Positions 1 to 64,000 of a stretch of 64,000 bases of DNA are shown one piece after another (the first letter of the stretch is position 1; every line of letters starts with the position of its first letter). Position numbers and translations under genes: made by a program. The notes below the pieces were generated by a model that saw only the letters and a program-made list of their open reading frames with translations, searched no databases and was not told the origin of the DNA. Source of the DNA: Treponema sp. (lineage in GTDB: Bacteria; Spirochaetota; Spirochaetia; Treponematales; Treponemataceae); contig JAGAZO010000009.1 of the NCBI GenBank assembly GCA_017940005.1, forward strand, positions 124,001 to 188,000, written 5' to 3'.

Positions 1-890
1 CTGATTTCCTGCGGCGTACGTATGCCAGCAACAACATCTTCTCCTTGTGCATTTACAAGATATTCACCCATAAATACATTTTCGCCAGTGGCAGGATCAC
101 GACTGAAGCACACGCCTGTGCCAGAATCGTTACCCATGTTTCCAAAAACCATCGCCATGACAGTTACAGCAGTGCCTTTTAGTCCTTTAATATTATTAAG
201 TTCACGATATTTAATTGCTCTGTCGTTCATCCATGACCCAAAGACAGCATTAATTGCATGCCACATTTGTTTATCTGGTTCTTGTGGGAAATCTGTATTT
301 GTTGTTTGTTTATACAAAGCTTTGTAGCTTGCGACAATTTCTTGAAGTTCCGATGTATCAAGTTCGTTATCAAGCTTTTTGCCTTTTTGCGCTTTTGCAT
401 TGGAAAGAATTTTTTCAAATTCTTCATGCGGAACGCCCATTGCAACATCGCCAAACATCTGGATAAAACGGCGATATGCATCCCATGCAAAACGAGGATT
501 ATTTGTTTTTTTTGCAAGACCGAGCACAGATTTATCATTGAGTCCAAGATTAAGAATTGTGTCCATCATGCCGGGCATTGACAGCGCTGCTCCGGAACGT
601 ACGGAAACAAGCAGTGGATCTTCCGGGTCTCCGAGCTTTTTTCCAAACGCGCGTTCGAGTTTTGCAAGATTTGTTGCAACATCAGCATATAGTTCTTCAG
701 GATATTTTCTATTGTTGTCGTAGAACATTTTGCAAACATCTGTAGAAATTGTGAATCCCGGAGGGACCGGAACACCAATATTTGTCATTTCGGCAAGATT
801 CGCGCCTTTGCCGCCGAGCTCTGCACGCATATCGGCATTGCCTTCTGCTTTTCCTTTTCCGAAAAAGTAAACGAGTTTTGTTTTTGCCAT
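1..890 (-). CDS. ppdK: Pyruvate phosphate dikinase, N-terminal part (runs off window)
   Basis: Reading leftward from the ATG at 890, about 296 residues are visible: [18 protein letters not shown], then the nucleotide-grasp segment [11 protein letters not shown] near residue 28 and [12 protein letters not shown] near 42, followed by [20 protein letters not shown]. These are classical motifs of the ATP-binding domain of PPDK (EC 2.7.9.1), which interconverts pyruvate, ATP and phosphate with PEP, AMP and pyrophosphate. The central phosphohistidine and C-terminal PEP domains lie beyond the left edge. A GGAG ribosome site sits 7 bases before the ATG and a strong promoter lies upstream. In anaerobic spirochaetes the enzyme usually works in glycolysis with pyrophosphate; that role here is inference. 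Confidence 0.95.
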
Positions 891-935
891 TTGATAACTC
901 CATGTATGGATATGAGATTAAGATATGTTGAGAAA

Positions 936-964
936 ATAATACTCTGAAATTGTACCGCTGTCAA
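936..964 (-). promoter_or_regulatory. Sigma-70 type promoter of ppdK
   Basis: On the minus strand TTGACA (959-964) and TATTAT (936-941) are separated by exactly 17 bases. They lie about 45 bases before the ppdK ATG, leaving a short leader with a GGAG ribosome site. Confidence 0.75.
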
Positions 965-988
965 TGAGACGAGAAATGCGCCGTCACT

Positions 989-2164
989 TTATTTTGCCAT
1001 TTTGTAGATTGCAAGCATCTCCGCTTCATGCAACACTTTTGCAGAACCTATTTTTCCGCCTGTTGCGATTGCACATTTTTGCGCCAAAAGCGCGAATTCC
1101 TCCTCTGTGGGCGACACGTCAAGCTCGCGCAGATTTGTGGGCATATGTATGTCGCGGAAAAACGCTTCCATCGCTTCAATGCCTTTGAGCGCGGTGCTTT
1201 CCACCGTGTCGTCTGCAATGCCCATGACATTCACCGCAAATTGATGAAACCGCGACAAACAGTCTTTATACACGTAGCGCGCCCAGCTTCCCCATATGGC
1301 AGCAAGCCCCGCACCGTGCGCCACATCGTACAGTCCGCTCAACTCATGCTCAAGACGATGACACGCCCAATCGCCGCCGTCGTTGCCGCAGCCAGTCAAT
1401 CCATTGTGCGAAAGGCTTCCCGCCCACATGATTTCCGCGCGCGCTTCATAATTGTTCGGCTCATCGCGCAGCACTTTTGCGTATTTCATCACGGTGCGCA
1501 AAAGCGCCTCCGCAACGCTGTCTGTGATTTCCATGTTGCCGCCATTCGTAAAGTAACGCTCCATCGTATGCATGAGAATATCAGTGCAGCCGCATGCAGT
1601 TTGATAATCGGGCAACGTCATCGTCAGTTCAGGATTCATCACTGCGAATTTCGGGCGGCAAAAATCAGTGTTGCATCCGCGCTTCTTTTGTCCGTCGTCA
1701 CGAGTGATCACGGAGCTGTTGCTCATCTCGCTGCCAGAAGCTGCAATCGTGAGCACAACGCCGAGCGGCGCACAAGCTACAGGCACGCGCGTATGCTCAT
1801 AAAAATCCCATACGTCGCCGTCGTTTGCAAGCCCGTAGCCAATCGCTTTTGCAGAATCGATTGCGCTGCCGCCGCCAACCGCGAGAATAAAATCAACGCC
1901 TTCTTTTTTTGCAAGTTCAATGCCTTTGTACACGAGCGACAAACGCGGATTCGGCATTGCTCCACCAAGCTCAACATACACGATATGCTTTTCATCGAGC
2001 GATTTTTTTATGCGGTCAAGCAAACCTGACCGCACAACGCTGCCTGTGCCATAGTGGAGCAGCGCTTTCTTGCATTTTTGCTCAGCAACAAGCTCCCCCA
2101 CCTGCATCTCAGCTCCTTTTCCAAATACAACTTTTGTCGGTGTAAAATATGAAAAATTAAACAT
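989..2164 (-). CDS. Iron-containing alcohol dehydrogenase (butanol dehydrogenase BdhA-like)
   Basis: The protein of about 391 residues begins MFNFSYFTPTKVVFGKG, typical of group III metal-dependent alcohol dehydrogenases. It has the NAD(P)-binding GGGSAIDSAKAIGYG near residue 95 and histidine-rich metal-binding segments (DILMHTMERYF, HRLEHELSGLYDVAHGAGLA). It would reduce aldehydes to alcohols in fermentation using an iron-bound active site. An in-frame extension to 2188 exists, but the start at 2164 is preferred because GAGGTG lies just upstream and the family sequence begins there. It is transcribed leftward from its own promoter at 2191-2219, convergent with nothing nearby. Cofactor (NADH or NADPH) and substrate cannot be read from the sequence. 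Confidence 0.92.
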   Translation of the reverse strand: MFNFSYFTPTKVVFGKGAEMQVGELVAEQKCKKALLHYGTGSVVRSGLLDRIKKSLDEKHIVYVELGGAMPNPRLSLVYKGIELAKKEGVDFILAVGGGSAIDSAKAIGYGLANDGDVWDFYEHTRVPVACAPLGVVLTIAASGSEMSNSSVITRDDGQKKRGCNTDFCRPKFAVMNPELTMTLPDYQTACGCTDILMHTMERYFTNGGNMEITDSVAEALLRTVMKYAKVLRDEPNNYEARAEIMWAGSLSHNGLTGCGNDGGDWACHRLEHELSGLYDVAHGAGLAAIWGSWARYVYKDCLSRFHQFAVNVMGIADDTVESTALKGIEAMEAFFRDIHMPTNLRELDVSPTEEEFALLAQKCAIATGGKIGSAKVLHEAEMLAIYKMAK

Positions 2165-2190
2165 AAGGCACCTCGCATATTTTTGCAATT

Positions 2191-2219
2191 AGTATATAGT
2201 GATTTTTGCAATAATACAA
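2191..2219 (-). promoter_or_regulatory. Promoter of the iron alcohol dehydrogenase
   Basis: On the minus strand TTGTAT (2214-2219) and TATACT (2191-2196) are separated by 17 bases. The -10 box ends 27 bases before the chosen ATG at 2164. Confidence 0.6.
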
Positions 2220-2330
2220 GTAAACTGATAGCATGGAACAGCGCGTTAACATTATACTCACTTCAGAGTCCCAGAAGAATAAAGAAAGCATTCAATTCGT
2301 CGCTTATGCAATCGTCGTACATTTCACTGC

Positions 2331-3362
2331 TCACAACGAGCTTGTTGATTCATTGAGCAACTGTGCAAGCGCATTTTCATATGTAGCAATAACATTGTCA
2401 CACCACGTATCAAATGCTTTGTCCTCTGCATGACATTCTTCGTGTTGCAGCACATAGCGCACTGATGCACGTAAACCTTCTGCCATTGACACATGCGCAC
2501 AAAAATCCGGTACAAGCTGTTTGAGTTTCGTCGTGTCGAACACAACAGTACGAGATTTATCGCCGAGTAGATTTCCTTCAAGTGAATACTGCGTTCCAAC
2601 TTTTGCCAAAAAATCAGATGCAATGTGTACTGCATTCAGCTTTACGCCAAGCGCAGCTGCAATCGTCTCGTAAATCATATCCCACGTCATGCTTTCGTTG
2701 CCCACAATGTGCACTGCCTGTCCGAGCGCATGTGGATTCCCGATGAGTCTCACGAACGCGCGTGCAAAATCGCTGGAGTGCGTGAGCGTCCACAATGTTG
2801 CGCCGTCTCCTGGTATGATGATTTTTTTGCCGTCGAGCATTCGCTGCAATACTTGCCATGAACCGTATGTACCATGTACAGCAACTGGTACTTTGTATTC
2901 ATTATATGTATGGCTCGGACGCACAATTGTTACAGGAAAATTTTCCGTGCGATATTTTTCCATAAGAAAATCTTCGCATGCAATTTTATTTCGTGAGTAT
3001 TCCCAAAACGGATTTACAAGCGGCGTACTTTCTGATACACGGTAATCAACTGGAGGTTTTTGATACGCGGAAGCGGAACTTATAAAAAAATACTGCTTTG
3101 TTTTTTCTACAAACAGTTTGTAATCGCGCACCACATCTTCACGGGTGTATGCAACAAAATCGGCTACAGCATCAAACTGTAATGACGCAATTTTTTGTGC
3201 CACTGCACTTTCGTCGTGAATATCGCATGTGATATATTGCGCATCTGCAAATATGTTTTTGCTTCCACGATTTAATAAATACAACTCATGATTTTGTGCT
3301 AAAAGTAATTTTGAAATAGCGGTACTTATTGTTCCTGTGCCGCCGATTAAAAGAATTTTCAT
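2331..3362 (-). CDS. NAD-dependent epimerase/dehydratase family protein (atypical SDR)
   Basis: The 343-residue protein starts MKILLIGGTGTISTAISKLL, a Rossmann nucleotide-binding loop (GGTGxIS) at residues 7-13. An extended-SDR body follows, with an active-site-like YxxxK replaced by EYSRNKIACE near residue 125. The C-terminal half resembles substrate domains of the NAD-epimerase family. AAGGAG precedes the ATG. Relatives are often annotated as NAD-dependent epimerases or isoflavone-reductase-like proteins; the substrate is unknown. It stands alone between the alcohol dehydrogenase and a rightward MFS gene. Confidence 0.85.
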   Translation of the reverse strand: MKILLIGGTGTISTAISKLLLAQNHELYLLNRGSKNIFADAQYITCDIHDESAVAQKIASLQFDAVADFVAYTREDVVRDYKLFVEKTKQYFFISSASAYQKPPVDYRVSESTPLVNPFWEYSRNKIACEDFLMEKYRTENFPVTIVRPSHTYNEYKVPVAVHGTYGSWQVLQRMLDGKKIIIPGDGATLWTLTHSSDFARAFVRLIGNPHALGQAVHIVGNESMTWDMIYETIAAALGVKLNAVHIASDFLAKVGTQYSLEGNLLGDKSRTVVFDTTKLKQLVPDFCAHVSMAEGLRASVRYVLQHEECHAEDKAFDTWCDNVIATYENALAQLLNESTSSL

Positions 3363-3507
3363 GCATTTCTCCTTATTCTATAATGTGATTGCCTGCTGCT
3401 CATAACTATACAGTGCGTGCAGAAAAATTGCTATTGATGCATCGTCGCTTGCACAATTAAGCGAAACAACAATTTTACTGCTTGCTGCGAGATTGATGAT
3501 TTTTTGC

Positions 3508-3536
3508 TTGCGCCGCTTTTTCTCGTGTGATATACT
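3508..3536 (+). promoter_or_regulatory. Promoter of the MFS gene, apparently leaderless
   Basis: TTGCGC (3508-3513) and TATACT (3531-3536) are separated by 17 bases. The ATG is at 3543, so transcription would start at or next to the A of the start codon. No Shine-Dalgarno sequence is visible. Confidence 0.55.
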
Positions 3537-3542
3537 TGCCGC

Positions 3543-4841
3543 ATGATTCAAATACTGCTCGTCGTCATATACATTGCATTTATCAGTCTCGGATTGCCCG
3601 ATTCGCTGCTCGGCTCCGCGTGGCCTGCAATGCATCTCCAGTTCAATGTGCCTGTTTCCTATGCGGGAATCATCTCCATGATTATTGCGCTCGGTACAGT
3701 ATTCTCCAGTTTACAGAGCGACCGCCTTACAAAAAAATGGGGCACAGGCGTTGTGACAGCAGCAAGTGTCGCGCTGACAGCCGCAGCACTGTTAGGGTTT
3801 TCAGCAAGTCATTCATTTACACATCTCGTGCTATGGGCAATTCCTTATGGACTTGGTGCTGGCAGCATAGACGCGTCGCTCAATAATTACGTTGCCATTC
3901 ACTACAAAAGCCGCCACATGAGCTGGCTTCACTGCATGTGGGGCGTTGGCGCGTCAGTCGGACCATACATAATGGGATATGCGCTTGCACTCGGCAAACA
4001 ATGGAATGCAGGGTATCAATATGTCGGCATACTGCAAGTTGCGCTTACTGCAATTTTACTGTTTAGTTTGCCGCTTTGGAAAAAGAGCGCAGGAGAGGCA
4101 GCTCGTGCGCATGCCAATGCAAATGGTGCGAATGAAAACTATAGCGTGAGCACTGTTGACGCAGACAGTACTGCTGACACAAGCAATGGCATAGCAGCAG
4201 ACAACAGGCAACAGAGCCGCGTACCGCAACCACAAGCGCTGTCGCTCAAAGAAATTGGCAATTTACCTGGCGCAAAAGCAGTGATGGTCATGTTCTTTTG
4301 TTACTGCGCGCTTGAGCAGACAACAGGATTGTGGGCAAGCAGTTTTTTAGTGAGTGCGGGATTCAGCATAGAAACGGCAACTCGCTTTGCAAGCTTGTTT
4401 TTTATCGGCATAACAGCAGGACGCGCAATAAGCGGCTTCATCACCTTTAAGCTGAACGACCGCCACATGATTCATCTGGGGCAGCTCATTATCTGCGTGG
4501 GAATTATCCTGCTGCTGATAAAAGCAAACAGTACCCAACTTGCAGGATTTATCTGCATTGGGCTTGGATGCGCGCCGATTTATCCGAGTATCATTCACGC
4601 AACGCCGCACTATTTTGGTGCAGACAAATCACAAGCAGTAATCGGCGTGCAAATGGCAAGCGCATATGTAGGCACCTGTTCAATGCCGCCGCTGTTTGGC
4701 GTTCTTGCGCAAAAAATAAGCCTCTCGCTGTTGCCAATTTTTTTAGCGATTTTGCTTGTGCTTATGGTTGTCATGCATAAACAGCTGGATGCGCAAACGC
4801 GCCACGAACCACAATCTCCTGGTACAGGCAGTAATTCGTGA
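3543..4841 (+). CDS. Major facilitator superfamily transporter
   Basis: The 432-residue protein has about twelve hydrophobic segments, starting with LLVVIYIAFISLGLPDSLLG. A motif-A-like loop SLQSDRLTKKWG lies between the second and third segments. A long hydrophilic, Ala/Asn-rich central loop (residues about 185-235) separates the two six-helix halves. The GLPDSLLGSAWPAM start resembles the sugar/fucose-type MFS group, but the substrate cannot be assigned. It is single-gene and divergent from the epimerase-like gene. The start follows the -10 box by only six bases, so the mRNA may be leaderless. Confidence 0.88.
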   Translation: MIQILLVVIYIAFISLGLPDSLLGSAWPAMHLQFNVPVSYAGIISMIIALGTVFSSLQSDRLTKKWGTGVVTAASVALTAAALLGFSASHSFTHLVLWAIPYGLGAGSIDASLNNYVAIHYKSRHMSWLHCMWGVGASVGPYIMGYALALGKQWNAGYQYVGILQVALTAILLFSLPLWKKSAGEAARAHANANGANENYSVSTVDADSTADTSNGIAADNRQQSRVPQPQALSLKEIGNLPGAKAVMVMFFCYCALEQTTGLWASSFLVSAGFSIETATRFASLFFIGITAGRAISGFITFKLNDRHMIHLGQLIICVGIILLLIKANSTQLAGFICIGLGCAPIYPSIIHATPHYFGADKSQAVIGVQMASAYVGTCSMPPLFGVLAQKISLSLLPIFLAILLVLMVVMHKQLDAQTRHEPQSPGTGSNS

Positions 4842-4910
4842 CGCGTCATTTCCCAAAATTACAAATTAAAAACACCGCATTACGTTAGCGGCACATTTAG
4901 CTGTGAATGC

Positions 4911-5522
4911 CTAATTGCGGCGCACGTTGTTGATTGAATACGTTGCGTTTACGCCAAACTCAGGTGCGTCTACCGTGTAGCCTGCATATTCGCCAGCTGT
5001 GTATTGTCCCATGCCGCCAACGTTGTAAATTTTTGACATGTCCCAACCGCGCGCTTCAAGAATCTGCATGCACATTGCAACGCGAGCGCCGCTCTGGCAC
5101 ATCAAGAAAACAGTTTTGTCCTTTGGAATGAGCACTTCGAGCAACTCGTCAGATTCCTCGTATACAGGAACTGGTTCTGTTGGTGTGCCGCCATACAGCT
5201 GCACTTTCGATGAGTCGGTGTTCGCGTCCGCATTGTAAATATACGCAAAAAACGGAACGCATTCAAAATTGCGCAAGTGCTTTTTCTGATAGTCGCCAAA
5301 ATCGCGCAAGTCAATGTAGAACACGTCGTCGCGTCCAAAATAGTCGAACAAGTTCGACACGTTGATTGACGAAGCGGCGGCGGCAAACGGATTGTCTTTT
5401 GCTTCTGCTTTTGACATATCCGTAGGAGCGGGGAGCGCTTTTTGCGCAGGGGCAGCCGTGTTGTTTGCAGCACAGCTCACAAACATAACAACCGCGGCAA
5501 ATACGATTGCAAATTTTTTCAT
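4911..5522 (-). CDS. Rhodanese-domain lipoprotein
   Basis: Residues 1-17 form a lipoprotein signal (MKKFAIVFAAVVMFVSC, lipid-attachment Cys 17). The mature part holds one rhodanese domain with the catalytic loop CQSGAR near residue 142, so the transferase cysteine is present. The protein should sit in the periplasm on a membrane anchor and handle sulfane sulfur or act as a thiol-transfer module. It lies 37 bases downstream of the FMN-binding lipoprotein on the same strand, so the two form an operon of exported redox proteins. A GGAGG site precedes the ATG. Confidence 0.88.
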   Translation of the reverse strand: MKKFAIVFAAVVMFVSCAANNTAAPAQKALPAPTDMSKAEAKDNPFAAAASSINVSNLFDYFGRDDVFYIDLRDFGDYQKKHLRNFECVPFFAYIYNADANTDSSKVQLYGGTPTEPVPVYEESDELLEVLIPKDKTVFLMCQSGARVAMCMQILEARGWDMSKIYNVGGMGQYTAGEYAGYTVDAPEFGVNATYSINNVRRN

Positions 5523-5559
5523 AGAAAATCCTCCATACTATGAAAATCATTAGTTATTT

Positions 5560-6531
5560 TTACGCTTTATTTTCAGCGAAAAATTCATCTGTCGCGTGAT
5601 AATCGAACAGCGCGTTGAGCATGCGAATCATGTTGTTCGTAGACACTGACGAGCCGGTGAAGCTGTCCACGCGGTACGACGCTCTGCCTTCGCCCGCACT
5701 GTAATCTTCGGGCGCAATATCGTCAGACGTACTGAGCGTGCGAATATAGCGGCATTCTTTATTAATAAAGAACGGAATGTACTCGCGTTTGAAATCTTCA
5801 TATGTTGCACCAGCAGGCGTAGGATTTGAGTCGCCCCAGAAACCTGCAAGATAGTTTCCGTCGGCATCGTAGTCGAATGACATATATCGTATTGCAGAAT
5901 CTTCAATATTGCCGCTTCGTGGCAGCGTCATTTCCACATACGCAGTTGACCAATAGTTCACTTCTGCGCTGCGGCATGTGCACGACAAATACGTCACCTG
6001 ATATTTGATGAAGTTGCGCGACTTGTATTTAAAGTTGACGAACGCATAAAAATCGTGTTCTTCTCGCGGTCCGTTTATATGCTTGACAGGAATCACCGCC
6101 ACAACATTTGCAATGCTGCCCGCGCCCATGTCCGCGCTTTCATTCAAATACTTGTTGATGCTTTCAAGCGTGATTGTGCCGCTGGCATCGTCGCACGGAT
6201 TTACAGAAGCGAGAAGCCCCGCCTGCTGCATGGCATCTTTCGCCGCTTTTTTGATTGCGGTGGACGTAATCGTTGCACCTGCAATAACGTCAACTTCCGA
6301 CGATTGCGCTTTCAAAATGGCATCGGGCAACAACTCTACAGCTTTTCCGCCAATGCCAGGCGTTTCTTTGTCTCCCGTGATTTTTACCGCAGTGATTTTA
6401 TTGCCACTCACGGTGAGTTCTACTGCAACATCTCCGCCATATCCTTTTGTTGTTGCGGTATACGTTTTGCCGCCGCAACCAACAACCAGCAACGCTATAA
6501 GACAAACAGCCGCCCATATCGCGTTTTTCAT
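5560..6531 (-). CDS. FMN-binding domain lipoprotein
   Basis: The 323-residue protein has a lipoprotein signal (MKNAIWAAVCLIALLVVGC, Cys 19). An FMN-binding domain of the RnfG/NqrC type follows, from the GYGGDVAVELTVSGNKIT strand to DVIAGATITSTAI near residue 85. In this family a Thr in a (S/T)GAT motif carries FMN by a phosphoester bond made by ApbE; here the motif reads AGAT, which keeps the Thr but changes the preceding residue. The C-terminal 190 residues are unassigned but hold another FTGSSVST segment. It is the first gene of an operon with the rhodanese lipoprotein. No ApbE gene is in the window. A role in periplasmic electron transfer is inference. Confidence 0.85.
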   Translation of the reverse strand: MKNAIWAAVCLIALLVVGCGGKTYTATTKGYGGDVAVELTVSGNKITAVKITGDKETPGIGGKAVELLPDAILKAQSSEVDVIAGATITSTAIKKAAKDAMQQAGLLASVNPCDDASGTITLESINKYLNESADMGAGSIANVVAVIPVKHINGPREEHDFYAFVNFKYKSRNFIKYQVTYLSCTCRSAEVNYWSTAYVEMTLPRSGNIEDSAIRYMSFDYDADGNYLAGFWGDSNPTPAGATYEDFKREYIPFFINKECRYIRTLSTSDDIAPEDYSAGEGRASYRVDSFTGSSVSTNNMIRMLNALFDYHATDEFFAENKA

Positions 6532-6729
6532 AGTGCCAACCCCTTAAAACTCGGCGGCATGCAAAGCTCCGTTGTAAATTGCCGCTTTGTTTTTTGTATT
6601 TGGTATATTTTCTGTAAGGATTTCACCTTTTCTCCGCTTGTTTGCATTATACACGCGTGTGCGCATTCTGTCTATAGTACGACCGTTTGCAGATGTTCAC
6701 CGCCAGAATACACATCAGATAGCGCCGTA

Positions 6730-6758
6730 AAACAAAAAAGCGGAGCAATCTGCTCCGC
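6730..6758 (-). terminator. Intrinsic terminator downstream of the 214-aa exported protein gene
   Basis: Arms GCGGAGCA (6740-6747) and TGCTCCGC (6751-6758) pair perfectly around a 3-base loop. On the minus strand the hairpin is followed by a T-run (6730-6739). The rest of the gap 6532-6924 shows no gene. Confidence 0.75.
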
Positions 6759-6924
6759 CATGCAATCATCTGTGCAAACAAGCAATGCAAATCACCAACC
6801 TCGCCGCAGGGCGTCGGAGTATATGGCAGTCGCGCGAACGACTAGTGAAACAACCTCTTCACAGTATGTAATACATAAAACCCTCCGCACGAATCAATCA
6901 TTTGCAAAGATTCCCACAGAGAAA

Positions 6925-7569
6925 TCACTTTTTCGGCTGCAACGTACCTTTTGCGGTGAGAATGCCGTTCTTGTACGATGTCTTCAGCGTGCCCGTGTAA
7001 ACTATTTCCTCGCTTTCTGCTACATCTTTTGCAAACGGGATTTTGCTCCAGTCGACGTTGTTCATGTCTGCTCTGTCGCCGCCGGCTTTTACGTATTCCG
7101 GCTTGAGCATGTATTTTCCGCCAATGTTATCGCACGCAGGCGCAATCTGGAAGCTGCTTTCCGTACTCAAGTTGCCTTTTGCATCCGTTGTGATTTTATA
7201 CGCGTTTGCATTGTGAATAAAATTAATCGTGAGCATTTTGCCGTCTGCGTTGAGTGTGAACGCTTCATACCCCGCGCGCTCACGTGACGAAACCGCATAC
7301 AGCATAAGCCCGCGCAATCCCGTGGGAATCATTTTTTTCCTGTTCTCGTCACGCCATTTGAACATCGACGTTGACTTTTCTCGTGATGCGCCAGTTACCG
7401 CATCATACGAATCTTTTACTGTCTTGCCGTCCTGCGTCCAGGTGAAGTAATGCATTCCGTCATCATTGAGAACATTAAAGCGATAATCAAACGTTATCTT
7501 TTGTGCAAACGCAGCAAAACCAGTTGTGAACAATACAGCCATCGCTGTAAAAATTACTCTTTTTTTCAT
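6925..7569 (-). CDS. Exported protein of unknown function, with a DAVTGAS motif
   Basis: The 214-residue protein has a Sec signal peptide (MKKRVIFTAMAVLFTTGFAAFAQ) and a soluble, beta-rich remainder. I do not recognise a named family. Residues around 57-63 read DAVTGAS, close to the D-x-(S/T)-G-A-T flavinylation motif of FMN-binding domains, but with Ser in place of the acceptor Thr. Because an FMN-binding lipoprotein lies just downstream on the same strand, a degenerate relative of that fold is possible but unproven. GGAGG precedes the ATG, and a terminator follows at 6730-6758, so it is probably transcribed alone. Confidence 0.75.
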   Translation of the reverse strand: MKKRVIFTAMAVLFTTGFAAFAQKITFDYRFNVLNDDGMHYFTWTQDGKTVKDSYDAVTGASREKSTSMFKWRDENRKKMIPTGLRGLMLYAVSSRERAGYEAFTLNADGKMLTINFIHNANAYKITTDAKGNLSTESSFQIAPACDNIGGKYMLKPEYVKAGGDRADMNNVDWSKIPFAKDVAESEEIVYTGTLKTSYKNGILTAKGTLQPKK

Positions 7570-7757
7570 AATTTACCTCCAAAATAGGATATACGTAATC
7601 TTGACAAATTACATTCAAAAAGTCAATGTTTGATTATAGCAAAATTGCACAATATTTGTTAAAATCATGAAAAATAAAAATAATGTAAAACGCAAATATA
7701 AACAAACGGTAACAAATAACGGCGCACTATACGACGCACATTTTAGGAGGCAATCGC

Positions 7758-8591
7758 ATGGACAATCTCATGCAAAAACTTACAGAAGCAAAAGCGTATA
7801 TTGTTTCTCATACAGATGGGAAAAATGCAGACATCGGGCTTGTGCTCGGAAGCGGGCTTGGAGAGCTTGCCGAAAAAGTAGATGAGCGTGTTGTCATTCC
7901 GTATGCGGCAATTCCGCACTTTCCCGTGTCTACTGTAGCGGGACACAAAGGCTGCCTCGTGATTGGAACGCTTGAAGGCAAGCGCGTCGTGTGCATGCAG
8001 GGACGCTTTCATTTTTACGAAGGCTACAGCATGGATCAAATCGTGTTTCCTATCCAGATAATGCGCTTGCTCGGTGCGCAAAATCTCATCCTCACAAATG
8101 CGGCAGGCTGCGTAAACACAGCGTGGAACGCGGGCGACCTCATGATTATAAGCGACCACATCAAGCTCGTTGCAGAAAGCCCCATGCGCGGCGCAAACGC
8201 TGACGAACTCGGTGAGCGATTTTTTGACATGAGCTGCACGTATGACAAGGAGCTGCAGCAGCTCGCACTCGATTGCGGGAAAGCGCTCGGCATACAGCTG
8301 CGACAGGGCGTGTATCAGTATTTTACGGGGCCGCAGTATGAAACGCCTGCCGAAGTGCGTTTTGCGCGCATGTGCGGTGCAGATGCTGTCGGCATGTCTA
8401 CCGTGCCAGAAGCGATTGCGGCGAGCCACATGCACATGCATACGCTCGGCATTTCAAGCCTTACAAACATGGCGGCGGGCATTCTCGACACACCGCTTAA
8501 TCACAAGGAAGTGCTCGAAGCAAGCGAAAAAGGAAAAGCACATTTCACTGTGCTCATACGGAATATTGTGCAACGCATGAACGCGTCATAA
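7758..8591 (+). CDS. punA: Purine nucleoside phosphorylase (trimeric PNP type)
   Basis: The 277-residue protein matches the trimeric PNP family throughout. It has the phosphate-binding GLVLGSGLGELAE near residue 28, the QGRFHFYEGYS segment near 82, LTNAAGCVNTAW near 113, GPQYETPAEVR near 190 and the purine-binding DAVGMSTVPEAIAA near 208. It phosphorolyses purine nucleosides to base and ribose 1-phosphate in salvage. The start is fixed by AGGAGG nine bases upstream. Its last six bases overlap the 3' end of the convergent permease gene. Confidence 0.95.
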   Translation: MDNLMQKLTEAKAYIVSHTDGKNADIGLVLGSGLGELAEKVDERVVIPYAAIPHFPVSTVAGHKGCLVIGTLEGKRVVCMQGRFHFYEGYSMDQIVFPIQIMRLLGAQNLILTNAAGCVNTAWNAGDLMIISDHIKLVAESPMRGANADELGERFFDMSCTYDKELQQLALDCGKALGIQLRQGVYQYFTGPQYETPAEVRFARMCGADAVGMSTVPEAIAASHMHMHTLGISSLTNMAAGILDTPLNHKEVLEASEKGKAHFTVLIRNIVQRMNAS

Positions 8592-9635
8592 AATCACATT
8601 CACAATTCCGCCGCAAACAAACGAAAACACAACGATAAACGCAATGTACAGCGCAAAGTTTTTTATGCCGAGCGCAATTTTGAGCGCGCCCAAGTTGGTG
8701 ATTTTTGTCGCAGGACCAGTAATCATAAATGCCGCCGCGCTGCCCGCGCTCATACCGTCTGCAAGCCATTGAATGAGCAACGGAATCGTGCCGCCTCCGC
8801 ACACGTATAACGGAACGCCCACTGTTGCCGCCATGAGAATGCCAAACGCTTCGTTTTTGCCGAACAGTTTTGCCAGCGCTTCCGACGGAACATAGCGTTG
8901 AAACGCGGCGGAAAGCGCAACGCCGAGCAAAAACCACAGTCCCGTCGCCTTGACGTTCCGCGCAATATTTTTGACAAGACGCAAAAGCATATTTGGGTCA
9001 GTGTCGTTGTTGCGCGGCTCATCAAAAGAAGAAAAATCAAAATACGATTTTAGGCGGTCCCGCCGCGTTGCGTCGGGCGCTACGTACGCGGTTCCCTCAC
9101 GGTCAGCCGCTTCCTTCTCTCGCGCGCTCGCACCGCTCGCTTCCTCGTTCAGTCCAGTGGCCGGCTCCGCCGCCGCTCCCATCGCTACCGCACTCTTGCG
9201 ACAGAAGAAAATGCGCACGAGCATTCCTGCCGCAATGCCGCACGCAAAACACGAAACAACGCGCACTGTAAGAATCGCAGGTCCAAGCGCCGCGCTGTAC
9301 ATGATAAGCTGCGGGTTGAGCAAAATGGAACTCATCATAAACGCGGCAAGAAAATCATCTTTTACGCCTTTTTGTGAAAACGCCGCACAAATCGGAATTG
9401 TGCCGTACATGCACAGCGGCGAAGCAACGCCAAGCGCGCTCGCTGCAACAATGCCCACGACAGGCGGAAGCCTTTGCCCAAGCAATTCTGCAAGCGCGTG
9501 AATCTTGTCTTTTGCAAAAACAGAAATGCACGAGCCAAGCACAATGCCTGCAATCCAGTAAGCAAAAATCTGTCGTATCTGAATGTCGAAGTAGTACCAA
9601 AGGTAGATTGCCTCGCGGTGAATTATTTCAGTCAT
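8586..9635 (-). CDS. Permease of the YraQ/UPF0718 (DUF318) family
   Basis: The 349-residue membrane protein has two hydrophobic halves of about four helices. They carry the family's small-residue and proline-rich turns (ASALGVASPLCMYGTIPICAAF near residue 65; VGVPLYVCGGGTIPL near 270). A hydrophilic linker of about 80 residues separates them. Cys residues in both halves (PLCMYG, YVCGGG) fit the family, some members of which are linked to metalloid or thiol handling; the substrate here is unknown. It overlaps the convergent punA end by six bases and lies 20 bases downstream of mgtE, so it may be co-transcribed with it. Confidence 0.85.
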   Translation of the reverse strand: MTEIIHREAIYLWYYFDIQIRQIFAYWIAGIVLGSCISVFAKDKIHALAELLGQRLPPVVGIVAASALGVASPLCMYGTIPICAAFSQKGVKDDFLAAFMMSSILLNPQLIMYSAALGPAILTVRVVSCFACGIAAGMLVRIFFCRKSAVAMGAAAEPATGLNEEASGASAREKEAADREGTAYVAPDATRRDRLKSYFDFSSFDEPRNNDTDPNMLLRLVKNIARNVKATGLWFLLGVALSAAFQRYVPSEALAKLFGKNEAFGILMAATVGVPLYVCGGGTIPLLIQWLADGMSAGSAAAFMITGPATKITNLGALKIALGIKNFALYIAFIVVFSFVCGGIVNVIL

Positions 9636-9655
9636 TGTCTTGCTGCGCTCATTTT

Positions 9656-11029
9656 TTAAAACAGCACCGCTCGCGCAATGCTAAAATATACAAGCAGCGA
9701 GACAGCATCTACAATCGTCGTAATGAACGGGCTTGCCATTACCGCAGGATCAAGCTTCAATTTTTTTGCGCAGAGCGGAAGCGTGCATCCAATGATTTTT
9801 GCCACAAGAACAGTAAGTGCCATCGTCATGCAAACGACGAGCGCAACAAACAGCGTAATATCAGGATTGCGCAAAAGCAGCCTGTCCACAAGCATAATCT
9901 TGCAAAAACAGATAAGCGCAAGCACGCCACCACACATCACCGCTGTTTGAATTTCTTTCCACACAATTTTAGGTAAATCCCTAAAATCAACCTCGCCAAG
10001 AGAAAGCGCACGAATTATGGTAACAGAAGACTGCGAACCAGAGTTGCCGCCAGTATCCATGAGCATCGGTATGAACGCCGTCAACACAACTTGCGCCGCA
10101 AGCGCGCTTTCAAACCCCGTGATAATCATTCCCGTAAAAGTTGCGCTCACCATAAGGAGCATAAGCCATGCAATACGGTGACGAAATAAATCAAACGGTG
10201 TTGAACGCAAATACGTTTTTTCCGACGGCGTCATACCACCCATGATTTCAATGTCTTCCGTTGCCTCATCCTCCATAACTTCAAGCGCGTCGTCAAAAGA
10301 AATAATGCCGACCATCCGATTGTCGCCGTCTACAACAGGCAATGCATAGAAATTATATTTTGAAAGCAGCTTTGAAACTTCTTCTTTATCTTCATGCGTA
10401 TTCACCGTGATGACATTCGGTTTCATCAGCTCGTCGATTTTTATGTCGTCATCTTTTGCAAGCAGCAAATCTTTTACAGAAAGCCTGCCGAGCAGCTGCT
10501 TGTTTTGCGTCACGTAGCATGTGTAAAAAGACTTGTTGTCAAAACCGCTTTTTCTAATCTGCGCAATCGCTTCACCGACAGTCGTTCCAGGACGCAATGC
10601 AATGTATTCTGTCGACATAATCGAGCCGGCAGAATTTTCAGGAAATTGCAACAAATGATTGATTTCTTTACGCATCGTCGGCTTAATTTGTTTCAAGATC
10701 CTGTCGACAACATTTGCGGGCATTTCTTCAACTAAATCTGCTGCATCGTTCGCATACATTTCATCAAGAATTTCTTTAAGCTCCGTATCAGAAAACCCAC
10801 GTATCAAAAATTCTTGAAAAGCATTGTCCATTTCCACAAATACGTCAGCAGCTTTTTCTTTTGCAAGCAATCGGAACAAAACAAAAACCTGCTTTTCATC
10901 AAGCCGTTCAAAAAGCGCTGCAACATCACTCGCTGCCATAGGCGAAACAAGATTTTTTATTGCGGAATATTTTTTTTCTTCAAGAAGTGTTTGAACAGTC
11001 TCTTCAAAAGATGCATTGAATTCTGCCAT
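9656..11029 (-). CDS. mgtE: Magnesium transporter MgtE
   Basis: The 457-residue protein has the MgtE order: a helical N domain (residues 1-130), two CBS domains (about 135-255, with SAGSIMSTEYIAL at the first and MKPNVITVNTHEDKEEV at the second), and five membrane helices at the C terminus. Between the first helices is the pore-lining PMLMDTGGNSGSQSS, which is diagnostic. MgtE is a homodimeric Mg2+ channel gated by Mg2+ bound to the cytosolic domains. AAGGGGAG precedes the ATG. The YraQ-type permease gene follows by 20 bases. Confidence 0.95.
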   Translation of the reverse strand: MAEFNASFEETVQTLLEEKKYSAIKNLVSPMAASDVAALFERLDEKQVFVLFRLLAKEKAADVFVEMDNAFQEFLIRGFSDTELKEILDEMYANDAADLVEEMPANVVDRILKQIKPTMRKEINHLLQFPENSAGSIMSTEYIALRPGTTVGEAIAQIRKSGFDNKSFYTCYVTQNKQLLGRLSVKDLLLAKDDDIKIDELMKPNVITVNTHEDKEEVSKLLSKYNFYALPVVDGDNRMVGIISFDDALEVMEDEATEDIEIMGGMTPSEKTYLRSTPFDLFRHRIAWLMLLMVSATFTGMIITGFESALAAQVVLTAFIPMLMDTGGNSGSQSSVTIIRALSLGEVDFRDLPKIVWKEIQTAVMCGGVLALICFCKIMLVDRLLLRNPDITLFVALVVCMTMALTVLVAKIIGCTLPLCAKKLKLDPAVMASPFITTIVDAVSLLVYFSIARAVLF

Positions 11030-11121
11030 GACGAACTCCCCTTAAAAATTCTTGTAAAAATGCATAGCGTATTTTATCAAAACTTTTCGGCTCTGCAAAG
11101 CACCTACGTATTTTTTATGTA

Positions 11122-11208
11122 GGGGGAACGCCTTCCCCCTGCGGCGCACTTTGGCAGCTTTGCTGCCTCCGTTGCTCCGACACCCCCTTCTCCTAGGGCT
11201 CCGCCCTA
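11122..11208. repeat. Cluster of three short perfect hairpins
   Basis: Three inverted repeats follow each other: GGGGGAA/TTCCCCC (11122-11139), GGCAGC/GCTGCC (11153-11167) and TAGGGC/GCCCTA (11194-11208). The stretch is C-rich, non-coding and unlike its neighbours. It lies directly left of the scrambled MNT/MATE fragments. Confidence 0.55.
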
Positions 11209-11232
11209 AAACCCGCCTGCTGCATGTAGCGG

Positions 11233-11325
11233 CATGCATTCACCACGCTTGACCATTTTACGTATAGACGGCTTTTGCGCTTTACGCTGCCGTCAATCAT
11301 CATGATGATTTTCACCTCTGTCTAC
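11233..11325 (+). repeat. Displaced fragment of the MNT tail joined to the MATE gene start
   Basis: Bases 11233-11250 repeat the sequence found after the MNT gene at 12796-12813. Bases 11251-11325 repeat the first codons of the MATE gene (12969-13043) with about one mismatch. The join lies in the shared GACCATTTT, so the copy looks like a microhomology-mediated deletion of about 150 bases. The gap 11030-11544 holds only this, the hairpins and the pseudogenes below. Confidence 0.8.
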
Positions 11326-11372
11326 CAGCAACATTTCCCCACAAACTCGCCGCTCTGTGCTATACTACCCCT

Positions 11373-11503
11373 ATGGTAAACGGCGAAATCACCACCATTG
11401 CGAACAAGTTTTCGGAAACAAGTCGCTTTTTGAGCGGCGAAAAAAACTCAATTCAATAGAAAAAATCGTCGCAAAAGAGGGGGTGCTTTTGTATGAGCGG
11501 TGA
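11373..11503 (+). pseudogene. Remnant of an MNT-type nucleotidyltransferase gene
   Basis: The first 42 bases match the intact MNT gene at 12480 (MVNGEITTIANKF), and the last 80 match its 3' end. About 190 internal bases, including the GSxxRGD catalytic motif, are deleted and the frame is lost. Its upstream region also duplicates the -10 box (TGTGCTATACT). The 3' end keeps what looks like the ancestral stop, overlapping a HEPN start. Confidence 0.8.
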
Positions 11504-11540
11504 AAATGTCGAAAGCGCAAAGAGCCTGCACGAACTATGA
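11493..11540 (+). pseudogene. Truncated start of a HEPN-type partner gene
   Basis: An ATG overlapping the end of the MNT remnant opens a 15-residue frame (MSGENVESAKSLHEL) that stops at once. MNT and HEPN genes are normally overlapping toxin-antitoxin partners in this order. The overlap is the expected signature, but the HEPN body is gone. HEPN identity is inferred from position only. Confidence 0.4.
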
Positions 11541-11544
11541 AAAC

Positions 11545-12045
11545 TTAACCTTTATTTTCAATCATATTCAACAACTGTTCGTAAAGCCGTTCACTAATAT
11601 GCCGACCTGCATCTCGCAAGATTTCAATAGCCCCTTTAACTTCCTCTTTTGAGATAATTGAATCTTGGTACGCAATTCCTAGAATGCCGATAGTTCCCAT
11701 GGTTTTGATTCCCATTTGGGTTGCAACTTCTCTTCCGCGAACTTCGTCCATCAAAAGCATATCGGCTTTGCCGTTGTCGGAAAGATAAATCGCTTCGCTT
11801 TTACCCAAATCAAGACCTGTGGCACGGCGGAGAAGTGTTACATAACCTTCATCAATTTCTTCCACAACTTTGATATAATTGCATGACTGAACGATTTTTG
11901 ATTCTTCCTGAAAGCGTGGATTTTCGATAAGTTCAGCAAAAACGCCTTTTGGTATCTGAACCGTGTCGAACAGTTTTTCAAACAAATCCAAACGATTGAT
12001 TTTAAGAAGAGAAATTATCGGAGTGGTGTCAGAAATTACTATCAT
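11545..12045 (-). CDS. PIN-domain toxin (DUF3368 family)
   Basis: The 166-residue protein starts MIVISDTTPIISLLKINRLDLF and carries PIN-domain acidic residues: Asp 6, Glu in GKSEAIYLS near 93, and Asp in LLMDEVRGREVA near 108. This matches DUF3368 toxins, Mg2+-dependent RNases of type II toxin-antitoxin pairs. It overlaps the upstream antitoxin gene by four bases (ATGA), so the two are translationally coupled. The catalytic acids are intact, so it is probably functional. Confidence 0.88.
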   Translation of the reverse strand: MIVISDTTPIISLLKINRLDLFEKLFDTVQIPKGVFAELIENPRFQEESKIVQSCNYIKVVEEIDEGYVTLLRRATGLDLGKSEAIYLSDNGKADMLLMDEVRGREVATQMGIKTMGTIGILGIAYQDSIISKEEVKGAIEILRDAGRHISERLYEQLLNMIENKG

Positions 12046-12332
12046 GCTAGAGCTTTCTTTAACCCGCGGAAATTCTGCATGTCCTGTATAACTTCGCCTA
12101 TGTCTATATCAAAATACGGGAAGCCCATCTCATCATATAAATCAATTAAATCCAGCTTTTTTATTCCCAAGATTTCGGCAGCGCGACCGTGCGAAATCAC
12201 ATTTTTATGAATATAAGGATAGAGAAGCAATGCGTTTCGTTTTAGCTCATCGCCAGAGTCAATCACATAATCGTCAGAAAAATAAGTCTGCATTGCTTTT
12301 GGAACTTTTACTTCAACCGTTGCGTATTCCAT
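12042..12332 (-). CDS. UPF0175 family antitoxin
   Basis: The 96-residue protein (MEYATVEVKVPKAMQTYF...) has the small helical UPF0175 layout, with SHGRAAEILGIKKLDLIDLYDEMGFPYFD as the DNA-binding-like segment. UPF0175 proteins are antitoxins paired with DUF3368 PIN toxins, as here. AAGGAGG precedes the ATG, and a -10 box (TATAAT, 12366-12371 on the minus strand, with TG extension) lies upstream. It probably represses its own promoter. Confidence 0.87.
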   Translation of the reverse strand: MEYATVEVKVPKAMQTYFSDDYVIDSGDELKRNALLLYPYIHKNVISHGRAAEILGIKKLDLIDLYDEMGFPYFDIDIGEVIQDMQNFRGLKKALA

Positions 12333-12394
12333 CGCTTGTCCTCCTTTGTCTTGAAATCTGCTTGTATTATATCACAGTTTCTGGCTTTTTGCTT

Positions 12395-12409
12395 TAAGTT
12401 TTAAACTTA
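12395..12409. promoter_or_regulatory. Perfect 15-bp palindrome upstream of the toxin-antitoxin promoter
   Basis: TAAGTTTTAAACTTA is a 7+1+7 inverted repeat, 24 bases upstream of the -10 box (12366-12371) of the antitoxin gene. Its position suits an autoregulatory operator; that is inference. Confidence 0.45.
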
Positions 12410-12479
12410 TTGACACAAAAAATCGCTATCCTCCGCACATTTTCACCACAAAACTGCCGTTCTGTGCTATAATACTCCT

Positions 12480-12815
12480 ATGGTAAACGGCGAAATCACC
12501 ACCATTGCGAACAAGTTCAAGGAATCTCTCAACCCGCTCAGGATTTATCTTTTCGGCTCGTATGCGCGGGGCGACTATAACGCGCAGAGCGACTACGACT
12601 TTTATATCATCGTTCCCGATGAAAATTACGACAACATCGAGCAGACGAACGCCGCCTACTGCTCGCTCATCGGAATGAAGCGCAAGAGCGTGGATATTGT
12701 GGTCGGAAACAAGTCGCTTTTTGATCGACGGAAACATCTCAACTCAATAGAAAAAATCGTGGCAAAAGAGGGAGTGCTTTTGTATGTTGTCAATACATGC
12801 ATTCACCACGCTTGA
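12480..12815 (+). CDS. MNT-type minimal nucleotidyltransferase (orphan antitoxin), chimeric C terminus
   Basis: The 111-residue protein carries the nucleotidyltransferase signature GSYARGDYNAQSDYDFYI (residues 22-39) and a third acid in KSVDIVVG near 76. MNT proteins AMPylate and silence HEPN RNase toxins encoded just downstream. No HEPN gene follows. The last residues (VVNTCIHHA) come from a rearrangement: comparison with the remnant at 11373-11503 shows the ancestral end was LLYER. The -10 box TATAAT (12468-12473, TG-extended) ends six bases before the ATG, with no ribosome site, suggesting a leaderless mRNA. Confidence 0.85.
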   Translation: MVNGEITTIANKFKESLNPLRIYLFGSYARGDYNAQSDYDFYIIVPDENYDNIEQTNAAYCSLIGMKRKSVDIVVGNKSLFDRRKHLNSIEKIVAKEGVLLYVVNTCIHHA

Positions 12816-12846
12816 CCATTTTTATCGCGTGTGCTAGAGTTCCGCC

Positions 12847-12918
12847 ATGATGACCCGTTTCGACTTCTTTAATAAATTTTTCTCAAAGGCAAAAATCTCT
12901 CCTGCTCTTTTCTCTTAA
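12847..12918 (+). CDS. Possible 23-residue small ORF before the MATE gene
   Basis: A short frame (MMTRFDFFNKFFSKAKISPA...) lies 32 bases upstream of the MATE start on the same strand. It could be an upstream or leader peptide, or chance. A TGCTAGAGT -10-like sequence lies just before it. No homologue is recalled. Confidence 0.22.
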   Translation: MMTRFDFFNKFFSKAKISPALFS

Positions 12919-12950
12919 CACAATCTACTGCTCACTGTTTTGGAGATAGT

Positions 12951-14282
12951 ATGACCATTCAACTCTCAGACCATTTTACGTATAGACGGCTTTTGCGCTT
13001 TACGCTGCCGTCAATCATCATGATGATTTTCACCTCTATCTACAGCGTCGTAGACGGTATCTTTGTATCGAACTTTGTAGGCAAGACATCGTTCGCTGCA
13101 AGCAATTTAGTCATGCCGCCGCTCATGCTTTTTGGCTCGCTCGGATTCATGGTGGGAACCGGCGGCAGCGCGTTTGTTGCCGTACTTTTGGGCGAAAAAA
13201 ACAACGCGCGGGCAAACAGCGTTTTCTCGCTTCTCGTGTACGTAACCGCTGCATTAGGCACAGTGATGTGCATCGCCGCATTTTTGCTCATGGGAAAAAT
13301 CGTGCTGTTGCTCGGAGCGCAGGGACAGCTTTTACACGATGCAACGCTGTATGCCCGCATTCTGCTCTGTGCAGGCGTGGCGTTTATTTTACAAAATGCG
13401 TTTCAAACTTTTTTGATTGCCGCAGAAAAGCCGACGATGGGATTGACGCTCACTGTTGCCGCTGGATGTACGAACATTGCGCTCGATGCGCTTTTTATCA
13501 TCGTGTTCAAATGGGGACTTGTTGGCGCGGCAGCAGCGACGGTCATCAGCCAATTAGTTGGCGGCATCATTCCGCTTGTCTACTTTTTGCTGCCAAACAA
13601 GAGTTTGCTGCGGCTTGGAAAAACAACATTCGATATGCGCGCGCTGGTAAAAACAGCAACGAACGGCGCTTCGGAGTTGCTTTCAAACATTGCGATGTCG
13701 TCCGTGAGCATCTTGTACAATTTTCAGTTGATTACCATTGCAGGCGAAAACGGCATCGCTTCGTACGGCGCGCTTATGTATGTGAGCTTCATTTTTGCGG
13801 CAGTGTTTCTCGGCTACGGCATTGGCAGCGCGCCTATTGTGAGCTATCATTATGGAGCGCAGAATACGGCAGAGCTTCGCGGTTTGTTCAAAAAAGACCT
13901 CGTGATTGTCAGCGCATTCAGCGTTGTGCTTGCGGCAGCTGCGTGGTTGCTTGCTACGCCGCTTGCGAAACTCTTTGCACATTATGATGCAGAACTTTTT
14001 GCCATGACACGGCGCGCGTTCACGTTGTATTCGTTCACCTACTTGCTCATGGGCTTCAATATCATCGGTTCGTCTTTTTTTACGGCGCTCAATGACGGGC
14101 TCGTTTCCGCGCTCATATCGTTTTTGCGCGCGCTCGTTTTTCAAGTTGCCGCCGTTTTGATTTTGCCACGCCTTTTGCAAGTAGACGGCATCTGGCTGAG
14201 CGGTGGCGCGGCAGAAATCGCGTCGTGTGTTGTGGTGTTTGCGTGTGTAGTCGCGTGCAGAAAAAAGTACGGATACTGGTAA
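12951..14282 (+). CDS. MATE family efflux transporter
   Basis: The 443-residue protein has twelve hydrophobic segments in two similar halves. The conserved FTLPSIIMMIFTSIYSVVDGIFVSNFVG is at residues 17-44 and GTGGSAFVAVLLGEKN near 68. These fit the multidrug and toxin extrusion family, Na+ or H+ antiporters of organic cations; the substrate is unknown. GGAG lies seven bases before the ATG. A 75-base copy of its 5' end lies at 11251-11325, showing past local duplication. It converges with the cyclophilin-like gene. Confidence 0.92.
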   Translation: MTIQLSDHFTYRRLLRFTLPSIIMMIFTSIYSVVDGIFVSNFVGKTSFAASNLVMPPLMLFGSLGFMVGTGGSAFVAVLLGEKNNARANSVFSLLVYVTAALGTVMCIAAFLLMGKIVLLLGAQGQLLHDATLYARILLCAGVAFILQNAFQTFLIAAEKPTMGLTLTVAAGCTNIALDALFIIVFKWGLVGAAAATVISQLVGGIIPLVYFLLPNKSLLRLGKTTFDMRALVKTATNGASELLSNIAMSSVSILYNFQLITIAGENGIASYGALMYVSFIFAAVFLGYGIGSAPIVSYHYGAQNTAELRGLFKKDLVIVSAFSVVLAAAAWLLATPLAKLFAHYDAELFAMTRRAFTLYSFTYLLMGFNIIGSSFFTALNDGLVSALISFLRALVFQVAAVLILPRLLQVDGIWLSGGAAEIASCVVVFACVVACRKKYGYW

Positions 14283-14318
14283 TTACTAAAGCGGCGTGCG
14301 CTTCAAATTTTTTGCAGG

Positions 14319-14810
14319 CTACTCTGCCAGAGAAAGCACCGCCGTTACGTTGCCCGCGCCAAGAATCCGTTTTAGTTCCGCTTTTGTTACGCCGTCCACT
14401 TTGCCAAGCGGCGTAAAGTTCCACGAGTTTTTATCGTAGTAAATGACAAATCGCTTGCCCAAATACAAAATTATGTCGCCCGCATCTGTGTCGGTCGGCG
14501 TGTCGTTGCGCGGAAGGCTTACTGGCAGCTCCCCCACTTTTTCAAAGTTACCGTAGTCATGCATGTCGATAGTGACCGCCCCTTTTTGCAAAAGCTCCAC
14601 AAGCGCGCGGCTCGACGAATTGTCGTAGAGCGTCGCCGTAAGCGTTGTGCCGTTCACGCGAATATGTAACTTCACAGAAAGCTCCTTGTGTTTTTGCTGT
14701 GCAGCGGAATGAATATTCTTTGTTTGAGCGGCGGCAGTGCTCCCTGCCGCACACGCTACTGCAACACACAGCGCGACACACAAAATCAATGCATGTTTCC
14801 TTGTATTCAT
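14319..14810 (-). CDS. Cyclophilin-like fold lipoprotein
   Basis: Starting at the ATG at 14810 (GAGGTGAAAGG just upstream), the protein begins MNTRKHALILCVALCVAVAC, a lipoprotein signal with Cys 20. The mature part (VKLHIRVNGTTLTATLYDNSSSRALVEL ... DYGNFEKVGELPVSLP ... GDIILYLGKRFVIYYDKNSWNFTPLGKV) matches the small bacterial cyclophilin-like domain. Such proteins frequently occur beside flavodoxin, cupin and aldo/keto reductase genes, as here. No isomerase activity can be claimed. Confidence 0.85.
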   Translation of the reverse strand: MNTRKHALILCVALCVAVACAAGSTAAAQTKNIHSAAQQKHKELSVKLHIRVNGTTLTATLYDNSSSRALVELLQKGAVTIDMHDYGNFEKVGELPVSLPRNDTPTDTDAGDIILYLGKRFVIYYDKNSWNFTPLGKVDGVTKAELKRILGAGNVTAVLSLAE

Positions 14811-14895
14811 CCTTTCACCTCGATGAGTGCACTGCATGACTGCACACGACTTATCAAACTGCACTTATTATACTGCATGCGGTAAATTTTTGCAC

Positions 14896-16022
14896 TTACT
14901 CCATTGACACGCACTCTTTCAAAAGTGAGATAATCGGCAGATGTTGCGGACAGGACGACTCGCACTGACCGCATTCCACACAATCAGACGCTTTGCCGTT
15001 TGTCGCCGTGACAACATGGTAGTACAGTTTGCCGCCGTCCCATCGTTTGCTTCTGTCTTGGTCATTCTTCACTGCAAAAATTTCAGGGATTGGAATGCGC
15101 ACGGGGCAGCCGTCAGTACAGTAGTGGCACGCGGTACAAGCGATGGACTTGTCTTCTTGCAAAGCTTCCTGTGCTTTTCGGATAACGGCCTGCTCGTCTG
15201 CCGTGAGCGGCGCAAAATTTTTCATGTACGAAAGGTTGTCATTCATCTGCGCTATATTCGACATTCCCGAAAGCACGGTAATAACGCCGTCCATGCCCGC
15301 AACATAGCGAATTGCCCACGACGCAAACGATGCGTCAGGATTCGCCGCCTTGAAAATGCGCTGCACTTTGTCAGCAGGATTCGCGAGCGCACCGCCCTTC
15401 ACCGGCTCCATCACCGTAATCGAAACGCCGTGCGCACGCGCAATTTCGTAGCATTCGCGCGACGCTACTCCCGGATTATCCCAATCGGCATAATTGAGCT
15501 GCAGCTGAATAAAATCAACATCTGGGTGCGCAGTTAAAAGTTCTTCCAAAAGCGCGGGGTCTGCATGAAACGAAAAGCCGTAATATCTAATCAGCCCTTT
15601 TTCTTTTTGCGCTTTCACAAAATCCCAGATGTGGTACTCATCGTATTTTTTGTAGTTGTTGCGCTGCAACGCATGAAGCAGATAGTAATCAAAATACCCT
15701 GCTCCAGTACGCTCCAAGCTCGTGTAGAACTGCTGCTGCGCGCTTGCTTCGTCAGGCATTGAAGCCACGCGCACAGTTTTGTGCACAGCGTAAACGAGTC
15801 ACGCGGATAGCGGTCAACAAGCGCCGCCTTTGCCGCTTTCTCTGATTCGCCGTTGTCGTACACATACGCTGTGTCAAAATACGTTCCGCCCGCTGCAATG
15901 AATTTATCTACCATTGCGCTTGTGTGGGGAATGTCAATGCTGCCGTCAGCGTTTTTCGGTAGGCGCATTAAGCCAAAGCCCAGTTTAAAAACATCTTTTC
16001 CGAAATAGTTTGCCATCTTCAT
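14896..16022 (-). pseudogene. Aldo/keto reductase with C-terminal 4Fe-4S domain, frameshifted
   Basis: Two overlapping frames make one protein of about 375 residues. The first (from ATG 16022) runs MKMANYFGKDVFKLGFGLMRLP to TKLCAWLQ; the second resumes at MPDEASAQQQFYTSL and continues through DYYLLHALQRNN to the C terminus. The shift lies near 15758-15763 and one missing base restores the family sequence. The N-terminal part is an AKR barrel (Asp/Tyr in FDTAYVYD). The last 80 residues hold two clusters, CTACHYCTDGCPVRIP and CVECGQCESSCPQ, each able to bind a 4Fe-4S centre. There is no homopolymer at the break, so a true mutation or a sequencing error are both possible. Confidence 0.85.
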
Positions 16023-16062
16023 ACTCCATTTTTATTTATATGCATCGCTGTCGCAAACGCCT

Positions 16063-16593
16063 TTACCGCAACTTGTCGTATTCACTTCTGTCCACCGCTT
16101 CAAGCCAGTCTGTACCAGCCGCTCCGCCGCTTCCGCTTTTTACGCTGATTGACAAGTGCGAAAACCAGCTGTCTTTTGCAGCACCATGCCAGTGCTTTAC
16201 TTCTGGCGGAACGCGCACCACATCGCCCTCGTTAATCGGAAGTGCATCTTGTCCATCAAACTGCACCCAGCCGCGTCCGCCAACGCCAACAAGAATCTGC
16301 GCTTCGCCGTGGTGCACATGCCAGTTGTTCACGCAGCCTGGCTCAAAAGTGACGTTCGCAATGAAAGCGTCCTCGCTGTTGAGCATGGCAAGAAAACTTT
16401 TGCCTGAAAAATACTGCGCAAAGCCGTTGTTGGGCACGCCTGTGGGGAACATCGATTTTTTCGTGTAGTTCTCAATATTCTTTGCTGTGACTGTCGTTTT
16501 TTTCATCTTTTTCGCTCCTGTTGATTTTGTGAACGCCACACCGCCAACTGCCAGCACCGCGACTGCCGCAACAAACATTGCTTTTGTTTTCAT
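16063..16593 (-). CDS. Exported cupin-domain protein
   Basis: From the ATG at 16593 (AGGGAG upstream) the protein has an N-terminal membrane/signal segment (MKTKAMFVAAVAVLAVGGVAF). A single cupin follows: NNWHVHHGEAQILVGVGGRGW supplies His-x-His, Glu and the barrel turn, and PPEVKHWHGA supplies the third metal His. It resembles cupins often annotated as carboxymuconolactone-decarboxylase-associated. It is divergent from the LysR gene and probably under its control. Confidence 0.87.
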   Translation of the reverse strand: MKTKAMFVAAVAVLAVGGVAFTKSTGAKKMKKTTVTAKNIENYTKKSMFPTGVPNNGFAQYFSGKSFLAMLNSEDAFIANVTFEPGCVNNWHVHHGEAQILVGVGGRGWVQFDGQDALPINEGDVVRVPPEVKHWHGAAKDSWFSHLSISVKSGSGGAAGTDWLEAVDRSEYDKLR

Positions 16594-16661
16594 ATGCGCT
16601 CCCTGCAATAAGATTTACTCGCGCGGAGGATTCGCACCGCAACGTTGTCGGTGCTTGTATT

Positions 16662-16716
16662 AGTATAAAGAAACGCAGTGATATTTGTACAATAGAAATT
16701 TTGCAAGGCAGTATGC
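16662..16716. promoter_or_regulatory. Cupin/LysR divergent control region with TTGTACAATAGAA element
   Basis: The region has a minus-strand TATACT (16662-16667) for the cupin and a palindromic TTGTACAA (16685-16692) inside a 33-base element (16685-16717). About 28 of those 33 bases recur at 19789-19821. A divergent promoter next to a LysR gene is the usual place for LysR binding, so the element is a candidate operator. Confidence 0.45.
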
Positions 16717-16754
16717 AACTAGCGCATTTTGAACATTCATGCTATACTCGCTTC

Positions 16755-17612
16755 ATGGAGTTGATTCAACTGCGCCAGCTCGTTACGATTGCCGAAGAAA
16801 AAGTACTTTCGCGCGCGGCGGAAAAACTGTTTATCTCGCAGCCTGCGCTCAGTCGTTCAATTCAGCGGCTTGAAGATGAGTTTGGCGTCGTGTTTTTTGA
16901 CCGTAAGAAAAACAAAATGACGTTGAACGAAGCAGGCGCGCTCGTCGTAGAACAGGCAAAAATCGTGCTTGATGATGTAGACGCGCTCATGCAAAAAATC
17001 AACGCGTTTAAAAACGAGTCGTGCCCTATTCGCATTGCTACCTGCGCTCCTGCGCCGCAATGGAAGCTCCATGCAGAATTAATCACAATCTGCCCCAAAA
17101 TCAAAGTCACGTCATCTATGCCCGACGAAGACGAAATCACCTCGCTCTTGCTTTCTGAAAAAATCGAACTTGCCATTGTACGCAAATACATCGACTCCGA
17201 ACAGATTGAAACGGTGCCGTTTATGGATGAGCAGCTCTTTATGCAGATTCCGCTTTCTGACCCGCTCGCTCAAAAAACTGAAATCAGGTTTGCAGACCTT
17301 GCAGGAAAAGAAATTCACGAATACACGGGAATAGGCTTTTGGCACAAGCTCCACCGTGAGCAGATTTCCGACGCAACATATATCGAATACAGCGACTTTA
17401 TGGTCTACACAAATGTAATTAAATCACAAAAACCGCTTACGTTTGTGACAGAGCTCGGGAGCACGCTTCATATTGAACGCAATGACTGCAAAACTGTGCC
17501 CATCGTCGATGAAGCGGCGACCGCGCACTACCGATTGGCATACCTCAAAAAAAACAAGGCGCAACTTGCAGAAATTGTGGACTGGGCAACTGCCGAAGCA
17601 AAGAATTGGTAA
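16755..17612 (+). CDS. LysR family transcriptional regulator
   Basis: From the ATG at 16755 the protein has 285 residues. The winged-helix N terminus is MELIQLRQLVTIAEEKVLSRAAEKLFISQPALSRSIQRLE, a classical LysR HTH, followed by a periplasmic-binding-protein-like effector domain. The in-frame extension upstream to 16578 is not used because family similarity begins here. An extended -10 (TGCTATACT) ends six bases before the ATG with no ribosome site, again suggesting a leaderless mRNA. It is divergent from the cupin and probably controls the surrounding redox genes. Confidence 0.93.
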   Translation: MELIQLRQLVTIAEEKVLSRAAEKLFISQPALSRSIQRLEDEFGVVFFDRKKNKMTLNEAGALVVEQAKIVLDDVDALMQKINAFKNESCPIRIATCAPAPQWKLHAELITICPKIKVTSSMPDEDEITSLLLSEKIELAIVRKYIDSEQIETVPFMDEQLFMQIPLSDPLAQKTEIRFADLAGKEIHEYTGIGFWHKLHREQISDATYIEYSDFMVYTNVIKSQKPLTFVTELGSTLHIERNDCKTVPIVDEAATAHYRLAYLKKNKAQLAEIVDWATAEAKNW

Positions 17613-17630
17613 AACTTTTGCAGTTGCTTT

Positions 17631-18596
17631 CTACAGCGCGCCTACAACTTTGTGCGGCACATACAATTCTTCAAGATATGCAATATCTTCGTTGCTCAAG
17701 CTCACATTAAACGCGCCCGCCGCGTCGTCAAAATAACGTGCCTTTGTCGCACCGATGAGCGTGCTCGTGATTCCTTTTGCAAAATGCCAGGCAAGTGCTA
17801 CCTGCGTCATCGTGCACTGTTTCTGCGCGGCAAGCTCCGACACTCGCGCCACAATCTGTGCATCCTGCTCCATTGTGCTGTCGTATTTTCCGATTGCAGT
17901 CTTGTCCGTCTTGCTGCGCGCTGTATCTGCATGCCATTCGCTGCGGCTCAAACGCCCTGCGGCAAGCGGACTGTACGGCGTGAGCGCAACACCCGCCTCC
18001 CTGCAAATCGGAATTAGCTCACGTTCATCTTCGCGATACAGCAAGTTGTAGTGATTCTGCATGGAAACAAATTTTGTCCAGCCGTTTTTCTCTGCCGCCG
18101 TCTGCATTTTTGCAAACTGATAACCGTACATTGCCGAAGCACCGAGCGCGCGCACTTTGCCCGTCACAACAAGTTTGTGCAGCGCCTCCATTGTCTCTTC
18201 AACAGGTGTGTCTTTGTCAAAACGATGGATGATGTACAAATCAAGATAGTCAGTGCCGAGCCGCGAAAGCGTTCCATCGATTTCTCGTGCAATTGCAGAA
18301 GCTGAAAGGTGCCCGTCATTGAAATAGACTTTGCTTGCAAGCACTACACTGTTTCGCACAACACCGAGATTTTTTAATGCTTTGCATAAATATTCTTCAC
18401 TTGTGCCGTGTGAATACACATTTGCCGTGTCAAAAAAATTGATTCCCAAATCTAGTGCTTTTTTGACAAGTTCTTGCGTCTGTGCTTCATTCAGCGTCCA
18501 CTGATGAAAATCTGCTGACGGTTTTCCAAAACTCATGCAGCCGACACAGAGCTTTGAAATTTCTATCCCTGAATCACCTAACTTTGCATATTCCAT
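17631..18596 (-). CDS. Aldo/keto reductase
   Basis: The 321-residue protein shows the AKR tetrad: Asp in FFDTANVYS (about 55), Tyr 60, Lys in LASKVYF (about 88) and His in YIIHRFD (about 129). The NADPH-binding C-terminal segment TLIGATKARYFDDAA is also present. It is closest to the YhdN/Gre2-like group of NADP-dependent oxidoreductases; the substrate is unknown. It is convergent with the LysR gene and lies 21 bases after the flavodoxin gene on the same strand, so these two are probably an operon. Confidence 0.93.
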   Translation of the reverse strand: MEYAKLGDSGIEISKLCVGCMSFGKPSADFHQWTLNEAQTQELVKKALDLGINFFDTANVYSHGTSEEYLCKALKNLGVVRNSVVLASKVYFNDGHLSASAIAREIDGTLSRLGTDYLDLYIIHRFDKDTPVEETMEALHKLVVTGKVRALGASAMYGYQFAKMQTAAEKNGWTKFVSMQNHYNLLYREDERELIPICREAGVALTPYSPLAAGRLSRSEWHADTARSKTDKTAIGKYDSTMEQDAQIVARVSELAAQKQCTMTQVALAWHFAKGITSTLIGATKARYFDDAAGAFNVSLSNEDIAYLEELYVPHKVVGAL

Positions 18597-18617
18597 AAAT
18601 CGCTTCCTTTTACAATT

Positions 18618-19223
18618 CTATTTTTTCAGCCACTCGTCAATAGCTTTTTCTGCCTCGCCCCTTCTATTTTGCGCCGTAGAGCCACGCATTGCAAGCGCCT
18701 CTTTGACCGTCGCCGTTTTGTATTGTCGTCGGAGCGTGTTGTCAGTGCCACTCAATCCGCTGCCTTCGTGCGTGCAAAACGGAATGATTGTCTTGCCATT
18801 CATATCGTGTTTTTCAAGAAACGTATAAACAATCATCGGCATGTCACCCCACCAAATGGGATAGCCTATGTAAATCGTGTCGTAGCTGCTTACATCGATG
18901 TCGCCTTTGTATGCAGGGCGCGCTTTGTCGCGCTGCTCTTGCTTTGCAATATCAGTGCACGCACGATACTGTTTTGGGTACGCTTTTTCCGGCACAATTT
19001 CAAACACATCTGCGCCCGTTTTCGCTGCAATCATCTTGGCAAGAATTGCCGTGTTGCCTTCCGTGATTGTGCCGACAGAATAATTTTCGTCAACACGTGA
19101 AAAATATACGACGAGCGATTTGCCCTTGTCGCCACGTGAACTGCCCGCCGCATTTTGCGCAAAAACGGCAGCGCAGGTGCTTGCGGCAATTACCGCAGCC
19201 ATAAAAAATGATTTTTGATTCAT
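18618..19223 (-). CDS. Exported flavodoxin
   Basis: The 201-residue protein has a Sec signal (MNQKSFFMAAVIAASTCAAVFAQ) and a flavodoxin domain. The FMN phosphate loop is in LVVYFSRVDENYSVGTITEGNTA, and YIGYPIWWGDMPMIVYTFLE is the 50s-loop equivalent. Exported flavodoxins of this kind are common in anaerobes next to AKR and cyclophilin-like genes. AAGGAGT precedes the ATG at the edge of the hairpin repeat cluster. It probably passes electrons in the periplasm; the partner is unknown. Confidence 0.9.
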   Translation of the reverse strand: MNQKSFFMAAVIAASTCAAVFAQNAAGSSRGDKGKSLVVYFSRVDENYSVGTITEGNTAILAKMIAAKTGADVFEIVPEKAYPKQYRACTDIAKQEQRDKARPAYKGDIDVSSYDTIYIGYPIWWGDMPMIVYTFLEKHDMNGKTIIPFCTHEGSGLSGTDNTLRRQYKTATVKEALAMRGSTAQNRRGEAEKAIDEWLKK

Positions 19224-19235
19224 TTATAATACTCC

Positions 19236-19740
19236 TTAAAAATGCATAAGCGAGCAAGTTTCAACTTGCAAGCGCATGCATGTGGTGCGCAGTTGCACGG
19301 AGTGCACGTCAGTCCTCCAGCATGAACGCTGGAGGACTTTCCCCCATTTTTTGCTAACACAAAAAATGGGCACATGTTCCGCAGTTTCAAGAAAACTGCA
19401 CGTTAAAAACGCCGCGCCATTTTAGCGGCGTTTTTAAACTTCTTTAATTTTGAACAGTGAACGATTTTTCAAAATCGGAGCTGTTCAAAACTGCGCGTTC
19501 GCAATGAAATGAGAACGCGCAAATAATAAGCAAGTTTGCGCAAGCAAACTGCATGTTAAAATACACGCGCCATTGTAGCGTGTATTTTAAACACTCCTTA
19601 AAAATGCATAGGTGAGGAAATATCAATTTCCGAACATATGCATTTGGTGCGCGTGAGCGTACACGTACATAAGCGAGTTTTCGCAAGAAAACTCGAAGTT
19701 AAAATGCGCACGCCATTTCAGTGCGCATTTTAAGCGCTCC
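19236..19740. repeat. Cluster of about ten perfect hairpins with covarying stems
   Basis: Three stem-loops at about 19402-19438, 19555-19590 and 19698-19733 share the loop GCCATT(T/G)(T/C)A, but their stems differ and stay perfectly paired: AAAACGCCGC, AAAATACACGC and AAAATGCGCAC with their complements. Each is preceded by an AGTTT-type hairpin (19381-19399, 19530-19550, 19674-19695), two of which have GCAA loops. Further perfect hairpins include GTCCTCCAGC (19309-19334) and CCCATTTTTTG (19343-19370). Two copies of ACTCCTTAAAAATGCATA start modules at about 19231 and 19592. No CDS is seen. Confidence 0.8.
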
Positions 19741-19788
19741 TTGTTTGATGAAAACTCATACTACAATATACAGCAAAGCAGGCAAGCT

Positions 19789-19821
19789 TGTACAATAGAA
19801 TTTTTGCAAGATACAATGCAC
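19789..19821. promoter_or_regulatory. Second copy of the TTGTACAATAGAA element
   Basis: This 33-base stretch matches the LysR/cupin intergenic element at 16685-16717 at about 28 positions. It may be a second LysR site or the relic of a lost LysR-controlled gene. No gene follows it directly. Confidence 0.4.
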
Positions 19822-19982
19822 GAGACAAATACCCGCTTTGCTCATACGGTTGTCAGGCGGTTACTATGCATACGATATAATTACTGTCAGCGTGACGCTA
19901 CCTTACCACGCTCGCACAACAGTTTCTGCGGTTTTATGGAGATTGCACAACATTGCGCGAGGGATGCGAAAGGCGCGAAGCG

Positions 19983-20028
19983 GCCACCGCAGTGTGCGCG
20001 CCGTTAACGGCGCGCACACTGCGGTGGC
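19983..20028. repeat. Perfect 46-bp palindrome
   Basis: Both 23-base arms match exactly with no spacer; the centre is GTTAAC. The arms are G+C-rich (GCCACCGCAGTGTGCG at the outer end), unlike the surrounding sequence. It lies inside a non-coding 1-kb gap (19224-20245). Confidence 0.85.
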
Positions 20029-20043
20029 TGGAGGCATAAGCCG

Positions 20044-20080
20044 CAACCTGTAGCAGCCCGACCGCGCGGAGTGGATGCGC
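20044..20080 (+). repeat. Dispersed AACCTGTAGYAGCCCGACC repeat, copy 1
   Basis: The core at 20045-20063 recurs at 29220-29242 with one change, in both cases followed by a G+C-rich, CGCC-containing stretch. It is part of the non-coding block that holds the 46-bp palindrome. Confidence 0.6.
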
Positions 20081-20245
20081 CTGCCCACACAACAAGCGCA
20101 CGGAGCGCGGACGCGCCATATAAAACTATCGCCAACTGACTTGTTGCTGTAGCCAACGAGCTCGTCAGTCTTGTCATCGGTATGCTTATTCGCGGGCGTT
20201 TACTACAGGCATCGCTCAAAGCGAGCTTTGCCTTTGAGCGCGCTT

Positions 20246-21229
20246 TTATTCAATCGTTACAAGCTGATAGTTGCGTTTGCCGAGTCCAATTTTTTCCGCA
20301 TGGTCAAGCGTATGCAATCCGTTGCGGCTTTCAATGCGCGTAATGAGCGAGCCTGAATCAGTCGCGCTGTACACTAAATCGATTCCCGCTTGGTCAACAG
20401 CGAGCGGGTCTGTCGAAGCGATAATGCCTATATCGTGCATGTCTGGTTCTGCAGGATTTCCCGCGCAGTCGCAGTCAACGCTCAAGCGATTGAGCACGCT
20501 TATGTATACGATGTTTTTGCCGTTTCCCATGTAGTCGGAAACGCTTTTCGTCGCCTCCGCCATCGCTTCAAGAAACGCATTTTGCTCGCCGCCCCACGGA
20601 TTTGTCAAACTTTTTCCGCCCGAATGAATCCACGCTTTGCCTGATTTGCCAGTAGCCGTGCCGCTACCAAAACCAATCGACACGTTTTTTATTGCCCCGC
20701 CAAAACCTGCCATTGCGTGCCCTTTAAAATGCGACAAAATGATGTACGAGCCGTAGTTTTTAAAATTCGCACCGACATAGTTTTCTTTGAGACGGCTGCC
20801 ACCTTTTACTTGCAGCGTCATTGTGCCGTTCTCGTCGAGCAAATCAAACGGCAGACCGGGAAAATGATCTTTTGCCACTTGCTTGTGTGCAGCGTTCGCG
20901 GCGCGTCTTCCACCGTAAGCTGTGTTGCACTCGACAATCGTGCCGTTTACCGACGTAATAAGTTTTGAGATAAGTTCTGCGCGCAAATAGTTGCTCGCAG
21001 GCGGCTCGCCCGTGCTGATTTTTACGCCGACTTTTCCTTGCGGATTCCACCCGAGCACGCGGTAAATTGCCACAAGAGAATCTGCGGAAATATTTTTTGT
21101 AAAATACACGACGGGAGCCGTTTTGTCTGTTGTTTCATGCGTTTTGTACGAAGCAGCATTTGGATTTTCTTTTGCAAACACACAGGAAAGTGTGAGCACC
21201 GCAAAAACAGCAGCATATAATTTTTTCAT
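20246..21229 (-). CDS. Exported DUF362 domain protein
   Basis: The 327-residue protein has a signal peptide (MKKLYAAVFAVLTLSCVFA) and a full DUF362 domain: VVYFTKNISADSL, GVKISTGEPPASNYL, NTAYGGRRA, SHFKGHAMAGFGGAIKNVSIGF and the C-terminal GIIASTDPLAVDQAGIDLVY. DUF362 proteins are often fused to ferredoxin domains; here the CDCAGNPAEPDMHDIG segment is the only Cys-rich part and no ferredoxin is attached. The function is unknown, probably redox or metal related. It stands alone at the right end of the redox cluster. Confidence 0.9.
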   Translation of the reverse strand: MKKLYAAVFAVLTLSCVFAKENPNAASYKTHETTDKTAPVVYFTKNISADSLVAIYRVLGWNPQGKVGVKISTGEPPASNYLRAELISKLITSVNGTIVECNTAYGGRRAANAAHKQVAKDHFPGLPFDLLDENGTMTLQVKGGSRLKENYVGANFKNYGSYIILSHFKGHAMAGFGGAIKNVSIGFGSGTATGKSGKAWIHSGGKSLTNPWGGEQNAFLEAMAEATKSVSDYMGNGKNIVYISVLNRLSVDCDCAGNPAEPDMHDIGIIASTDPLAVDQAGIDLVYSATDSGSLITRIESRNGLHTLDHAEKIGLGKRNYQLVTIE

Positions 21230-21708
21230 AGGAACCTCCGAAACTAGCGTTTTTTATTTTACAAAAATGGTGCAAAAAAGTCCAATATAATTTATGCATG
21301 GCAGATTTCGCGTTGCGCATAGTCGTGCTATTAGCATGTCGTGCGCGGTTGCATTGTGGGTAATGTGGTCTGGCGAGGCGACATCATCGCCTGCGTCAAG
21401 CCAGTAGCGATTGAGCAGCGCACCTGCAACGCCGAGTTCGACACGGCAGACACACCGCAAATCCGCGTGGAGTGGGAAGAATTCCATTCTATTCGCTCTC
21501 GTTCCTTTTGTACAGCGCGGGCAAGCGGAACTACTGTCTGATGGAGATACAGTGAATTTGGGAAGGGGGAAATCCGCCTGTTTTCGTAACGAAGTTTCCA
21601 GCAAGCTGCGCCCTTGCGTGCTTGTCGTGTGTTTCCCCTCGCTCCAGCCCGCTACGCGGTCTTACGCTGCCCCGCTGCGAGGTAGGGAGCGGCACTGCGT
21701 AGCAGGGC

Positions 21709-21731
21709 AAAAACTCGCGAGGCGAGTTTTT
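21709..21731. repeat. Perfect hairpin in a gene-free stretch
   Basis: AAAAACTCGC and GCGAGTTTTT flank a 3-base loop. The gap 21230-21798 contains no gene I can support: its frames are short, and 21560-21780 is a C-rich block resembling other repeat debris in the window. Confidence 0.5.
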
Positions 21732-21798
21732 AGCAAGTCTCGGTGAAGGCTATGCCTGAACCGCACCCCCGCAACGCCCCCCGATAAAAACATCTCCG

Positions 21799-22499
21799 TT
21801 ACACATTCTCTTCCAAACAGGGAATGCTCAGTTCACAGCCTTCTTCAATAATTCTTGCAAGTTCCGCCAGTTCTTTTTCCGTTGCCGTTGCATGGTCATA
21901 CATCAAATCCCGCGTGTCTACAAAAACTTCCTGAATGCAGTTGTACGGCAAATAGAGCAGTTCAGCTTTTTCTTTCCAGTCAGCGAATGCAAAGCCTACC
22001 GATTTTTCCTCATAACCATCATGCGGAAGAATAAAAGCATTGTAGACGGTTTTATCCTTGTTCCGCAGTTTTATCCTGTCGCCATAAACTATCTGCTTTG
22101 GAACAGACTCAGAAAGCGGCTGGTCGGAATTTTGGTGCGTGTACGAATACTTGTAGTATTTTGAATTCTTCCCTGCATTTTCAGTTAAAAATCTTTAAAA
22201 ATATTCTCAAGTTCTTTTTGATTTTTTATAAACCTCGGCTTGTAATGGAAATTTTCCAATAGTAGCTAAAAAAACTCAATTCTAGCTGATGCAACATCAT
22301 AATAGTGTAATTTACGCTTTTTCTTAGCATAACTATCTTCCATAATTTTATGTACATCATCAAATTTAGGATTTTCATATTCTAAAACTTTTAGTTCTTT
22401 TATTATATCTGCTGCAATGTGATAATAAAACACAGTGTCATAACTTTGAGTATTCTTATCTCCACGCAGTCTTTTGAATATCGATCTCGAAGCCAACAA
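21799..22499 (-). pseudogene. Decayed gene, C-terminal part; possibly a DUF2357/LlaJI-like nuclease
   Basis: Three consecutive leftward frames join into one protein end. They are MLASRSIFKRLRGDKNTQSYD...RIEFF (22499-22266), LLLENFHYKPRFIKNQKELENIFKDF, and NAGKNSKYYKYSYTHQ...CLEENV ending at 21799. Stops and shifts separate them. The last part (VYNAFILPHDGYEEKSVGFAFADW) faintly recalls the C terminus of DUF2357 or LlaJI-type nucleases, but I am not certain. No catalytic motif is visible in what remains. Confidence 0.4.
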
Positions 22500-22585
22500 C
22501 TAAAAATCAGATTCTCCTGAGAAAAATTTTAAAAAACAAATTTTTAAATTTTGAGAAATATTTGTTGACTATACTTGTATATGTT

Positions 22586-22735
22586 TTATAAAATTATTTT
22601 GTTGAAAATTTCATTATATTCCTTATCAGAAAATAGCATTCCAGATTTCACATTTTCGTATAGTTCTAATATTGCAAGAGCGGGCAGCTTGTGGCTGAAA
22701 AAAATCCCGTTTGACAAATCGCCCCGACCGCCGTA
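22586..22735 (-). pseudogene. Decayed C-terminal gene fragment
   Basis: An open leftward frame without a start reads YGGRGDLSNGIFFSHKLP then ALAILELYENVKSGMLFSDKEYNE and ends at 22586. It looks like a real protein end rather than chance. It lies just upstream of the other decayed gene on the same strand and could have been its partner. Family unknown. The gap 22500-22913 holds nothing else but a small GTGCGC/GCGCAC hairpin. Confidence 0.35.
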
Positions 22736-22913
22736 TCATAAAGTAAATTTGACAAGCAGGAAAGGCACCCTGCGCTCCCGCAAGGGAACCTGATATGATG
22801 GATATGCCGTGCGCAAAGCGCACTGTTCAATAATTTCCTTGCAGTACGCGGCACGTAGCGACGCATACGCTGCCCATCCAAATTTTCTTGAAGCCACCTG
22901 TATAGGCGGTTTT

Positions 22914-23408
22914 TTATTTGTCATGTTGTTTTACTCTTATTCCATTCAATATGCCCGCAACAGTTCCAATCGTAATTCCGACACCTACAAAAGGAACAAC
23001 CCCTCCAAGAACCGTTCCCAATAATGTACTGACCGCCATTCCTCCGCTAACGCCGCATATAGCCCCCGCTGTTACTAAAGTTTGCTTTATCGAAGATTTA
23101 TTATTGTCATAGTCAGCATTATAAAAAACCAATTCTATTGCTTTTTCAAGCGAATCGTCACCTCCTTTTTCCTTTAACTCATTCGCTCTGTATTCAAGCA
23201 CGGTTTTTAAGGCAATATATTGCGCTTTGCTCATTCTGATATTGGGAACATTTCGTTCAAAATTAATCATGGTAGAACGAGATACCCCTATTTCTTCTCC
23301 CAATTCTTCCGAACTGTAGTTTGCCAGTTTCCGAAAAATTTGAAGATATTCATGCATTTTGTTAATCATTTCAATCTGCTCAGAGTTGGTTAATCTTTGT
23401 CGTTCCAT
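22914..23408 (-). CDS. HTH protein with C-terminal glycine-rich membrane segment
   Basis: The 164-residue protein has an N-terminal XRE-type HTH (FRKLANYSSEELGEEIGVSRSTMINFERN, residues 25-53). A charged linker follows, then a strongly hydrophobic Gly/Val-rich C terminus (TLVTAGAICGVSGGMAVSTLL and GTVLGGVVPFVGVGITIGTVAGIL) able to form one or two membrane helices. An HTH tied to a membrane segment suggests a membrane-tethered regulator or a self-regulated membrane effector. It was originally adjacent and divergent to the DUF2971 gene; an IS30 element now starts 27 bases before its ATG. No family name is recalled. Confidence 0.7.
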   Translation of the reverse strand: MERQRLTNSEQIEMINKMHEYLQIFRKLANYSSEELGEEIGVSRSTMINFERNVPNIRMSKAQYIALKTVLEYRANELKEKGGDDSLEKAIELVFYNADYDNNKSSIKQTLVTAGAICGVSGGMAVSTLLGTVLGGVVPFVGVGITIGTVAGILNGIRVKQHDK

Positions 23409-23434
23409 AAAAATTCTCGGTAATTTGTAAAGAG

Positions 23435-24633
23435 TAATTCCCCATTTTTCTGTCAGACCTTACAACAAGCTTTATATATCACGGCGGGAGTTTTCCCGCC
23501 GTGAATCCGTCTCGGATAATTGTTCATCCAGCTTTCCGCCCGTGAAACTTCCTCTTCGGAAATCTTTGAGAAGTCACACCCTTTCGGGAAGAACCTTCGC
23601 AGGATTCTGTTGTGCCTTTCGTTTGTTCCCCGCTCACATGCCATGTACGGGTGCGCGAAGAAAAGTTTTGTTCTCGGCTTGCCGTCGATGCAGCTTCTTT
23701 CGATACCCGCGATGTCCATGAATTCCGAACCTCCGTCGCAGGTCAGCGTTATGAATGTCCTGCGGAATTCCTTGCTTCCGATTTCCCTCTCAATTCTATC
23801 AAGAACCGCTACGGTACTTTCTCCTTTGGCATCAGGCATCTTTCTCGCAATCTCGTTGCGGCTTTTCCGCTCCGTCATCGTAAACAGGCATTGCGTGGAT
23901 GTGTCCTTTCCTCCCTTAACGGTGTCAAGCCGCTTGAAGCTACGCCGCGAATCCCAGTGCCCGAAGTTGTTCCTGTCATCTGCTTCCTTCGGTCGGTTGT
24001 CGATGCTGTGTTCCGCACATTTTGCCCTGCTGTACCGTCTTGATGAGCCTTTTTCACGGTACTTTACGCCTTTGTTCGGCAGGTCGGTGCGTTCCACGCC
24101 GTGAATCAGTCCTCCATTCACCCAGTTGTACACCGTCTTTTCTACGGCACGTGTCTCGCTCGGCCATCCGTTTTTGTCCAGTTCAGCGACTGCGGCATAA
24201 GGGCTGTAGCCCTTGTCCACAATATACCGTTTCAGCTCGCGTGACAGGGCAGTGTCGAGCATGATTTTCGGCACGCACCCGCGGTTCGTGTTCCGCTCGT
24301 CCGCAATGTTCTGCGCATACTCGGCGTTGTACTCATATACCGTAGTGAGGTCGCTTCTTGTGTGTTCAACAGTTCCTCGTACCAGCTCGTTGTAGATTGT
24401 CTTTCTGTCGCAGTTGAATATAGCAGCAAGCCGTGTCCTGCTGGTAATTTTCGGAAACCCTGTCTTTCCAAAAAGGTAGCCCTCCAAAAGCAGCCTTTTA
24501 TTATAGTCAAAGCAGTGGTTTTCTTTTCTCTCCTTTCATGCTAAACTTTCCATAGGTTTCCTTCCTCCTGTTTTTTGGTCTTATGGTAATTCCATTATAA
24601 CAGATGGTTGGAAACCTTTTTTATGGGGAATTA
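23435..24633 (-). mobile_element. IS30-family insertion sequence
   Basis: The 1.2-kb element is bounded by inverted repeats TAATTCCCCAT (23435-23445) and ATGGGGAATTA (24623-24633), with weaker similarity inward. It contains one transposase gene. It separates the HTH-membrane gene from the promoter of the DUF2971 gene. A 14-base direct repeat CCATAAAAATTCTC lies on each side (23405-23418 and 24651-24664). No clear target duplication longer than 2 bases is seen. Confidence 0.8.
23453..24487 (-). CDS. IS30 family transposase
   Basis: The visible 344-residue frame has an HTH (SRTRLAAIFNCDRKTIYNELVRG) and a DDE domain: Asp in NFGHWDSRRSF, Asp in LTCDGGSEF near 248 and Glu in ERGTNERHNRILRRFFPKG near 287. 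These fit IS30. An ATG with the expected start MKGEK lies at 24539 in another frame; one extra A in the AAAA run near 24522 breaks the frame. So the gene is either frameshifted at its 5' end, uses slippage, or starts at the TTG at 24487. Confidence 0.85.
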   Translation of the reverse strand: MEGYLFGKTGFPKITSRTRLAAIFNCDRKTIYNELVRGTVEHTRSDLTTVYEYNAEYAQNIADERNTNRGCVPKIMLDTALSRELKRYIVDKGYSPYAAVAELDKNGWPSETRAVEKTVYNWVNGGLIHGVERTDLPNKGVKYREKGSSRRYSRAKCAEHSIDNRPKEADDRNNFGHWDSRRSFKRLDTVKGGKDTSTQCLFTMTERKSRNEIARKMPDAKGESTVAVLDRIEREIGSKEFRRTFITLTCDGGSEFMDIAGIERSCIDGKPRTKLFFAHPYMACERGTNERHNRILRRFFPKGCDFSKISEEEVSRAESWMNNYPRRIHGGKTPAVIYKACCKV

Positions 24634-24675
24634 TTTTTTACTGCCTACATCCATAAAAATTCTCCACGAAAAGGC

Positions 24676-24705
24676 TTGACAAAACCTTTTGGAGCACTGT
24701 ATTAT
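24676..24705 (+). promoter_or_regulatory. Promoter of the DUF2971 gene cluster
   Basis: TTGACA (24676-24681) and TATTAT (24700-24705) are 18 bases apart. A TTTAC-TC-GTAAA inverted repeat (24719-24730) lies just after the predicted start of transcription and may be an operator. Confidence 0.65.
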
Positions 24706-24744
24706 ATTTGTAATAAAGTTTACTCGTAAATTTATTTGCTTTTT

Positions 24745-25527
24745 ATGAGAAACTTTCAAAAGTCCATATTACAAAATAAATGGCAAAAATACAAGTCTGA
24801 AAAGGAGCTTGTTATATTTTCAGGATACACTAGAGAATATAAAGGCGAAAAACTGTATAAGTATTACTCATTTGATTGCTGTCCAGACAAAATGTTTGCA
24901 CCAATTATAAATAAAACCTTACGGTATAGAACACCGATGTCATTCAATGACCCATATGACTGTTATATAGCGGCGAATCTGAATCAATCAATAACATCTG
25001 TTCGTGAAACAGAGATGAAAGAGGTTCTTGTCTGCTCCTTAACAGAAACCGATAATGACATTCTAATGTGGTCGCACTATGCATCTAGCCACAAAGGATT
25101 TGTCGTAGAATATGATATGAAAAAGCTAAACGAGATAAATGAAAGGCAAATAGAAATCTTTTCGCACGTTGAGTACTCTGATAGTATTGTCTATAGAAGT
25201 TTTTCTGCACAGGATTCTGATAAAGATATAGTACAGGCAATATATCATAAGTCTCTGTGCTGGGAATACGAAAAGGAGGTTCGATCTGTAGTATATGGTT
25301 CTCCTGATTCCATTGGCGGTGAATATAAAGACGTGCAGTTGCCAGAAGAATCTATATCTGCGGTGATTCTTGGTTCATATTTTATGAGCGAAACTAAAGG
25401 AAATATTCCGAGTATTTTAAAACCGTGGTATGAAGGTTATAAATTACATTATATGCAATTACAGGCCGATAAATACAAGCTTGAGCGGAAAAAAGATTTT
25501 AAAGAGGAGTGGTTTTCTGAAACCTAA
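24745..25527 (+). CDS. DUF2971 domain protein
   Basis: From the ATG at 24745 the 260-residue protein shows the DUF2971 pattern: KLYKYYSFDCC, LRYRTPMSFNDPYDCY, CSLTETDNDILMWSHYASSHKGFVVEYD and KSLCWEYEKEVRSVVYG. The family is common in defence islands and mobile elements; its biochemical function is not established. The start has no ribosome site; TTG at 24736 is an alternative. It is the first gene of a rightward run reaching 28207. Confidence 0.82.
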   Translation: MRNFQKSILQNKWQKYKSEKELVIFSGYTREYKGEKLYKYYSFDCCPDKMFAPIINKTLRYRTPMSFNDPYDCYIAANLNQSITSVRETEMKEVLVCSLTETDNDILMWSHYASSHKGFVVEYDMKKLNEINERQIEIFSHVEYSDSIVYRSFSAQDSDKDIVQAIYHKSLCWEYEKEVRSVVYGSPDSIGGEYKDVQLPEESISAVILGSYFMSETKGNIPSILKPWYEGYKLHYMQLQADKYKLERKKDFKEEWFSET

Positions 25528-25598
25528 GCTCCTATAAAACAACGCAGATTGGATTATCGTTGCAGGCGATTTGGCAAATATAAACGCGGAGAATACAA

Positions 25599-25937
25599 AT
25601 GAATTACGATCTGACAACGGCAGAAGGCCGAGAAGAAGCAAGCAAATACCTATCCTCTTTTATGGCTACTATAGGTATGCTTATTCCGCCCGTCGGAATT
25701 GGGATAGCTACTGTGGAGGGATTAGTTTCGCTTTTGTCACGAAAAGACATTATAAGCGCACAAAAAGAACTCGCAGAAGAGCTTATAAAAACTGGTAAAG
25801 AAAACGGCGTTGATAGCATGGAGATTACGGTCGATAACAAGGTCGGTATGAATTTCGGTGCAACCTTTGATGGTGTTCCGCTGAATGCCTTGCTCGGCTC
25901 TAATGGCAAAATGACTCTAAAAGTAAAGTTCAAATAA
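25599..25937 (+). CDS. Small protein with a hydrophobic segment, unknown family
   Basis: The 112-residue protein starts MNYDLTTAEGREEASKYLSS, followed by a hydrophobic stretch FMATIGMLIPPVGIGIATVEGLVSLL (residues 21-46). An amphipathic helix (AQKELAEELIKTGKENG) comes next, then a short beta-rich end (MEITVDNKVGMNFGATFDG). GGAG lies seven bases before the ATG. The Gly/Pro-rich hydrophobic run resembles that of the divergent HTH protein. No homologue is recalled; the membrane role is inference. Confidence 0.7.
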   Translation: MNYDLTTAEGREEASKYLSSFMATIGMLIPPVGIGIATVEGLVSLLSRKDIISAQKELAEELIKTGKENGVDSMEITVDNKVGMNFGATFDGVPLNALLGSNGKMTLKVKFK

Positions 25938-25953
25938 CAGGAGGGAAATTTCT

Positions 25954-26229
25954 ATGTCGTTTGAAAAAGGAACTGGATTCTTACAAATTGTACAGAATGT
26001 ATTAGCAGAATATGCAAAAACGAATCCCATGAATGATATGAACAAAGAAACGGATTATGTCTCGGACATAATAAACAAATCTCAAGATATGTACTGGGAA
26101 AAATATCCTACATCGGAAAGGGGGGACGGTGCACTTTTTGATGCGGCGTATGGTATGCTTTCTAGGGAAATTAGAAGCATTATTGAAAAAACACAAGAGG
26201 GAAATAAGCTACGCAGACAATTACCGTAA
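25954..26229 (+). CDS. Small helical protein, unknown family
   Basis: The 91-residue protein (MSFEKGTGFLQIVQNVLAEYAKTN...) is soluble and mostly helical, with GGAGGG just before its ATG and 16 bases after the previous gene. Its last residues may be altered: the +1 frame continues as ISYADNYRKHEIGMYKDERRK for another 40 residues, which suggests a frameshift near 26205. No family recognised. Confidence 0.6.
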   Translation: MSFEKGTGFLQIVQNVLAEYAKTNPMNDMNKETDYVSDIINKSQDMYWEKYPTSERGDGALFDAAYGMLSREIRSIIEKTQEGNKLRRQLP

Positions 26230-26357
26230 ACATGAAATTGGTATGTATAAAGATGAACGCCGAAAACACCATGATCGAATGTATGCGAAAATAATATGCT
26301 CCGCAAGCGTTCCAAAATCCGAAATGCGGGTGTATAATGGCATGGGAGCGCAGACCG

Positions 26358-26609
26358 ATGTTCGCTACGAAATACCAGTGCTTCTGCACGGATTGCAACC
26401 ATACATTCTTCTCAAACGAAATCCCTGTCGAAAAACGGCGCGGGCTTCTCAAAAGGATTTTACCTCCGCAACCCATCAAGACCTCTGATGCCCCTAGTCC
26501 GAAACATTCCGCGCTCGCCGTTTCCGTCACCGCCGATGACTACAAAAGCACCGTCCGCTGTCCGAATTGCGGCGGTCAGCATGTTACTCTTAGCGCGGTA
26601 GTGAACTAA
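26358..26609 (+). CDS. Small zinc-ribbon protein
   Basis: The 83-residue protein carries two Cys pairs, CFCTDCNH near residue 8 and CPNCGGQH near residue 70, which should bind one zinc. Between them is a basic, Pro-rich linker. GGAG lies nine bases before the chosen ATG; an in-frame ATG at 26337 is an alternative. Function unknown; nucleic-acid or protein binding is typical of such ribbons. Confidence 0.6.
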   Translation: MFATKYQCFCTDCNHTFFSNEIPVEKRRGLLKRILPPQPIKTSDAPSPKHSALAVSVTADDYKSTVRCPNCGGQHVTLSAVVN

Positions 26610-26613
26610 ATAA

Positions 26614-26700
26614 AAGACAGAACCGCATTCATCACGGGCGCATCGAGCGGAATCGACGAGGAAACAACGCGAAGGTCGTCTTGTATGCGCGGGCTTCAGC
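26614..26700 (+). pseudogene. Fragment of a short-chain dehydrogenase
   Basis: The frame reads RTAFITGASSGIDEETTR, the N-terminal cofactor loop of SDR enzymes with the second Gly of GIG changed to Asp. It then shifts to KVVLYARA, the end of the second strand. The intervening helix and the remaining 200 residues are missing. Confidence 0.6.
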
Positions 26701-26822
26701 GGAAACATTTATTGCGTATGGCTTATATACTTCAAATTATTTGGAGCAGAAAAAGAAAGTCTTGTTCATGGTTGATGAAACATGCGATGCTTCGGATTCA
26801 GATTATCCAGGCATTTTTGTAA

Positions 26823-26984
26823 AGAGGAAAAATATATTGCGTCGTTGGCAATATTGGTGAGACAAGTGCCAAAACCATACGGGAACTTGAAGATATTATC
26901 GCGCAGAATAATTCTTCTGAATACAAACAACGGTTGGAGAATGTCGCCGAATACAGAGACCGCCTTGCTTCACTACGCGATTAG
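26823..26984 (+). pseudogene. Orphan coding end with a coiled helix
   Basis: An open frame without a start reads YCVVGNIGETSAKTIRELED then IIAQNNSSEYKQRLENVAEY and ends LASLRD at 26984. It is likely the C terminus of a lost gene. GGAGG for the next gene overlaps its stop, so the two were probably translationally coupled. The gap 26610-27007 holds only this and the SDR fragment. Confidence 0.4.
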
Positions 26985-27007
26985 GGAGGGAAAAAATTAT
27001 ATCACGA

Positions 27008-28207
27008 TTGGAAGAATTGGAAGCAAAACGGGCAAAAGTACGCTCTGGTGCGAAGGAGGTTATTTCCCAAGGGGAGAAAATTGCGACAGAAAGCCTCCGT
27101 GTAGCGGAGGTGGCTCATAATGCGCCCATAATTTTGAAAAATCTCGATGAAGAATTTGAAGCGCAGACTAAATTGAGTGGAAAAGATGTTGCGTTTCTTT
27201 TCTTCGCCACTGCCTTGCAATGTGTGCGTCAGTATGTTCTGACTGATTTTAAAGAACGAAAGGGGAATGAAGAAGAAGCCAACAATACTATTGGCAAGAA
27301 AACTTTTGACCCTCATGATTTAAAAAAACGCAAGGAGGCGGGCTTCGAGACACGACATCATAAGTTATACAACCCCACTATAGACGAGATTATTTTACAT
27401 CCTGCTCCATTTGACACAACAAAAGGGAGCGGAAACTTTAAAGACATTACACCGTTTAGAAGTGTGGGCAGCCTAAAACATCGCGTGGGAGCAATTGGGC
27501 ATGACCCTATTCTTGGTTGGATTTTTGGTACAGCAAATATTGCAACAAGTACGCTTACAGGTTGGAATATGCAGTCATTCCATATCTTATCAACAAAGAG
27601 TGGTGGAGACTTTATGAAAATGCGCGCTGATACAGGAAAGGTTCTTAGTTATACTTTTGACAAATTAGTTAATGAAGGTTTGAAAGGGAAAATAATAGTT
27701 GGAACATCCCTAGCAAAAGAAGGTGTTCACTTACTTTCTGATGTGAACTCTATAGAAAGTCTGCCATTGCCTGTTATTTCAACTCTTGACCCAAAATTTG
27801 CATCAGAACTTGCAGAATACGGACTTGATATGTCAAATATTCTGACAATCAGTAAACAAGCAACATGGGCAGCAGCCATAAATCTTCTGATTGCAATGAT
27901 TCATCGTATGACTTTCAATCCCGAAAAAGACGGCGACAAAAAACTATTCGAAGTCAGAACAAGAAAGATACTTGATTACTCAAATGTTATTGCAAGTGCA
28001 AGTAATATACTTGTTGTGGCAATTGGTGCAAGTATCGGTGCATTGACAGATAATGCAGGCCTTACAAAAAAGGCTCTGCGAAAGCTCGACATCGGCGGCA
28101 TCGCAGTTATACTCCACAGGCTTATTAGCGACAGGGCTTTCATTCAGCAGATAAAGCAGGAATTCATATTGAACAGTTTTGATAAACTGATTCAAGTCGA
28201 TATGTAG
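27008..28207 (+). CDS. Large protein of unknown family with predicted membrane segments
   Basis: The 399-residue protein begins with a charged helical region (EELEAKRAKVRSGAKEVISQ), then KHRVGAIGHDPILGWIFGTANIATSTLTGWN near residue 155. Later come hydrophobic helices AAAINLLIAMIHRM near 300 and YSNVIASASNILVVAIGASIGALT near 325. The start is unclear: GGAGG (26986-26990) lies 18 bases before the TTG at 27008 but only five before ATT at 26996 in the same frame. I recognise no named family. It closes the accessory run and may be its membrane effector; that is inference. Confidence 0.65.
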   Translation: MEELEAKRAKVRSGAKEVISQGEKIATESLRVAEVAHNAPIILKNLDEEFEAQTKLSGKDVAFLFFATALQCVRQYVLTDFKERKGNEEEANNTIGKKTFDPHDLKKRKEAGFETRHHKLYNPTIDEIILHPAPFDTTKGSGNFKDITPFRSVGSLKHRVGAIGHDPILGWIFGTANIATSTLTGWNMQSFHILSTKSGGDFMKMRADTGKVLSYTFDKLVNEGLKGKIIVGTSLAKEGVHLLSDVNSIESLPLPVISTLDPKFASELAEYGLDMSNILTISKQATWAAAINLLIAMIHRMTFNPEKDGDKKLFEVRTRKILDYSNVIASASNILVVAIGASIGALTDNAGLTKKALRKLDIGGIAVILHRLISDRAFIQQIKQEFILNSFDKLIQVDM

Positions 28208-28245
28208 CGTATAAAAATTCATAGCAGAAAATACAAAAACGACTT

Positions 28246-29067
28246 TTATTTCGTGAGCAATTTCCTGTCCGTAACATTCTCCAACACGCGCATCTGCTGA
28301 ATGGCAAGTACGTCCAGTTTTTCAAACCGTTCACTTTGCGGTAAGCCGTCGTTGATGAACACAGCATTCAAGTTTTCCATATTGCTTAGGCAAAGTAGCT
28401 GGTTTATCGTGGCATAGTCTCGAATATTTTCTTTTAGGTCGGGATTTGCTTCGAGCCATTCGCGAGCGGTCATTCCGAATATAGCGACATTGGGCATATC
28501 GGTTTCATCCGCATATACGAACGACTTTCGTTGTGGAGTAAGTTCGGGCAGAATCAGTTTTTGCTTTATCGTATCGGTGTAAATATGGTAGTTGCTTTTG
28601 GCAAGTTCGCGCTTTGCGCTTCAACCGAATTGAGCTTGTTCTTCGTCCTTTAGCCGCTGATATTCCCGAATCAGATAATATTTGAACTCATAACTGAGCC
28701 ACGAGCCGAATTCAAACGCAATGTCCTTGTGCGCATAAGTGCCGCCGTAACGACCCGCACTTGAAATAATACCAATGGTGTTCGTGCGTTTAATCCTCTG
28801 TTTCGCCGAAAGCACATAGCCGTTGCTTCCCGCGTTGAATCTAATGTTACTGAATTCCGTAAGATTAAAATCTGGATTGTTTATCTGCTCCCAAGTGCCA
28901 AGAAAGTCGATAGCAAAGCGAGTGCTGAGCCAGTGAGAGATGACCTGCCCTGTATTTTCCGTATTCTTGAATTTCGCTATATCGGTAAGGCTTACATAAT
29001 CTTCGCACTGATTTTTGACGACAGAAATTGAACTGCCTTCTATTTCGATTTTGCTTGCCTTTGCCAA
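28246..29067 (-). pseudogene. KilA-N domain protein, broken by one in-frame TGA
   Basis: Two frames are in the same phase and join through a single TGA at 28621-28623. The N part is a KilA-N domain (YVSLTDIAKFKNTENTGQVI...AGRYGGTYAHKDIAFEFGSWLSYEFKYYLIREYQRL). The C part (SAKRELAKSNYHIYTDTIK...VYADETDMPNVAIFGMTAREW) is the usual partner domain. In relatives the residue at the break is typically Trp, so a TGG to TGA change is the simplest cause. KilA-N is a DNA-binding domain of phages and mobile elements. It may also be an ongoing loss with readthrough. Confidence 0.85.
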
Positions 29068-29164
29068 ATTTAGCTTCTTTGCGCGGTCTCTGTTTTATGT
29101 TTAAAATATAATGAAAATTGACTCATTCGGAAAGAGTATTTTTGATAAGCCAAACGTTAGGGAT

Positions 29165-29270
29165 ATGGAAGGCGGCGTAGCCGTTGCCGAAGCGAAGTGT
29201 AGGCAATGTAGCGATAGCGGAACCTGTAGTAGCCCGACCCGCCGACAGGCGGGGAACGCCCATAAATCAA
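29165..29270 (+). repeat. Dispersed AACCTGTAGYAGCCCGACC repeat, copy 2
   Basis: The block contains the core repeat at about 29220-29242, preceded by GGCGGCGTAGCCGTTGCC and followed by a CGCCGACAGGCGG hairpin. It is related to the block at 19960-20110. A frame runs through it from 29111, but the repeat nature and the following unrelated fragment argue against a real gene. Confidence 0.6.
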
Positions 29271-29332
29271 ATCTCATAGGTTACAAAAAAGTGCGTTCTT
29301 CCATTCCCGCATGGCTTGCTGTAAAAGGCTCT

Positions 29333-29648
29333 ATGTCACAAATAATGAACGCAGTCGTATTGATAAAGCCCACCGAGGCGAAAGACATCACATTGACCGA
29401 CATTCCCGTTCCACAAGTACGGGCGGGGTGGGTGCTGGTGAAAAGCCGCGCGTTCGGCATGAACCACAATGAGCAGATTCTGCGGCAGTTTGAGATTGGG
29501 AATGACTACATCGCAAAGCCGATTGTCCCAGTCATTGAGTGCGCGGGCGAGGTTGCCGACATTACGGAAGCGGACGCAGCGGCGCTTGCACGTGGGGCAG
29601 AAGGTAGTCGCACTTATGACCGGCATGGAGCGAAACTTTAACCTTTGA
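29333..29648 (+). pseudogene. N-terminal fragment of a zinc-type alcohol dehydrogenase / quinone oxidoreductase
   Basis: The frame MNAVVLIKPTEAKDITLTDI then GMNHNEQILRQFEIGNDYI and VIECAGEVADI is the GroES-like N domain of the medium-chain dehydrogenase family. After LARG the family sequence continues in the +1 frame (QKVVALMTGMERNFN), so one extra base in a GGGG run broke the gene. It then ends at 29648. The remaining 230 residues are absent. Confidence 0.8.
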
Positions 29649-29720
29649 CCAAAAGATAACCACATGCATCACCACATGGCGCAAGGTATAATTATCGATA
29701 AACAAACAACCGTTCGTTAG

Positions 29721-29750
29721 TTATCCACTTTGTTGAAAACCTGTGGAAAA
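29721..29750. other. Two DnaA-box-like sequences near parS
   Basis: TTATCCACT (29721-29729) and, on the minus strand, TTTTCCACA (29742-29750) are each one mismatch from the DnaA box TTATCCACA. A third TTTTCCACA-like site is at about 30367. They sit in a gene-free stretch with parS, so they may be titration or origin elements. Confidence 0.4.
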
Positions 29751-29803
29751 CTCATAAAAAAACGCAACCGTATTTGCCAGGAAACGACACACTGTTCACA
29801 TAT

Positions 29804-29819
29804 TGTTTCACGTGAAACA
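29804..29819. promoter_or_regulatory. parS site 1 (ParB binding)
   Basis: TGTTTCACGTGAAACA is a perfect match to the conserved chromosomal parS palindrome bound by ParB/Spo0J. It lies 13 kb left of dnaA. Confidence 0.92.
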
Positions 29820-29933
29820 GTGTATTTTTCATCGCTTTGCAAAATCATTAAGCTCGTCATAGAGCAGCGAGATTGGTGCTCTCTAAAACGCAACGACGAG
29901 TGAAATATCAGTTTCAAGGGCTGTTGAATTAGT

Positions 29934-30060
29934 ATGCAGTTGCACGAAATGCACGCACACACGTAGATACGCGAGTTTACGGAACAAACCACAATATAGC
30001 TTTAAGTAAACTCGAAGTTAAAAGCACTACACCATTTTAATGACATTTTTTAACATTCAA
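29934..30060. repeat. Diverged copy of the hairpin repeat module
   Basis: GCAGTTGCACGAAATGCACG, GCGAGTTTAC...GTAAACTCG and GAAGTTAAAA...CACCATTTTA match, in the same order, elements of the cluster at 19236-19740. The last stem here is degenerate. The rest of 30061-30599 is A+T-rich with no gene. Confidence 0.6.
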
Positions 30061-30599
30061 TTTATATAGACAGTATAAAATGATATTTCATTTACATTCA
30101 ATGCAGTGGCAAGAACAATTGCTTTGTACAGAGGATTTTATGTATCATTTCATGCGACCTGTGAAGAAACTATTTTATTAGTCGTTCACATGATTAGCAA
30201 ATGAACCTTTGGCTTGTTTTGTAAGAAAATCATTTGATTCGTTGCTTACGCGACAGGCGAATACTCCGATGCCGCTCGAAACTTCGTTGCAAAGCTGCAT
30301 CACAAAAAAAGTATGAAAGCCGACTGTAATACTTTTGGAGAGTTTTTATTCACAGCGTGAATAATTTGTGGAAAAGATTTACTTTAGAAACGAGATATTG
30401 TTGATTTTAAAAAAAGTATTTGCTGTACCATTTCATGATGCGAACGCAAGGAAATTATTTTATTAATTGCTTATGCAAGCAGCATATACTCTGAAGCTGC
30501 TGCATCACGGTTCGTTTATTTTTAAGAAACTACAACTGCCCCTTTGCATGGAGAAAAGTATAATGATACTTATCAATGTATGATATTTCTATGGATAAC

Positions 30600-30615
30600 T
30601 GTTTCACGTGAAACA
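30600..30615. promoter_or_regulatory. parS site 2 (ParB binding)
   Basis: A second perfect TGTTTCACGTGAAACA, 796 bases from the first. Confidence 0.92.
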
Positions 30616-30719
30616 CACTACTTTTATCGCTCTGCAAAACCACGTCTCTTTACCTTTATCGCGCGATTCGCAGAACAAAAATGCAATCATAACAACTGGA
30701 AAACTGCACAATATGTTAT

Positions 30720-30735
30720 GGTTTCACGTGAAACA
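30720..30735. promoter_or_regulatory. parS site 3 (one mismatch)
   Basis: GGTTTCACGTGAAACA differs from the parS consensus only in the first base. It lies 120 bases after site 2. Confidence 0.85.
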
Positions 30736-30836
30736 TGTCACTCTGCAAGCGCATTAAACATGGCATATCTTTATACTATCAGTCACGCTAAATACAGATA
30801 TGGTATATTTTTCCTCTTTAACACTTTTCTATCATC

Positions 30837-30875
30837 ATAAAAAAGAGACCGAACTGCATAATGCAATTCGGTCTC
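30837..30875 (-). terminator. Strong hairpin terminator on the minus strand
   Basis: GAGACCGAA (30845-30853) pairs with TTCGGTCTC (30867-30875), with an inner TGCAT/ATGCA, and is followed leftward by a T-rich run. It lies 355 bases after gyrA and probably stops read-through. Between them (30876-31207) I see only A+T-rich sequence and small inverted repeats. Confidence 0.65.
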
Positions 30876-31207
30876 CTGCCTGATGACCACCCCAACTGGT
30901 ATGCTAAAAATAAATCGTCAGTTGTTTCCGTGCCATATTATATGGCAAAGTCATTATTTTGTCAGCAAAAAAATGAAAAAAAATTCATCTTTTTTTGAAA
31001 ATTTTACATATTTTTTTATAATATAAAGAAATACATATTACTACTTGTCATCAGTATTGTATACAGGCATTTGCCTGCTCGCTACTGGCAACAACATCAT
31101 TGTACCACCTTGTCATCGGTAAACCTGTTCGGAAACATCAGTTTCAGAACAGGCTACTTTGAAATACGTTGTTTTAACGCGTGATACTTTAACAAGTTAA
31201 AACTTGC

Positions 31208-31240
31208 AACCTGTTTGATAACTTCATTATCAAACAGGTT
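31208..31240. repeat. 14-bp perfect hairpin over the gyrA stop codon
   Basis: AACCTGTTTGATAA and TTATCAAACAGGTT pair around a 5-base loop; one arm covers the last codons and TGA of gyrA. There is no T-run, so it may protect or process the 3' end rather than terminate. Confidence 0.6.
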
Positions 31241-33725
31241 TAGTATCGTGTTTTTCGTCTTCATCGGCAACTTTATCGATGCCTACAAGATAATCGGGTG
31301 CGTCAACGTTTACAACAGTAACACCTGTAGAAGCCACACCTTGCTCTTTTATGTCGCACGCGGCAACACGAAGCGTTTTTCCCTGACTTGTAATGCATAG
31401 CACTTCGTCTTTGTCTGCAACAGAGAGCGCACCGATTATTTCACCGCGCGATTCTGTGTTGCCGTAGCACCGCTGTCCGCCTGTGCCACGCCCATGCGAG
31501 CGGAAATCGTCGGGATTTACGCGTTTACCAAAGCCTTTCTCTGTAACGAGCAAAATACTCTTGCCCTGCTCTGCGCGAACGGCGGCAGCAATTTCGTCGC
31601 CCTCTGCAAGCTTCATGCCGCGTGTGCCACGACTTGCACGTCCCATCGGGCGCACGTCATTTTCGGAAATGCGGAGCGCTTTGCCTCTGCGTGAAACAAA
31701 AAACACATCATCGTTGCCTTTGGTAAGGATTGCGCTCACAAGCTTGTCGCCGCCGTCAAGTTTTATGGCAACAATGCCGCGCGTCTTGGCATTTGCAAAA
31801 TCGCTCAATGCCGACTTTTTGACAACGCCGTTTGTTGTCGCCATGAGCACGTAGTTATCATCGCTGAATTCTTTTACTGAAACTGTCGTAGTAATCTCCT
31901 CGTCGGCGGAAACGGCGAGCAAGCTCTTTATGTGCGAACCGCGACTTGCCTTTGACGCTTCGGGAATTTCGTGCACTTTTATCCAGTACGCTTTTCCTTC
32001 GTTTGTGATAAACATAATGCTGTCATGCGTTGACGCGATAAAAATCTGATTGATGTAATCATCCTCGACAAGATTTGCGCTAAAGCTGCCTTTACCGCCG
32101 CGTCCCTGACTTTTGTACTGCGTTGCGGCAAGCCGCTTGATGTAGCCGAGTTTTGACACAAGAATGACAACTTCTTCTTCTTTTATCATGTCCTCAATAT
32201 TGATTTCTTCAATTTCATCGGCAACAATGTCTGTGCGGCGGTCGTCGCCGTATTTTTCTGCAAGCGCGTTCGTCTCGTCTTTGATAAGCCCTAATATTTT
32301 TTCGTGATGTTCAAGCAAATCTTTCAAATAGTCAATTAACGCTTGCAGCTCACGGATTTCTTTTTGCAAATCTTCAATGAGCAAGTGCGTAAGCCGTTTG
32401 AGCTGCATGTCAACAATCGCCTGTGCCTGCTCATCATCAAAATTGAATCGGTTTTCGAGTTTCAGTTTTGCATCTTCTGTATTTTGACTTCCTTTGATGA
32501 TTTGAATCACTTCGTCAATATTGTTGATTGCTGTGATGAGCGCTTCGAGAATGTGCATGCGATGCAGCGCCACTTTCAAATCATACTCTGTGCGCCGCGT
32601 AATAACTTCGTCGCGGTGGTTTACAAAATGCTCCACAAGCTGTTTGAGCGTGAGCACTTCCGGGCGCAAATAACGGCTGCCCCGCTCTGTGGGCACGGGA
32701 ACGAGCGCCAAGTTGATGACGCCGAAATTCGACTGCAAATCAGTTTTTGCAAAAAGTTGATTGAGCGCGAGCTTTGTAACCGCGTTTTTTTTCAAATCGA
32801 CAACAATGCGCATGCCAGAGCGGTCGGAAGACTCATCATTTGCGTTTGAAACGCCCTCTATTTGCTTGTCGCGAATAAGCTCTTTTATTCTGCGGATGAT
32901 ATTCGTCGTGTTCACACCATACGGCACTTCTGTAAACACGATTGACTCGCGCCCGTGTCGGTCTGTTTCGATGACAAATTTTGAGCGAATTGTAATTTTG
33001 CCGCGCCCTGTTTTATACGCCTTTTTAATGCCTTCGCGCCCGTAAATAATGCCGCCTGTTGGAAAGTCAGGCCCTTTGATGTGGCGCATAAGCTCGTCGA
33101 TTGAAATGTCGCGATTGTCTATGAACGCGCTGATGGCGGCGGCAACTTCACGCAAATTGTGCGTCGGCATGTTTGTTGCCATGCCAACTGCAATGCCCGT
33201 TGTGCCATTACACAGGAGAAACGGAAATTTTGATGGAAGAACAGAAGGCTCGTCAGTTGTGTCGTCAAAATTGCGTACCATATCGACAGTGTTTTTTGAA
33301 ATGTCTGCAACCATTTCTTCGGTAATGCGCGACATTTTCGCTTCTGTGTAACGATACGCGGCAGGCGGGTCGCCTGCAATTGTGCCAAAGTTGCCCTGCG
33401 GCATGACAGTTGTATACCGCTGCGCAAAATCTTGCCCCAAGCGGACGAGCGCGTCATATACGGAAGCATCTCCATGCGGATGATACTTGCCGAGCACTTC
33501 ACCGACGATTGTAGCGCATTTTCGCGTTTTTCCACCGCTTGCAAGGTGCAACGTGTCCATTGAATACATAATGCGGCGATGCACAGGTTTTAAGCCGTCG
33601 CGCACGTCGGGCAACGCGCGCTGCACAATGACAGACATCGAATAGTCAATATATGCTTGCTTAACTTCTGCTTCAATCGGAATCTTTATGATTGAGCCAC
33701 CTTCTGGCGTTTTTATTTCTTCCAT
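31230..33725 (-). CDS. gyrA: DNA gyrase subunit A
   Basis: The 831-residue protein has the winged-helix core with the quinolone-determining segment (HPHGDASVYDALVRLGQDF near residue 77) and catalytic Tyr in AAYRYTEAKM near 120. The GyrA box QGRGGKG is near 557 and six beta-pinwheel blades follow. This box distinguishes gyrase from topoisomerase IV. Residue 82 is Ser-equivalent Ala in HGDASVYD, of interest for quinolone response. AAGGA lies before the ATG, and a TG-extended TATAAT (33759-33764 on the minus strand) is the likely promoter. It is not adjacent to gyrB. Confidence 0.97.
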   Translation of the reverse strand: MEEIKTPEGGSIIKIPIEAEVKQAYIDYSMSVIVQRALPDVRDGLKPVHRRIMYSMDTLHLASGGKTRKCATIVGEVLGKYHPHGDASVYDALVRLGQDFAQRYTTVMPQGNFGTIAGDPPAAYRYTEAKMSRITEEMVADISKNTVDMVRNFDDTTDEPSVLPSKFPFLLCNGTTGIAVGMATNMPTHNLREVAAAISAFIDNRDISIDELMRHIKGPDFPTGGIIYGREGIKKAYKTGRGKITIRSKFVIETDRHGRESIVFTEVPYGVNTTNIIRRIKELIRDKQIEGVSNANDESSDRSGMRIVVDLKKNAVTKLALNQLFAKTDLQSNFGVINLALVPVPTERGSRYLRPEVLTLKQLVEHFVNHRDEVITRRTEYDLKVALHRMHILEALITAINNIDEVIQIIKGSQNTEDAKLKLENRFNFDDEQAQAIVDMQLKRLTHLLIEDLQKEIRELQALIDYLKDLLEHHEKILGLIKDETNALAEKYGDDRRTDIVADEIEEINIEDMIKEEEVVILVSKLGYIKRLAATQYKSQGRGGKGSFSANLVEDDYINQIFIASTHDSIMFITNEGKAYWIKVHEIPEASKASRGSHIKSLLAVSADEEITTTVSVKEFSDDNYVLMATTNGVVKKSALSDFANAKTRGIVAIKLDGGDKLVSAILTKGNDDVFFVSRRGKALRISENDVRPMGRASRGTRGMKLAEGDEIAAAVRAEQGKSILLVTEKGFGKRVNPDDFRSHGRGTGGQRCYGNTESRGEIIGALSVADKDEVLCITSQGKTLRVAACDIKEQGVASTGVTVVNVDAPDYLVGIDKVADEDEKHDTKPV

Positions 33726-33758
33726 CGCTTTGCATTCCTTAATTAAAGATGACTGTTG

Positions 33759-33764
33759 ATTATA
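33759..33764 (-). promoter_or_regulatory. Extended -10 promoter of gyrA
   Basis: TGATATAAT on the minus strand, 34 bases before the gyrA ATG. No clear -35 box. Confidence 0.5.
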
Positions 33765-33819
33765 TCACAAAGCAAAACTTTTGTCTTACTGCATGCGGGC
33801 AATTATATGCAACTGCGCA

Positions 33820-33863
33820 AAAAAGGGCTGCTGTATGAAATTTAAAAATTCCATACAGCAGCC
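33820..33863 (-). terminator. Terminator of the InlB-repeat/BspA lipoprotein gene
   Basis: GGCTGCTGTATG (33826-33837) pairs with CATACAGCAGCC (33852-33863). On the minus strand the hairpin is followed by a T-run (33818-33824). Confidence 0.75.
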
Positions 33864-33897
33864 TCATCAAGTGCCAATCAAAAAGAGCGTTGTAAAT

Positions 33898-35241
33898 CTA
33901 CTCTCGTGTAATACTTTCTTGCCTATATTTTCCTGACCACTTTGCAAAAAGCGTTGCATTATTTTCTGCATCCGACAAATCTTCTGTTACCTCCTCGCCG
34001 TTGCATTTCCAACCAGATGTGTTTCCGTTAAAATCTATTTTGGTAAGTTTGGAACAGCTCGCAAATGAATATGCTCCAAGATAGTTCAGGTTAGCAGGTA
34101 AAACGATTGATGTCATTTCAGTGTTGTCTGAAAAACTATCGTTTTCCATTTTCGTTATGCTGTCGGGAAGCACTATTTCGCCTTGCAAAGAACAATTCTG
34201 AAAGCTGGCTTTTCCGATAGTTGTCGTTTCTGCAGGGAAATCCGGCAGTTTGGTCAATGCAGGAAGCGCGCACACAAACGTTGTATTGTCTTTTGTGTAA
34301 ATGCAGTTATCTTTTGAACGGTAATAGCTGTTCGCTTCGTCAACGGTAAGCGATGTTAACTTCGTGCAGCCCCGGATAATGGAGTCGGCTGGATCATTCA
34401 CCTTTTCAACAGAAGCAGGTATGACAAGAGAAGTAATTGCTGTCAAGGCAAATGCATTAGAACAAATAGTTTTTACCGAATTCGGAATCGTAATGGTTGA
34501 AAGGTTTTCGCATCCGTAAAATGCAATTTCGGTTATAGTTTCCGTACCAGAAGGAAGAATGACGGCATATAATGTAGAATTGTTGCTAAAATCACCAATG
34601 CTTGCAATGCCGGTAAGTCCATCCATGTCTAACGTAATTTGCGCGCTCGTACCTGCGGCTTTTATTTTTTCACCGAGCACGTGGAGCGTGTTTGCTGTGT
34701 CGGCGTTGTCCCATGCGCCAGAAATCTTGAGCAGGTATTCACCTGCCACTTCGGATAAGTCGAGTTCCGCAATGTCTGTCTGCGTAATCTCTTTGCTCGC
34801 AATCCACTTTGCGTAAAGCGTGATGTTAGTACTCACCGTTATGCTCGCTTTGTTGTCATACTTCTTTTCGCCGTCTGCGCTTTTTGCCCAGCCTAAAAAC
34901 ACGTAGCCAGTGCGCGTAAATGCATTCTCCGCAAGATTTTGCGCTACACCAGCGATGAATGTTTGGCTTGCCATTGTGCCTGTTGCATCGTCGGCACTTT
35001 TGTCAAACGTGACCGTGTAGGTAATCAGCATGGGTGCTGGCGAGTCTTCGTTAATGTGGTTATTTTCGTTTCCGCCTGTCGCTTGTTTGCAGGACGCGAG
35101 CATTGCGGTGAGTGAGAGCAACACTACAAATGCGGTTGTTAAAACGTACCTGCGTGATGATGCATTTGATGAGTGGGTGAAGAGGTTTACAAAATCACTA
35201 TACTGATGTATCCCCCCCCTCGTGAATTTTTTATTAGACAT
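33898..35241 (-). CDS. BspA-like leucine-rich repeat lipoprotein with InlB repeat; poly-G tract near start
   Basis: From ATG 35241 the protein (447 residues) has a late lipoprotein signal (RRYVLTTAFVVLLSLTAMLASC, Cys about 51). An InlB/Listeria-type beta repeat follows (YTVTFDKSADDATGT...TGYVFLGWAKS...ITLYAKW). A set of BspA-type leucine-rich repeats (AVILPSGTETITEIAFYGCENL and similar) completes it. BspA proteins are surface adhesins of oral and gut bacteria. Eight consecutive C (35212-35219; G on the coding strand) lie in codons 8-10. A one-base change would switch the frame, so the gene may be phase-variable. The unusually long stretch before the signal supports a role for that tract. Confidence 0.88.
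   Translation of the reverse strand: MSNKKFTRGGIHQYSDFVNLFTHSSNASSRRYVLTTAFVVLLSLTAMLASCKQATGGNENNHINEDSPAPMLITYTVTFDKSADDATGTMASQTFIAGVAQNLAENAFTRTGYVFLGWAKSADGEKKYDNKASITVSTNITLYAKWIASKEITQTDIAELDLSEVAGEYLLKISGAWDNADTANTLHVLGEKIKAAGTSAQITLDMDGLTGIASIGDFSNNSTLYAVILPSGTETITEIAFYGCENLSTITIPNSVKTICSNAFALTAITSLVIPASVEKVNDPADSIIRGCTKLTSLTVDEANSYYRSKDNCIYTKDNTTFVCALPALTKLPDFPAETTTIGKASFQNCSLQGEIVLPDSITKMENDSFSDNTEMTSIVLPANLNYLGAYSFASCSKLTKIDFNGNTSGWKCNGEEVTEDLSDAENNATLFAKWSGKYRQESITRE
35212..35219 (-). repeat. Poly-G(8) tract in the 5' coding region
   Basis: Eight G in a row on the coding strand, within codons 8-10 of the lipoprotein gene. Such tracts change length by slippage; the present length leaves the frame open. 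Confidence 0.8.
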
Positions 35242-35423
35242 ACTGTATCTCTGTTTGCTGCATCGATTTGAAGCAATGGTTTTTTGTGCTTTGCTCAACT
35301 CGATGCGTTTTAGTACATGCACATATCTTCAACGAAGATTTTTCCGCGCATGCTATATATACATTATATCACAAATAAAAAACATTGCAAGGTAATGCGG
35401 TTGGGTAAAGGATTGCCAGCTTG

Positions 35424-36683
35424 CTAAATATACCAAACTGGTATTTGTAAAATATTTTCTCGTATTATTCCTGGCTGTGGACACGTGCAGATAATAGCTC
35501 CCGTCCCTCGTTTTTTATCGTCCACCTTATCTAATACAAAAAACGCTGATGTTTCATTTGCCGTTACGTTCACACTTTGCTTAATTTCAATAGGATACAA
35601 AATCCCGTTTTCCTCAATAATTAAATCAATTTCGCTTTCTACTTCAACTGTTTCACCGTTTCTGGTTTTCTTTTTTTTATCCTTTCCATGATAGTAAGAA
35701 ATGCAATACCGATAATCTATGCCTCGATTAGAATAGGATTTCACAATCTCGCCGACTACAAATGTTTCAAAAAAAGCGCCGCTCATAGCACCCATTGCAA
35801 GCGTTTCAGGCGAGAGCCATCTTGTTAGGTACGCTGCCAAACCTGTGTCACGAAAATAGATTTTAGGCGATTTAATTGCTCTATTTAAAACAGATGGCGT
35901 ATACGGTTCTAGAAGATAAATTACTCCAGAGGCTTCTAAAATTGAAATCCAATTTTTTATTGTCACATGATCTTTGCCAATTTCGTTTGCAATATTTGAA
36001 TAATTTAACACTTGTCCAGTTCTGGCAGCAACCGCAACCATGAACCGCCTAAAATCATCAAGATTTTGCACAGCAGAAAGTTGCCGTACATCCCTTTCCA
36101 AATATGTCTTTACATAACTCGAAAAAAAAGCTGCCCATTCAACATTCGGGTCTTGCAGTTCAGGATATCCGCCTTTATGAATGTATTCCCAAATATTGTG
36201 AGAGGTTTTTGCTGTTGCGCTTCTTTTTTGAATATATTCCATCGTAGGCAAGAACGGCTCATAGAATTCATCTTCATTTATTTCACGCTGTGATAAAGTT
36301 GCCAGCTCTATAATACTGACTCTGCCAGACAATGATTCAGAAACATGCTTCATCAGTTCAAACGGTTGTGACCCAGAAAGCGTGAACAATCCTTTTTCTT
36401 TGCGTTCATCGCATGCTATTTTAATAAAACGAAATAATTCAGGGACTCTTTGAATTTCATCATAAATTACAGGAGGCTGATTTAGTGATAAAAACATATT
36501 TGGATTATTTTTTGCCTGTTCTGCAATAAACGGGTCATCTATGGGCACATATTTTTTGGCAGGAAAAAGCGTACGGAGCATTTCAGTTTTACCTGTCTGC
36601 CGCGCGCCTGTTACCAAAACGCTTTTAAATGTTTTGTCCGAGTGGAGAACGACATTTTCAATAGCTCTTTTAATGTATTCCAT
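35424..36683 (-). CDS. AAA ATPase with DUF4143 domain
   Basis: From ATG 36683 the protein has 419 residues. Walker A is TGARQTGKTEML near residue 25, Walker B is PVIYDEIQRVPEL near 72, sensor-like TLSGSQPFELMK is near 101, and the C-terminal half is DUF4143 (nuclease-like fold, EVESEIDLIIEENGILYPIEIKQ near 350). The last motif has the D...ExK layout of PD-(D/E)xK nucleases. The family is widespread and its function is unclear; a link to mobile elements or stress is often suggested. A perfect hairpin lies at the 5' end of its mRNA. Confidence 0.88.
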   Translation of the reverse strand: MEYIKRAIENVVLHSDKTFKSVLVTGARQTGKTEMLRTLFPAKKYVPIDDPFIAEQAKNNPNMFLSLNQPPVIYDEIQRVPELFRFIKIACDERKEKGLFTLSGSQPFELMKHVSESLSGRVSIIELATLSQREINEDEFYEPFLPTMEYIQKRSATAKTSHNIWEYIHKGGYPELQDPNVEWAAFFSSYVKTYLERDVRQLSAVQNLDDFRRFMVAVAARTGQVLNYSNIANEIGKDHVTIKNWISILEASGVIYLLEPYTPSVLNRAIKSPKIYFRDTGLAAYLTRWLSPETLAMGAMSGAFFETFVVGEIVKSYSNRGIDYRYCISYYHGKDKKKKTRNGETVEVESEIDLIIEENGILYPIEIKQSVNVTANETSAFFVLDKVDDKKRGTGAIICTCPQPGIIRENILQIPVWYI

Positions 36684-36706
36684 AACTACTGCGCTTTCCT
36701 GTTTAC

Positions 36707-36737
36707 GGCAAATTGAGAAACAGTTTCTCAATTTGCC
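36707..36737. promoter_or_regulatory. 14-bp hairpin at the start of the DUF4143 mRNA
   Basis: GGCAAATTGAGAAA and its exact complement flank a 3-base loop. It lies between the -10 box and the ATG, so it would form the very 5' end of the transcript or an operator over the start site. Confidence 0.6.
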
Positions 36738-36740
36738 AAT

Positions 36741-36769
36741 AGTATATGTGAAATTGCGCAGTTATTCAA
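36741..36769 (-). promoter_or_regulatory. Promoter of the DUF4143 ATPase gene
   Basis: TTGAAT (36764-36769) and TATACT (36741-36746) on the minus strand are 17 bases apart. The -35 part overlaps the A+T-rich region after the epoxide hydrolase gene. Confidence 0.6.
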
Positions 36770-36773
36770 TACA

Positions 36774-37868
36774 TTATATCATTGTCATAAACTGCTTGAT
36801 GTTCTCGGCAAAGGCAACAGGTTGTTCCATTGCAGTAAAGTGTCCGCCAGCTTTCATTTGCGTAAATACTGCATCAGGATAGATTTTTTCAATGCATTCG
36901 CGTGGCGGTACAAGCACGTCTTTTGGAAAAATGGCAAAAACAACGGGCACGGTAATTTTTTCGAGCGGTGGTAATGTAAACGCATTTGCGTGATACATGC
37001 GAATAGACGTACAAGCGGTGTTCGTAAGCCAATAGAGCATTGCGTTGTCGAGTATGTCGTTCATCGTGAGCAGAGACCAATCGCTCCATGCATGAAATTT
37101 TTCGACCATCCACGAAACCATACCGACAGGAGAATCTGCCAATGCATACGAAAGCGTTTGCGGCTTTGTGGATTGAATGTTGATATACGCACCTTCATGC
37201 TGCATCCATTCGTTTGCACGGCGTTTATAATCACGTGCTGCTGCTGTAAGCATGCTGTCCGGAGCTTGAACAATATTGTGCAAAAAACCAGCGTCTGTCA
37301 GATGAATACCGCGAACGGCACTGGGATGTTGTGTCGCAAGAAACTGCGTTACACCGCGTCCTATGTCGCCGCCTGATGCAATGTATTCTGTGTAACCAAG
37401 CACATCTGTCATCAAGGTATGCCATAGTTCCGCAATTTCAGCGTTGTTCAAAAATCCTTTTGATGGCAACGTAGAAAACGCAAAGCCTGGCAACGACGGT
37501 ACAACGAGGTCAAACTCAGGGAGCAACGGAAAGAGCTTTACATAACGCAAAAAGCTATCTGGCCAGCCGTGCGTCAAGATGAGCGGCTTTCCTTGTGAAT
37601 GACAGCTCTTGATGTAAAAAAAGTGAATGATAGCGTCATTGATTTTGCACGTAAACTGGTCGTAGCAATTCAATTCTCGTTCTCTGCTTTGCCAGTCGTA
37701 TTCGTTAAGCCAATAGTCTACGAGCTTTTGCAGATACGCTTGATTTGTACCATGCCGCCAATCATCATTTTGCAATGGTGCGGGTTTTCGCCACGATGCA
37801 ATGCGTTGACGAAGGTTGTCAATCTGTTCATCACTAAAATGAATGGTAAATTTTTCTTTTGGAATCAT
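36774..37868 (-). CDS. Epoxide hydrolase-like alpha/beta hydrolase
   Basis: The 364-residue protein has the N-terminal epoxide hydrolase lid domain (FTIHFSDEQIDNLRQRIASWRKP) and an alpha/beta hydrolase core. The oxyanion loop is LTHGWPDSFLRY near 97, the nucleophile Asp is in ASGGDIGRGV near 168, and the catalytic His is in AGGHFTAMEQP near 344. The order matches microsomal-type epoxide hydrolases, which open epoxides to diols through an Asp ester. The natural substrate is unknown. The family is unusual in host-associated spirochaetes, so transfer is possible. Confidence 0.9.
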   Translation of the reverse strand: MIPKEKFTIHFSDEQIDNLRQRIASWRKPAPLQNDDWRHGTNQAYLQKLVDYWLNEYDWQSRERELNCYDQFTCKINDAIIHFFYIKSCHSQGKPLILTHGWPDSFLRYVKLFPLLPEFDLVVPSLPGFAFSTLPSKGFLNNAEIAELWHTLMTDVLGYTEYIASGGDIGRGVTQFLATQHPSAVRGIHLTDAGFLHNIVQAPDSMLTAAARDYKRRANEWMQHEGAYINIQSTKPQTLSYALADSPVGMVSWMVEKFHAWSDWSLLTMNDILDNAMLYWLTNTACTSIRMYHANAFTLPPLEKITVPVVFAIFPKDVLVPPRECIEKIYPDAVFTQMKAGGHFTAMEQPVAFAENIKQFMTMI

Positions 37869-37946
37869 ATCTAAAAGCTTTTCTCGTGTACCTTTTCAAA
37901 GTACCTCAAAAAACTGCATCGGACGGCGAATGCTTCTACCTCTTTT

Positions 37947-38861
37947 TCAAGATTGAGGCAATTCTAGAATTCCGTCAGAGCATTTAATTCGTTTAATACT
38001 GTATGCATTATTTTCTGTATCAAGTGTATTTTTACGCCAGTCGCTGTCAAGTGTAATTTTTTTCCAGTCTTCTTCTGTTCCTTCGTATTCAATTTCTTCT
38101 AAACTTTCGCAGTTGGAAAACGCATTTTTGCCTATATTTTTTAATCCTTTTGGAAGTTGCACTCTTTCAAGTTTTGAGCAGCTCCAAAATGCTTCGTCTC
38201 CTATTTCTGTTACATTTTTCGGAATTACTATTTCTTGAAAAATTATGCTTTTATTATAAAATGCTCTTTGTCCAATAGTTTCTAGCGTTTCAGGAAGATC
38301 TATGTGCTCAAGGTCGTGATAGTCTTCAAAAGCTCCTTTACCGCCTGTATACTTTAGCTCTGTAATATTCGACTGCGATAAATCAACATGGAAAGCATAT
38401 TTTCCTATTTTTTCGCGTAACTTTTGAAAATCTTCCGTGCAATCGTACGTTATGCGAACAAAGGTTCTTCTCTCAAGTTCATTTTCTGGAATTTCTCCAG
38501 TTTTTGAAACTGTTTTTTTGTCCATCCAATATGCATACAATGTTTCATGATTTTTAACAGAATCGCCTGGCAGCCATTTTTCTGTATGTGTCATATCTCT
38601 ATAAAACCCATAAATAACGCGTCCATCTTCTGAAGATTCTAAAAGCGGTAAATCGCTTGGTATTTCAATAGTGCCATTTTTTATAAGGATGTCCCGATTT
38701 TTATATTGTGCTATTCCTGCGCCATCGATTAAAAGCAGAATAACATATGGCTCTTCTCTTATGGTTATTGTGGTTATTGGATGATTGCAACTACATGCAA
38801 GTGCGCATACACCTATGAGAAAAATTTTTTTCATCGCATCTTTAATAATTTTATAAAACAT
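37947..38861 (-). CDS. BspA-like leucine-rich repeat lipoprotein
   Basis: AAGGAG lies six bases before the ATG at 38861, giving MFYKIIKDAMKKIFLIGVCALACSC, a lipoprotein signal with Cys near 25. The N half has an InlB-like strand set (DGRVIYGFYRD...ETLYAYWMDKK). The C half has BspA-type leucine-rich repeats (LEHIDLPETLETIGQRAFYN; EIVIPKNVTEIGDEAFWSC). It is surface-exposed by prediction and related in design to the protein at 33898, but without a poly-G tract. Confidence 0.85.
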   Translation of the reverse strand: MFYKIIKDAMKKIFLIGVCALACSCNHPITTITIREEPYVILLLIDGAGIAQYKNRDILIKNGTIEIPSDLPLLESSEDGRVIYGFYRDMTHTEKWLPGDSVKNHETLYAYWMDKKTVSKTGEIPENELERRTFVRITYDCTEDFQKLREKIGKYAFHVDLSQSNITELKYTGGKGAFEDYHDLEHIDLPETLETIGQRAFYNKSIIFQEIVIPKNVTEIGDEAFWSCSKLERVQLPKGLKNIGKNAFSNCESLEEIEYEGTEEDWKKITLDSDWRKNTLDTENNAYSIKRIKCSDGILELPQS

Positions 38862-38916
38862 ATACATCTCCTTTATGTCTGTTTCTCTCTCCACATGCTC
38901 TTTATTCGGGCGGCGT

Positions 38917-39315
38917 TTATTCGATGATTTTTCCATCCCACCCTTGTGCTACCGAAGTATGTTCATGCAAAACTTTCCATTCGCCATTACGTTTTTCAAA
39001 ATAATCTGTTTGCCGCATCATTAAAGGCTCATTCACGCTTCCGTCTTTATTTGCAGTATCTCACCGCTGAACGGAACAGACAAGTGCAGAATTTCCGTTA
39101 ATAAATGTTCGCATATCAATGATTTTTACGGTACATGTTTGCAAGTTTCCGAATGCTTCATCAAATACATGCTTTGCATTTTCTTTCCCAATACAAGCAT
39201 ATGGAGCTGCATCAAACCATATTGTTTTATTTGTCCAATGTTTTGTGCTTTGCTCTCCAGAAAATGACTTTGCACTGTCTTTTATTATGCTTTCGACACA
39301 TTCTTTATCTGTCAT
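38917..39315 (-). pseudogene. SnoaL/NTF2-like protein, broken by one in-frame TGA
   Basis: The frame MTDKECVESIIKDSAKSFSG...NGNSALVCSVQR stops at TGA 39061-39063, then continues in phase: DTANKDGSVNEPLMMRQTDYFEKRNGEWKVLHEHTSVAQGWDGKIIE. Together they give a complete 131-residue SnoaL-like (ketosteroid-isomerase-fold) protein. Trp is the common residue at the break in such proteins, so TGG to TGA is the likely change, as in the KilA-N gene at 28246. Confidence 0.8.
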
Positions 39316-39341
39316 TGATAATCCTCCTCATATCTAGTATT

Positions 39342-40145
39342 TTATAAACAATTAGAACGTTTAATGCAATTGCCCGTTTCGTTTTCTATCCTTGATTTTA
39401 TTAGGTAACAATAATCAGTATCAATTTCCAGTCCAATACCAAAACGATTATTATTTTTGGCTTCTATTAAAGTTGTTCCACTTCCGCAAAAAGGGTCAAA
39501 GACAGTATCGCCAACAAACGAAAATAATTTTATACAACGGCGTGGTAATTCTTTCGGAAAAGGAGCCGGGTGACCAATTCTCTTTTTTGATTCACCGGAA
39601 AACGTCCACATTCCATTTGTCCAAGCCATAAAATCTTCTTTTTGAATATCACTTTCCCCTTTTATCTTTTTTTTCCATTCATTTTTATAGAGAACAAGAA
39701 TCAATTCGACAGGCGCAATGACATATGGTGCCGACGCACTGAGCCAACTACCCCAAGCCGTTCTACGAGAAATATTTCCTTCATTCCAAATAATCGTACT
39801 ATGATATTTCCAACCGACTTTTTTTGCAATTTCTGTAATATCAGCACCACAGGATTGTTGTCCGCCTTTATTTTTGTCAAGCGGAATATTTAAACAAAAA
39901 CGTGCACAATCTTTTGCCCAATAATAACAATTTGAAAGCCATGTTTCTGTAAAGGCCAAATATTGCTCATAACTCAATGTATCATCATTGGAATTATATT
40001 CAACGCCAACATTATATGGCGGAGAAGTTACACATAAATCAAAAAATTCTTTTTCAAAATTTGACTTATCTAAAACAGTTCCCTGATATAGAACAACGCT
40101 TGTATCTTCAAAAATTGGTTTATAAGGAGAAATTGTTTCTATCAT
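39342..40145 (-). CDS. Type II DNA methyltransferase (N4-cytosine or N6-adenine)
   Basis: The 267-residue protein has the catalytic motif IV TSPPYN near residue 40 and the AdoMet-binding motif I DPFCGSGTT near 217, in that order, so it is a beta-class amino-methyltransferase. The start overlaps the end of the restriction enzyme gene (ATGA), so the two are co-translated. If the nuclease is BsaWI-like (WCCGGW), N4-cytosine or N6-adenine methylation of a related site would be expected; SPPY favours N4-cytosine only weakly. Confidence 0.9.
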   Translation of the reverse strand: MIETISPYKPIFEDTSVVLYQGTVLDKSNFEKEFFDLCVTSPPYNVGVEYNSNDDTLSYEQYLAFTETWLSNCYYWAKDCARFCLNIPLDKNKGGQQSCGADITEIAKKVGWKYHSTIIWNEGNISRRTAWGSWLSASAPYVIAPVELILVLYKNEWKKKIKGESDIQKEDFMAWTNGMWTFSGESKKRIGHPAPFPKELPRRCIKLFSFVGDTVFDPFCGSGTTLIEAKNNNRFGIGLEIDTDYCYLIKSRIENETGNCIKRSNCL

Positions 40146-40861
40146 AGTAATTTCTCCAAATCAGAAATCAAATATTCAATGCCTTTTACCTTTTCCGACT
40201 CATCAAAGTCATCTTTTGCCATATAAACGCCATCGAGTTCATATTCAAGCACGATTCGTGATTTTGTGGCATCCTTTCTGCTGATTTCATCGTCGCTGTC
40301 AGGAGTAATCATAAAAACACAGATATTTTTTGTTACTTCTGATTCTGCAAGCTTCAATTTCCAATACGGTGTTTCGGTATAACGTTCACGAAATGAATTT
40401 TTGACTGATAAAATCGCAAGAACTTTGGGTATTTCATTTCTGTATTTATATATAATAATGTCGCCATCGGGAAGCACACTATTTTTCCCAAAATGAACAA
40501 GAATAGCTCTTTTCACTAAGTCCAATTCTTTTGGAAGATTTTTTGATTTGAGAACTTTATCGTTCGTCAACTTTAAATTATTTTTCTCACAAAAATTCTT
40601 TATTAATTTCTCAATAATTATTTCTAAACTTCTGCCAATTGTAGACACCCAACCCTGTCGTGCTTTTATAACAGCTTCTTCGTTTGAGATTCCTGTTTTG
40701 ACCAATTCAGCAATTCGTTCTTTTGAAAACTTATTACGCTCCGCTTCGAAAAAATTTTTTAGCATTTTATAAGAATCATTTCCATATTCGCGGAAAAAAG
40801 TCGCAAAATTTTCTGCAATTATTTCATATGATTTCATATTGTATTGATACATCTCCGTCAT
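40142..40861 (-). CDS. Type II restriction endonuclease, probably BsaWI-like
   Basis: The 239-residue protein has a helical N half and a PD-(D/E)xK-like core: LPDGDIIIYKYRNEIPKVLAILSVKNSFRERYTETPYWKLKL near residues 128-170, with Asp and Lys where the metal site is expected. The SVKNSFRERxxxTPYWK segment recalls the BsaWI family (WCCGGW), which I give as a likely but unproven match. It overlaps the methyltransferase by four bases. Nuclease first and methylase second is unusual and would need control. It sits 24 bases downstream of gyrB on the same strand. Confidence 0.72.
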   Translation of the reverse strand: MTEMYQYNMKSYEIIAENFATFFREYGNDSYKMLKNFFEAERNKFSKERIAELVKTGISNEEAVIKARQGWVSTIGRSLEIIIEKLIKNFCEKNNLKLTNDKVLKSKNLPKELDLVKRAILVHFGKNSVLPDGDIIIYKYRNEIPKVLAILSVKNSFRERYTETPYWKLKLAESEVTKNICVFMITPDSDDEISRKDATKSRIVLEYELDGVYMAKDDFDESEKVKGIEYLISDLEKLL

Positions 40862-40885
40862 TCTTTGCAGAATCGGCGTTCTTTT

Positions 40886-42814
40886 CTAAATGTCCAAGTT
40901 TGCGTAGCTGGAGTTTTCTTCGATAAAGCGTCGGCGCGGCTCTACCTCTTCGCCCATGCACACGGAAAAAATCCTGTCCGCCGCCATTGCGTCTGGAATA
41001 GTGACAACGCGCATTTTTCGCTTAGCTGGGTCCATCGTCGTTTCCCACAGCTGCTTGCCGTCCATTTCACCCAAACCTTTGTAGCGTTGCACATCTGCTC
41101 TGTCACGGCTGTCGCCAAGTGCTTGGAGCGCGGCATCGCGTTCTTCTTCTGTGTACACGTACACCGGCTCTTTTTTGCCGAGCTGCACGCGAAAAAGCGG
41201 CGGCATGGCAAGATACACGTAACCGTTTTCAATGAGCTGCGGCATGTAGCGAAAAAAGAACGTGAGCAAAAGCGTGCGAATATGTGAGCCGTCAACGTCG
41301 GCATCTGCCATGATGATGATTTTATGATAGCGTAATTTTTCGATGTTAAAATCTTTGCCAAAGCCTGCGCCGAGCGACGCAATGACTGGCTCCAATTTGT
41401 CGTTGTTCATCACTTTTTCGGGGTGTACTTTTTCTACGTTGAGCATTTTTCCCCACAAAGGCAAAATCGCCTGCGTTTTTGGGTCGCGCCCTTTTTTTGC
41501 AGAGCCGCCCGCACTGTCACCTTCTACAATGTACACCTCGCACAATTCAGGATTTTTTAGCGAGCAGTCGGCAAGTTTTTCTGGTAAACCGAATCCGTCA
41601 GAAAGGCTTTTTTTGCGAATAGAGTCCTTTGCTTTGCGGGCGGCGATGCGCGCTTTTGCTTCATCTATAGCTTTTTTCAAAATAGCCGTAAGCGTTGCGG
41701 GGTTTTGCTCAAAGTAGATGGTGAGTTTTTCTTTTACGATTTGATCTACAATTGTGCGCACTTCCGTGTTGCCAAGCTTTTCTTTTGTCTGTCCCTCAAA
41801 CTCTGGCTCCGGTACTTTCATGGAAATGACAGCTGTAAGTCCAGAACTTAAATCTTCATACGTGAGCTTTTCGTCCTTGTCGAGCGTTTTTTTGATTTTT
41901 TCGTTCGCTTCAAAAAATTTGTTCAACACAAAGCGGACTGCACTCTTAAATCCTTCAAGATGCGTGCCGCCGTCGCGTGTGTTTATGTCGTTTACAAACG
42001 TGTGCACGTTCTCTGCATACGAGCTGTTATACTGTATTGCAATTTCCGTGATTACATTGTCGCGCTCTTCGTTAATGTAAATCGGTTCTGATGGGACAAC
42101 GCTCTTTCCTTCGTTGAGCTCTTTGACAAACTCATTGATGCCGCCGTCAAATTTGAGGATTTCCTCTTTAGGCGTTTCAAGTCTCTCGTCTCTGAAAATA
42201 ATCTTTATGCCACTGTTTAAAAACGCCAACTCGCGAAGGCGCTTTATGAGCACATCATAATCGTATGTTGTTGTCTCGGTGAAAATTGTTTTGTCTGCTT
42301 TCCAGCGAATTTGCGTGCCGTGCTGTTCTGTCTCTCCGATAGGTTCAACTTTTGTCTTTGGAATTCCAATTTCGTACCGCTGAAACCATTGTTTGCCGTT
42401 TGTGTTTACTGTTGCTTCCATCCAAGAGGACAGCGCGTTCACACAACTTACGCCAACACCATGCAAACCCCCAGAGACTTTGTATGCGTTTTTATTAAAT
42501 TTTCCACCAGCATGAAGACGCGTCAAAACAAGTTCAAGTGCGCTCACTTTTTCTGTTGGATGAATATCTACTGGAATGCCGCGACCATTATCTTCTACAC
42601 GAACAATATCATTTTTTTCGAGCGCAACAATGATTGTGTCACAAAAACCAGCCATTGCTTCATCTATAGAGTTATCGACAACTTCATACACGAGATGATG
42701 TAGCCCACGCGGTCCCGTCGAACCGATATACATGCCCGGTCGCTTGCGTACTGCATCCAATCCTTTTAAAACTTGAATGCTGCTTGCGGAATAATTTTCT
42801 GGTGAAGGACTCAT
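40886..42814 (-). CDS. gyrB: DNA gyrase subunit B
   Basis: The 642-residue protein has the GHKL ATPase (YEVVDNSIDEAMAGF near 39; DNGRGIPV near 75; GGLHGVGVSCVNALS near 115), the transducer domain, and the TOPRIM region (YIVEGDSAGGSAKKGRDPKTQ near 425; MADADVDGSHIRTLL near 500). The C-terminal PEP-type tail ENSSYANLDI is typical. It supplies ATP-driven supercoiling with GyrA. The promoter at 42884-42912 faces left, back to back with dnaA. Confidence 0.97.
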   Translation of the reverse strand: MSPSPENYSASSIQVLKGLDAVRKRPGMYIGSTGPRGLHHLVYEVVDNSIDEAMAGFCDTIIVALEKNDIVRVEDNGRGIPVDIHPTEKVSALELVLTRLHAGGKFNKNAYKVSGGLHGVGVSCVNALSSWMEATVNTNGKQWFQRYEIGIPKTKVEPIGETEQHGTQIRWKADKTIFTETTTYDYDVLIKRLRELAFLNSGIKIIFRDERLETPKEEILKFDGGINEFVKELNEGKSVVPSEPIYINEERDNVITEIAIQYNSSYAENVHTFVNDINTRDGGTHLEGFKSAVRFVLNKFFEANEKIKKTLDKDEKLTYEDLSSGLTAVISMKVPEPEFEGQTKEKLGNTEVRTIVDQIVKEKLTIYFEQNPATLTAILKKAIDEAKARIAARKAKDSIRKKSLSDGFGLPEKLADCSLKNPELCEVYIVEGDSAGGSAKKGRDPKTQAILPLWGKMLNVEKVHPEKVMNNDKLEPVIASLGAGFGKDFNIEKLRYHKIIIMADADVDGSHIRTLLLTFFFRYMPQLIENGYVYLAMPPLFRVQLGKKEPVYVYTEEERDAALQALGDSRDRADVQRYKGLGEMDGKQLWETTMDPAKRKMRVVTIPDAMAADRIFSVCMGEEVEPRRRFIEENSSYANLDI

Positions 42815-42883
42815 GATTTTCCTTGATAATCTGCTTCGATTGAAAATTTGGCGAATATATTAAAGAAATAAACGCGTGATTTT

Positions 42884-42912
42884 AGTATAGCAAATTTTTA
42901 AAAAATGAGCAA
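42884..42912 (-). promoter_or_regulatory. Promoter of gyrB
   Basis: On the minus strand TTGCTC (42907-42912) and TATACT (42884-42889, with TG extension) are 17 bases apart; AAGGA lies before the gyrB ATG. Confidence 0.5.
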
Positions 42913-42941
42913 TGTGTTTTCAAAAAAGCATAAAACATAAA

Positions 42942-42971
42942 TTGACGTTTATAGGCATCTTCGTTTATAAT
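42942..42971 (+). promoter_or_regulatory. Promoter of dnaA, apparently leaderless
   Basis: TTGACG (42942-42947) and TATAAT (42966-42971) are 18 bases apart. The ATG of dnaA begins at 42980, so transcription would start about two bases before it, and no ribosome site is present. Confidence 0.6.
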
Positions 42972-42979
42972 AAATATCT

Positions 42980-44374
42980 ATGCCTGATAACAATTACCGT
43001 GAAATATGGCAAGAAGCCATGAATCAAATTCACGAAGAATATACTGCTTCTCAACAAGAATCGGAATTCAATCTGTGGTTCAATATGCAGTATGAATATG
43101 ATTCCAACAATACAATAACAGTTTCCACTCCTTCTGAATTTTTATGGCAAACAATGTTAAAAAAAGGAAATGTTGACAAAGTTATAAAAAAAATAAAATC
43201 GCTTACTGAACAAAAAAATATACAAATAGAACACATTGCAAAAAATACAACTATTGCAACACAATATTCAGATGATCTTTCACAAGAACAACACAAACAA
43301 CAAAAAGAAAATACTCAAAATCAAAAACAATATAAAAAACATCATCAGTTGCGCGATGACTTCAATTTTGATACGTTTGTTTCAGGAGATAATAACAGCT
43401 TTGCGTACAATGCTGCAATTGCAGTTGCAAAAGAACCTGGGAAAAAATTCAATCCTATTTTGCTATATGGCGGTGTAGGGCTTGGAAAAACACACCTCAT
43501 GCAGGCAATAGGAAACTACATCTATGAAAAGCGCGGTGAGCGGTATAAAATATGCTACACCTCTGCAGAAGCATTTACAAATGAATTCATGGCTTCTCTT
43601 TCTACCAAAACAACTGACAAATTTAAATCAAAATATCGAAATCTTAATGTACTACTCATTGATGACATTCATTTTTTGCAAAATAAACCGAGCACACAAG
43701 ACGAACTTTTTTATACATTCAATGAGTTACGCGACAAAAATTCACAAATGGTATTTACGTGTGACCGTCCTGTCACAGAATTAAAAAGTTTTGCAGATAG
43801 AATTCAAAGCCGTATCTCAAATGGTTTGTGTCTTGATTTACAACCGCCAAATTACGAGACCCGCCGTGCAATCTTATCAAAAAAACTCGAATTACTCAAA
43901 CAAACGCTTCCCGACGATGTGCTTGACTACATTGCTAAAAATATAGAAACAAATGTGCGTGATTTAGAATCTGCACTTACAAAAATGATTGGCTATGCAG
44001 AATTAATTCAAAAACCTCTTACAATTGAAATTGCTCAAGAACAATTGCGAGACATTTTTTCAAATCCTTCTGCAGGTAATATATCAATCGAAACAATTCA
44101 GAAAATTATAGCCGAAGAGTATAACATTTCCGTTTCAGAAATAAAGGGAAAAAAACGCGAGACAAAATACACCACTCCGCGTCAAATTGCAATGTATATT
44201 GCTCGTGAAATAACAGAATATTCTTTTACCGAAATTGGAAGCGAATTTGGTAATCGAGATCATTCCACAGTAATACATTCGTGTGACAAAATTGCACAAC
44301 AAGCAAAAATAGATTCAATCCTAAATGCACGTGTGCAATTATTAATAAAAGAAATTAAAGATTACAAAAAGTGA
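42980..44374 (+). CDS. dnaA: Chromosomal replication initiator DnaA
   Basis: The 464-residue protein has the N domain (EIWQEAMNQIHEEYT), a Gln/Asn/Lys-rich linker (residues 95-125), and the AAA+ core with Walker A LYGGVGLGKTHLMQ near 162 and Walker B VLLIDDIHFLQN near 224. The C-terminal DNA-binding signature GNRDHSTVIHSCDKI is near 424. It binds DnaA boxes and opens the origin. The -10 box lies seven bases before the ATG. DnaA-box-like sites follow in the dnaA-dnaN gap. Confidence 0.98.
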   Translation: MPDNNYREIWQEAMNQIHEEYTASQQESEFNLWFNMQYEYDSNNTITVSTPSEFLWQTMLKKGNVDKVIKKIKSLTEQKNIQIEHIAKNTTIATQYSDDLSQEQHKQQKENTQNQKQYKKHHQLRDDFNFDTFVSGDNNSFAYNAAIAVAKEPGKKFNPILLYGGVGLGKTHLMQAIGNYIYEKRGERYKICYTSAEAFTNEFMASLSTKTTDKFKSKYRNLNVLLIDDIHFLQNKPSTQDELFYTFNELRDKNSQMVFTCDRPVTELKSFADRIQSRISNGLCLDLQPPNYETRRAILSKKLELLKQTLPDDVLDYIAKNIETNVRDLESALTKMIGYAELIQKPLTIEIAQEQLRDIFSNPSAGNISIETIQKIIAEEYNISVSEIKGKKRETKYTTPRQIAMYIAREITEYSFTEIGSEFGNRDHSTVIHSCDKIAQQAKIDSILNARVQLLIKEIKDYKK

Positions 44375-44593
44375 ATAATATGATATAATACGGTGGATAA
44401 ATTGCGTATAACCTTATAAACGGTGGAAATGTGTACAAATAGTGGATTGCTGAACACATGTTATATACAATGGAACTTTTTGCATTGTAACAAAATAAAA
44501 CAGTTTTCCACAAAAAGCACATTGTTATTATTACTACTAAATTTTTATATAAATTTAGTTAAAATGAGAAATGTGAAAATAAAGGAGTCGATT
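44375..44593 (+). other. Likely replication origin region with DnaA-box-like sites
   Basis: Four boxes near consensus TTATCCACA lie in 120 bases: TTATCCACC (44392-44400, minus), ATTTCCACC (44422-44430, minus), CAATCCACT (44441-44449, minus) and TTTTCCACA (44504-44512, plus). The flanking sequence is A+T-rich. A TG-extended TATAAT near 44385 and AAAGGAG before dnaN serve dnaN expression. The dnaA-dnaN gap is a common place for oriC. Confidence 0.65.
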
Positions 44594-45697
44594 ATGAAAT
44601 TTTCTTTTGACAGAGATGCAATGGTTAAAGAGATTGCTATTGCACAAGAAATAATTACAAATAAAAGCCCTATTTCAATTCTTTCAAATATTTTGCTTAG
44701 TGCAGAAAGCAATACACTCACAATAAAAGCTTCTGATTCATCTGTTACATTTACGACAAAAATACCGGTCGATGTGCAAGAAGAAGGAAATACGACTGTC
44801 TACTGTGATAAATTTATGAGTATTCTTTCTTCTTCGCCAACAGGAGAAATTGAATTTTCACAAGAAGATGTAAAAGTAATTATCAAACCCACTGCAAAAA
44901 AAATACGTTTTCAACTTAAAAGCATTGCAAGTGACAAATTTCCTGTAATTAATAAAGCTGAAAATGTACCATTTTTTGAAGTGAGTGCAAAAGAAATAAA
45001 AGAAATGATTTCGCAGACGATTTTTGCGGTTTCTGAAGATGCAAATCGTTACTTTATGACAGGTGTCTATTTTACAAAAAAAGATGATACTCTTATTATG
45101 GTTGCAACAGATGGAAGAAGGCTTTCGTATGTAAGCAAAGAAATTGGACAAGGAGTAAAAGATTTTCCTCCTGCAATCGTTCCTGTAAAGATATTAAGTT
45201 GCATTCTTAAAAACGCAAGTGACGAAGGAAATATTTCAATTGCTGTTGTAGACAGACTAATCTATGTAAAATTTGGAAATTATGAATTTTCTTCGTCATT
45301 ACTTGAAGGACAATTTCCAAACTACCAAAAAGTTATTCCGGAGAAACAGCAATTCTCTTTCATGGTGAATAAAGCAGATTTAGATTCTGCACTTAAGCGA
45401 ACTACTATTTTAATTGATAAAAAAGTGAGTCGCCTTTTGTTCAGAATAGCGCCAGGTACACTTACGCTTATTTCTCCGGAAACAGATTTAGGCACAGCTG
45501 CAGAGGAAATTCCCTGTCGCTATGATGGTGATGAAGTAACAATCGCATTAAACTATCTGTATGTTGCGGAGCCTATTAGAGTTGTTGACACTGAAAATGT
45601 TGTGTTTGAATTCACGGAAGCGATGAAAGCTATAACAATGCGATCAGAGCCTGCTTCTGATTACTTTCACATCATTATGCCAATGAATTTAAACTGA
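44594..45697 (+). CDS. dnaN: DNA polymerase III beta sliding clamp
   Basis: From the ATG at 44594 (AAAGGAG upstream) the protein has 367 residues in three clamp domains: MKFSFDRDAMVKEIAIAQEI, FAVSEDANRYFMTGVYF with TDGRRLS near 175, and VVFEFTEAMKAITMRSEP at the end. The open frame extends upstream to 44423 but crosses the DnaA-box region without similarity. The stop overlaps the recF start (TGATG). Confidence 0.97.
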   Translation: MKFSFDRDAMVKEIAIAQEIITNKSPISILSNILLSAESNTLTIKASDSSVTFTTKIPVDVQEEGNTTVYCDKFMSILSSSPTGEIEFSQEDVKVIIKPTAKKIRFQLKSIASDKFPVINKAENVPFFEVSAKEIKEMISQTIFAVSEDANRYFMTGVYFTKKDDTLIMVATDGRRLSYVSKEIGQGVKDFPPAIVPVKILSCILKNASDEGNISIAVVDRLIYVKFGNYEFSSSLLEGQFPNYQKVIPEKQQFSFMVNKADLDSALKRTTILIDKKVSRLLFRIAPGTLTLISPETDLGTAAEEIPCRYDGDEVTIALNYLYVAEPIRVVDTENVVFEFTEAMKAITMRSEPASDYFHIIMPMNLN

Positions 45698-46809
45698 TGC
45701 CTTTTTTATCGCTAAAAACTATCAATTTTCGTAACCTTGAAAGCAATAAAATTGATAGTTCTGCAAAAGAAATTTTTTTTGTCGGCAAAAATGGGCAAGG
45801 AAAAACGAATCTTCTCGAAGCATTTTATTATACTGCATATGGTTCTTCATGGCGCACACATACAGATTCGCAAATTGTTAAAACAAACGAAAATAATTTT
45901 TCTGTGCATTGCTTGTATAAGCAACAAAATGAAAGCTTACAAAAGATTGATATTACATATGAGGCAAATGTAAAACGCATTGAAAAAAATGGAAAACGTG
46001 TTCAAGACAGAAAGGAATTGATAAACACAATTCCATGTGTGCTATTTTGCCATGACGACATGAAATTTGCAGTAGGTGAACCTGAATGGCGACGATTTTT
46101 TCTTGACCAATCACTTACAATGTTTAATCCGCTTTATATAGACGATATGCGCAATTATAAAAAGATATTAAAAAATCGTAATCAAGTGTTGAAAGAAAAA
46201 TCATATGAAATGCTTGATGTTTATGATATGCAGCTTGCACAGTGTGGGCTTGAAATACAAAAAAAAAGAAAAAATGTAGTGTTTCAGTTTAATCAAATTT
46301 TTGGAAAATTGTATGAAAATGTGTCAGGCATAAGTGATGTTATGATTTCTTATGCGCCGTCATGGAAAGAATTGCCTGATACAATAGGCACACGTTTTCC
46401 TAGTGTGGATGATATTGCAAGTCAACTTGCGAAAAATAGGGAACGCGATAAATTTTTGGAAACAACAATGAGTGGTCCGCACCGTGATAAAATCACTTTT
46501 ATGAGAGGTAATGAGCAATTTATTTTAACGGCGTCTACTGGGCAACAGCGCCTCGTAGCGCTTTTACTTCGTATAGCGCAGGCGGTGTATTATTCGCGTG
46601 TAACAGGTATAAAACCAGTTCTCCTTATGGATGATGTTCTGCTTGAGCTTGATCCAGAAAAACGTCAAAAAATTACGGCGCTGTTGCCCGAATACGATCA
46701 ACTTTTTTGTACGTTTTTAACGGAAGAACCGTATAAACGCTATATGCGTTCGACGACGCGCGTATATCAAATACGTAATGGAGCATGGAGCGAAGAACAA
46801 AATGAATAG
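45697..46809 (+). CDS. recF: DNA replication and repair protein RecF
   Basis: The 370-residue SMC-like ATPase has Walker A FVGKNGQGKTNLLEAFYY near 28, signature-like STGQQRLVALLLRIAQ near 282 and Walker B PVLLMDDVLLELD near 307. RecF loads RecA at gaps through RecO/RecR. It is co-translated with dnaN (TGATG) and overlaps the next gene by eight bases. Confidence 0.96.
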   Translation: MPFLSLKTINFRNLESNKIDSSAKEIFFVGKNGQGKTNLLEAFYYTAYGSSWRTHTDSQIVKTNENNFSVHCLYKQQNESLQKIDITYEANVKRIEKNGKRVQDRKELINTIPCVLFCHDDMKFAVGEPEWRRFFLDQSLTMFNPLYIDDMRNYKKILKNRNQVLKEKSYEMLDVYDMQLAQCGLEIQKKRKNVVFQFNQIFGKLYENVSGISDVMISYAPSWKELPDTIGTRFPSVDDIASQLAKNRERDKFLETTMSGPHRDKITFMRGNEQFILTASTGQQRLVALLLRIAQAVYYSRVTGIKPVLLMDDVLLELDPEKRQKITALLPEYDQLFCTFLTEEPYKRYMRSTTRVYQIRNGAWSEEQNE

Positions 46810-47371
46810 CGATGAGAATATTATTTCTGCTGCAGATATGATAGCGACAGTTTTTTCAAATATCGACAAAAATGATTTTGAACAAAGCAATAAGTTGTTC
46901 AATTCATGGAATTCTGTTGTAGGAAAAGTAAAGTCTCAAGAACGTGATTATGGAGCGCAGCTCATTGCACATACAACACCAGTTGACTTGAAAAACGATA
47001 TTTTATTTGTAGAAGCAGATCACTCAGGCTGGATTCAAATTTTGCAATTATATTCAAAATTTATTTTAAAAGGGTTGCGACTGAAAATTCCTGAATTGAA
47101 AATTTCGTCGCTCGCGTTTAGATTAAAAGGTAGCGATGCGCGGCTTTTTGAAAAAACATATGATGAGCAAATTGCCGAAGAACGCAGAAAGCTGGAAGAG
47201 TTAGCACATGAAGAGGATATAAATAGTAGCACTGTCATATCAAAAAAATTACAGAAGTCTCATATTGTGCAAGATAGTAAACAAGCACAGAAAAGAATAT
47301 TGCCGCCAGAACTTCTTAAAAAAATTGCAGAAATAAAAACGGCCGTTAACGAAAAAATAACGACACCTTGA
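46802..47371 (+). CDS. DciA-like protein (DUF721)
   Basis: From ATG 46802, overlapping the end of recF, the protein (189 residues) has the DUF721 domain (FNSWNSVVGKVKSQERDYGAQ...TPVDLKNDILFVEADHSGWIQILQLYSKFILKGL). DUF721/DciA proteins load the DnaB helicase in bacteria without DnaC; the position after recF is usual for spirochaetes. The C-terminal 90 residues are charged and poorly conserved. The track start at 46778 lies inside recF and is less likely. Confidence 0.85.
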   Translation: MNSDENIISAADMIATVFSNIDKNDFEQSNKLFNSWNSVVGKVKSQERDYGAQLIAHTTPVDLKNDILFVEADHSGWIQILQLYSKFILKGLRLKIPELKISSLAFRLKGSDARLFEKTYDEQIAEERRKLEELAHEEDINSSTVISKKLQKSHIVQDSKQAQKRILPPELLKKIAEIKTAVNEKITTP

Positions 47372-47397
47372 CCAATAAGAAAAAATAATGATATACT
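47368..47397 (+). promoter_or_regulatory. Promoter of the rpmH-rnpA-yidD-yidC operon
   Basis: TTGACC (47368-47373) and TATACT (47392-47397) are 18 bases apart, overlapping the end of the DUF721 gene, 67 bases before rpmH. Confidence 0.6.
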
Positions 47398-47463
47398 TGT
47401 TCATTCTGTTTTGATATCTATGACTTATGTTCAACACGTAAGTCAATTATATAGGAGTGTCTT

Positions 47464-47619
47464 ATGAAACGGACATATCAGCCCAGTAGAGTAAAAAGAA
47501 ATCGGAAACTTGGATTTAGGGCACGTATGGCTACAAGAGGTGGTCGCAAAATTCTTGCCCGCCGTCGTGCAAAGGGTCGTAAAAAGCTTACTGTTGCGGA
47601 CGAAAAAAAGAAGTATTGA
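47464..47619 (+). CDS. rpmH: Ribosomal protein bL34
   Basis: A 51-residue basic protein, [20 protein letters not shown] followed by [20 protein letters not shown], is the complete L34 sequence. TAGGAG lies before the ATG. It heads the conserved rpmH-rnpA-yidD-yidC operon. Confidence 0.98.
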
Positions 47620-47639
47620 TATAATCAATATTTTTAGGG

Positions 47640-48002
47640 ATGGAGACAGAAACGCAAAAGACAGGTGGCTTTAAACGTGATGAGCATATAAGAAAAAATG
47701 CCGATTTTAAAAAACTGTTTAAAAGCGGAAAGAAGATTAGTATTTCCGGTGCAAAATTGTTTTATGCAGAAAACAGATTGGGAAAAAATCGAATAGGACT
47801 GCCGTTACCACGAGGATATGGTAATGCTGTGCAGAGAAATATGTCTAGACGGTATAGCCGTGAAGCCTATCGCTTATTAAAGACTCATTTGAATACGGGA
47901 TATGACATGCTTTTTTTATTGTATCCGGGAAAAGATTCTTTTTATGAGCGGCATGTTCAAATTCAGGCATTGTGTAAAAAGGCTGGTTTATTAAAAGAAT
48001 GA
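47640..48002 (+). CDS. rnpA: Ribonuclease P protein component
   Basis: The 120-residue basic protein has the RnpA pattern: [50 protein letters not shown] (the RNR motif region, here RNM) and DMLFLLYP. It binds the RNase P RNA in tRNA 5' processing. The stop overlaps the yidD start (ATGA). Confidence 0.95.
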
Positions 48003-48220
48003 GAAAATTTTTTGTAAAAATTTTCTGTTTTTTCATACGTGCTTATCAGGTTTGTATTTCGCCATTATTTCCTTCATGTTGCAGATATACGCCTACGTGT
48101 TCTCAGTATGCACTGGAGGCAATAACAAAATACGGACCTTGTAAAGGGGTTTTTCTCGCAATTAAAAGGGTATTTCGTTGTCATCCGTTTCACGCGGGTG
48201 GATATGATCCTATTCCCTAA
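47999..48220 (+). CDS. yidD: Membrane protein insertion efficiency factor YidD
   Basis: The 73-residue protein has the YidD core [24 protein letters not shown] and the ending [13 protein letters not shown]. It is translationally coupled to rnpA and precedes yidC by 18 bases. Confidence 0.97.
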
Positions 48221-48238
48221 TAACATGGAGTTTAACAA

Positions 48239-50032
48239 ATGGATAAAAATACTATTTGGGCAATAGCTCTTTCAACGCTTGTAATCGTGGTATTTATGTT
48301 TTTACAGACAACAGTCTTTGCGCCTCAACAGCCACTGCCAACAGAAGTAACTGAAAATACAGCTAAATTAGATACTGCAACATATATCTCTGAGAGTACA
48401 ACAGCAGCAAATCAACCTGCATTTATTGTCACATCTGACATTGAAGAAACAATCGACGAACAGACGATTACAATAACAACAGATAAAGTCAAAGCTGTTT
48501 TTACAAATAGAGGTGGCGATATCATAAGTTATGAATTGCTCGAACACATAGACACAGATACCGGGAACGGCGTTGAAATGGTCGATAACGTTACTGCGTT
48601 CAATCGTGCATGCGCTGTTTCTTTTGGCGATGCCAATAGCACAATAGTAGATGAATTGTTTTCAGTTGAACAACCTGATGAGAATACTGTGCTTTTTACT
48701 CGTCGGTTCGATACTTTTACATTTGGAAAAAGATATACATTTATACCAGGTGAATATCTATTCAAACTTGAAATTCTCGTACATAGCGATGCAGAGGCTA
48801 TTGCGCTCAACACAGACGGTGCTGCATATACATTGCGTACATCTCCACAAATAGGACCGCGTTTTGACCCAAAACGAAATAGATATGAAATGAGACAATT
48901 TATTTCGTTTAATGGAGAGAAGAAAAAAACGATAAATGTCGGTACAAAGCAATTCAAATCATATGAACGCGAATACATATGGGCAGGAATTGCAGGTAAG
49001 TATTTTGAAGAGCTTGTTGTGCCTGAAAATACAACGAATATGACAAGTGAACCGTATTATTCTTCGCAAGTAGAAAAGGGTGATTATGCAAATGCACAAG
49101 CATTTTTTGTGCGCAAACCGTTCTTTGGCACGGATATGAGCGACACATATTATTTGTATTTTGGACCGCGCAATGAAAAAGATTTACGCTCATATAATAC
49201 GAGTGAAAATAATGGATGGAATCTTTCGAATATTCGTCTTACAGAATCAATGCAAACAAGCGGTTGGCTAGGCTGGCTTGAAAATATCTTAAAGGTTATT
49301 CTCGAGCTTTTGTACAAAGTTGTGCATAATTGGGGCGTTGCTATCATTGTCATGACAATTTTATTAAAGCTTGCAATGTTTCCGCTTACGAAAAAGCAGT
49401 CAATGGGCACGTTGAAAATGCAAGCATTACAGCCGAGAATGACAGAAATTCAGGAACGATATAAGGACAATCCGCAGAAAATGCAGATGGAGATGAGTAA
49501 GCTATATAAAGAAAATAACTATAATCCAATGAGTGGCTGCTTGCCGATGGTTTTTCAATTTTTAATAATTTTTGCAATGTATAATTTGTTCAATAATTAT
49601 TTTGAATTTAGAGGAGCATCGTTTATTCCTGGCTGGATTTCCGATTTATCTGCGGGCGACAGCGTATATACATTCAAAAAAGACATACCGATTATCAGTA
49701 CATTTCTTGGAAATGCAATTCGTATTCTCCCTGTTATTTATCTTGCTTCTCAACTTTTTTACGGAAAAATAACAATGGTTGGAGGCACGGCTACAGGTTC
49801 AAATGCAGGACAAATGAAATTCATGATGTATGGAATGCCGCTCATGTTTTTCTTTATTTTCTATAATGCTCCGTCAGGACTTTTGCTTTATTGGACAGTG
49901 AGCAATCTTATTCAAATGGGACAACAGTTAATAATTAATAAATTTATGGCACAGAGAAAAACAGAGTTGGCAACACAACAAGACGAAAAATTCGTTAAGA
50001 ACAATAAAAAACGGCTTGCAAGGAGTAAATAA
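48239..50032 (+). CDS. yidC: Membrane protein insertase YidC
   Basis: The 597-residue protein has an N-terminal helix (IWAIALSTLVIVVFMFLQTTVF), a large periplasmic beta domain (residues 60-345) and five C-terminal helices. The core includes HNWGVAIIVMTILLKLAMFPL near 361 and SGCLPMVFQFLIIFAMYNLF near 434. This is the Gram-negative-type YidC, consistent with an outer-membrane bacterium. The charged end (NNKKRLARSK) contacts the ribosome. Confidence 0.97.
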   Translation: MDKNTIWAIALSTLVIVVFMFLQTTVFAPQQPLPTEVTENTAKLDTATYISESTTAANQPAFIVTSDIEETIDEQTITITTDKVKAVFTNRGGDIISYELLEHIDTDTGNGVEMVDNVTAFNRACAVSFGDANSTIVDELFSVEQPDENTVLFTRRFDTFTFGKRYTFIPGEYLFKLEILVHSDAEAIALNTDGAAYTLRTSPQIGPRFDPKRNRYEMRQFISFNGEKKKTINVGTKQFKSYEREYIWAGIAGKYFEELVVPENTTNMTSEPYYSSQVEKGDYANAQAFFVRKPFFGTDMSDTYYLYFGPRNEKDLRSYNTSENNGWNLSNIRLTESMQTSGWLGWLENILKVILELLYKVVHNWGVAIIVMTILLKLAMFPLTKKQSMGTLKMQALQPRMTEIQERYKDNPQKMQMEMSKLYKENNYNPMSGCLPMVFQFLIIFAMYNLFNNYFEFRGASFIPGWISDLSAGDSVYTFKKDIPIISTFLGNAIRILPVIYLASQLFYGKITMVGGTATGSNAGQMKFMMYGMPLMFFFIFYNAPSGLLLYWTVSNLIQMGQQLIINKFMAQRKTELATQQDEKFVKNNKKRLARSK

Positions 50033-50033
50033 T

Positions 50034-50735
50034 ATGATATATGAATATGAAGGGAAAACGGAAAAGGAAGCAATAGAAAAAGCGGCACTAGAACTTGGTC
50101 TTGAGCGAGATCAATTTGATGTAGAAATTCTTGAGGCACAAAAAAATTCTCTGTTTAAAAAAGGATATGTAAAAATTAGGGTAATGCCAGTAGATGCGCC
50201 GGATGCTTCCTATGTTGAACATGACAATAGAATGTATGAGAGCAACACTAGAATAGTTGCAGATCCGTTACCGCAAGATGAGTTTGAGAAAAAACTGCTT
50301 GAATTCATCGAGACCGTCATAGAAAAAATGGGTTACGAGGGAAAAACAGAGATTGTATTTCGCGAACCACAAAAAACAGGAATAAAACTTACTTCTCCTA
50401 ATTCGTCGATTTTAATCGGACGAAAAGGAAAAAATCTCGATGCACTTCAGTTGCTTGCAAATATTTACGCAGGCAGGCTCGGACATGAAGATATGCGAAT
50501 TATTCTTGACACGGAGAATTATCGTATTCGTCGTGAGGAGACGCTTGTGCGCCTAGCATATACAACAGCAGACAAAGTGCATATGTCACATAATTCAATT
50601 TTGCTCGAGCCAATGAATCCATTTGAGCGCCGCCTCATTCATACTACACTGAACGATATTCCTGATATTGACACAAAATCGGAAGGCGACGGACTATACA
50701 AACAGGTGCGCGTCTTGTATAAAGGCGTGCGCTGA
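50034..50735 (+). CDS. khpB: RNA-binding protein KhpB (Jag)
   Basis: From ATG 50034 (AGGAG upstream, two bases after yidC) the protein has a Jag N domain (IYEYEGKTEKEAIEKAALELGLERDQFDVEIL), a KH domain (SPNSSILIGRKGKNLDALQLL near 130) and an R3H domain (NYRIRREETLVRLAYTTADKV...MNPFERRLIHTTL). KhpB binds RNA and affects cell elongation and division in other bacteria. Confidence 0.93.
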   Translation: MIYEYEGKTEKEAIEKAALELGLERDQFDVEILEAQKNSLFKKGYVKIRVMPVDAPDASYVEHDNRMYESNTRIVADPLPQDEFEKKLLEFIETVIEKMGYEGKTEIVFREPQKTGIKLTSPNSSILIGRKGKNLDALQLLANIYAGRLGHEDMRIILDTENYRIRREETLVRLAYTTADKVHMSHNSILLEPMNPFERRLIHTTLNDIPDIDTKSEGDGLYKQVRVLYKGVR

Positions 50736-50767
50736 TTTTGAAGAATTCGGAGCAAGCGTTAAAATCG

Positions 50768-51586
50768 ATGAAGCAAATTTTTGCTGTGTATATAGCTTTG
50801 TTTATAGTTACAGCACCCGTTGTTTTGGCAGAAGAAGCACAGAAAAATGAGAGAAGCCAACTACGTACACTCGAAGAGCTTGTCGGAAAAGAAAACGCCA
50901 TAAAGTTGTGTGCAGAAGGCGTTATTGTTGATTTTCATACGGCGACAGCGTATGAATATGCGCTCGTACCGAAATCATTGTTTGCAGGGAATGCATTTCA
51001 AAATAGAGTATATGCACCAGAAGGATATATGGTGGAATGTCTCTATCTTGTAGATAAAAACGAGCTTGTTAAAAACAATGCGCGCAGTAGCACAGCAGAT
51101 ACATCCATTGATGTAGTATCGAAAATTGTGCGTTCAATTTCAAAGATGGAAGGCATGACGTACATTTCACCTATTTCTGGAGAAGAGCATATTTTATATA
51201 AGCGTATGTATACTATGGCGGGAAAAGATGATGATACGCCGGTGCCCGATAAAACTGACGGAAATGCAAATGGGCTCATCATATATATGTATCAGCATGA
51301 TAGGTTACTTGGAAGATGTAAATATCGAATATCGTATTATCAATCTGATGACGAAATCTACATGACATTCCTGAATTTAACAAATATAAATATTGGCTTT
51401 ATAAAAGCGGTAAAAGCGGAAAAGTTTTGCGCAAATATGATAATCGTCGATTGTGATGGACACTATCTTGTGTATATAGGCGGCGAGGCTGCACGCAAGC
51501 GTATTTCATTTATCAGCGACGGAATTAACAAAGCGTTCTACGCAAGACTTGATGCATTGTATTCATGGTTTGTGAAACAATTTTAA
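50768..51586 (+). CDS. Exported protein of unknown function (possibly DUF6675)
   Basis: From ATG 50768 the protein has a signal peptide (MKQIFAVYIALFIVTAPVVLA) and about 250 residues of mature sequence (TLEELVGKENAIKLCAEGVIVDFHTA...TYISPISGEEHILYKRMYTM...NLTNINIGFIKAVKAEKF). It resembles proteins I recall from treponemes annotated DUF6675, but without certainty. An in-frame TTG at 50738 is an alternative start. It lies between khpB and the cyclophilin-FKBP gene on the same strand, so it may be co-transcribed with envelope folding factors. Confidence 0.7.
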   Translation: MKQIFAVYIALFIVTAPVVLAEEAQKNERSQLRTLEELVGKENAIKLCAEGVIVDFHTATAYEYALVPKSLFAGNAFQNRVYAPEGYMVECLYLVDKNELVKNNARSSTADTSIDVVSKIVRSISKMEGMTYISPISGEEHILYKRMYTMAGKDDDTPVPDKTDGNANGLIIYMYQHDRLLGRCKYRISYYQSDDEIYMTFLNLTNINIGFIKAVKAEKFCANMIIVDCDGHYLVYIGGEAARKRISFISDGINKAFYARLDALYSWFVKQF

Positions 51587-51617
51587 GGCATACTAATAAC
51601 TAATAATAGGAGTCGAT

Positions 51618-52667
51618 ATGCGAAAATCAATTTTATTAATTTTATTTTGTTGTTTGACAACAGTATACGGAGGTTGCAGCCCTATGGAAAAAAGCATGAA
51701 AGCGATTGAAGGAAAAGATGGCGTGTTTGCGATTATGGAAACAACGCGTGGAAACATTGTACTCGAATTGTTTTATAAGGACACGCCGCTTACAGTGACG
51801 AATTTTGTAGGACTGGCAGAAGGTACGCTTGATGCGGCAAAAGGCAAACCGTTTTACGACGGGCTTACATTTCACCGCGTCATAAGTAAGGCGAATGGCG
51901 ACGACCAGGATTTTATGATTCAAGGCGGCGACCCGCAGGGAACTGGAGCAGGCGGACCTGGATACGCGTTTCCTGACGAAATTGTAGACAAATACACGTT
52001 TGCAGCAGGTGGCTTGCTTGCGATGGCAAACGCAGGCGCGAACACAAACGGTAGCCAGTTTTTCATTACGATTGTGCCTACAACGTGGCTCAACGGCAAG
52101 CACACGATTTTTGGCAAAGTGCTCGACGGTCAAGATATTGTGAACAAGCAAATAAAGCAAGGCGATGGTATTAAAAAAATTACGATTGTGCGGCACGGCT
52201 CGGACGCAGAGCAATTTACTGCAACGCAAGAAAATTTTGACGCACTCGTGATGGAAGCTGCAAAAGCGGCGGCAGCGCGCAAAGAAGCGCAGTTCGCAAA
52301 TCAAATTAAAACGATTGAAAAGAATTTTCCGAACTACGAAAAAGATGCGAACGGCATTTACTACAAGGTGCTGCAAAAGGGAAGCGGCAGCAAAACAGGG
52401 CGCGGCAAAAGCGTTGCTGTTGACTACAAAGGTTATCTTATTGACGGTTCTGTATTTGATTCTTCGGAAGGGCGCGCGCCGCTTTCGTTTACTACAGGCG
52501 CAGGTCAGATGATAAGCGGTTTTGACATCATGGTGCAAGACATGCAGCTCGGCGAAAAACGCACAATCGTTATTCCGCCTGATTTGGCATACGGCGAGCG
52601 CGGCTATCCTGGCGTCATACCAGAAAATGCGTATATCGCATTTGATATAACATTGCAGCAGAATTAA
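51618..52667 (+). CDS. Dual cyclophilin-FKBP peptidyl-prolyl isomerase lipoprotein
   Basis: The 349-residue protein has a signal (MRKSILLILFCCLTTVYGGC, Cys 20). A cyclophilin domain follows (VLELFYKDTPLTVTNFVGLAEG; FHRVI; DFMIQGGDPQGTG; LLAMANAGANTNGSQFFIT), then a helical linker (residues 195-235) and an FKBP domain (VAVDYKGYLIDGSVFDSSEG; MQLGEKRTIVIPPDLAYGERG). Fused cyclophilin-FKBP proteins are rare and known from a few bacteria including treponemes. Both active sites keep their main residues. It would catalyse proline isomerisation in the periplasm. GGAG precedes the ATG. Confidence 0.93.
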   Translation: MRKSILLILFCCLTTVYGGCSPMEKSMKAIEGKDGVFAIMETTRGNIVLELFYKDTPLTVTNFVGLAEGTLDAAKGKPFYDGLTFHRVISKANGDDQDFMIQGGDPQGTGAGGPGYAFPDEIVDKYTFAAGGLLAMANAGANTNGSQFFITIVPTTWLNGKHTIFGKVLDGQDIVNKQIKQGDGIKKITIVRHGSDAEQFTATQENFDALVMEAAKAAAARKEAQFANQIKTIEKNFPNYEKDANGIYYKVLQKGSGSKTGRGKSVAVDYKGYLIDGSVFDSSEGRAPLSFTTGAGQMISGFDIMVQDMQLGEKRTIVIPPDLAYGERGYPGVIPENAYIAFDITLQQN

Positions 52668-52701
52668 TGTAAGGAATAAAGTAAACACTTTTTATAGCAA
52701 T

Positions 52702-53610
52702 ATGAATATACATATTATTGAAATGCCTCTTGATTTTGGAGCTTCTCGTCATGGCAGTGATATGGGACCTTCTGCTATACGATTGGCAGGATTACGAACA
52801 AAGCTTGAATCTCTCGGACACACGCTTGTTAAATATAATTCTCCAATACAAATAAATCCGCAGGAATATGAAGAAGTAGGAAATTTAAAAGCAAAATATC
52901 TTAAACCTATTACGAGCGCGTGTGTTGAACTTGCAAAAGAAGTTGAGGCGTCATATACAGCAGAAGAGTTTCCGCTCATACTCGGCGGAGATCATTCGAT
53001 TGTACTTGGTTCACTTGCAGGTGTCTCCGCCTTTGCAAAGAAAAACAATAAAAAACTTGGCGTATTGTATGTGGATGCGCACGGTGATTTTAATACACCC
53101 GAGACGACACCCTCTGGCAATATTCACGGAGAATGCCTTGCCGCATCGTGTGGACTCGGTTTGCCAGAATTAACAAATTTGTATTTTGACGGGCAAAAGG
53201 TTGATCCGCATAATGTATGTTTTGTAGGTACGCGCGATTTAGACGTTGGTGAAAAAGATATAATGCGTAAAGCAGGCGTTACTGTGTTTACCATGAGCGA
53301 TATTGAACGGCAAGGCTTTCCCGCTGTTGTAACACAAGTAGTTGATTTTTTCAAAGCTCATGCGGACATCGTGCATGTATCGTTTGATATGGATGTACTC
53401 GATCCAATGTTTGCACCTGGTACAGGCATTCCGCTTCCTGCAGGCATGACAAATCGTGAAGCGCTTTTGCTTATGGAAGAAATGTGTGACATAGGTAAAG
53501 TGAAATCTGCTGATATTGTAGAAGTTAATCCTATTCTCGATGTGCGGAATCAAACGGCTATTTTGGCTGTGGCGCTTGCTGCACGGTTGCTTGGCGAAAA
53601 ATTGTATTAG
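52702..53610 (+). CDS. rocF: Arginase
   Basis: The 302-residue protein has all three arginase signatures: LGGDHSIVLG near 94, VDAHGDFNTPETTPSGNIHG near 119 and SFDMDVLDPMFAPGTGIPLP near 224, giving the six Mn2+ ligands. It converts arginine to ornithine and urea. The arginase-type VDAHGDFNTPETTPSG loop favours arginase over agmatinase. No urease is in the window. The source of arginine and fate of ornithine are not visible. Confidence 0.93.
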   Translation: MNIHIIEMPLDFGASRHGSDMGPSAIRLAGLRTKLESLGHTLVKYNSPIQINPQEYEEVGNLKAKYLKPITSACVELAKEVEASYTAEEFPLILGGDHSIVLGSLAGVSAFAKKNNKKLGVLYVDAHGDFNTPETTPSGNIHGECLAASCGLGLPELTNLYFDGQKVDPHNVCFVGTRDLDVGEKDIMRKAGVTVFTMSDIERQGFPAVVTQVVDFFKAHADIVHVSFDMDVLDPMFAPGTGIPLPAGMTNREALLLMEEMCDIGKVKSADIVEVNPILDVRNQTAILAVALAARLLGEKLY

Positions 53611-53717
53611 GACACGAAAACATGAACAAACAGTAATACTGCTACACAAGGTTACACGGCAGTGCGTTGATGCAGCAAAGAAACTACACAATGTTGCCAA
53701 AATGTAAAACGATTATG

Positions 53718-54293
53718 TTATTCAAAGGGGAGTTGCATTTCTTTTTCTTTTTGATTTTTCATATAGCAATCGCGGCATAGACATGTGTATTCGCTATCGC
53801 CAACAACAATGGCGTTTGTTTTCTTTCCCATTGTATAGTATGAATAGTTTCCGAGCTGACTGCCACATTGTGTGCATACTCCATTCAATTTGATGAGCGA
53901 ATCACAAAAAGGAAGGAGCGAAATTGTTTCTGGAAAAAGCGCACATTCCGATGTAGCAAGTAGTCCCGCAAAATAAATGTCTTGTTCTATACGACAATGG
54001 AGTGCAAGCTGTACGCAATTTTTTATCATGAAATACTCGTCAACAAAAACAGCATCATAGTCGTCAAAGCGCATGTTGTCAGTAAATTCTTGAATGGAAT
54101 GTGTTATTATTTTTCCAGAATCAGCAAGTTTTTTGAGTCCGTTGTCGAGCGATGAATGCGAAAAAAAAGTACGTGTGTCACGCTTGGGACGCACAAGTAT
54201 TATTTTTTTATGCGCGTAAACATAACGCTCCATCTTTTGAAAAAGTAATGTTGATTTTCCTGAAAACATTGGTCCGGTAATAAGTTCTATCAT
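53718..54293 (-). CDS. tdk: Thymidine kinase
   Basis: The 191-residue type II thymidine kinase has the P-loop GPMFSGKSTLL near 6, a Walker B-like AVFVDEYFM near 82 and two zinc pairs, CTQCG and CRDC. It phosphorylates thymidine in salvage. GGGAG precedes the ATG. It lies 30 bases after the chemotaxis receptor gene on the same strand. In the 107-base convergent gap with arginase no terminator is obvious. Confidence 0.94.
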   Translation of the reverse strand: MIELITGPMFSGKSTLLFQKMERYVYAHKKIILVRPKRDTRTFFSHSSLDNGLKKLADSGKIITHSIQEFTDNMRFDDYDAVFVDEYFMIKNCVQLALHCRIEQDIYFAGLLATSECALFPETISLLPFCDSLIKLNGVCTQCGSQLGNYSYYTMGKKTNAIVVGDSEYTCLCRDCYMKNQKEKEMQLPFE

Positions 54294-54322
54294 TATTTTC
54301 TCCCTCTAAAAACGCATTAAAC

Positions 54323-56212
54323 CTATCGGACTTTGAATTTTTTTATTTCGTTTGAAAGCATATCTATGCTTTGTTTATTTTTTTGCGTAAGGTCGTTTAC
54401 CATTTGTACGGAATTATTAATTTGTGTAACACCATTGCTCATTTCGTTCATGCTGTCTGTGATTACCCGTGTTAGAGCATTGAGTGTTTCCATTTCTTTT
54501 GCAATTTCACGGCTGCTTTGCAAAATCTGTGACGAATCATTTTTTACTTCGACGGTTATAACGTCAATATCTTTTACGGCAGACAGCACTTCAAAGCTAC
54601 CGTGTTCTTGTTCTTTCATTGATTCTGTTATCTGTGTGCTCATATTTTGTACCTGGTCTGTAAAAGAATCAATTTTGCGAAATTTATCAGTGACAAAACC
54701 TGTCGTTTCTGCCATTATTTTGATTTCATCGCTCAAGACTTTAAGCGAATCGAAAATGGTTTTACCCTGTCTGCTTGACTCATTTGCAAGTTTTCTGATT
54801 TCACTTGCAACAACGGCAAAGCCTTTGCCTGATTCGCCTGCGTGAGCAGCTTCGATTGCGGCATTCATTGCAAGAAGGTTTGTTTGACTTGCAATGTTTT
54901 GAATTATGCCGCTCGCTTCGGCAAGGCTGCTCGACTCCGCGCTTACTTTTTGCATTATAACACCCGCATTTGTGACTGTCTGTATTCCATCGTCTGTTGC
55001 TGTAGAAAGTTCTTTAATGACGTTGTCCATTTTTTCGAGTGTTTTTGAAATTGATGCGATGTTGCTGACCATTTGTTCAACAGCAGCAGATGACTGCGTT
55101 ACGTTTGTCGATTGGGATTCTATGCGGGTGTTCAAATGGTTTACCATATTGTCGGCATTTGACACTGTCTTTGCCGATTCCTCAACACCTGCCGCCTGAT
55201 TTAAAACTTGTTGCTTTACGCTTTCGATATTTGAAGCAATTTGATTTATAGAACTTGCCGTTTCTGTCATATTTGCAGAAAGTTCGACACCAACAGATGA
55301 AAGCGTATTGGCATTATCTTGAATGGTATTGATGAGATTGCGCAAATTGGAAAGCATGTTGTTGTAATCCTGTGCCATTTTTCCAACTTCGTCGGTGGAA
55401 AATACATTCATCGGTTGCGTTAAGTCGCCTTGACTAACAATAGTGAATTTTTTTGATGTTTTTAAGAGCGGGACTAAAACCCTTGAGTTGACGAATATGA
55501 CAAAGAGAATAAGCGAAATGATGACGATAAACGTCAATATGATTGCACTCGTCTGAAAAAGTATAAGCAGAGAATTTGCATCATGTACGGCTTGCGCTGT
55601 TCGCGTTGTCATCATCAAGGAAAAAGATTCAATATTTTTTGTGTTGTTGGCAATATCAGCTTGGTATGAATCGTTGTTGATTATACGAATTGCAAAATCT
55701 CTGTATGTTTCATTGCGTTCTATTTGATATGGACCAGTAACAAATGCTTTTGTCTGGATGACGGAAACAGCCTGTTCTTCTGTTACTATTGTACTATTAG
55801 ACAAAGTGATAACTTGTTCGAGCAGAGAAAGCTCTAATTCTGTGCAGCCATATTTACGGAACAATTCTTCCTGACTGATTGCATGTGACGGTTCGATGAA
55901 GGCAGTGCTCGGACGTGGTATTAGACCTGTTTGCTGAAGATATATTGTCCGATATTCATCAAGCCATTTTTCGTTTTCAGTCATTACGTATAAACGACTT
56001 GCGTTTATTAAATTAAACGTATTTTGTTGTAGTTCGTTTGCAAGATACGAAAGATTTGCTTGTTCTGTCGTGGTGTCAATGAGTATGTTTTTTTGTTTCC
56101 GTATTAAAATAAGTAAAACAAGTAAGCAAAATAAAAGACAAATGGTAATAACTGTTTGAATAATAAATTGTGCATTGATTGATATTGTTTTTTTTACCGA
56201 ACCATTTTCCAT
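54323..56212 (-). CDS. Methyl-accepting chemotaxis protein
   Basis: The 629-residue receptor has a first membrane helix ([22 protein letters not shown], residues 14-35), a periplasmic sensor of about 170 residues, and a second helix ([20 protein letters not shown] near 215). A HAMP domain and the long cytoplasmic signalling coiled coil follow, with the tip [41 protein letters not shown]. It signals through CheW and CheA to the flagella. The ligand is unknown; the sensor has no family I can name. Confidence 0.93.
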
Positions 56213-56242
56213 AAATTTGGAACATCTCCTTCTTTAGTTATT

Positions 56243-56271
56243 ATAAATATAATAATAATTATTATATTTAT
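56243..56271. repeat. Perfect A+T palindrome upstream of the chemotaxis receptor
   Basis: A 14+1+14 inverted repeat of only A and T lies 31 bases before the receptor ATG (56212). It contains the likely -10 region and could be an operator. Confidence 0.5.
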
Positions 56272-56378
56272 CCATAAAAATTGGAATAATTTTAGCATCA
56301 TAGCATAGTATAAATAAAAAGAAAAGAGATAAGCCGTAAAAAATAAATATATAAAGAATTGCACGTATGCACGCTGTT

Positions 56379-58064
56379 TTATGACATTGCCTGCGCGCTC
56401 TTGCTCGACGGATGTGTTGCTTCGTAAAATCGCATGCCGCCCGGATACACACTTACGTTTTTAAAACCGTGTTGAGAGAGAATACGTGCTGCATTGTACG
56501 CCCGTACGCCAATTGCGCAAAAAACAATGTACTGTTTTGATGCATCGAGCGTATTGAGTTGTTCGCGCAGTTTGCCGAGAGGGATATTTTTTACACCAGC
56601 AATAGCATATGCCATGAGTTCTGTTTTTTCACGCACGTCAAGTAGCACGGCATTTTTGTCTGTATCAGGAGCATCGTACGGCGAAAAACGGACAAGTCCG
56701 TCAAGCACATTTTGCGCAACGAATCCTGCCATATTCACGGGGTCTTTCGCGGACGAATACGGCGGCGCATATGCTAATTCAAGTTCTGCAAGTTCGCGCA
56801 CGCCTGCATTCAAGCGCAATGCAACAGCAATTGTATCTATACGTTTGTCAACGCCGTCCTTGCCGATGATTTGTGCGCCGTAGATTTTTTTGCCGTCAAG
56901 CGAAAAGAGCAGCTTGAGCGTGAGCGGCGTTGCGCCAGGAAAATATCCTGCATGGGAATTCTGTATAATAGTGATGCTCTCATAATCTTTGCCTTTTGCA
57001 AGTCCGTGCCGCTGAAGCGTTTTTTCATTTATGCCTGTTGACGCGGCGGTTAAGTCAAATACTTTTGCAACGGATGAACCTTGTGTTCCATGATATACGC
57101 TGTTGCCTCCCGCAATGTTGTCGGCAGCAATTCTTCCTTGTTTGTTCGCAGGACCTGCAAGCGGCACCATTGTACGTTCTTTTGAAACAACATCTTCAAT
57201 TTCGACAACATCGCCTACGGCATAGATTGCTGCGTCTTCCGTGCGCATATGCTCGTCAGTAAGAATGCCGCCGCGCGTGTTGAGCGGAAGCCCTGCATCT
57301 TTTGCAAGCCCGCTATTCGGACGCACTCCGATTGCAAGAATTACTAGTTCTGCGGTAATGGCAGTGCCACTTTGTAACGTAATTATTACAGTTCCGTTTT
57401 TGTCTGCAAAAGACGCAACGCCGTCAGAAAGATACAACGTTACGCCATTTGCGCGGATATTCTCGTGCAAAAGTTGTGCCATTTCGTAGTCGAATGGTGC
57501 CATCACTTGGTTCGTCGCTTCGATGATAGAAACAGCAAGTCCAAGATTGCAAAGATTTTCTGCCATTTCGAGACCGATAAATCCACCGCCGATGATAGCG
57601 ACAGAGGAGATGTGTTCTTCAGAAATCATTCTGCGAATATCGTCTGCGTCCGACACCGTCCATACAGTGCGAATTCTCGGGTGCTCAATGCCCGGTATGT
57701 TTGGGCGTAACGGTGATGAACCTGTCGCAATTACAAGCGTGTCGTATGATTCTGTATATGTGCTGCCGTTTGCAAGATTACGAACTGTCACCTTTTTTGT
57801 GATGCGGTCAATAGCAATAGCTTCATGTTTTACACGTACATCAATAGCGAATCGTGCTTTCATCAATTCTGGCGTCATGAGCAGAAGTGCATTGCGTTGC
57901 CGTATGATGTTTCCCACATGATACGGCAATCCGCAGTTTGCATATGAAATGTAATTACCACGCTCAAGCATGATAATTTCACGTTCACCGTCAAGTCTAC
58001 GCAACCGTGCTGCACAGCTTGCACCACCTGCGACGCCGCCAATAATCACCGTTTTGTTATTCAT
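56379..58064 (-). CDS. CoA-disulfide reductase / NADH oxidase with rhodanese domain (CoADR-RHD)
   Basis: The 561-residue protein has the FAD site (VIIGGVAGGASCAARLRRLD), the redox Cys in YISYANCGLPYH near 43, the NAD site (SVAIIGGGFIGLEMAENL near 155) and a dimer domain. A C-terminal rhodanese domain carries the catalytic loop CAIGVRAYNAA near residue 525. CoADR-RHD enzymes reduce CoA disulfides, persulfides or polysulfide with NADH. The rhodanese loop keeps its Cys, so sulfur transfer is plausible. It is transcribed leftward; the other rhodanese in this window is the lipoprotein at 4911. Confidence 0.92.
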   Translation of the reverse strand: MNNKTVIIGGVAGGASCAARLRRLDGEREIIMLERGNYISYANCGLPYHVGNIIRQRNALLLMTPELMKARFAIDVRVKHEAIAIDRITKKVTVRNLANGSTYTESYDTLVIATGSSPLRPNIPGIEHPRIRTVWTVSDADDIRRMISEEHISSVAIIGGGFIGLEMAENLCNLGLAVSIIEATNQVMAPFDYEMAQLLHENIRANGVTLYLSDGVASFADKNGTVIITLQSGTAITAELVILAIGVRPNSGLAKDAGLPLNTRGGILTDEHMRTEDAAIYAVGDVVEIEDVVSKERTMVPLAGPANKQGRIAADNIAGGNSVYHGTQGSSVAKVFDLTAASTGINEKTLQRHGLAKGKDYESITIIQNSHAGYFPGATPLTLKLLFSLDGKKIYGAQIIGKDGVDKRIDTIAVALRLNAGVRELAELELAYAPPYSSAKDPVNMAGFVAQNVLDGLVRFSPYDAPDTDKNAVLLDVREKTELMAYAIAGVKNIPLGKLREQLNTLDASKQYIVFCAIGVRAYNAARILSQHGFKNVSVYPGGMRFYEATHPSSKSAQAMS

Positions 58065-58257
58065 TGTTTATTCCTTAAAGTATTATTTGATATGTCTGTC
58101 ATACAGGTACATTTTTTATTTCTTGCAAGATATTATTACTATACTACAAAAAATCTGATAACGCAATGAAATAATAATGCTGTGCCATTTGTCTGCTGCA
58201 TGCATTATGACAAGCTGTAAAGATTATGAAAAATAAAGTGATTTTCGTTGCATTTTT

Positions 58258-58286
58258 TTGAAAAGTGCCGCATAATAATATATAAA
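58258..58286 (+). promoter_or_regulatory. Promoter of the 5'-nucleotidase lipoprotein gene
   Basis: TTGAAA (58258-58263) and TATAAA (58281-58286) are 17 bases apart, 57 bases before the ATG; AAGGAG lies near the start. Confidence 0.6.
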
Positions 58287-58342
58287 TATGCGAACAATTT
58301 ATGTTGTCGCAATGTGTCGTTAAATTTTTATAAGGAGACGTT

Positions 58343-59917
58343 ATGAAAAAACAATTCGGAATTATGCTTGCCGTTTTTGCGGCAGCGAGCTTGTTTTTCA
58401 GTGGTTGCGCTAGCACCAGCGGTAAAACAACAGTCACAAAGAATGATGGTAAGACTTACGAGCTTACCATTCTGCATGTAAATGACAGTCATGGAGCGGT
58501 TCTTGCAACAGAGAACGGCGAAGGCGGTTTTGTTTCAATGGCAACGTATGTAAAGCAAGTACGCGCGCAAAACAAAAACACGCTGTTCATTCATGCAGGT
58601 GACATAAACACAGGTTCTGCACTCTCAAATATGTTCAACGCTGAGCCAGATATTGTAAGCTTCAACAATATGGGCTGTGAAGTAGCAACGTTTGGCAATC
58701 ACGAATTTGACGGACCGCTCTCAAAATTGCAACAGCAGATGAAGATTTCGCAATTTCCGTGGATTTCTGCGAATATCAAGCAGGGCAACAAATATCTTGG
58801 AAAACCGTACATCATTAAAGATTACGATGGATTCCGTGTAGCAATCATTGGATTGACAACGTTGCGCACGCTTGTGATTGCAAGCCCTGATAAGAGTCTT
58901 ACATTTATTGACGAAATTGAAGCTGCAAAAGAAATGGTGCAGCTCGTGCGGGAAAAGGAAAAAGCAGACATCGTCATTATAAACGCACACATAGGCGATG
59001 TAAAAGAAGCTGATGACCAAAACACATCGATTATGCTTGCAGAACAAGTTTCTGGCATAGACTTAATTGTTGATGGTCATTCGCACTCATTCTTTGCAGA
59101 ACCCAAAATTGTAAACGGTACGCCGATTGTCACTGCAAATGAATATGGTAAATACGTGGGCAACGGCGTAATGAAAATCGTAAACGGCAAAAAAGTTGAC
59201 TTTACATGGCAGCCGATAGCTATTACAACAAAAGCATTTCCTGCGGACGCAGAGCTAGAAACGCTGCTCAAACCATATATTGACAAAGCAAATGCTTCGC
59301 TCAAAGACGTAGTGCTCAAAACAACGGATACATTTGAATTCGGCAATCGTCTTACGCGCTATCAGGAAATGGCAATCGGCGACTTTATAACTGATGCAAT
59401 GGTTGCGTATGTCGAATCGACGGGCGTACATGTTGATGGCGCGATCACCAATGGCGGCGGCATTCGCGCGGAATTTCCAAAAGGCGATGTAACGCGTGAA
59501 AATATTATGACGGTGCTTCCGTTTGAAAATTACGTATATGTACTTACACTCAAAGGTAGCGAAGTTGTAAAACTATTTGAATTTATTGGAAGCGTAAAGC
59601 AAGGCGCTGGCGCATTTGCGCAGGTATCAAAGAACATTCGTTACACGATTACATACGATGCGGCGGGCAACGGCAAAATCAGCGACGTGACAATCGGTGG
59701 CAAACCGATAGACGAGAGCCGCACATATCGTATTGCAACGAACGATTACATGGCAAAAGGCGGCGATGGCTATACAGTATTCACTACGTCAATAGACACA
59801 TACAATACATCTATGCTCATCAGCACAGTAGTGATTGAGTACGCTGCAACGTTGAAAAATGCGGTAACACCGACAACAGATGGCCGCATTAAAGTTATTG
59901 GTGGTACATTGCCATAA
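58343..59917 (+). CDS. 5'-nucleotidase / UshA-like lipoprotein
   Basis: The 524-residue protein has a lipoprotein signal (MKKQFGIMLAVFAAASLFFSGC, Cys 22). The metallophosphoesterase domain follows (LTILHVNDSHGAV near 35; HAGDINTGS; TFGNHEFDGP near 114; IVDGHSHSFF near 242). The C-terminal nucleotidase domain contains ITNGGGIRAEFPKGDV near 371 and YRIATNDYMAKGGDGYTVF near 468. It hydrolyses nucleotides outside the cytoplasmic membrane, feeding nucleoside uptake for the phosphorylase and thymidine kinase found in this window (inference). Confidence 0.93.
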   Translation: MKKQFGIMLAVFAAASLFFSGCASTSGKTTVTKNDGKTYELTILHVNDSHGAVLATENGEGGFVSMATYVKQVRAQNKNTLFIHAGDINTGSALSNMFNAEPDIVSFNNMGCEVATFGNHEFDGPLSKLQQQMKISQFPWISANIKQGNKYLGKPYIIKDYDGFRVAIIGLTTLRTLVIASPDKSLTFIDEIEAAKEMVQLVREKEKADIVIINAHIGDVKEADDQNTSIMLAEQVSGIDLIVDGHSHSFFAEPKIVNGTPIVTANEYGKYVGNGVMKIVNGKKVDFTWQPIAITTKAFPADAELETLLKPYIDKANASLKDVVLKTTDTFEFGNRLTRYQEMAIGDFITDAMVAYVESTGVHVDGAITNGGGIRAEFPKGDVTRENIMTVLPFENYVYVLTLKGSEVVKLFEFIGSVKQGAGAFAQVSKNIRYTITYDAAGNGKISDVTIGGKPIDESRTYRIATNDYMAKGGDGYTVFTTSIDTYNTSMLISTVVIEYAATLKNAVTPTTDGRIKVIGGTLP

Positions 59918-59946
59918 CGAGTGCTTGCGTACGGCAAAAAGATGCA

Positions 59947-59997
59947 GGCTGTCTAAAAAGTGCATGTTTGTGCTTTTTAGGCAGCCTTGTTTTTTTA
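59947..59997 (+). terminator. Terminator after the 5'-nucleotidase gene
   Basis: GGCTGTCTAAAAAG pairs with CTTTTTAGGCAGCC (one G-T pair) around a 12-base loop, followed by TTGTTTTTTT. Confidence 0.85.
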
Positions 59998-60035
59998 GAC
60001 TTTAAATGTACTTTATAAAGTGTTATAGTACAGAC

Positions 60036-61298
60036 ATGCGCAAGAATAGAAAAATAAAAGCAAATGATACGCGACAAAATATAATTTTAGAAAAAAAATT
60101 ATTAACACCGCAAAAAATCTTTGCTGTTGTATTTCTTATATCTATTTTATTAATTGGAATATCATTTAGTATTTTAACTGTCCAAGATGCGCGACGGCTT
60201 GATGTAGCATATTACGGCTTACCGGAACACGTGTCAGATGCGCTCGGACAGACGTTGCAACATATTGATACACATACGTATTATCCGAACGGTGTTCGCG
60301 AAACAATGCTCACTGTTGACGACATGCAAAATGAAAAGCGTGTTGCGCGTAGTTATGATGTGCTTTTTATGTGGAATGGTGCACAGGCAAATCACATTGC
60401 AGATAACGCGCAAAATATTTCTGCTGACATATATAATGCGTTTCCTTCCGCAATCCGACAAGTAGGAGAAAACGGAAAGGTATTGCCTGTGCTCCTTGAC
60501 CATTATGAAGTGGCATGTTTACATGATGCACAGCAGCAGAATGTACCGGAAAATTTTGCGATGTTTGAAATGTATCTTGATGCACTCAAAGAAACTGTTG
60601 CATTTCCGCTCTTTTGTGCGGGCAGTGACGACGAAGTGATGCTTGCATTCATTGGTGCAATTGTAGAATCACTTGCTGGAAACAGCGGATATACTGCGCT
60701 TGTTGAAGAAATTAATAAAGCGCAATCATTTGATGCTTGTTTGGATACACGGCTTTCAGAAATTAATAATCAAGAAATCACGTTGCGTACCATACTTGCT
60801 GTAGTTGTATCATGGCAAAAAAGCGGTATTATTCACCAATCTTGGACAGCTGCTGTATGGGAAGATGCGCTTGCCTTTATGCGCGACAAGGTTGTCGGGG
60901 TAGTATTTATGTCTCTTTCACAGCATCGCACTGTTCCGCTTCGGACTATTCAAAATTATACAATAACGCGTTTTCCTCCAAGTGCTAATGTGCAAAATCA
61001 TGCGCTTATAGCTCCGTCTGTCGTGCTCATAACTTTTTCAAATAATGAGCAGTTCCGAAACAATGTTGCGTTGTCTTTTGTATCTGAACAACTGCAAGAG
61101 TATCTTTCAAATTTGACGCAGCTTGCACCGACCGCCTCTCGTGGTTCCGCATTTGACCGTCAAGCGGATGATGTGCGTTATTGGGCAGCGTCGTGTGCAA
61201 GCGGACCTGTTGCTGCACTTGGAAATGCTGCATTTGCTTTGACGGAGCAACAGGCATCTTTTGCAAAAGATGTGCGAAATTATTTGCGCACGCAATAA
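60036..61298 (+). CDS. Membrane-anchored protein of unknown function
   Basis: From ATG 60036 the 420-residue protein has a basic start, one membrane helix (KIFAVVFLISILLIGISFSILTV, residues 30-52) and a large exported part. That part (LDVAYYGLPEHVSDALGQTLQ...RSYDVLFMWNGAQANHIAD...FAMFEMYLDALKETVAFPLFCAGSD) recalls the two-lobed fold of solute-binding proteins, but no family is certain. It lies five bases before the UDG-like gene, so the two are in one operon. Function unknown. Confidence 0.7.
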   Translation: MRKNRKIKANDTRQNIILEKKLLTPQKIFAVVFLISILLIGISFSILTVQDARRLDVAYYGLPEHVSDALGQTLQHIDTHTYYPNGVRETMLTVDDMQNEKRVARSYDVLFMWNGAQANHIADNAQNISADIYNAFPSAIRQVGENGKVLPVLLDHYEVACLHDAQQQNVPENFAMFEMYLDALKETVAFPLFCAGSDDEVMLAFIGAIVESLAGNSGYTALVEEINKAQSFDACLDTRLSEINNQEITLRTILAVVVSWQKSGIIHQSWTAAVWEDALAFMRDKVVGVVFMSLSQHRTVPLRTIQNYTITRFPPSANVQNHALIAPSVVLITFSNNEQFRNNVALSFVSEQLQEYLSNLTQLAPTASRGSAFDRQADDVRYWAASCASGPVAALGNAAFALTEQQASFAKDVRNYLRTQ

Positions 61299-61303
61299 AC
61301 AAT

Positions 61304-62287
61304 ATGACATCTTCACAATTTGCAGCATTTGAACAGTTCCGCAGTGATTTCCGCAAAAAAGTTGCAACATGGTCACGCTTTGCACATGCGCTCGCTCCGT
61401 TGCAAAAATGCGCCGCACAGAGCGACACACCAGAATATCCGCTTGAAACATGTGTTGTGTACAATCGAGCGCTTGATGACATAACGCAACAGGATGATAT
61501 TAAGCTCATTCTCATTGGTGACAATCCTGGCAAAGACGAACAACTTGCGTGCAACAATCGCTACCTTGTGGGACAGAGCGGAAAGCTCGCCGACGGATTT
61601 TTTCGCCGCAACAGCGGGCTTGGCATCGATTTCCGCAAGCATGTCGTCATACTGAACAAAACGCCTGTACATACGGCAAAGACAAAGCACTTGCGCGCCC
61701 TTCAAAAAGATGAAAAAATTGCGCAGCTCATTCTTGAAAGCCAGGTATGGATGGCAGAGCGCACTGCGCTCTTGCACCAAGCGCTTGTTGCAGGAGCATT
61801 GCGTCATGAAGACGGTACGCTACAGCATGCAGATATACTACCGCGTGCAAAAAAAGCAACTTTTGTGCCAAGTGAAACGCGGCGTGCAAGGACGAAAGAT
61901 GTTCCGCAGACAAATATGCTGTGTCATGCAGATATGCTGCCGCATATAAAAGGAGCAGCTTTTACGCCAAGTGAAGCACCTTCTGCAGGCGCAGCAAATG
62001 TTCCGCAGCTGTGGCTTGTCGGATATGCAGAATTGAAAAAAGGCGGCGTTTTTACGCCGTACCGCGACGCGCTCAAAAACACCTATGCTGACAAGGGTGC
62101 GCAATGTGCGTGGCAAAATGTGTTCGTGTACCAGCATTTTTCGATGAATTGCTTTTCGATTGATTTGAAAAAATATTTTACAAAGCGCAGCATGCCATAC
62201 GACACGGCAACACTCACCACAGCAGCGCTTGCAACATCACTTGCAGAACTCGGCGCGTTGCACAAAGGCGAGATTTTTGACACGTGA
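61304..62287 (+). CDS. Uracil-DNA glycosylase-like protein with an internal repeat
   Basis: From ATG 61304 the protein has 327 residues. The UDG-superfamily motif ILIGDNPGKDEQLACNNRYLVGQSG lies near 67-90 and VVILNKTPVHTAKT near 112, with the C-terminal NVFVYQHFSMNCFSIDL. Between them two 30-residue units (61820-61909 and 61919-62008) repeat with period 33: LQHADILPRAKKATFVPSET and LCHADMLPHIKGAAFTPSEA. This interrupts the fold and looks like a duplication insert. UDG activity is not certain because the catalytic loop is atypical. It directly follows the 420-residue membrane-protein gene. Confidence 0.72.
   Translation: MTSSQFAAFEQFRSDFRKKVATWSRFAHALAPLQKCAAQSDTPEYPLETCVVYNRALDDITQQDDIKLILIGDNPGKDEQLACNNRYLVGQSGKLADGFFRRNSGLGIDFRKHVVILNKTPVHTAKTKHLRALQKDEKIAQLILESQVWMAERTALLHQALVAGALRHEDGTLQHADILPRAKKATFVPSETRRARTKDVPQTNMLCHADMLPHIKGAAFTPSEAPSAGAANVPQLWLVGYAELKKGGVFTPYRDALKNTYADKGAQCAWQNVFVYQHFSMNCFSIDLKKYFTKRSMPYDTATLTTAALATSLAELGALHKGEIFDT
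61820..62008 (+). repeat. Tandem 99-base repeat inside the UDG-like gene
   Basis: Two in-frame units of 90 bases, spaced by nine, encode related 30-residue stretches ending DVPQ and NVPQ. The DNA of the two units is diverged, so the duplication is not recent. Confidence 0.75.
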
Positions 62288-62313
62288 TATTTTTTTATAA
62301 AAAAGGGCGCTGC

Positions 62314-63021
62314 TCATTTTGTGCCGAGATACGCTTCTTTGACACGCGCATCGCCAAGCAGTTCTTTGCCTGTGCCCGCCATAGTGATTCTGCCTGTCTC
62401 CAGAACATATGCATAGTCGGCGATTTTTAATGCCGCGCGCGCGTTTTGCTCAACGAGTAGCACTGTAGTGCCTTCCGCGTTGATTTTCAAAATAGTGTCA
62501 AAAATCGCCTTGACAATGAGCGGCGCAAGACCGAGCGAAGGCTCATCGAGCATAAACAATTTTGGGCGCGACATAAGACCGCGCGCAACGGCGAGCATCT
62601 GCTGTTCACCACCAGAAAGCGTCCCTGCATTTTGCCGCGCGCGCTCTTTCAAGATAGGAAAAAGCTCATATATCATTTCTCTGTCTTTTTCAATTTCTGC
62701 TTTATCGTTTCGATAGTATGCGCCGAGCGTAATGTTTTCCCACGTTGTTAAATTAGGAAAAATGCGCCGCCCTTCCGGTACGAGCACAACACCTTGCGAA
62801 ACAATGTGCTTTGTGCTTATGTTTGTCAATTCCTGCCCGTTCCACGCAATGCTGCCGTCGCGCGGCTTTACCAAACCCACAATCGAGTTGAGCGTGGTAG
62901 ATTTTCCTGCGCCGTTTGCACCGATAAGCGACACAATTTTTCCGTCGGGCACTTCGAGCGAAATACCTTGCAACGCATGAATGCCGCCGTAATACACTTG
63001 CAAATTTTTTAACTCAAGCAT
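62314..63021 (-). CDS. livF: Branched-chain amino acid ABC transporter ATPase LivF
   Basis: From ATG 63021 (GAGGAGGG upstream) the 235-residue ATPase has Walker A GANGAGKST near 38, signature LSGGEQQMLAVARGL near 139 and Walker B KLFMLDEPSLGLAP near 159. The LxxYYG start and the ending GDARVKEAYLG are typical of LivF. It overlaps the end of livG by eight bases. Confidence 0.94.
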   Translation of the reverse strand: MLELKNLQVYYGGIHALQGISLEVPDGKIVSLIGANGAGKSTTLNSIVGLVKPRDGSIAWNGQELTNISTKHIVSQGVVLVPEGRRIFPNLTTWENITLGAYYRNDKAEIEKDREMIYELFPILKERARQNAGTLSGGEQQMLAVARGLMSRPKLFMLDEPSLGLAPLIVKAIFDTILKINAEGTTVLLVEQNARAALKIADYAYVLETGRITMAGTGKELLGDARVKEAYLGTK

Positions 63022-63811
63022 TGCCGCCCTCCTCTTGCTCGTCGTCAAAGAATTCATTTTCAGTGCCGAGATATGCATCTATGACGCGCTGGTTGCCGCT
63101 AATCGCTTTTGGCGTGCCTTCTGCAATCGTGTTGCCGTATTCGAGCACATACATTCTGTCGCAGATGCCCATCACTACTTGCATGTGATGTTCGATTAAT
63201 AAAATCGAAATGCCGAAAACACTTCTGATTTTTTTAATAAATGTCATAAGCTCTTCCGATTCCTGCGGATTCATTCCAGCGGCTGGCTCGTCGAGCAGCA
63301 AAAGTTTTGGTTGCGTTGCAAGCGCGCGCACTATTTCAAGCCTGCGCTGTTCGCCATATGGCAAGCTCGTTGCGCTATCGTACGCGTGTTCTTTGAGATT
63401 CACCTGCTCCAGCAAATCAAGCGCGTGCTCTGCAATGTTGCGTTCGCATTGGCGGTACGACGGCAAATGCAATACAGATTCAAACAGATTGAAATGTGCG
63501 CGCATGTTTCCCGCCACGATGACGTTTTCAAGAACGTTCATCTCCTTGAACAAACGTATGTTTTGAAATGTACGCGCCAATCCAAGTTTTGTGATTTGAT
63601 GCGGCTTTAACTTTACAATGTCCGTATCGTCCCAAAAAATACCGCCGCTTGTTGGTTTGTATACGCCGGTAATCATGTTGAATGCGGTTGTTTTCCCCGC
63701 GCCGTTCGGTCCAATCAGTCCGACAATTTCTCCGTCATCAACTTTGAGATTCAAATCGTTTACTGCGGTAAGTCCGCCGAATTTTATTGTGGTATGAATG
63801 CACTGCAACAT
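63014..63811 (-). CDS. livG: Branched-chain amino acid ABC transporter ATPase LivG
   Basis: The 265-residue ATPase has Walker A GPNGAGKTT near 34, the LivG-type inserts LARTFQNIRLFKEMNVLENVIVAG, signature LPYGEQRRLEIVRAL near 159 and Walker B LLLLDEPAAGMNPQE near 178. It is three bases after livM and overlaps livF, so livM-livG-livF are one unit for uptake of Leu, Ile and Val. Confidence 0.95.
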   Translation of the reverse strand: MLQCIHTTIKFGGLTAVNDLNLKVDDGEIVGLIGPNGAGKTTAFNMITGVYKPTSGGIFWDDTDIVKLKPHQITKLGLARTFQNIRLFKEMNVLENVIVAGNMRAHFNLFESVLHLPSYRQCERNIAEHALDLLEQVNLKEHAYDSATSLPYGEQRRLEIVRALATQPKLLLLDEPAAGMNPQESEELMTFIKKIRSVFGISILLIEHHMQVVMGICDRMYVLEYGNTIAEGTPKAISGNQRVIDAYLGTENEFFDDEQEEGGNA

Positions 63812-63814
63812 GGC

Positions 63815-64000
63815 TCACGCTCCTGCCTGTGCATTTGAATCAGGTGTATTTTTGCGGCGCGGCACAAGTCCAATTTTGGCAAAATAATCCCACGAGAATT
63901 CATTTGTGCCCATCAATCCGCGCTGACGATAAATGACCACTATCATCAACAGGAGTGAGAATACGACCATGCGCAAACCGGGCAAGCCGTTAGTCTTAAC
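63815..64000 (-). CDS. livM: LivM permease, C-terminal end (runs off window)
   Basis: The last 61 residues include GLPGLRMVVFSLLLMIVVIYRQRGLMG, the final membrane helix and the RQRGLMG motif of LivM, then a short cytoplasmic tail. Only the end is visible. The stop lies three bases before livG. Confidence 0.85.
   Translation of the reverse strand, partial: VKTNGLPGLRMVVFSLLLMIVVIYRQRGLMGTNEFSWDYFAKIGLVPRRKNTPDSNAQAGA

What the first reader, a model, noticed from the sequence alone, without database searches (positions are those of the whole stretch)
19236..19740. Repeat family with covarying hairpins and constant loops
Three hairpins share the loop GCCATTnnA while their 10-12-bp stems differ in sequence yet remain fully complementary. 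Each is preceded by an AGTTT-type hairpin, in two cases closed by GCAA. Compensatory change implies selection for structure. A diverged copy lies at 29934-30060. They could be structured RNAs, processing or terminator elements, or a miniature mobile family.
Basis: seen in the sequence. Interest (0 to 1): 0.65.

Follow-up and report, generated by a model that had tools for sequence, protein, structure and literature searches.

The report
Treponema mobile hairpin repeats, TD-1/TD-2 kin
The three hairpin units are copies of a repeat scattered about 70 times through this Treponema genome; it is related to two known RNA motifs (TD-1 and TD-2), and in Treponema denticola it behaves like a small mobile DNA element that drops into ribosome-binding sites and copies the site, so that the gene behind it should still be translated.

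Summary
Window 19231-19742 carries three tandem units of four hairpins each; a diverged unit lies near 29960-30063. The GCC/TATTTYA loop stays constant while its 13-bp stem covaries, also in other species. The genome has about 69 copies; the family is confined almost entirely to Treponemataceae.

The units are sub-threshold relatives of Rfam TD-1 (minus strand, E 5e-9) and TD-2 (plus strand, E 1e-5). Sister copies in this genome pass Rfam's cut-offs. Rfam lists these as a cis-regulatory RNA and an sRNA; here they prove to be overlapping halves, on opposite strands, of one repeat.

That repeat is an insertion element. Six sites filled here are empty in an ~87%-identical relative, and the window's own site is empty in another relative. 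In the T. denticola group, 40/40 top copies lie in one orientation directly before a start codon. The Shine-Dalgarno sequence is repeated on both sides (permutation 0/20000), and three empty sites confirm it. Full, H4-only, H4-H3 and H1-only forms exist.

Shown: family, covariation, insertion polymorphism, site duplication in T. denticola. Inferred: transposition by an enzyme not found. Y1 transposase and integron integrase are absent from this genome. In the window's own species, site preference is not significant.

The parts
19231..19239 (-). left border ACTCCTTAA; on the minus strand TTAAGGAGT, the Shine-Dalgarno sequence of the flavodoxin-like gene 18618-19223(-)
   Evidence: sequence; the orthologous gene in L163 has one such site and no repeat
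19233..19440 (+). unit 1 (H1-H2-two extra hairpins-H3-H4)
   Evidence: H3-H4 part R1 58.8 bits, E 3e-11
19242..19281 (+). unit 1 H1, purine-rich internal loop, TTCA loop
   Evidence: sequence
19312..19370 (+). two extra hairpins inserted between H2 and H3 of unit 1 (GTCCTCCAGC..GCTGGAGGAC and CCCATTTTTTG..CAAAAAATGGG)
   Evidence: sequence; similar modules recur in L032, L033 and L008/L013
19403..19437 (+). unit 1 H4, loop GCCATTTTA
19441..19593 (+). unit 2 (H1 TTTTGAACAGT type, H2, H3, H4)
   Evidence: R1 85.5 bits; TD-1 on the minus strand 19442-19561 56.6 bits, TD-2 on the plus strand 19498-19596 42.1 bits
19556..19590 (+). unit 2 H4, loop GCCATTGTA
19594..19742 (+). unit 3 (complete unit)
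   Evidence: R1 97.2 bits; TD-1 minus 19597-19704 58.7 bits E 5e-9, TD-2 plus 19647-19739 45.8 bits E 1e-5; folding z -7.2 on plus, -5.6 on minus
19699..19733 (+). unit 3 H4, loop GCCATTTCA
19736..19742 (.). right border GCTCCTT, second copy of the CTCCTT word that flanks the array on the left
29960..30063 (+). diverged solitary copy (H3-H4; H4 stem imperfect)
   Evidence: R1 55.1 bits, E 2e-10
18618..19223 (-). flavodoxin-like gene (PF12682) directly downstream of the array in TD-1 sense

Best explanation
The array is made of copies of a non-autonomous, modular insertion element of Treponemataceae, homologous to Rfam TD-1 and TD-2, which are overlapping parts of its two strands. One unit is H4-H3-H2-H1, read in TD-1 sense. 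In the T. denticola group it inserts at a gene's Shine-Dalgarno sequence, in one fixed orientation, and leaves a Shine-Dalgarno word (about 6-9 nt) on both sides, so the downstream gene keeps its ribosome-binding site. Copies then multiply in tandem, lose modules or exchange them by recombination. Stems stay complementary because the hairpins are needed in folded form (as single-stranded DNA for mobility, or as RNA in the leader) and/or because template switching keeps repairing the palindromes. Shown: family, homology, covariation, filled/empty sites, site duplication and orientation in T. denticola, copy-number and module changes. Inferred: that a transposase moves it, and what the folded form is for. 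In the window's species the same element is now dispersed without a demonstrable site preference.
For: About 69 copies in this genome. Covariation inside and between species. TD-1/TD-2 homology in opposite senses; sister copies over the cut-off (L037, L003); T. denticola-group copies carry both motifs on opposite strands of one element. Window site empty in L163, whose gene is 92% identical. Sites L003, L005, L010, L011, L021 and L050 empty in G111; conversely, G111 has an array abutting the DUF362 gene where the window has none. T. denticola group: 40/40 copies in gene sense, each followed within 25 nt by a start codon opening an ORF of at least 60 codons, 39 of them at 2-11 nt. Site-duplication permutation 0/20000 for 37 copies, 7/20000 for 27 full ones, 1/20000 for 10 short ones. 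Empty sites: L273 vs L297 (AAGGAGTTTATAATG against AAGGAGGTA-element-TGGGAGGTATTATG), L279 vs L318 and L285 vs L324. Same site full in G015 (L270) and H4-only in G049 (L336), both flanked by ATATAAGAG or its ATAAGAG core. Tandem number changes L063/L076 and L075/L090; H1 swap L085/L087.
Against: No mobilising gene was found: no Y1 transposase in this genome, no gene family recurring next to copies, no integron integrase over cut-off in G000, G104, G111 or G029. In the window's species neither the site duplication (p about 0.05) nor start-codon adjacency (11/39 against 19% in random intergenic positions) is significant. An empty site can also arise by deletion. In T. denticola many full copies match only in the Shine-Dalgarno core.
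Confidence: 0.75

Rival explanations
1. The copies are cis-regulatory leader RNAs (TD-1 as filed by Rfam) or sRNAs (TD-2), kept by selection for gene control; the dispersal is gene-family-like duplication.
For: Rfam class of TD-1 and TD-2; 40/40 T. denticola copies directly upstream of start codons in gene sense; strong folding of both strands; GNRA-type H3 loops on the plus strand.
Against: Copies are mostly not at orthologous genes between species; close relatives lack them at the same gene. Flanking Shine-Dalgarno duplications. In the window's species, orientation and position relative to genes are mixed. Tandem arrays, module loss and module exchange are unlike one regulator.
Confidence: 0.12
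2. Transcription terminators or RNA-processing hairpins between genes.
For: H4 in this species has A-tract/T-tract stems (TTTTAAAC) and the scan calls terminator-like sites on the minus strand at H4.
Against: T. denticola H4 has no U-tract and lies upstream of the start codon with the gene; the terminator scan finds 7 against 3.3 expected; a terminator needs no constant 9-nt loop, H1-H3 modules or site duplication.
Confidence: 0.05
3. Covariation without selection: palindromes corrected by replication template switching (quasipalindrome correction), so stems stay perfect in any hairpin repeat. This rivals the structural-selection part, not the mobility.
For: Stems are nearly perfect even in DNA terms, unusual for RNA selection alone, which tolerates G-U; on the plus strand G-U outnumber A-C mismatches in H4 only 29 to 16 (p about 0.04, counts, test).
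Against: Loops (GCC/TATTTYA in H4; NTCA in H1; GNRA in H3) are conserved across species although such correction does not act on loops.
Confidence: 0.25
4. REP-like elements moved by a RAYT (Y1) transposase.
For: Short dispersed palindromes in intergenic DNA.
Against: No PF01797 hit in G000, G035, G086, G104, G111 or G029, all rich in copies; found in genomes without copies such as G003 and G091.
Confidence: 0.03

Closest known systems
Rfam TD-1 RNA (RF03155), clan CL00124
   Same: Same H3-H2-H1 order on the window's minus strand, ending in a Shine-Dalgarno-like AGGA; E 5e-9 and 1e-8 for two window units
   Different: Window units score 58.7 and 56.6, below the gathering score 64.5. TD-1 is filed as a cis-regulatory RNA and leaves out most of H4; here it is part of an insertion element
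Rfam TD-2 RNA (RF03162), clan CL00124
   Same: H2-H3-H4 on the plus strand, E 1e-5
   Different: 45.8 and 42.1 bits, below 48.7; filed as sRNA; overlaps TD-1 on the other strand of the same repeat
BOX elements of Streptococcus pneumoniae (PMC3049150)
   Same: Modular, tandemly variable, hairpin-rich, dispersed and non-coding, causing target site duplications
   Different: Different modules and host; a fixed Shine-Dalgarno target with orientation is not reported in the passages read
MITEs (miniature inverted-repeat transposable elements)
   Same: Short, non-coding, dispersed, flanked by target duplication; the H4-only form has 10-bp inverted repeats GATAAACAGY..RCTGTTTATC
   Different: No parent transposon found; full form lacks matching outer ends; target is the Shine-Dalgarno site
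REP elements with RAYT transposases
   Same: Intergenic palindromes
   Different: No Y1 transposase in several carrier genomes
Integron attC sites (T. denticola chromosomal integron)
   Same: Hairpin-forming repeats in Treponema
   Different: No cassette ORFs between tandem units, GTT/AAC simple sites the wrong way round, dispersed over the genome, integron integrase absent from several carriers

Membership tests
TD-1 RNA (RF03155) | covariance-model score at or above gathering (64.5 bits) | tested here: not met
   window units 58.7 and 56.6 bits; a sister copy in the same genome, L037, has 68.2. So: homologous, divergent branch
TD-1 RNA (RF03155) | significant full-length match to the model in the right strand and order | tested here: met
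   positions 1-120 of 120, E 5e-9
TD-2 RNA (RF03162) | covariance-model score at or above gathering (48.7 bits) | tested here: not met
   45.8 and 42.1 bits; sister copies L037 52.2 and L003 50.2 pass
TD-1 RNA (RF03155) | acts as a cis-regulatory RNA | not testable with these tools
   no expression data
MITE-like insertion element | short, non-coding, many dispersed copies | tested here: met
   about 69 copies, intergenic, unit about 150 nt
MITE-like insertion element | filled and empty orthologous sites | tested here: met
MITE-like insertion element | target site duplication | tested here: met
   T. denticola group: 0/20000 permutations
MITE-like insertion element | target site duplication in the window's own species | tested here: inconclusive
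   p about 0.05, 16 pairs (two of them from T. socranskii-group loci)
MITE-like insertion element | terminal inverted repeats shared with an autonomous transposon in the same host | tested here: inconclusive
   H4-only form has inverted repeats; no recurring neighbouring gene; unpaired ends in G049 inspected, no autonomous element found
REP/RAYT | Y1 (RAYT) transposase in the host | tested here: not met
Integron attC array | integron integrase in carrier genomes | tested here: not met
   no hit over cut-off in G000, G104, G111, G029
Integron attC array | gene cassettes between sites | tested here: not met
   tandem units about 150 nt apart without a cassette gene
Intrinsic terminator | GC-rich hairpin followed by a U-tract, at gene ends | tested here: inconclusive
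   T-tract within the H4 stem here, absent in T. denticola; positions mixed

The most novel reading that the evidence does not exclude
TD-1/TD-2 are not gene-specific regulators but a mobile hairpin element that recognises the Shine-Dalgarno sequence of genes in one orientation and regenerates it on insertion, so that it can enter leaders of expressed genes without silencing them; its folded single strand (DNA or RNA) is the substrate of an unknown enzyme.
Probability: 0.45. Interest if true: 0.8.

Novelty: new variant of a known kind. Interest (0 to 1): 0.6.

Why it matters
Two Rfam families filed as a regulator and an sRNA turn out to be two faces of one insertion element, so annotations of dozens of genes per Treponema genome as riboregulated would be wrong or incomplete. 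An element that targets ribosome-binding sites and restores them would be a neat way to be harmless while landing in many leaders, and it makes testable how hairpin leaders spread across operons. It also warns that covariation in a repeat family does not by itself show a functional RNA.

Tried and rejected
Rfam at gathering thresholds over the window found nothing; only the permissive scan showed TD-1/TD-2. REP/RAYT: rejected, no Y1 transposase in several carriers. Integron attC: rejected (and anatomy). Autonomous parent: neighbours compared, unpaired ends in G049 inspected; found truncated forms, no parent. Viral contigs: no match to the H3-H4 pattern. A loop-to-linker pseudoknot for the constant H4 loop was considered by eye and dropped, as linker bases do not follow the C/T change in the loop. 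Fixed orientation or start-codon preference in the window's own genome: tested, not found. G-U against A-C asymmetry: too weak to decide RNA against DNA. L275 vs L327 was first taken as an empty site but keeps one copy of the AAAAAGTTTTTATAGGGG border, so it is a scar or pre-existing repeat, not counted. L012 and L052 are shared or half-shared sites, not counted as empty. Paper searches found nothing on TD-1/TD-2; the source paper, as I recall it, is not held.

Full report
The observation. Three H4 hairpins at 19403-19437, 19556-19590 and 19699-19733 have loops GCCATTTTA, GCCATTGTA and GCCATTTCA on fully complementary 13-bp stems. Each sits in a larger unit: H1 (a long hairpin with a purine-rich internal loop and an NTCA loop), H2, H3 (the AGTTT hairpin) and H4, with CTCCTT or CTTT words at the borders. 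Unit 1 carries two extra hairpins. A decayed copy lies at 29960-30063. The loop motif alone is not enriched.

The family. BLAST of unit 3 gives 66 matches in this 2.40-Mb genome. A covariance model of H3-H4 built from 50 copies, own and foreign, gives about 69 hits at E below 1e-3. A pattern scan of one genome per species found the element only in Treponema (T. socranskii, Treponema sp. Marseille-Q4130, several MAGs) and in one contig labelled Clostridia. In Treponemataceae 69 of 145 genomes have hits; elsewhere in the order there are only three single weak ones. No match in viral contigs.

Covariation. In 45 own copies picked by their unpaired features, 93.4% of the pair cells are standard against 78.2% in shuffles; the covariation score is 0.389 against 0.129 with 0 of 500 shuffles reaching it, and slid structures score far less. 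Another 45 copies from other genomes behave the same. The most direct case is one orthologous site: L012 and its G111 counterpart share the element but differ by compensated changes in H4 (C-G against A-T) and in both stems of H1. Loops are conserved between species. Selection on structure is the natural reading; replication template switching could produce the stem part.

Known relatives. At gathering thresholds Rfam is silent on the window. A permissive scan gives TD-1 on the minus strand at 19597-19704 (58.7 bits, E 5e-9) and 19442-19561, and TD-2 on the plus strand at 19647-19739 (45.8 bits, E 1e-5) and 19498-19596. Both are below the cut-offs, but sister copies pass. The genomes of genus group g15 carry the canonical form, up to 136 bits. 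In L251 and L252 TD-1 and TD-2 lie on opposite strands of one element of the same H1-H2-H3-H4 order.

Mobility. The window's site is empty in L163, where the flavodoxin-like gene is 92% identical and has a single site before its ATG; G111 has an array against the DUF362 gene where the window has none. Six further sites filled here (L003, L005, L010, L011, L021, L050) lack the element in G111. Tandem number differs between close genomes (L063/L076, L075/L090), and at one shared site H1 has been swapped for another type (L085/L087).

Target. In G015 and G049 all 40 top-scoring copies lie in TD-1 sense, followed by a start codon opening an ORF of at least 60 codons, 39 of them within 2-11 nt. A Shine-Dalgarno word stands on both sides, and unusual versions match within a copy: ATATAAGAG (L270), ATTGGAGGT (L268), ATTAGAGGT (L252), ATTGGAGGT (L340), ATAGGAGTT (L337). 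The match within copies exceeds permuted pairs: 0/20000 for 37 copies, 7/20000 for the 27 full ones, 1/20000 for 10 short ones. A stricter fixed-register test on the full copies gives 13/5000. Empty sites show the event: AAGGAGTTTATAATG in G032 against AAGGAGGTA-element-TGGGAGGTATTATG in G049; CGGAGGTAATTTATG in G015 against CGGAGGT-element-GGGAGATAAAATTATG in G049; L285/L324 likewise. Short forms (H4 only, H4-H3, H1 only) occupy the same kind of site. L270 and L336 are one site with the full form in one genome and H4 alone in the other.

Limits. In the window's species start-codon adjacency (11/39 against 19% by chance) and site duplication (p about 0.05) are not established, and orientation to genes is mixed. 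No mobilising gene was found: Y1 transposase and integron integrase are absent from several carriers including this genome, and no neighbour recurs. Whether the folded form matters as single-stranded DNA or as leader RNA is open; GNRA-like H3 loops on the plus strand fit either. The gene finder used for contexts is a simple home-made one.

Verdict. A real, family-wide repeat, already glimpsed as Rfam TD-1 and TD-2, best explained as a non-autonomous insertion element; its Shine-Dalgarno targeting is shown in the T. denticola group and only suggested here. It works like a MITE or BOX element; membership in TD-1/TD-2 is by homology, with the window copies under the formal cut-off.

Noticed in passing
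window 19983-20028: Perfect 23-bp inverted repeat without spacer (GCCACCGCAGTGTGCGCGCCGTT and its complement) between the array and the DUF362 gene.
   Followed up: no
L005 about 1455-1480, L010 about 1467, L015 about 1488, L024 about 1396, L051 (all own genome): A second small hairpin repeat, ACCTCGCCGC..GCGAGGTATGG, recurs next to the elements in this genome.
   Followed up: no
window 19312-19370; L032, L033, L008/L013: A two-hairpin module (CTCCAGC..GCTGGAG and CCCATTTTTTG..CAAAAAATGGG) is inserted between H2 and H3, or follows H2, in several units.
   Followed up: partly
L025 about 1690-1911: Tandem repeat of about 23 nt (CACAAACCCCGCACAGTTTGCGA) at a contig end.
   Followed up: no
L070 (JAFTTJ010000016.1): A contig labelled Clostridia carries the element and a gene like one in Treponema sp. 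Marseille-Q4130; probably a Treponema contig binned wrongly.
   Followed up: no
L012 1501-1600: The upstream reading frame appears to run on into the element, so the element may supply the C-terminal tail and stop codon of that protein.
   Followed up: no
L288, L291, L271, L272 (T. denticola group): A sub-type about 66 bases longer; in L288 the extra bases (GATTCGCTATCCGCTTTAGCGGATACGATGAAAAA...) lie inside H1.
   Followed up: partly
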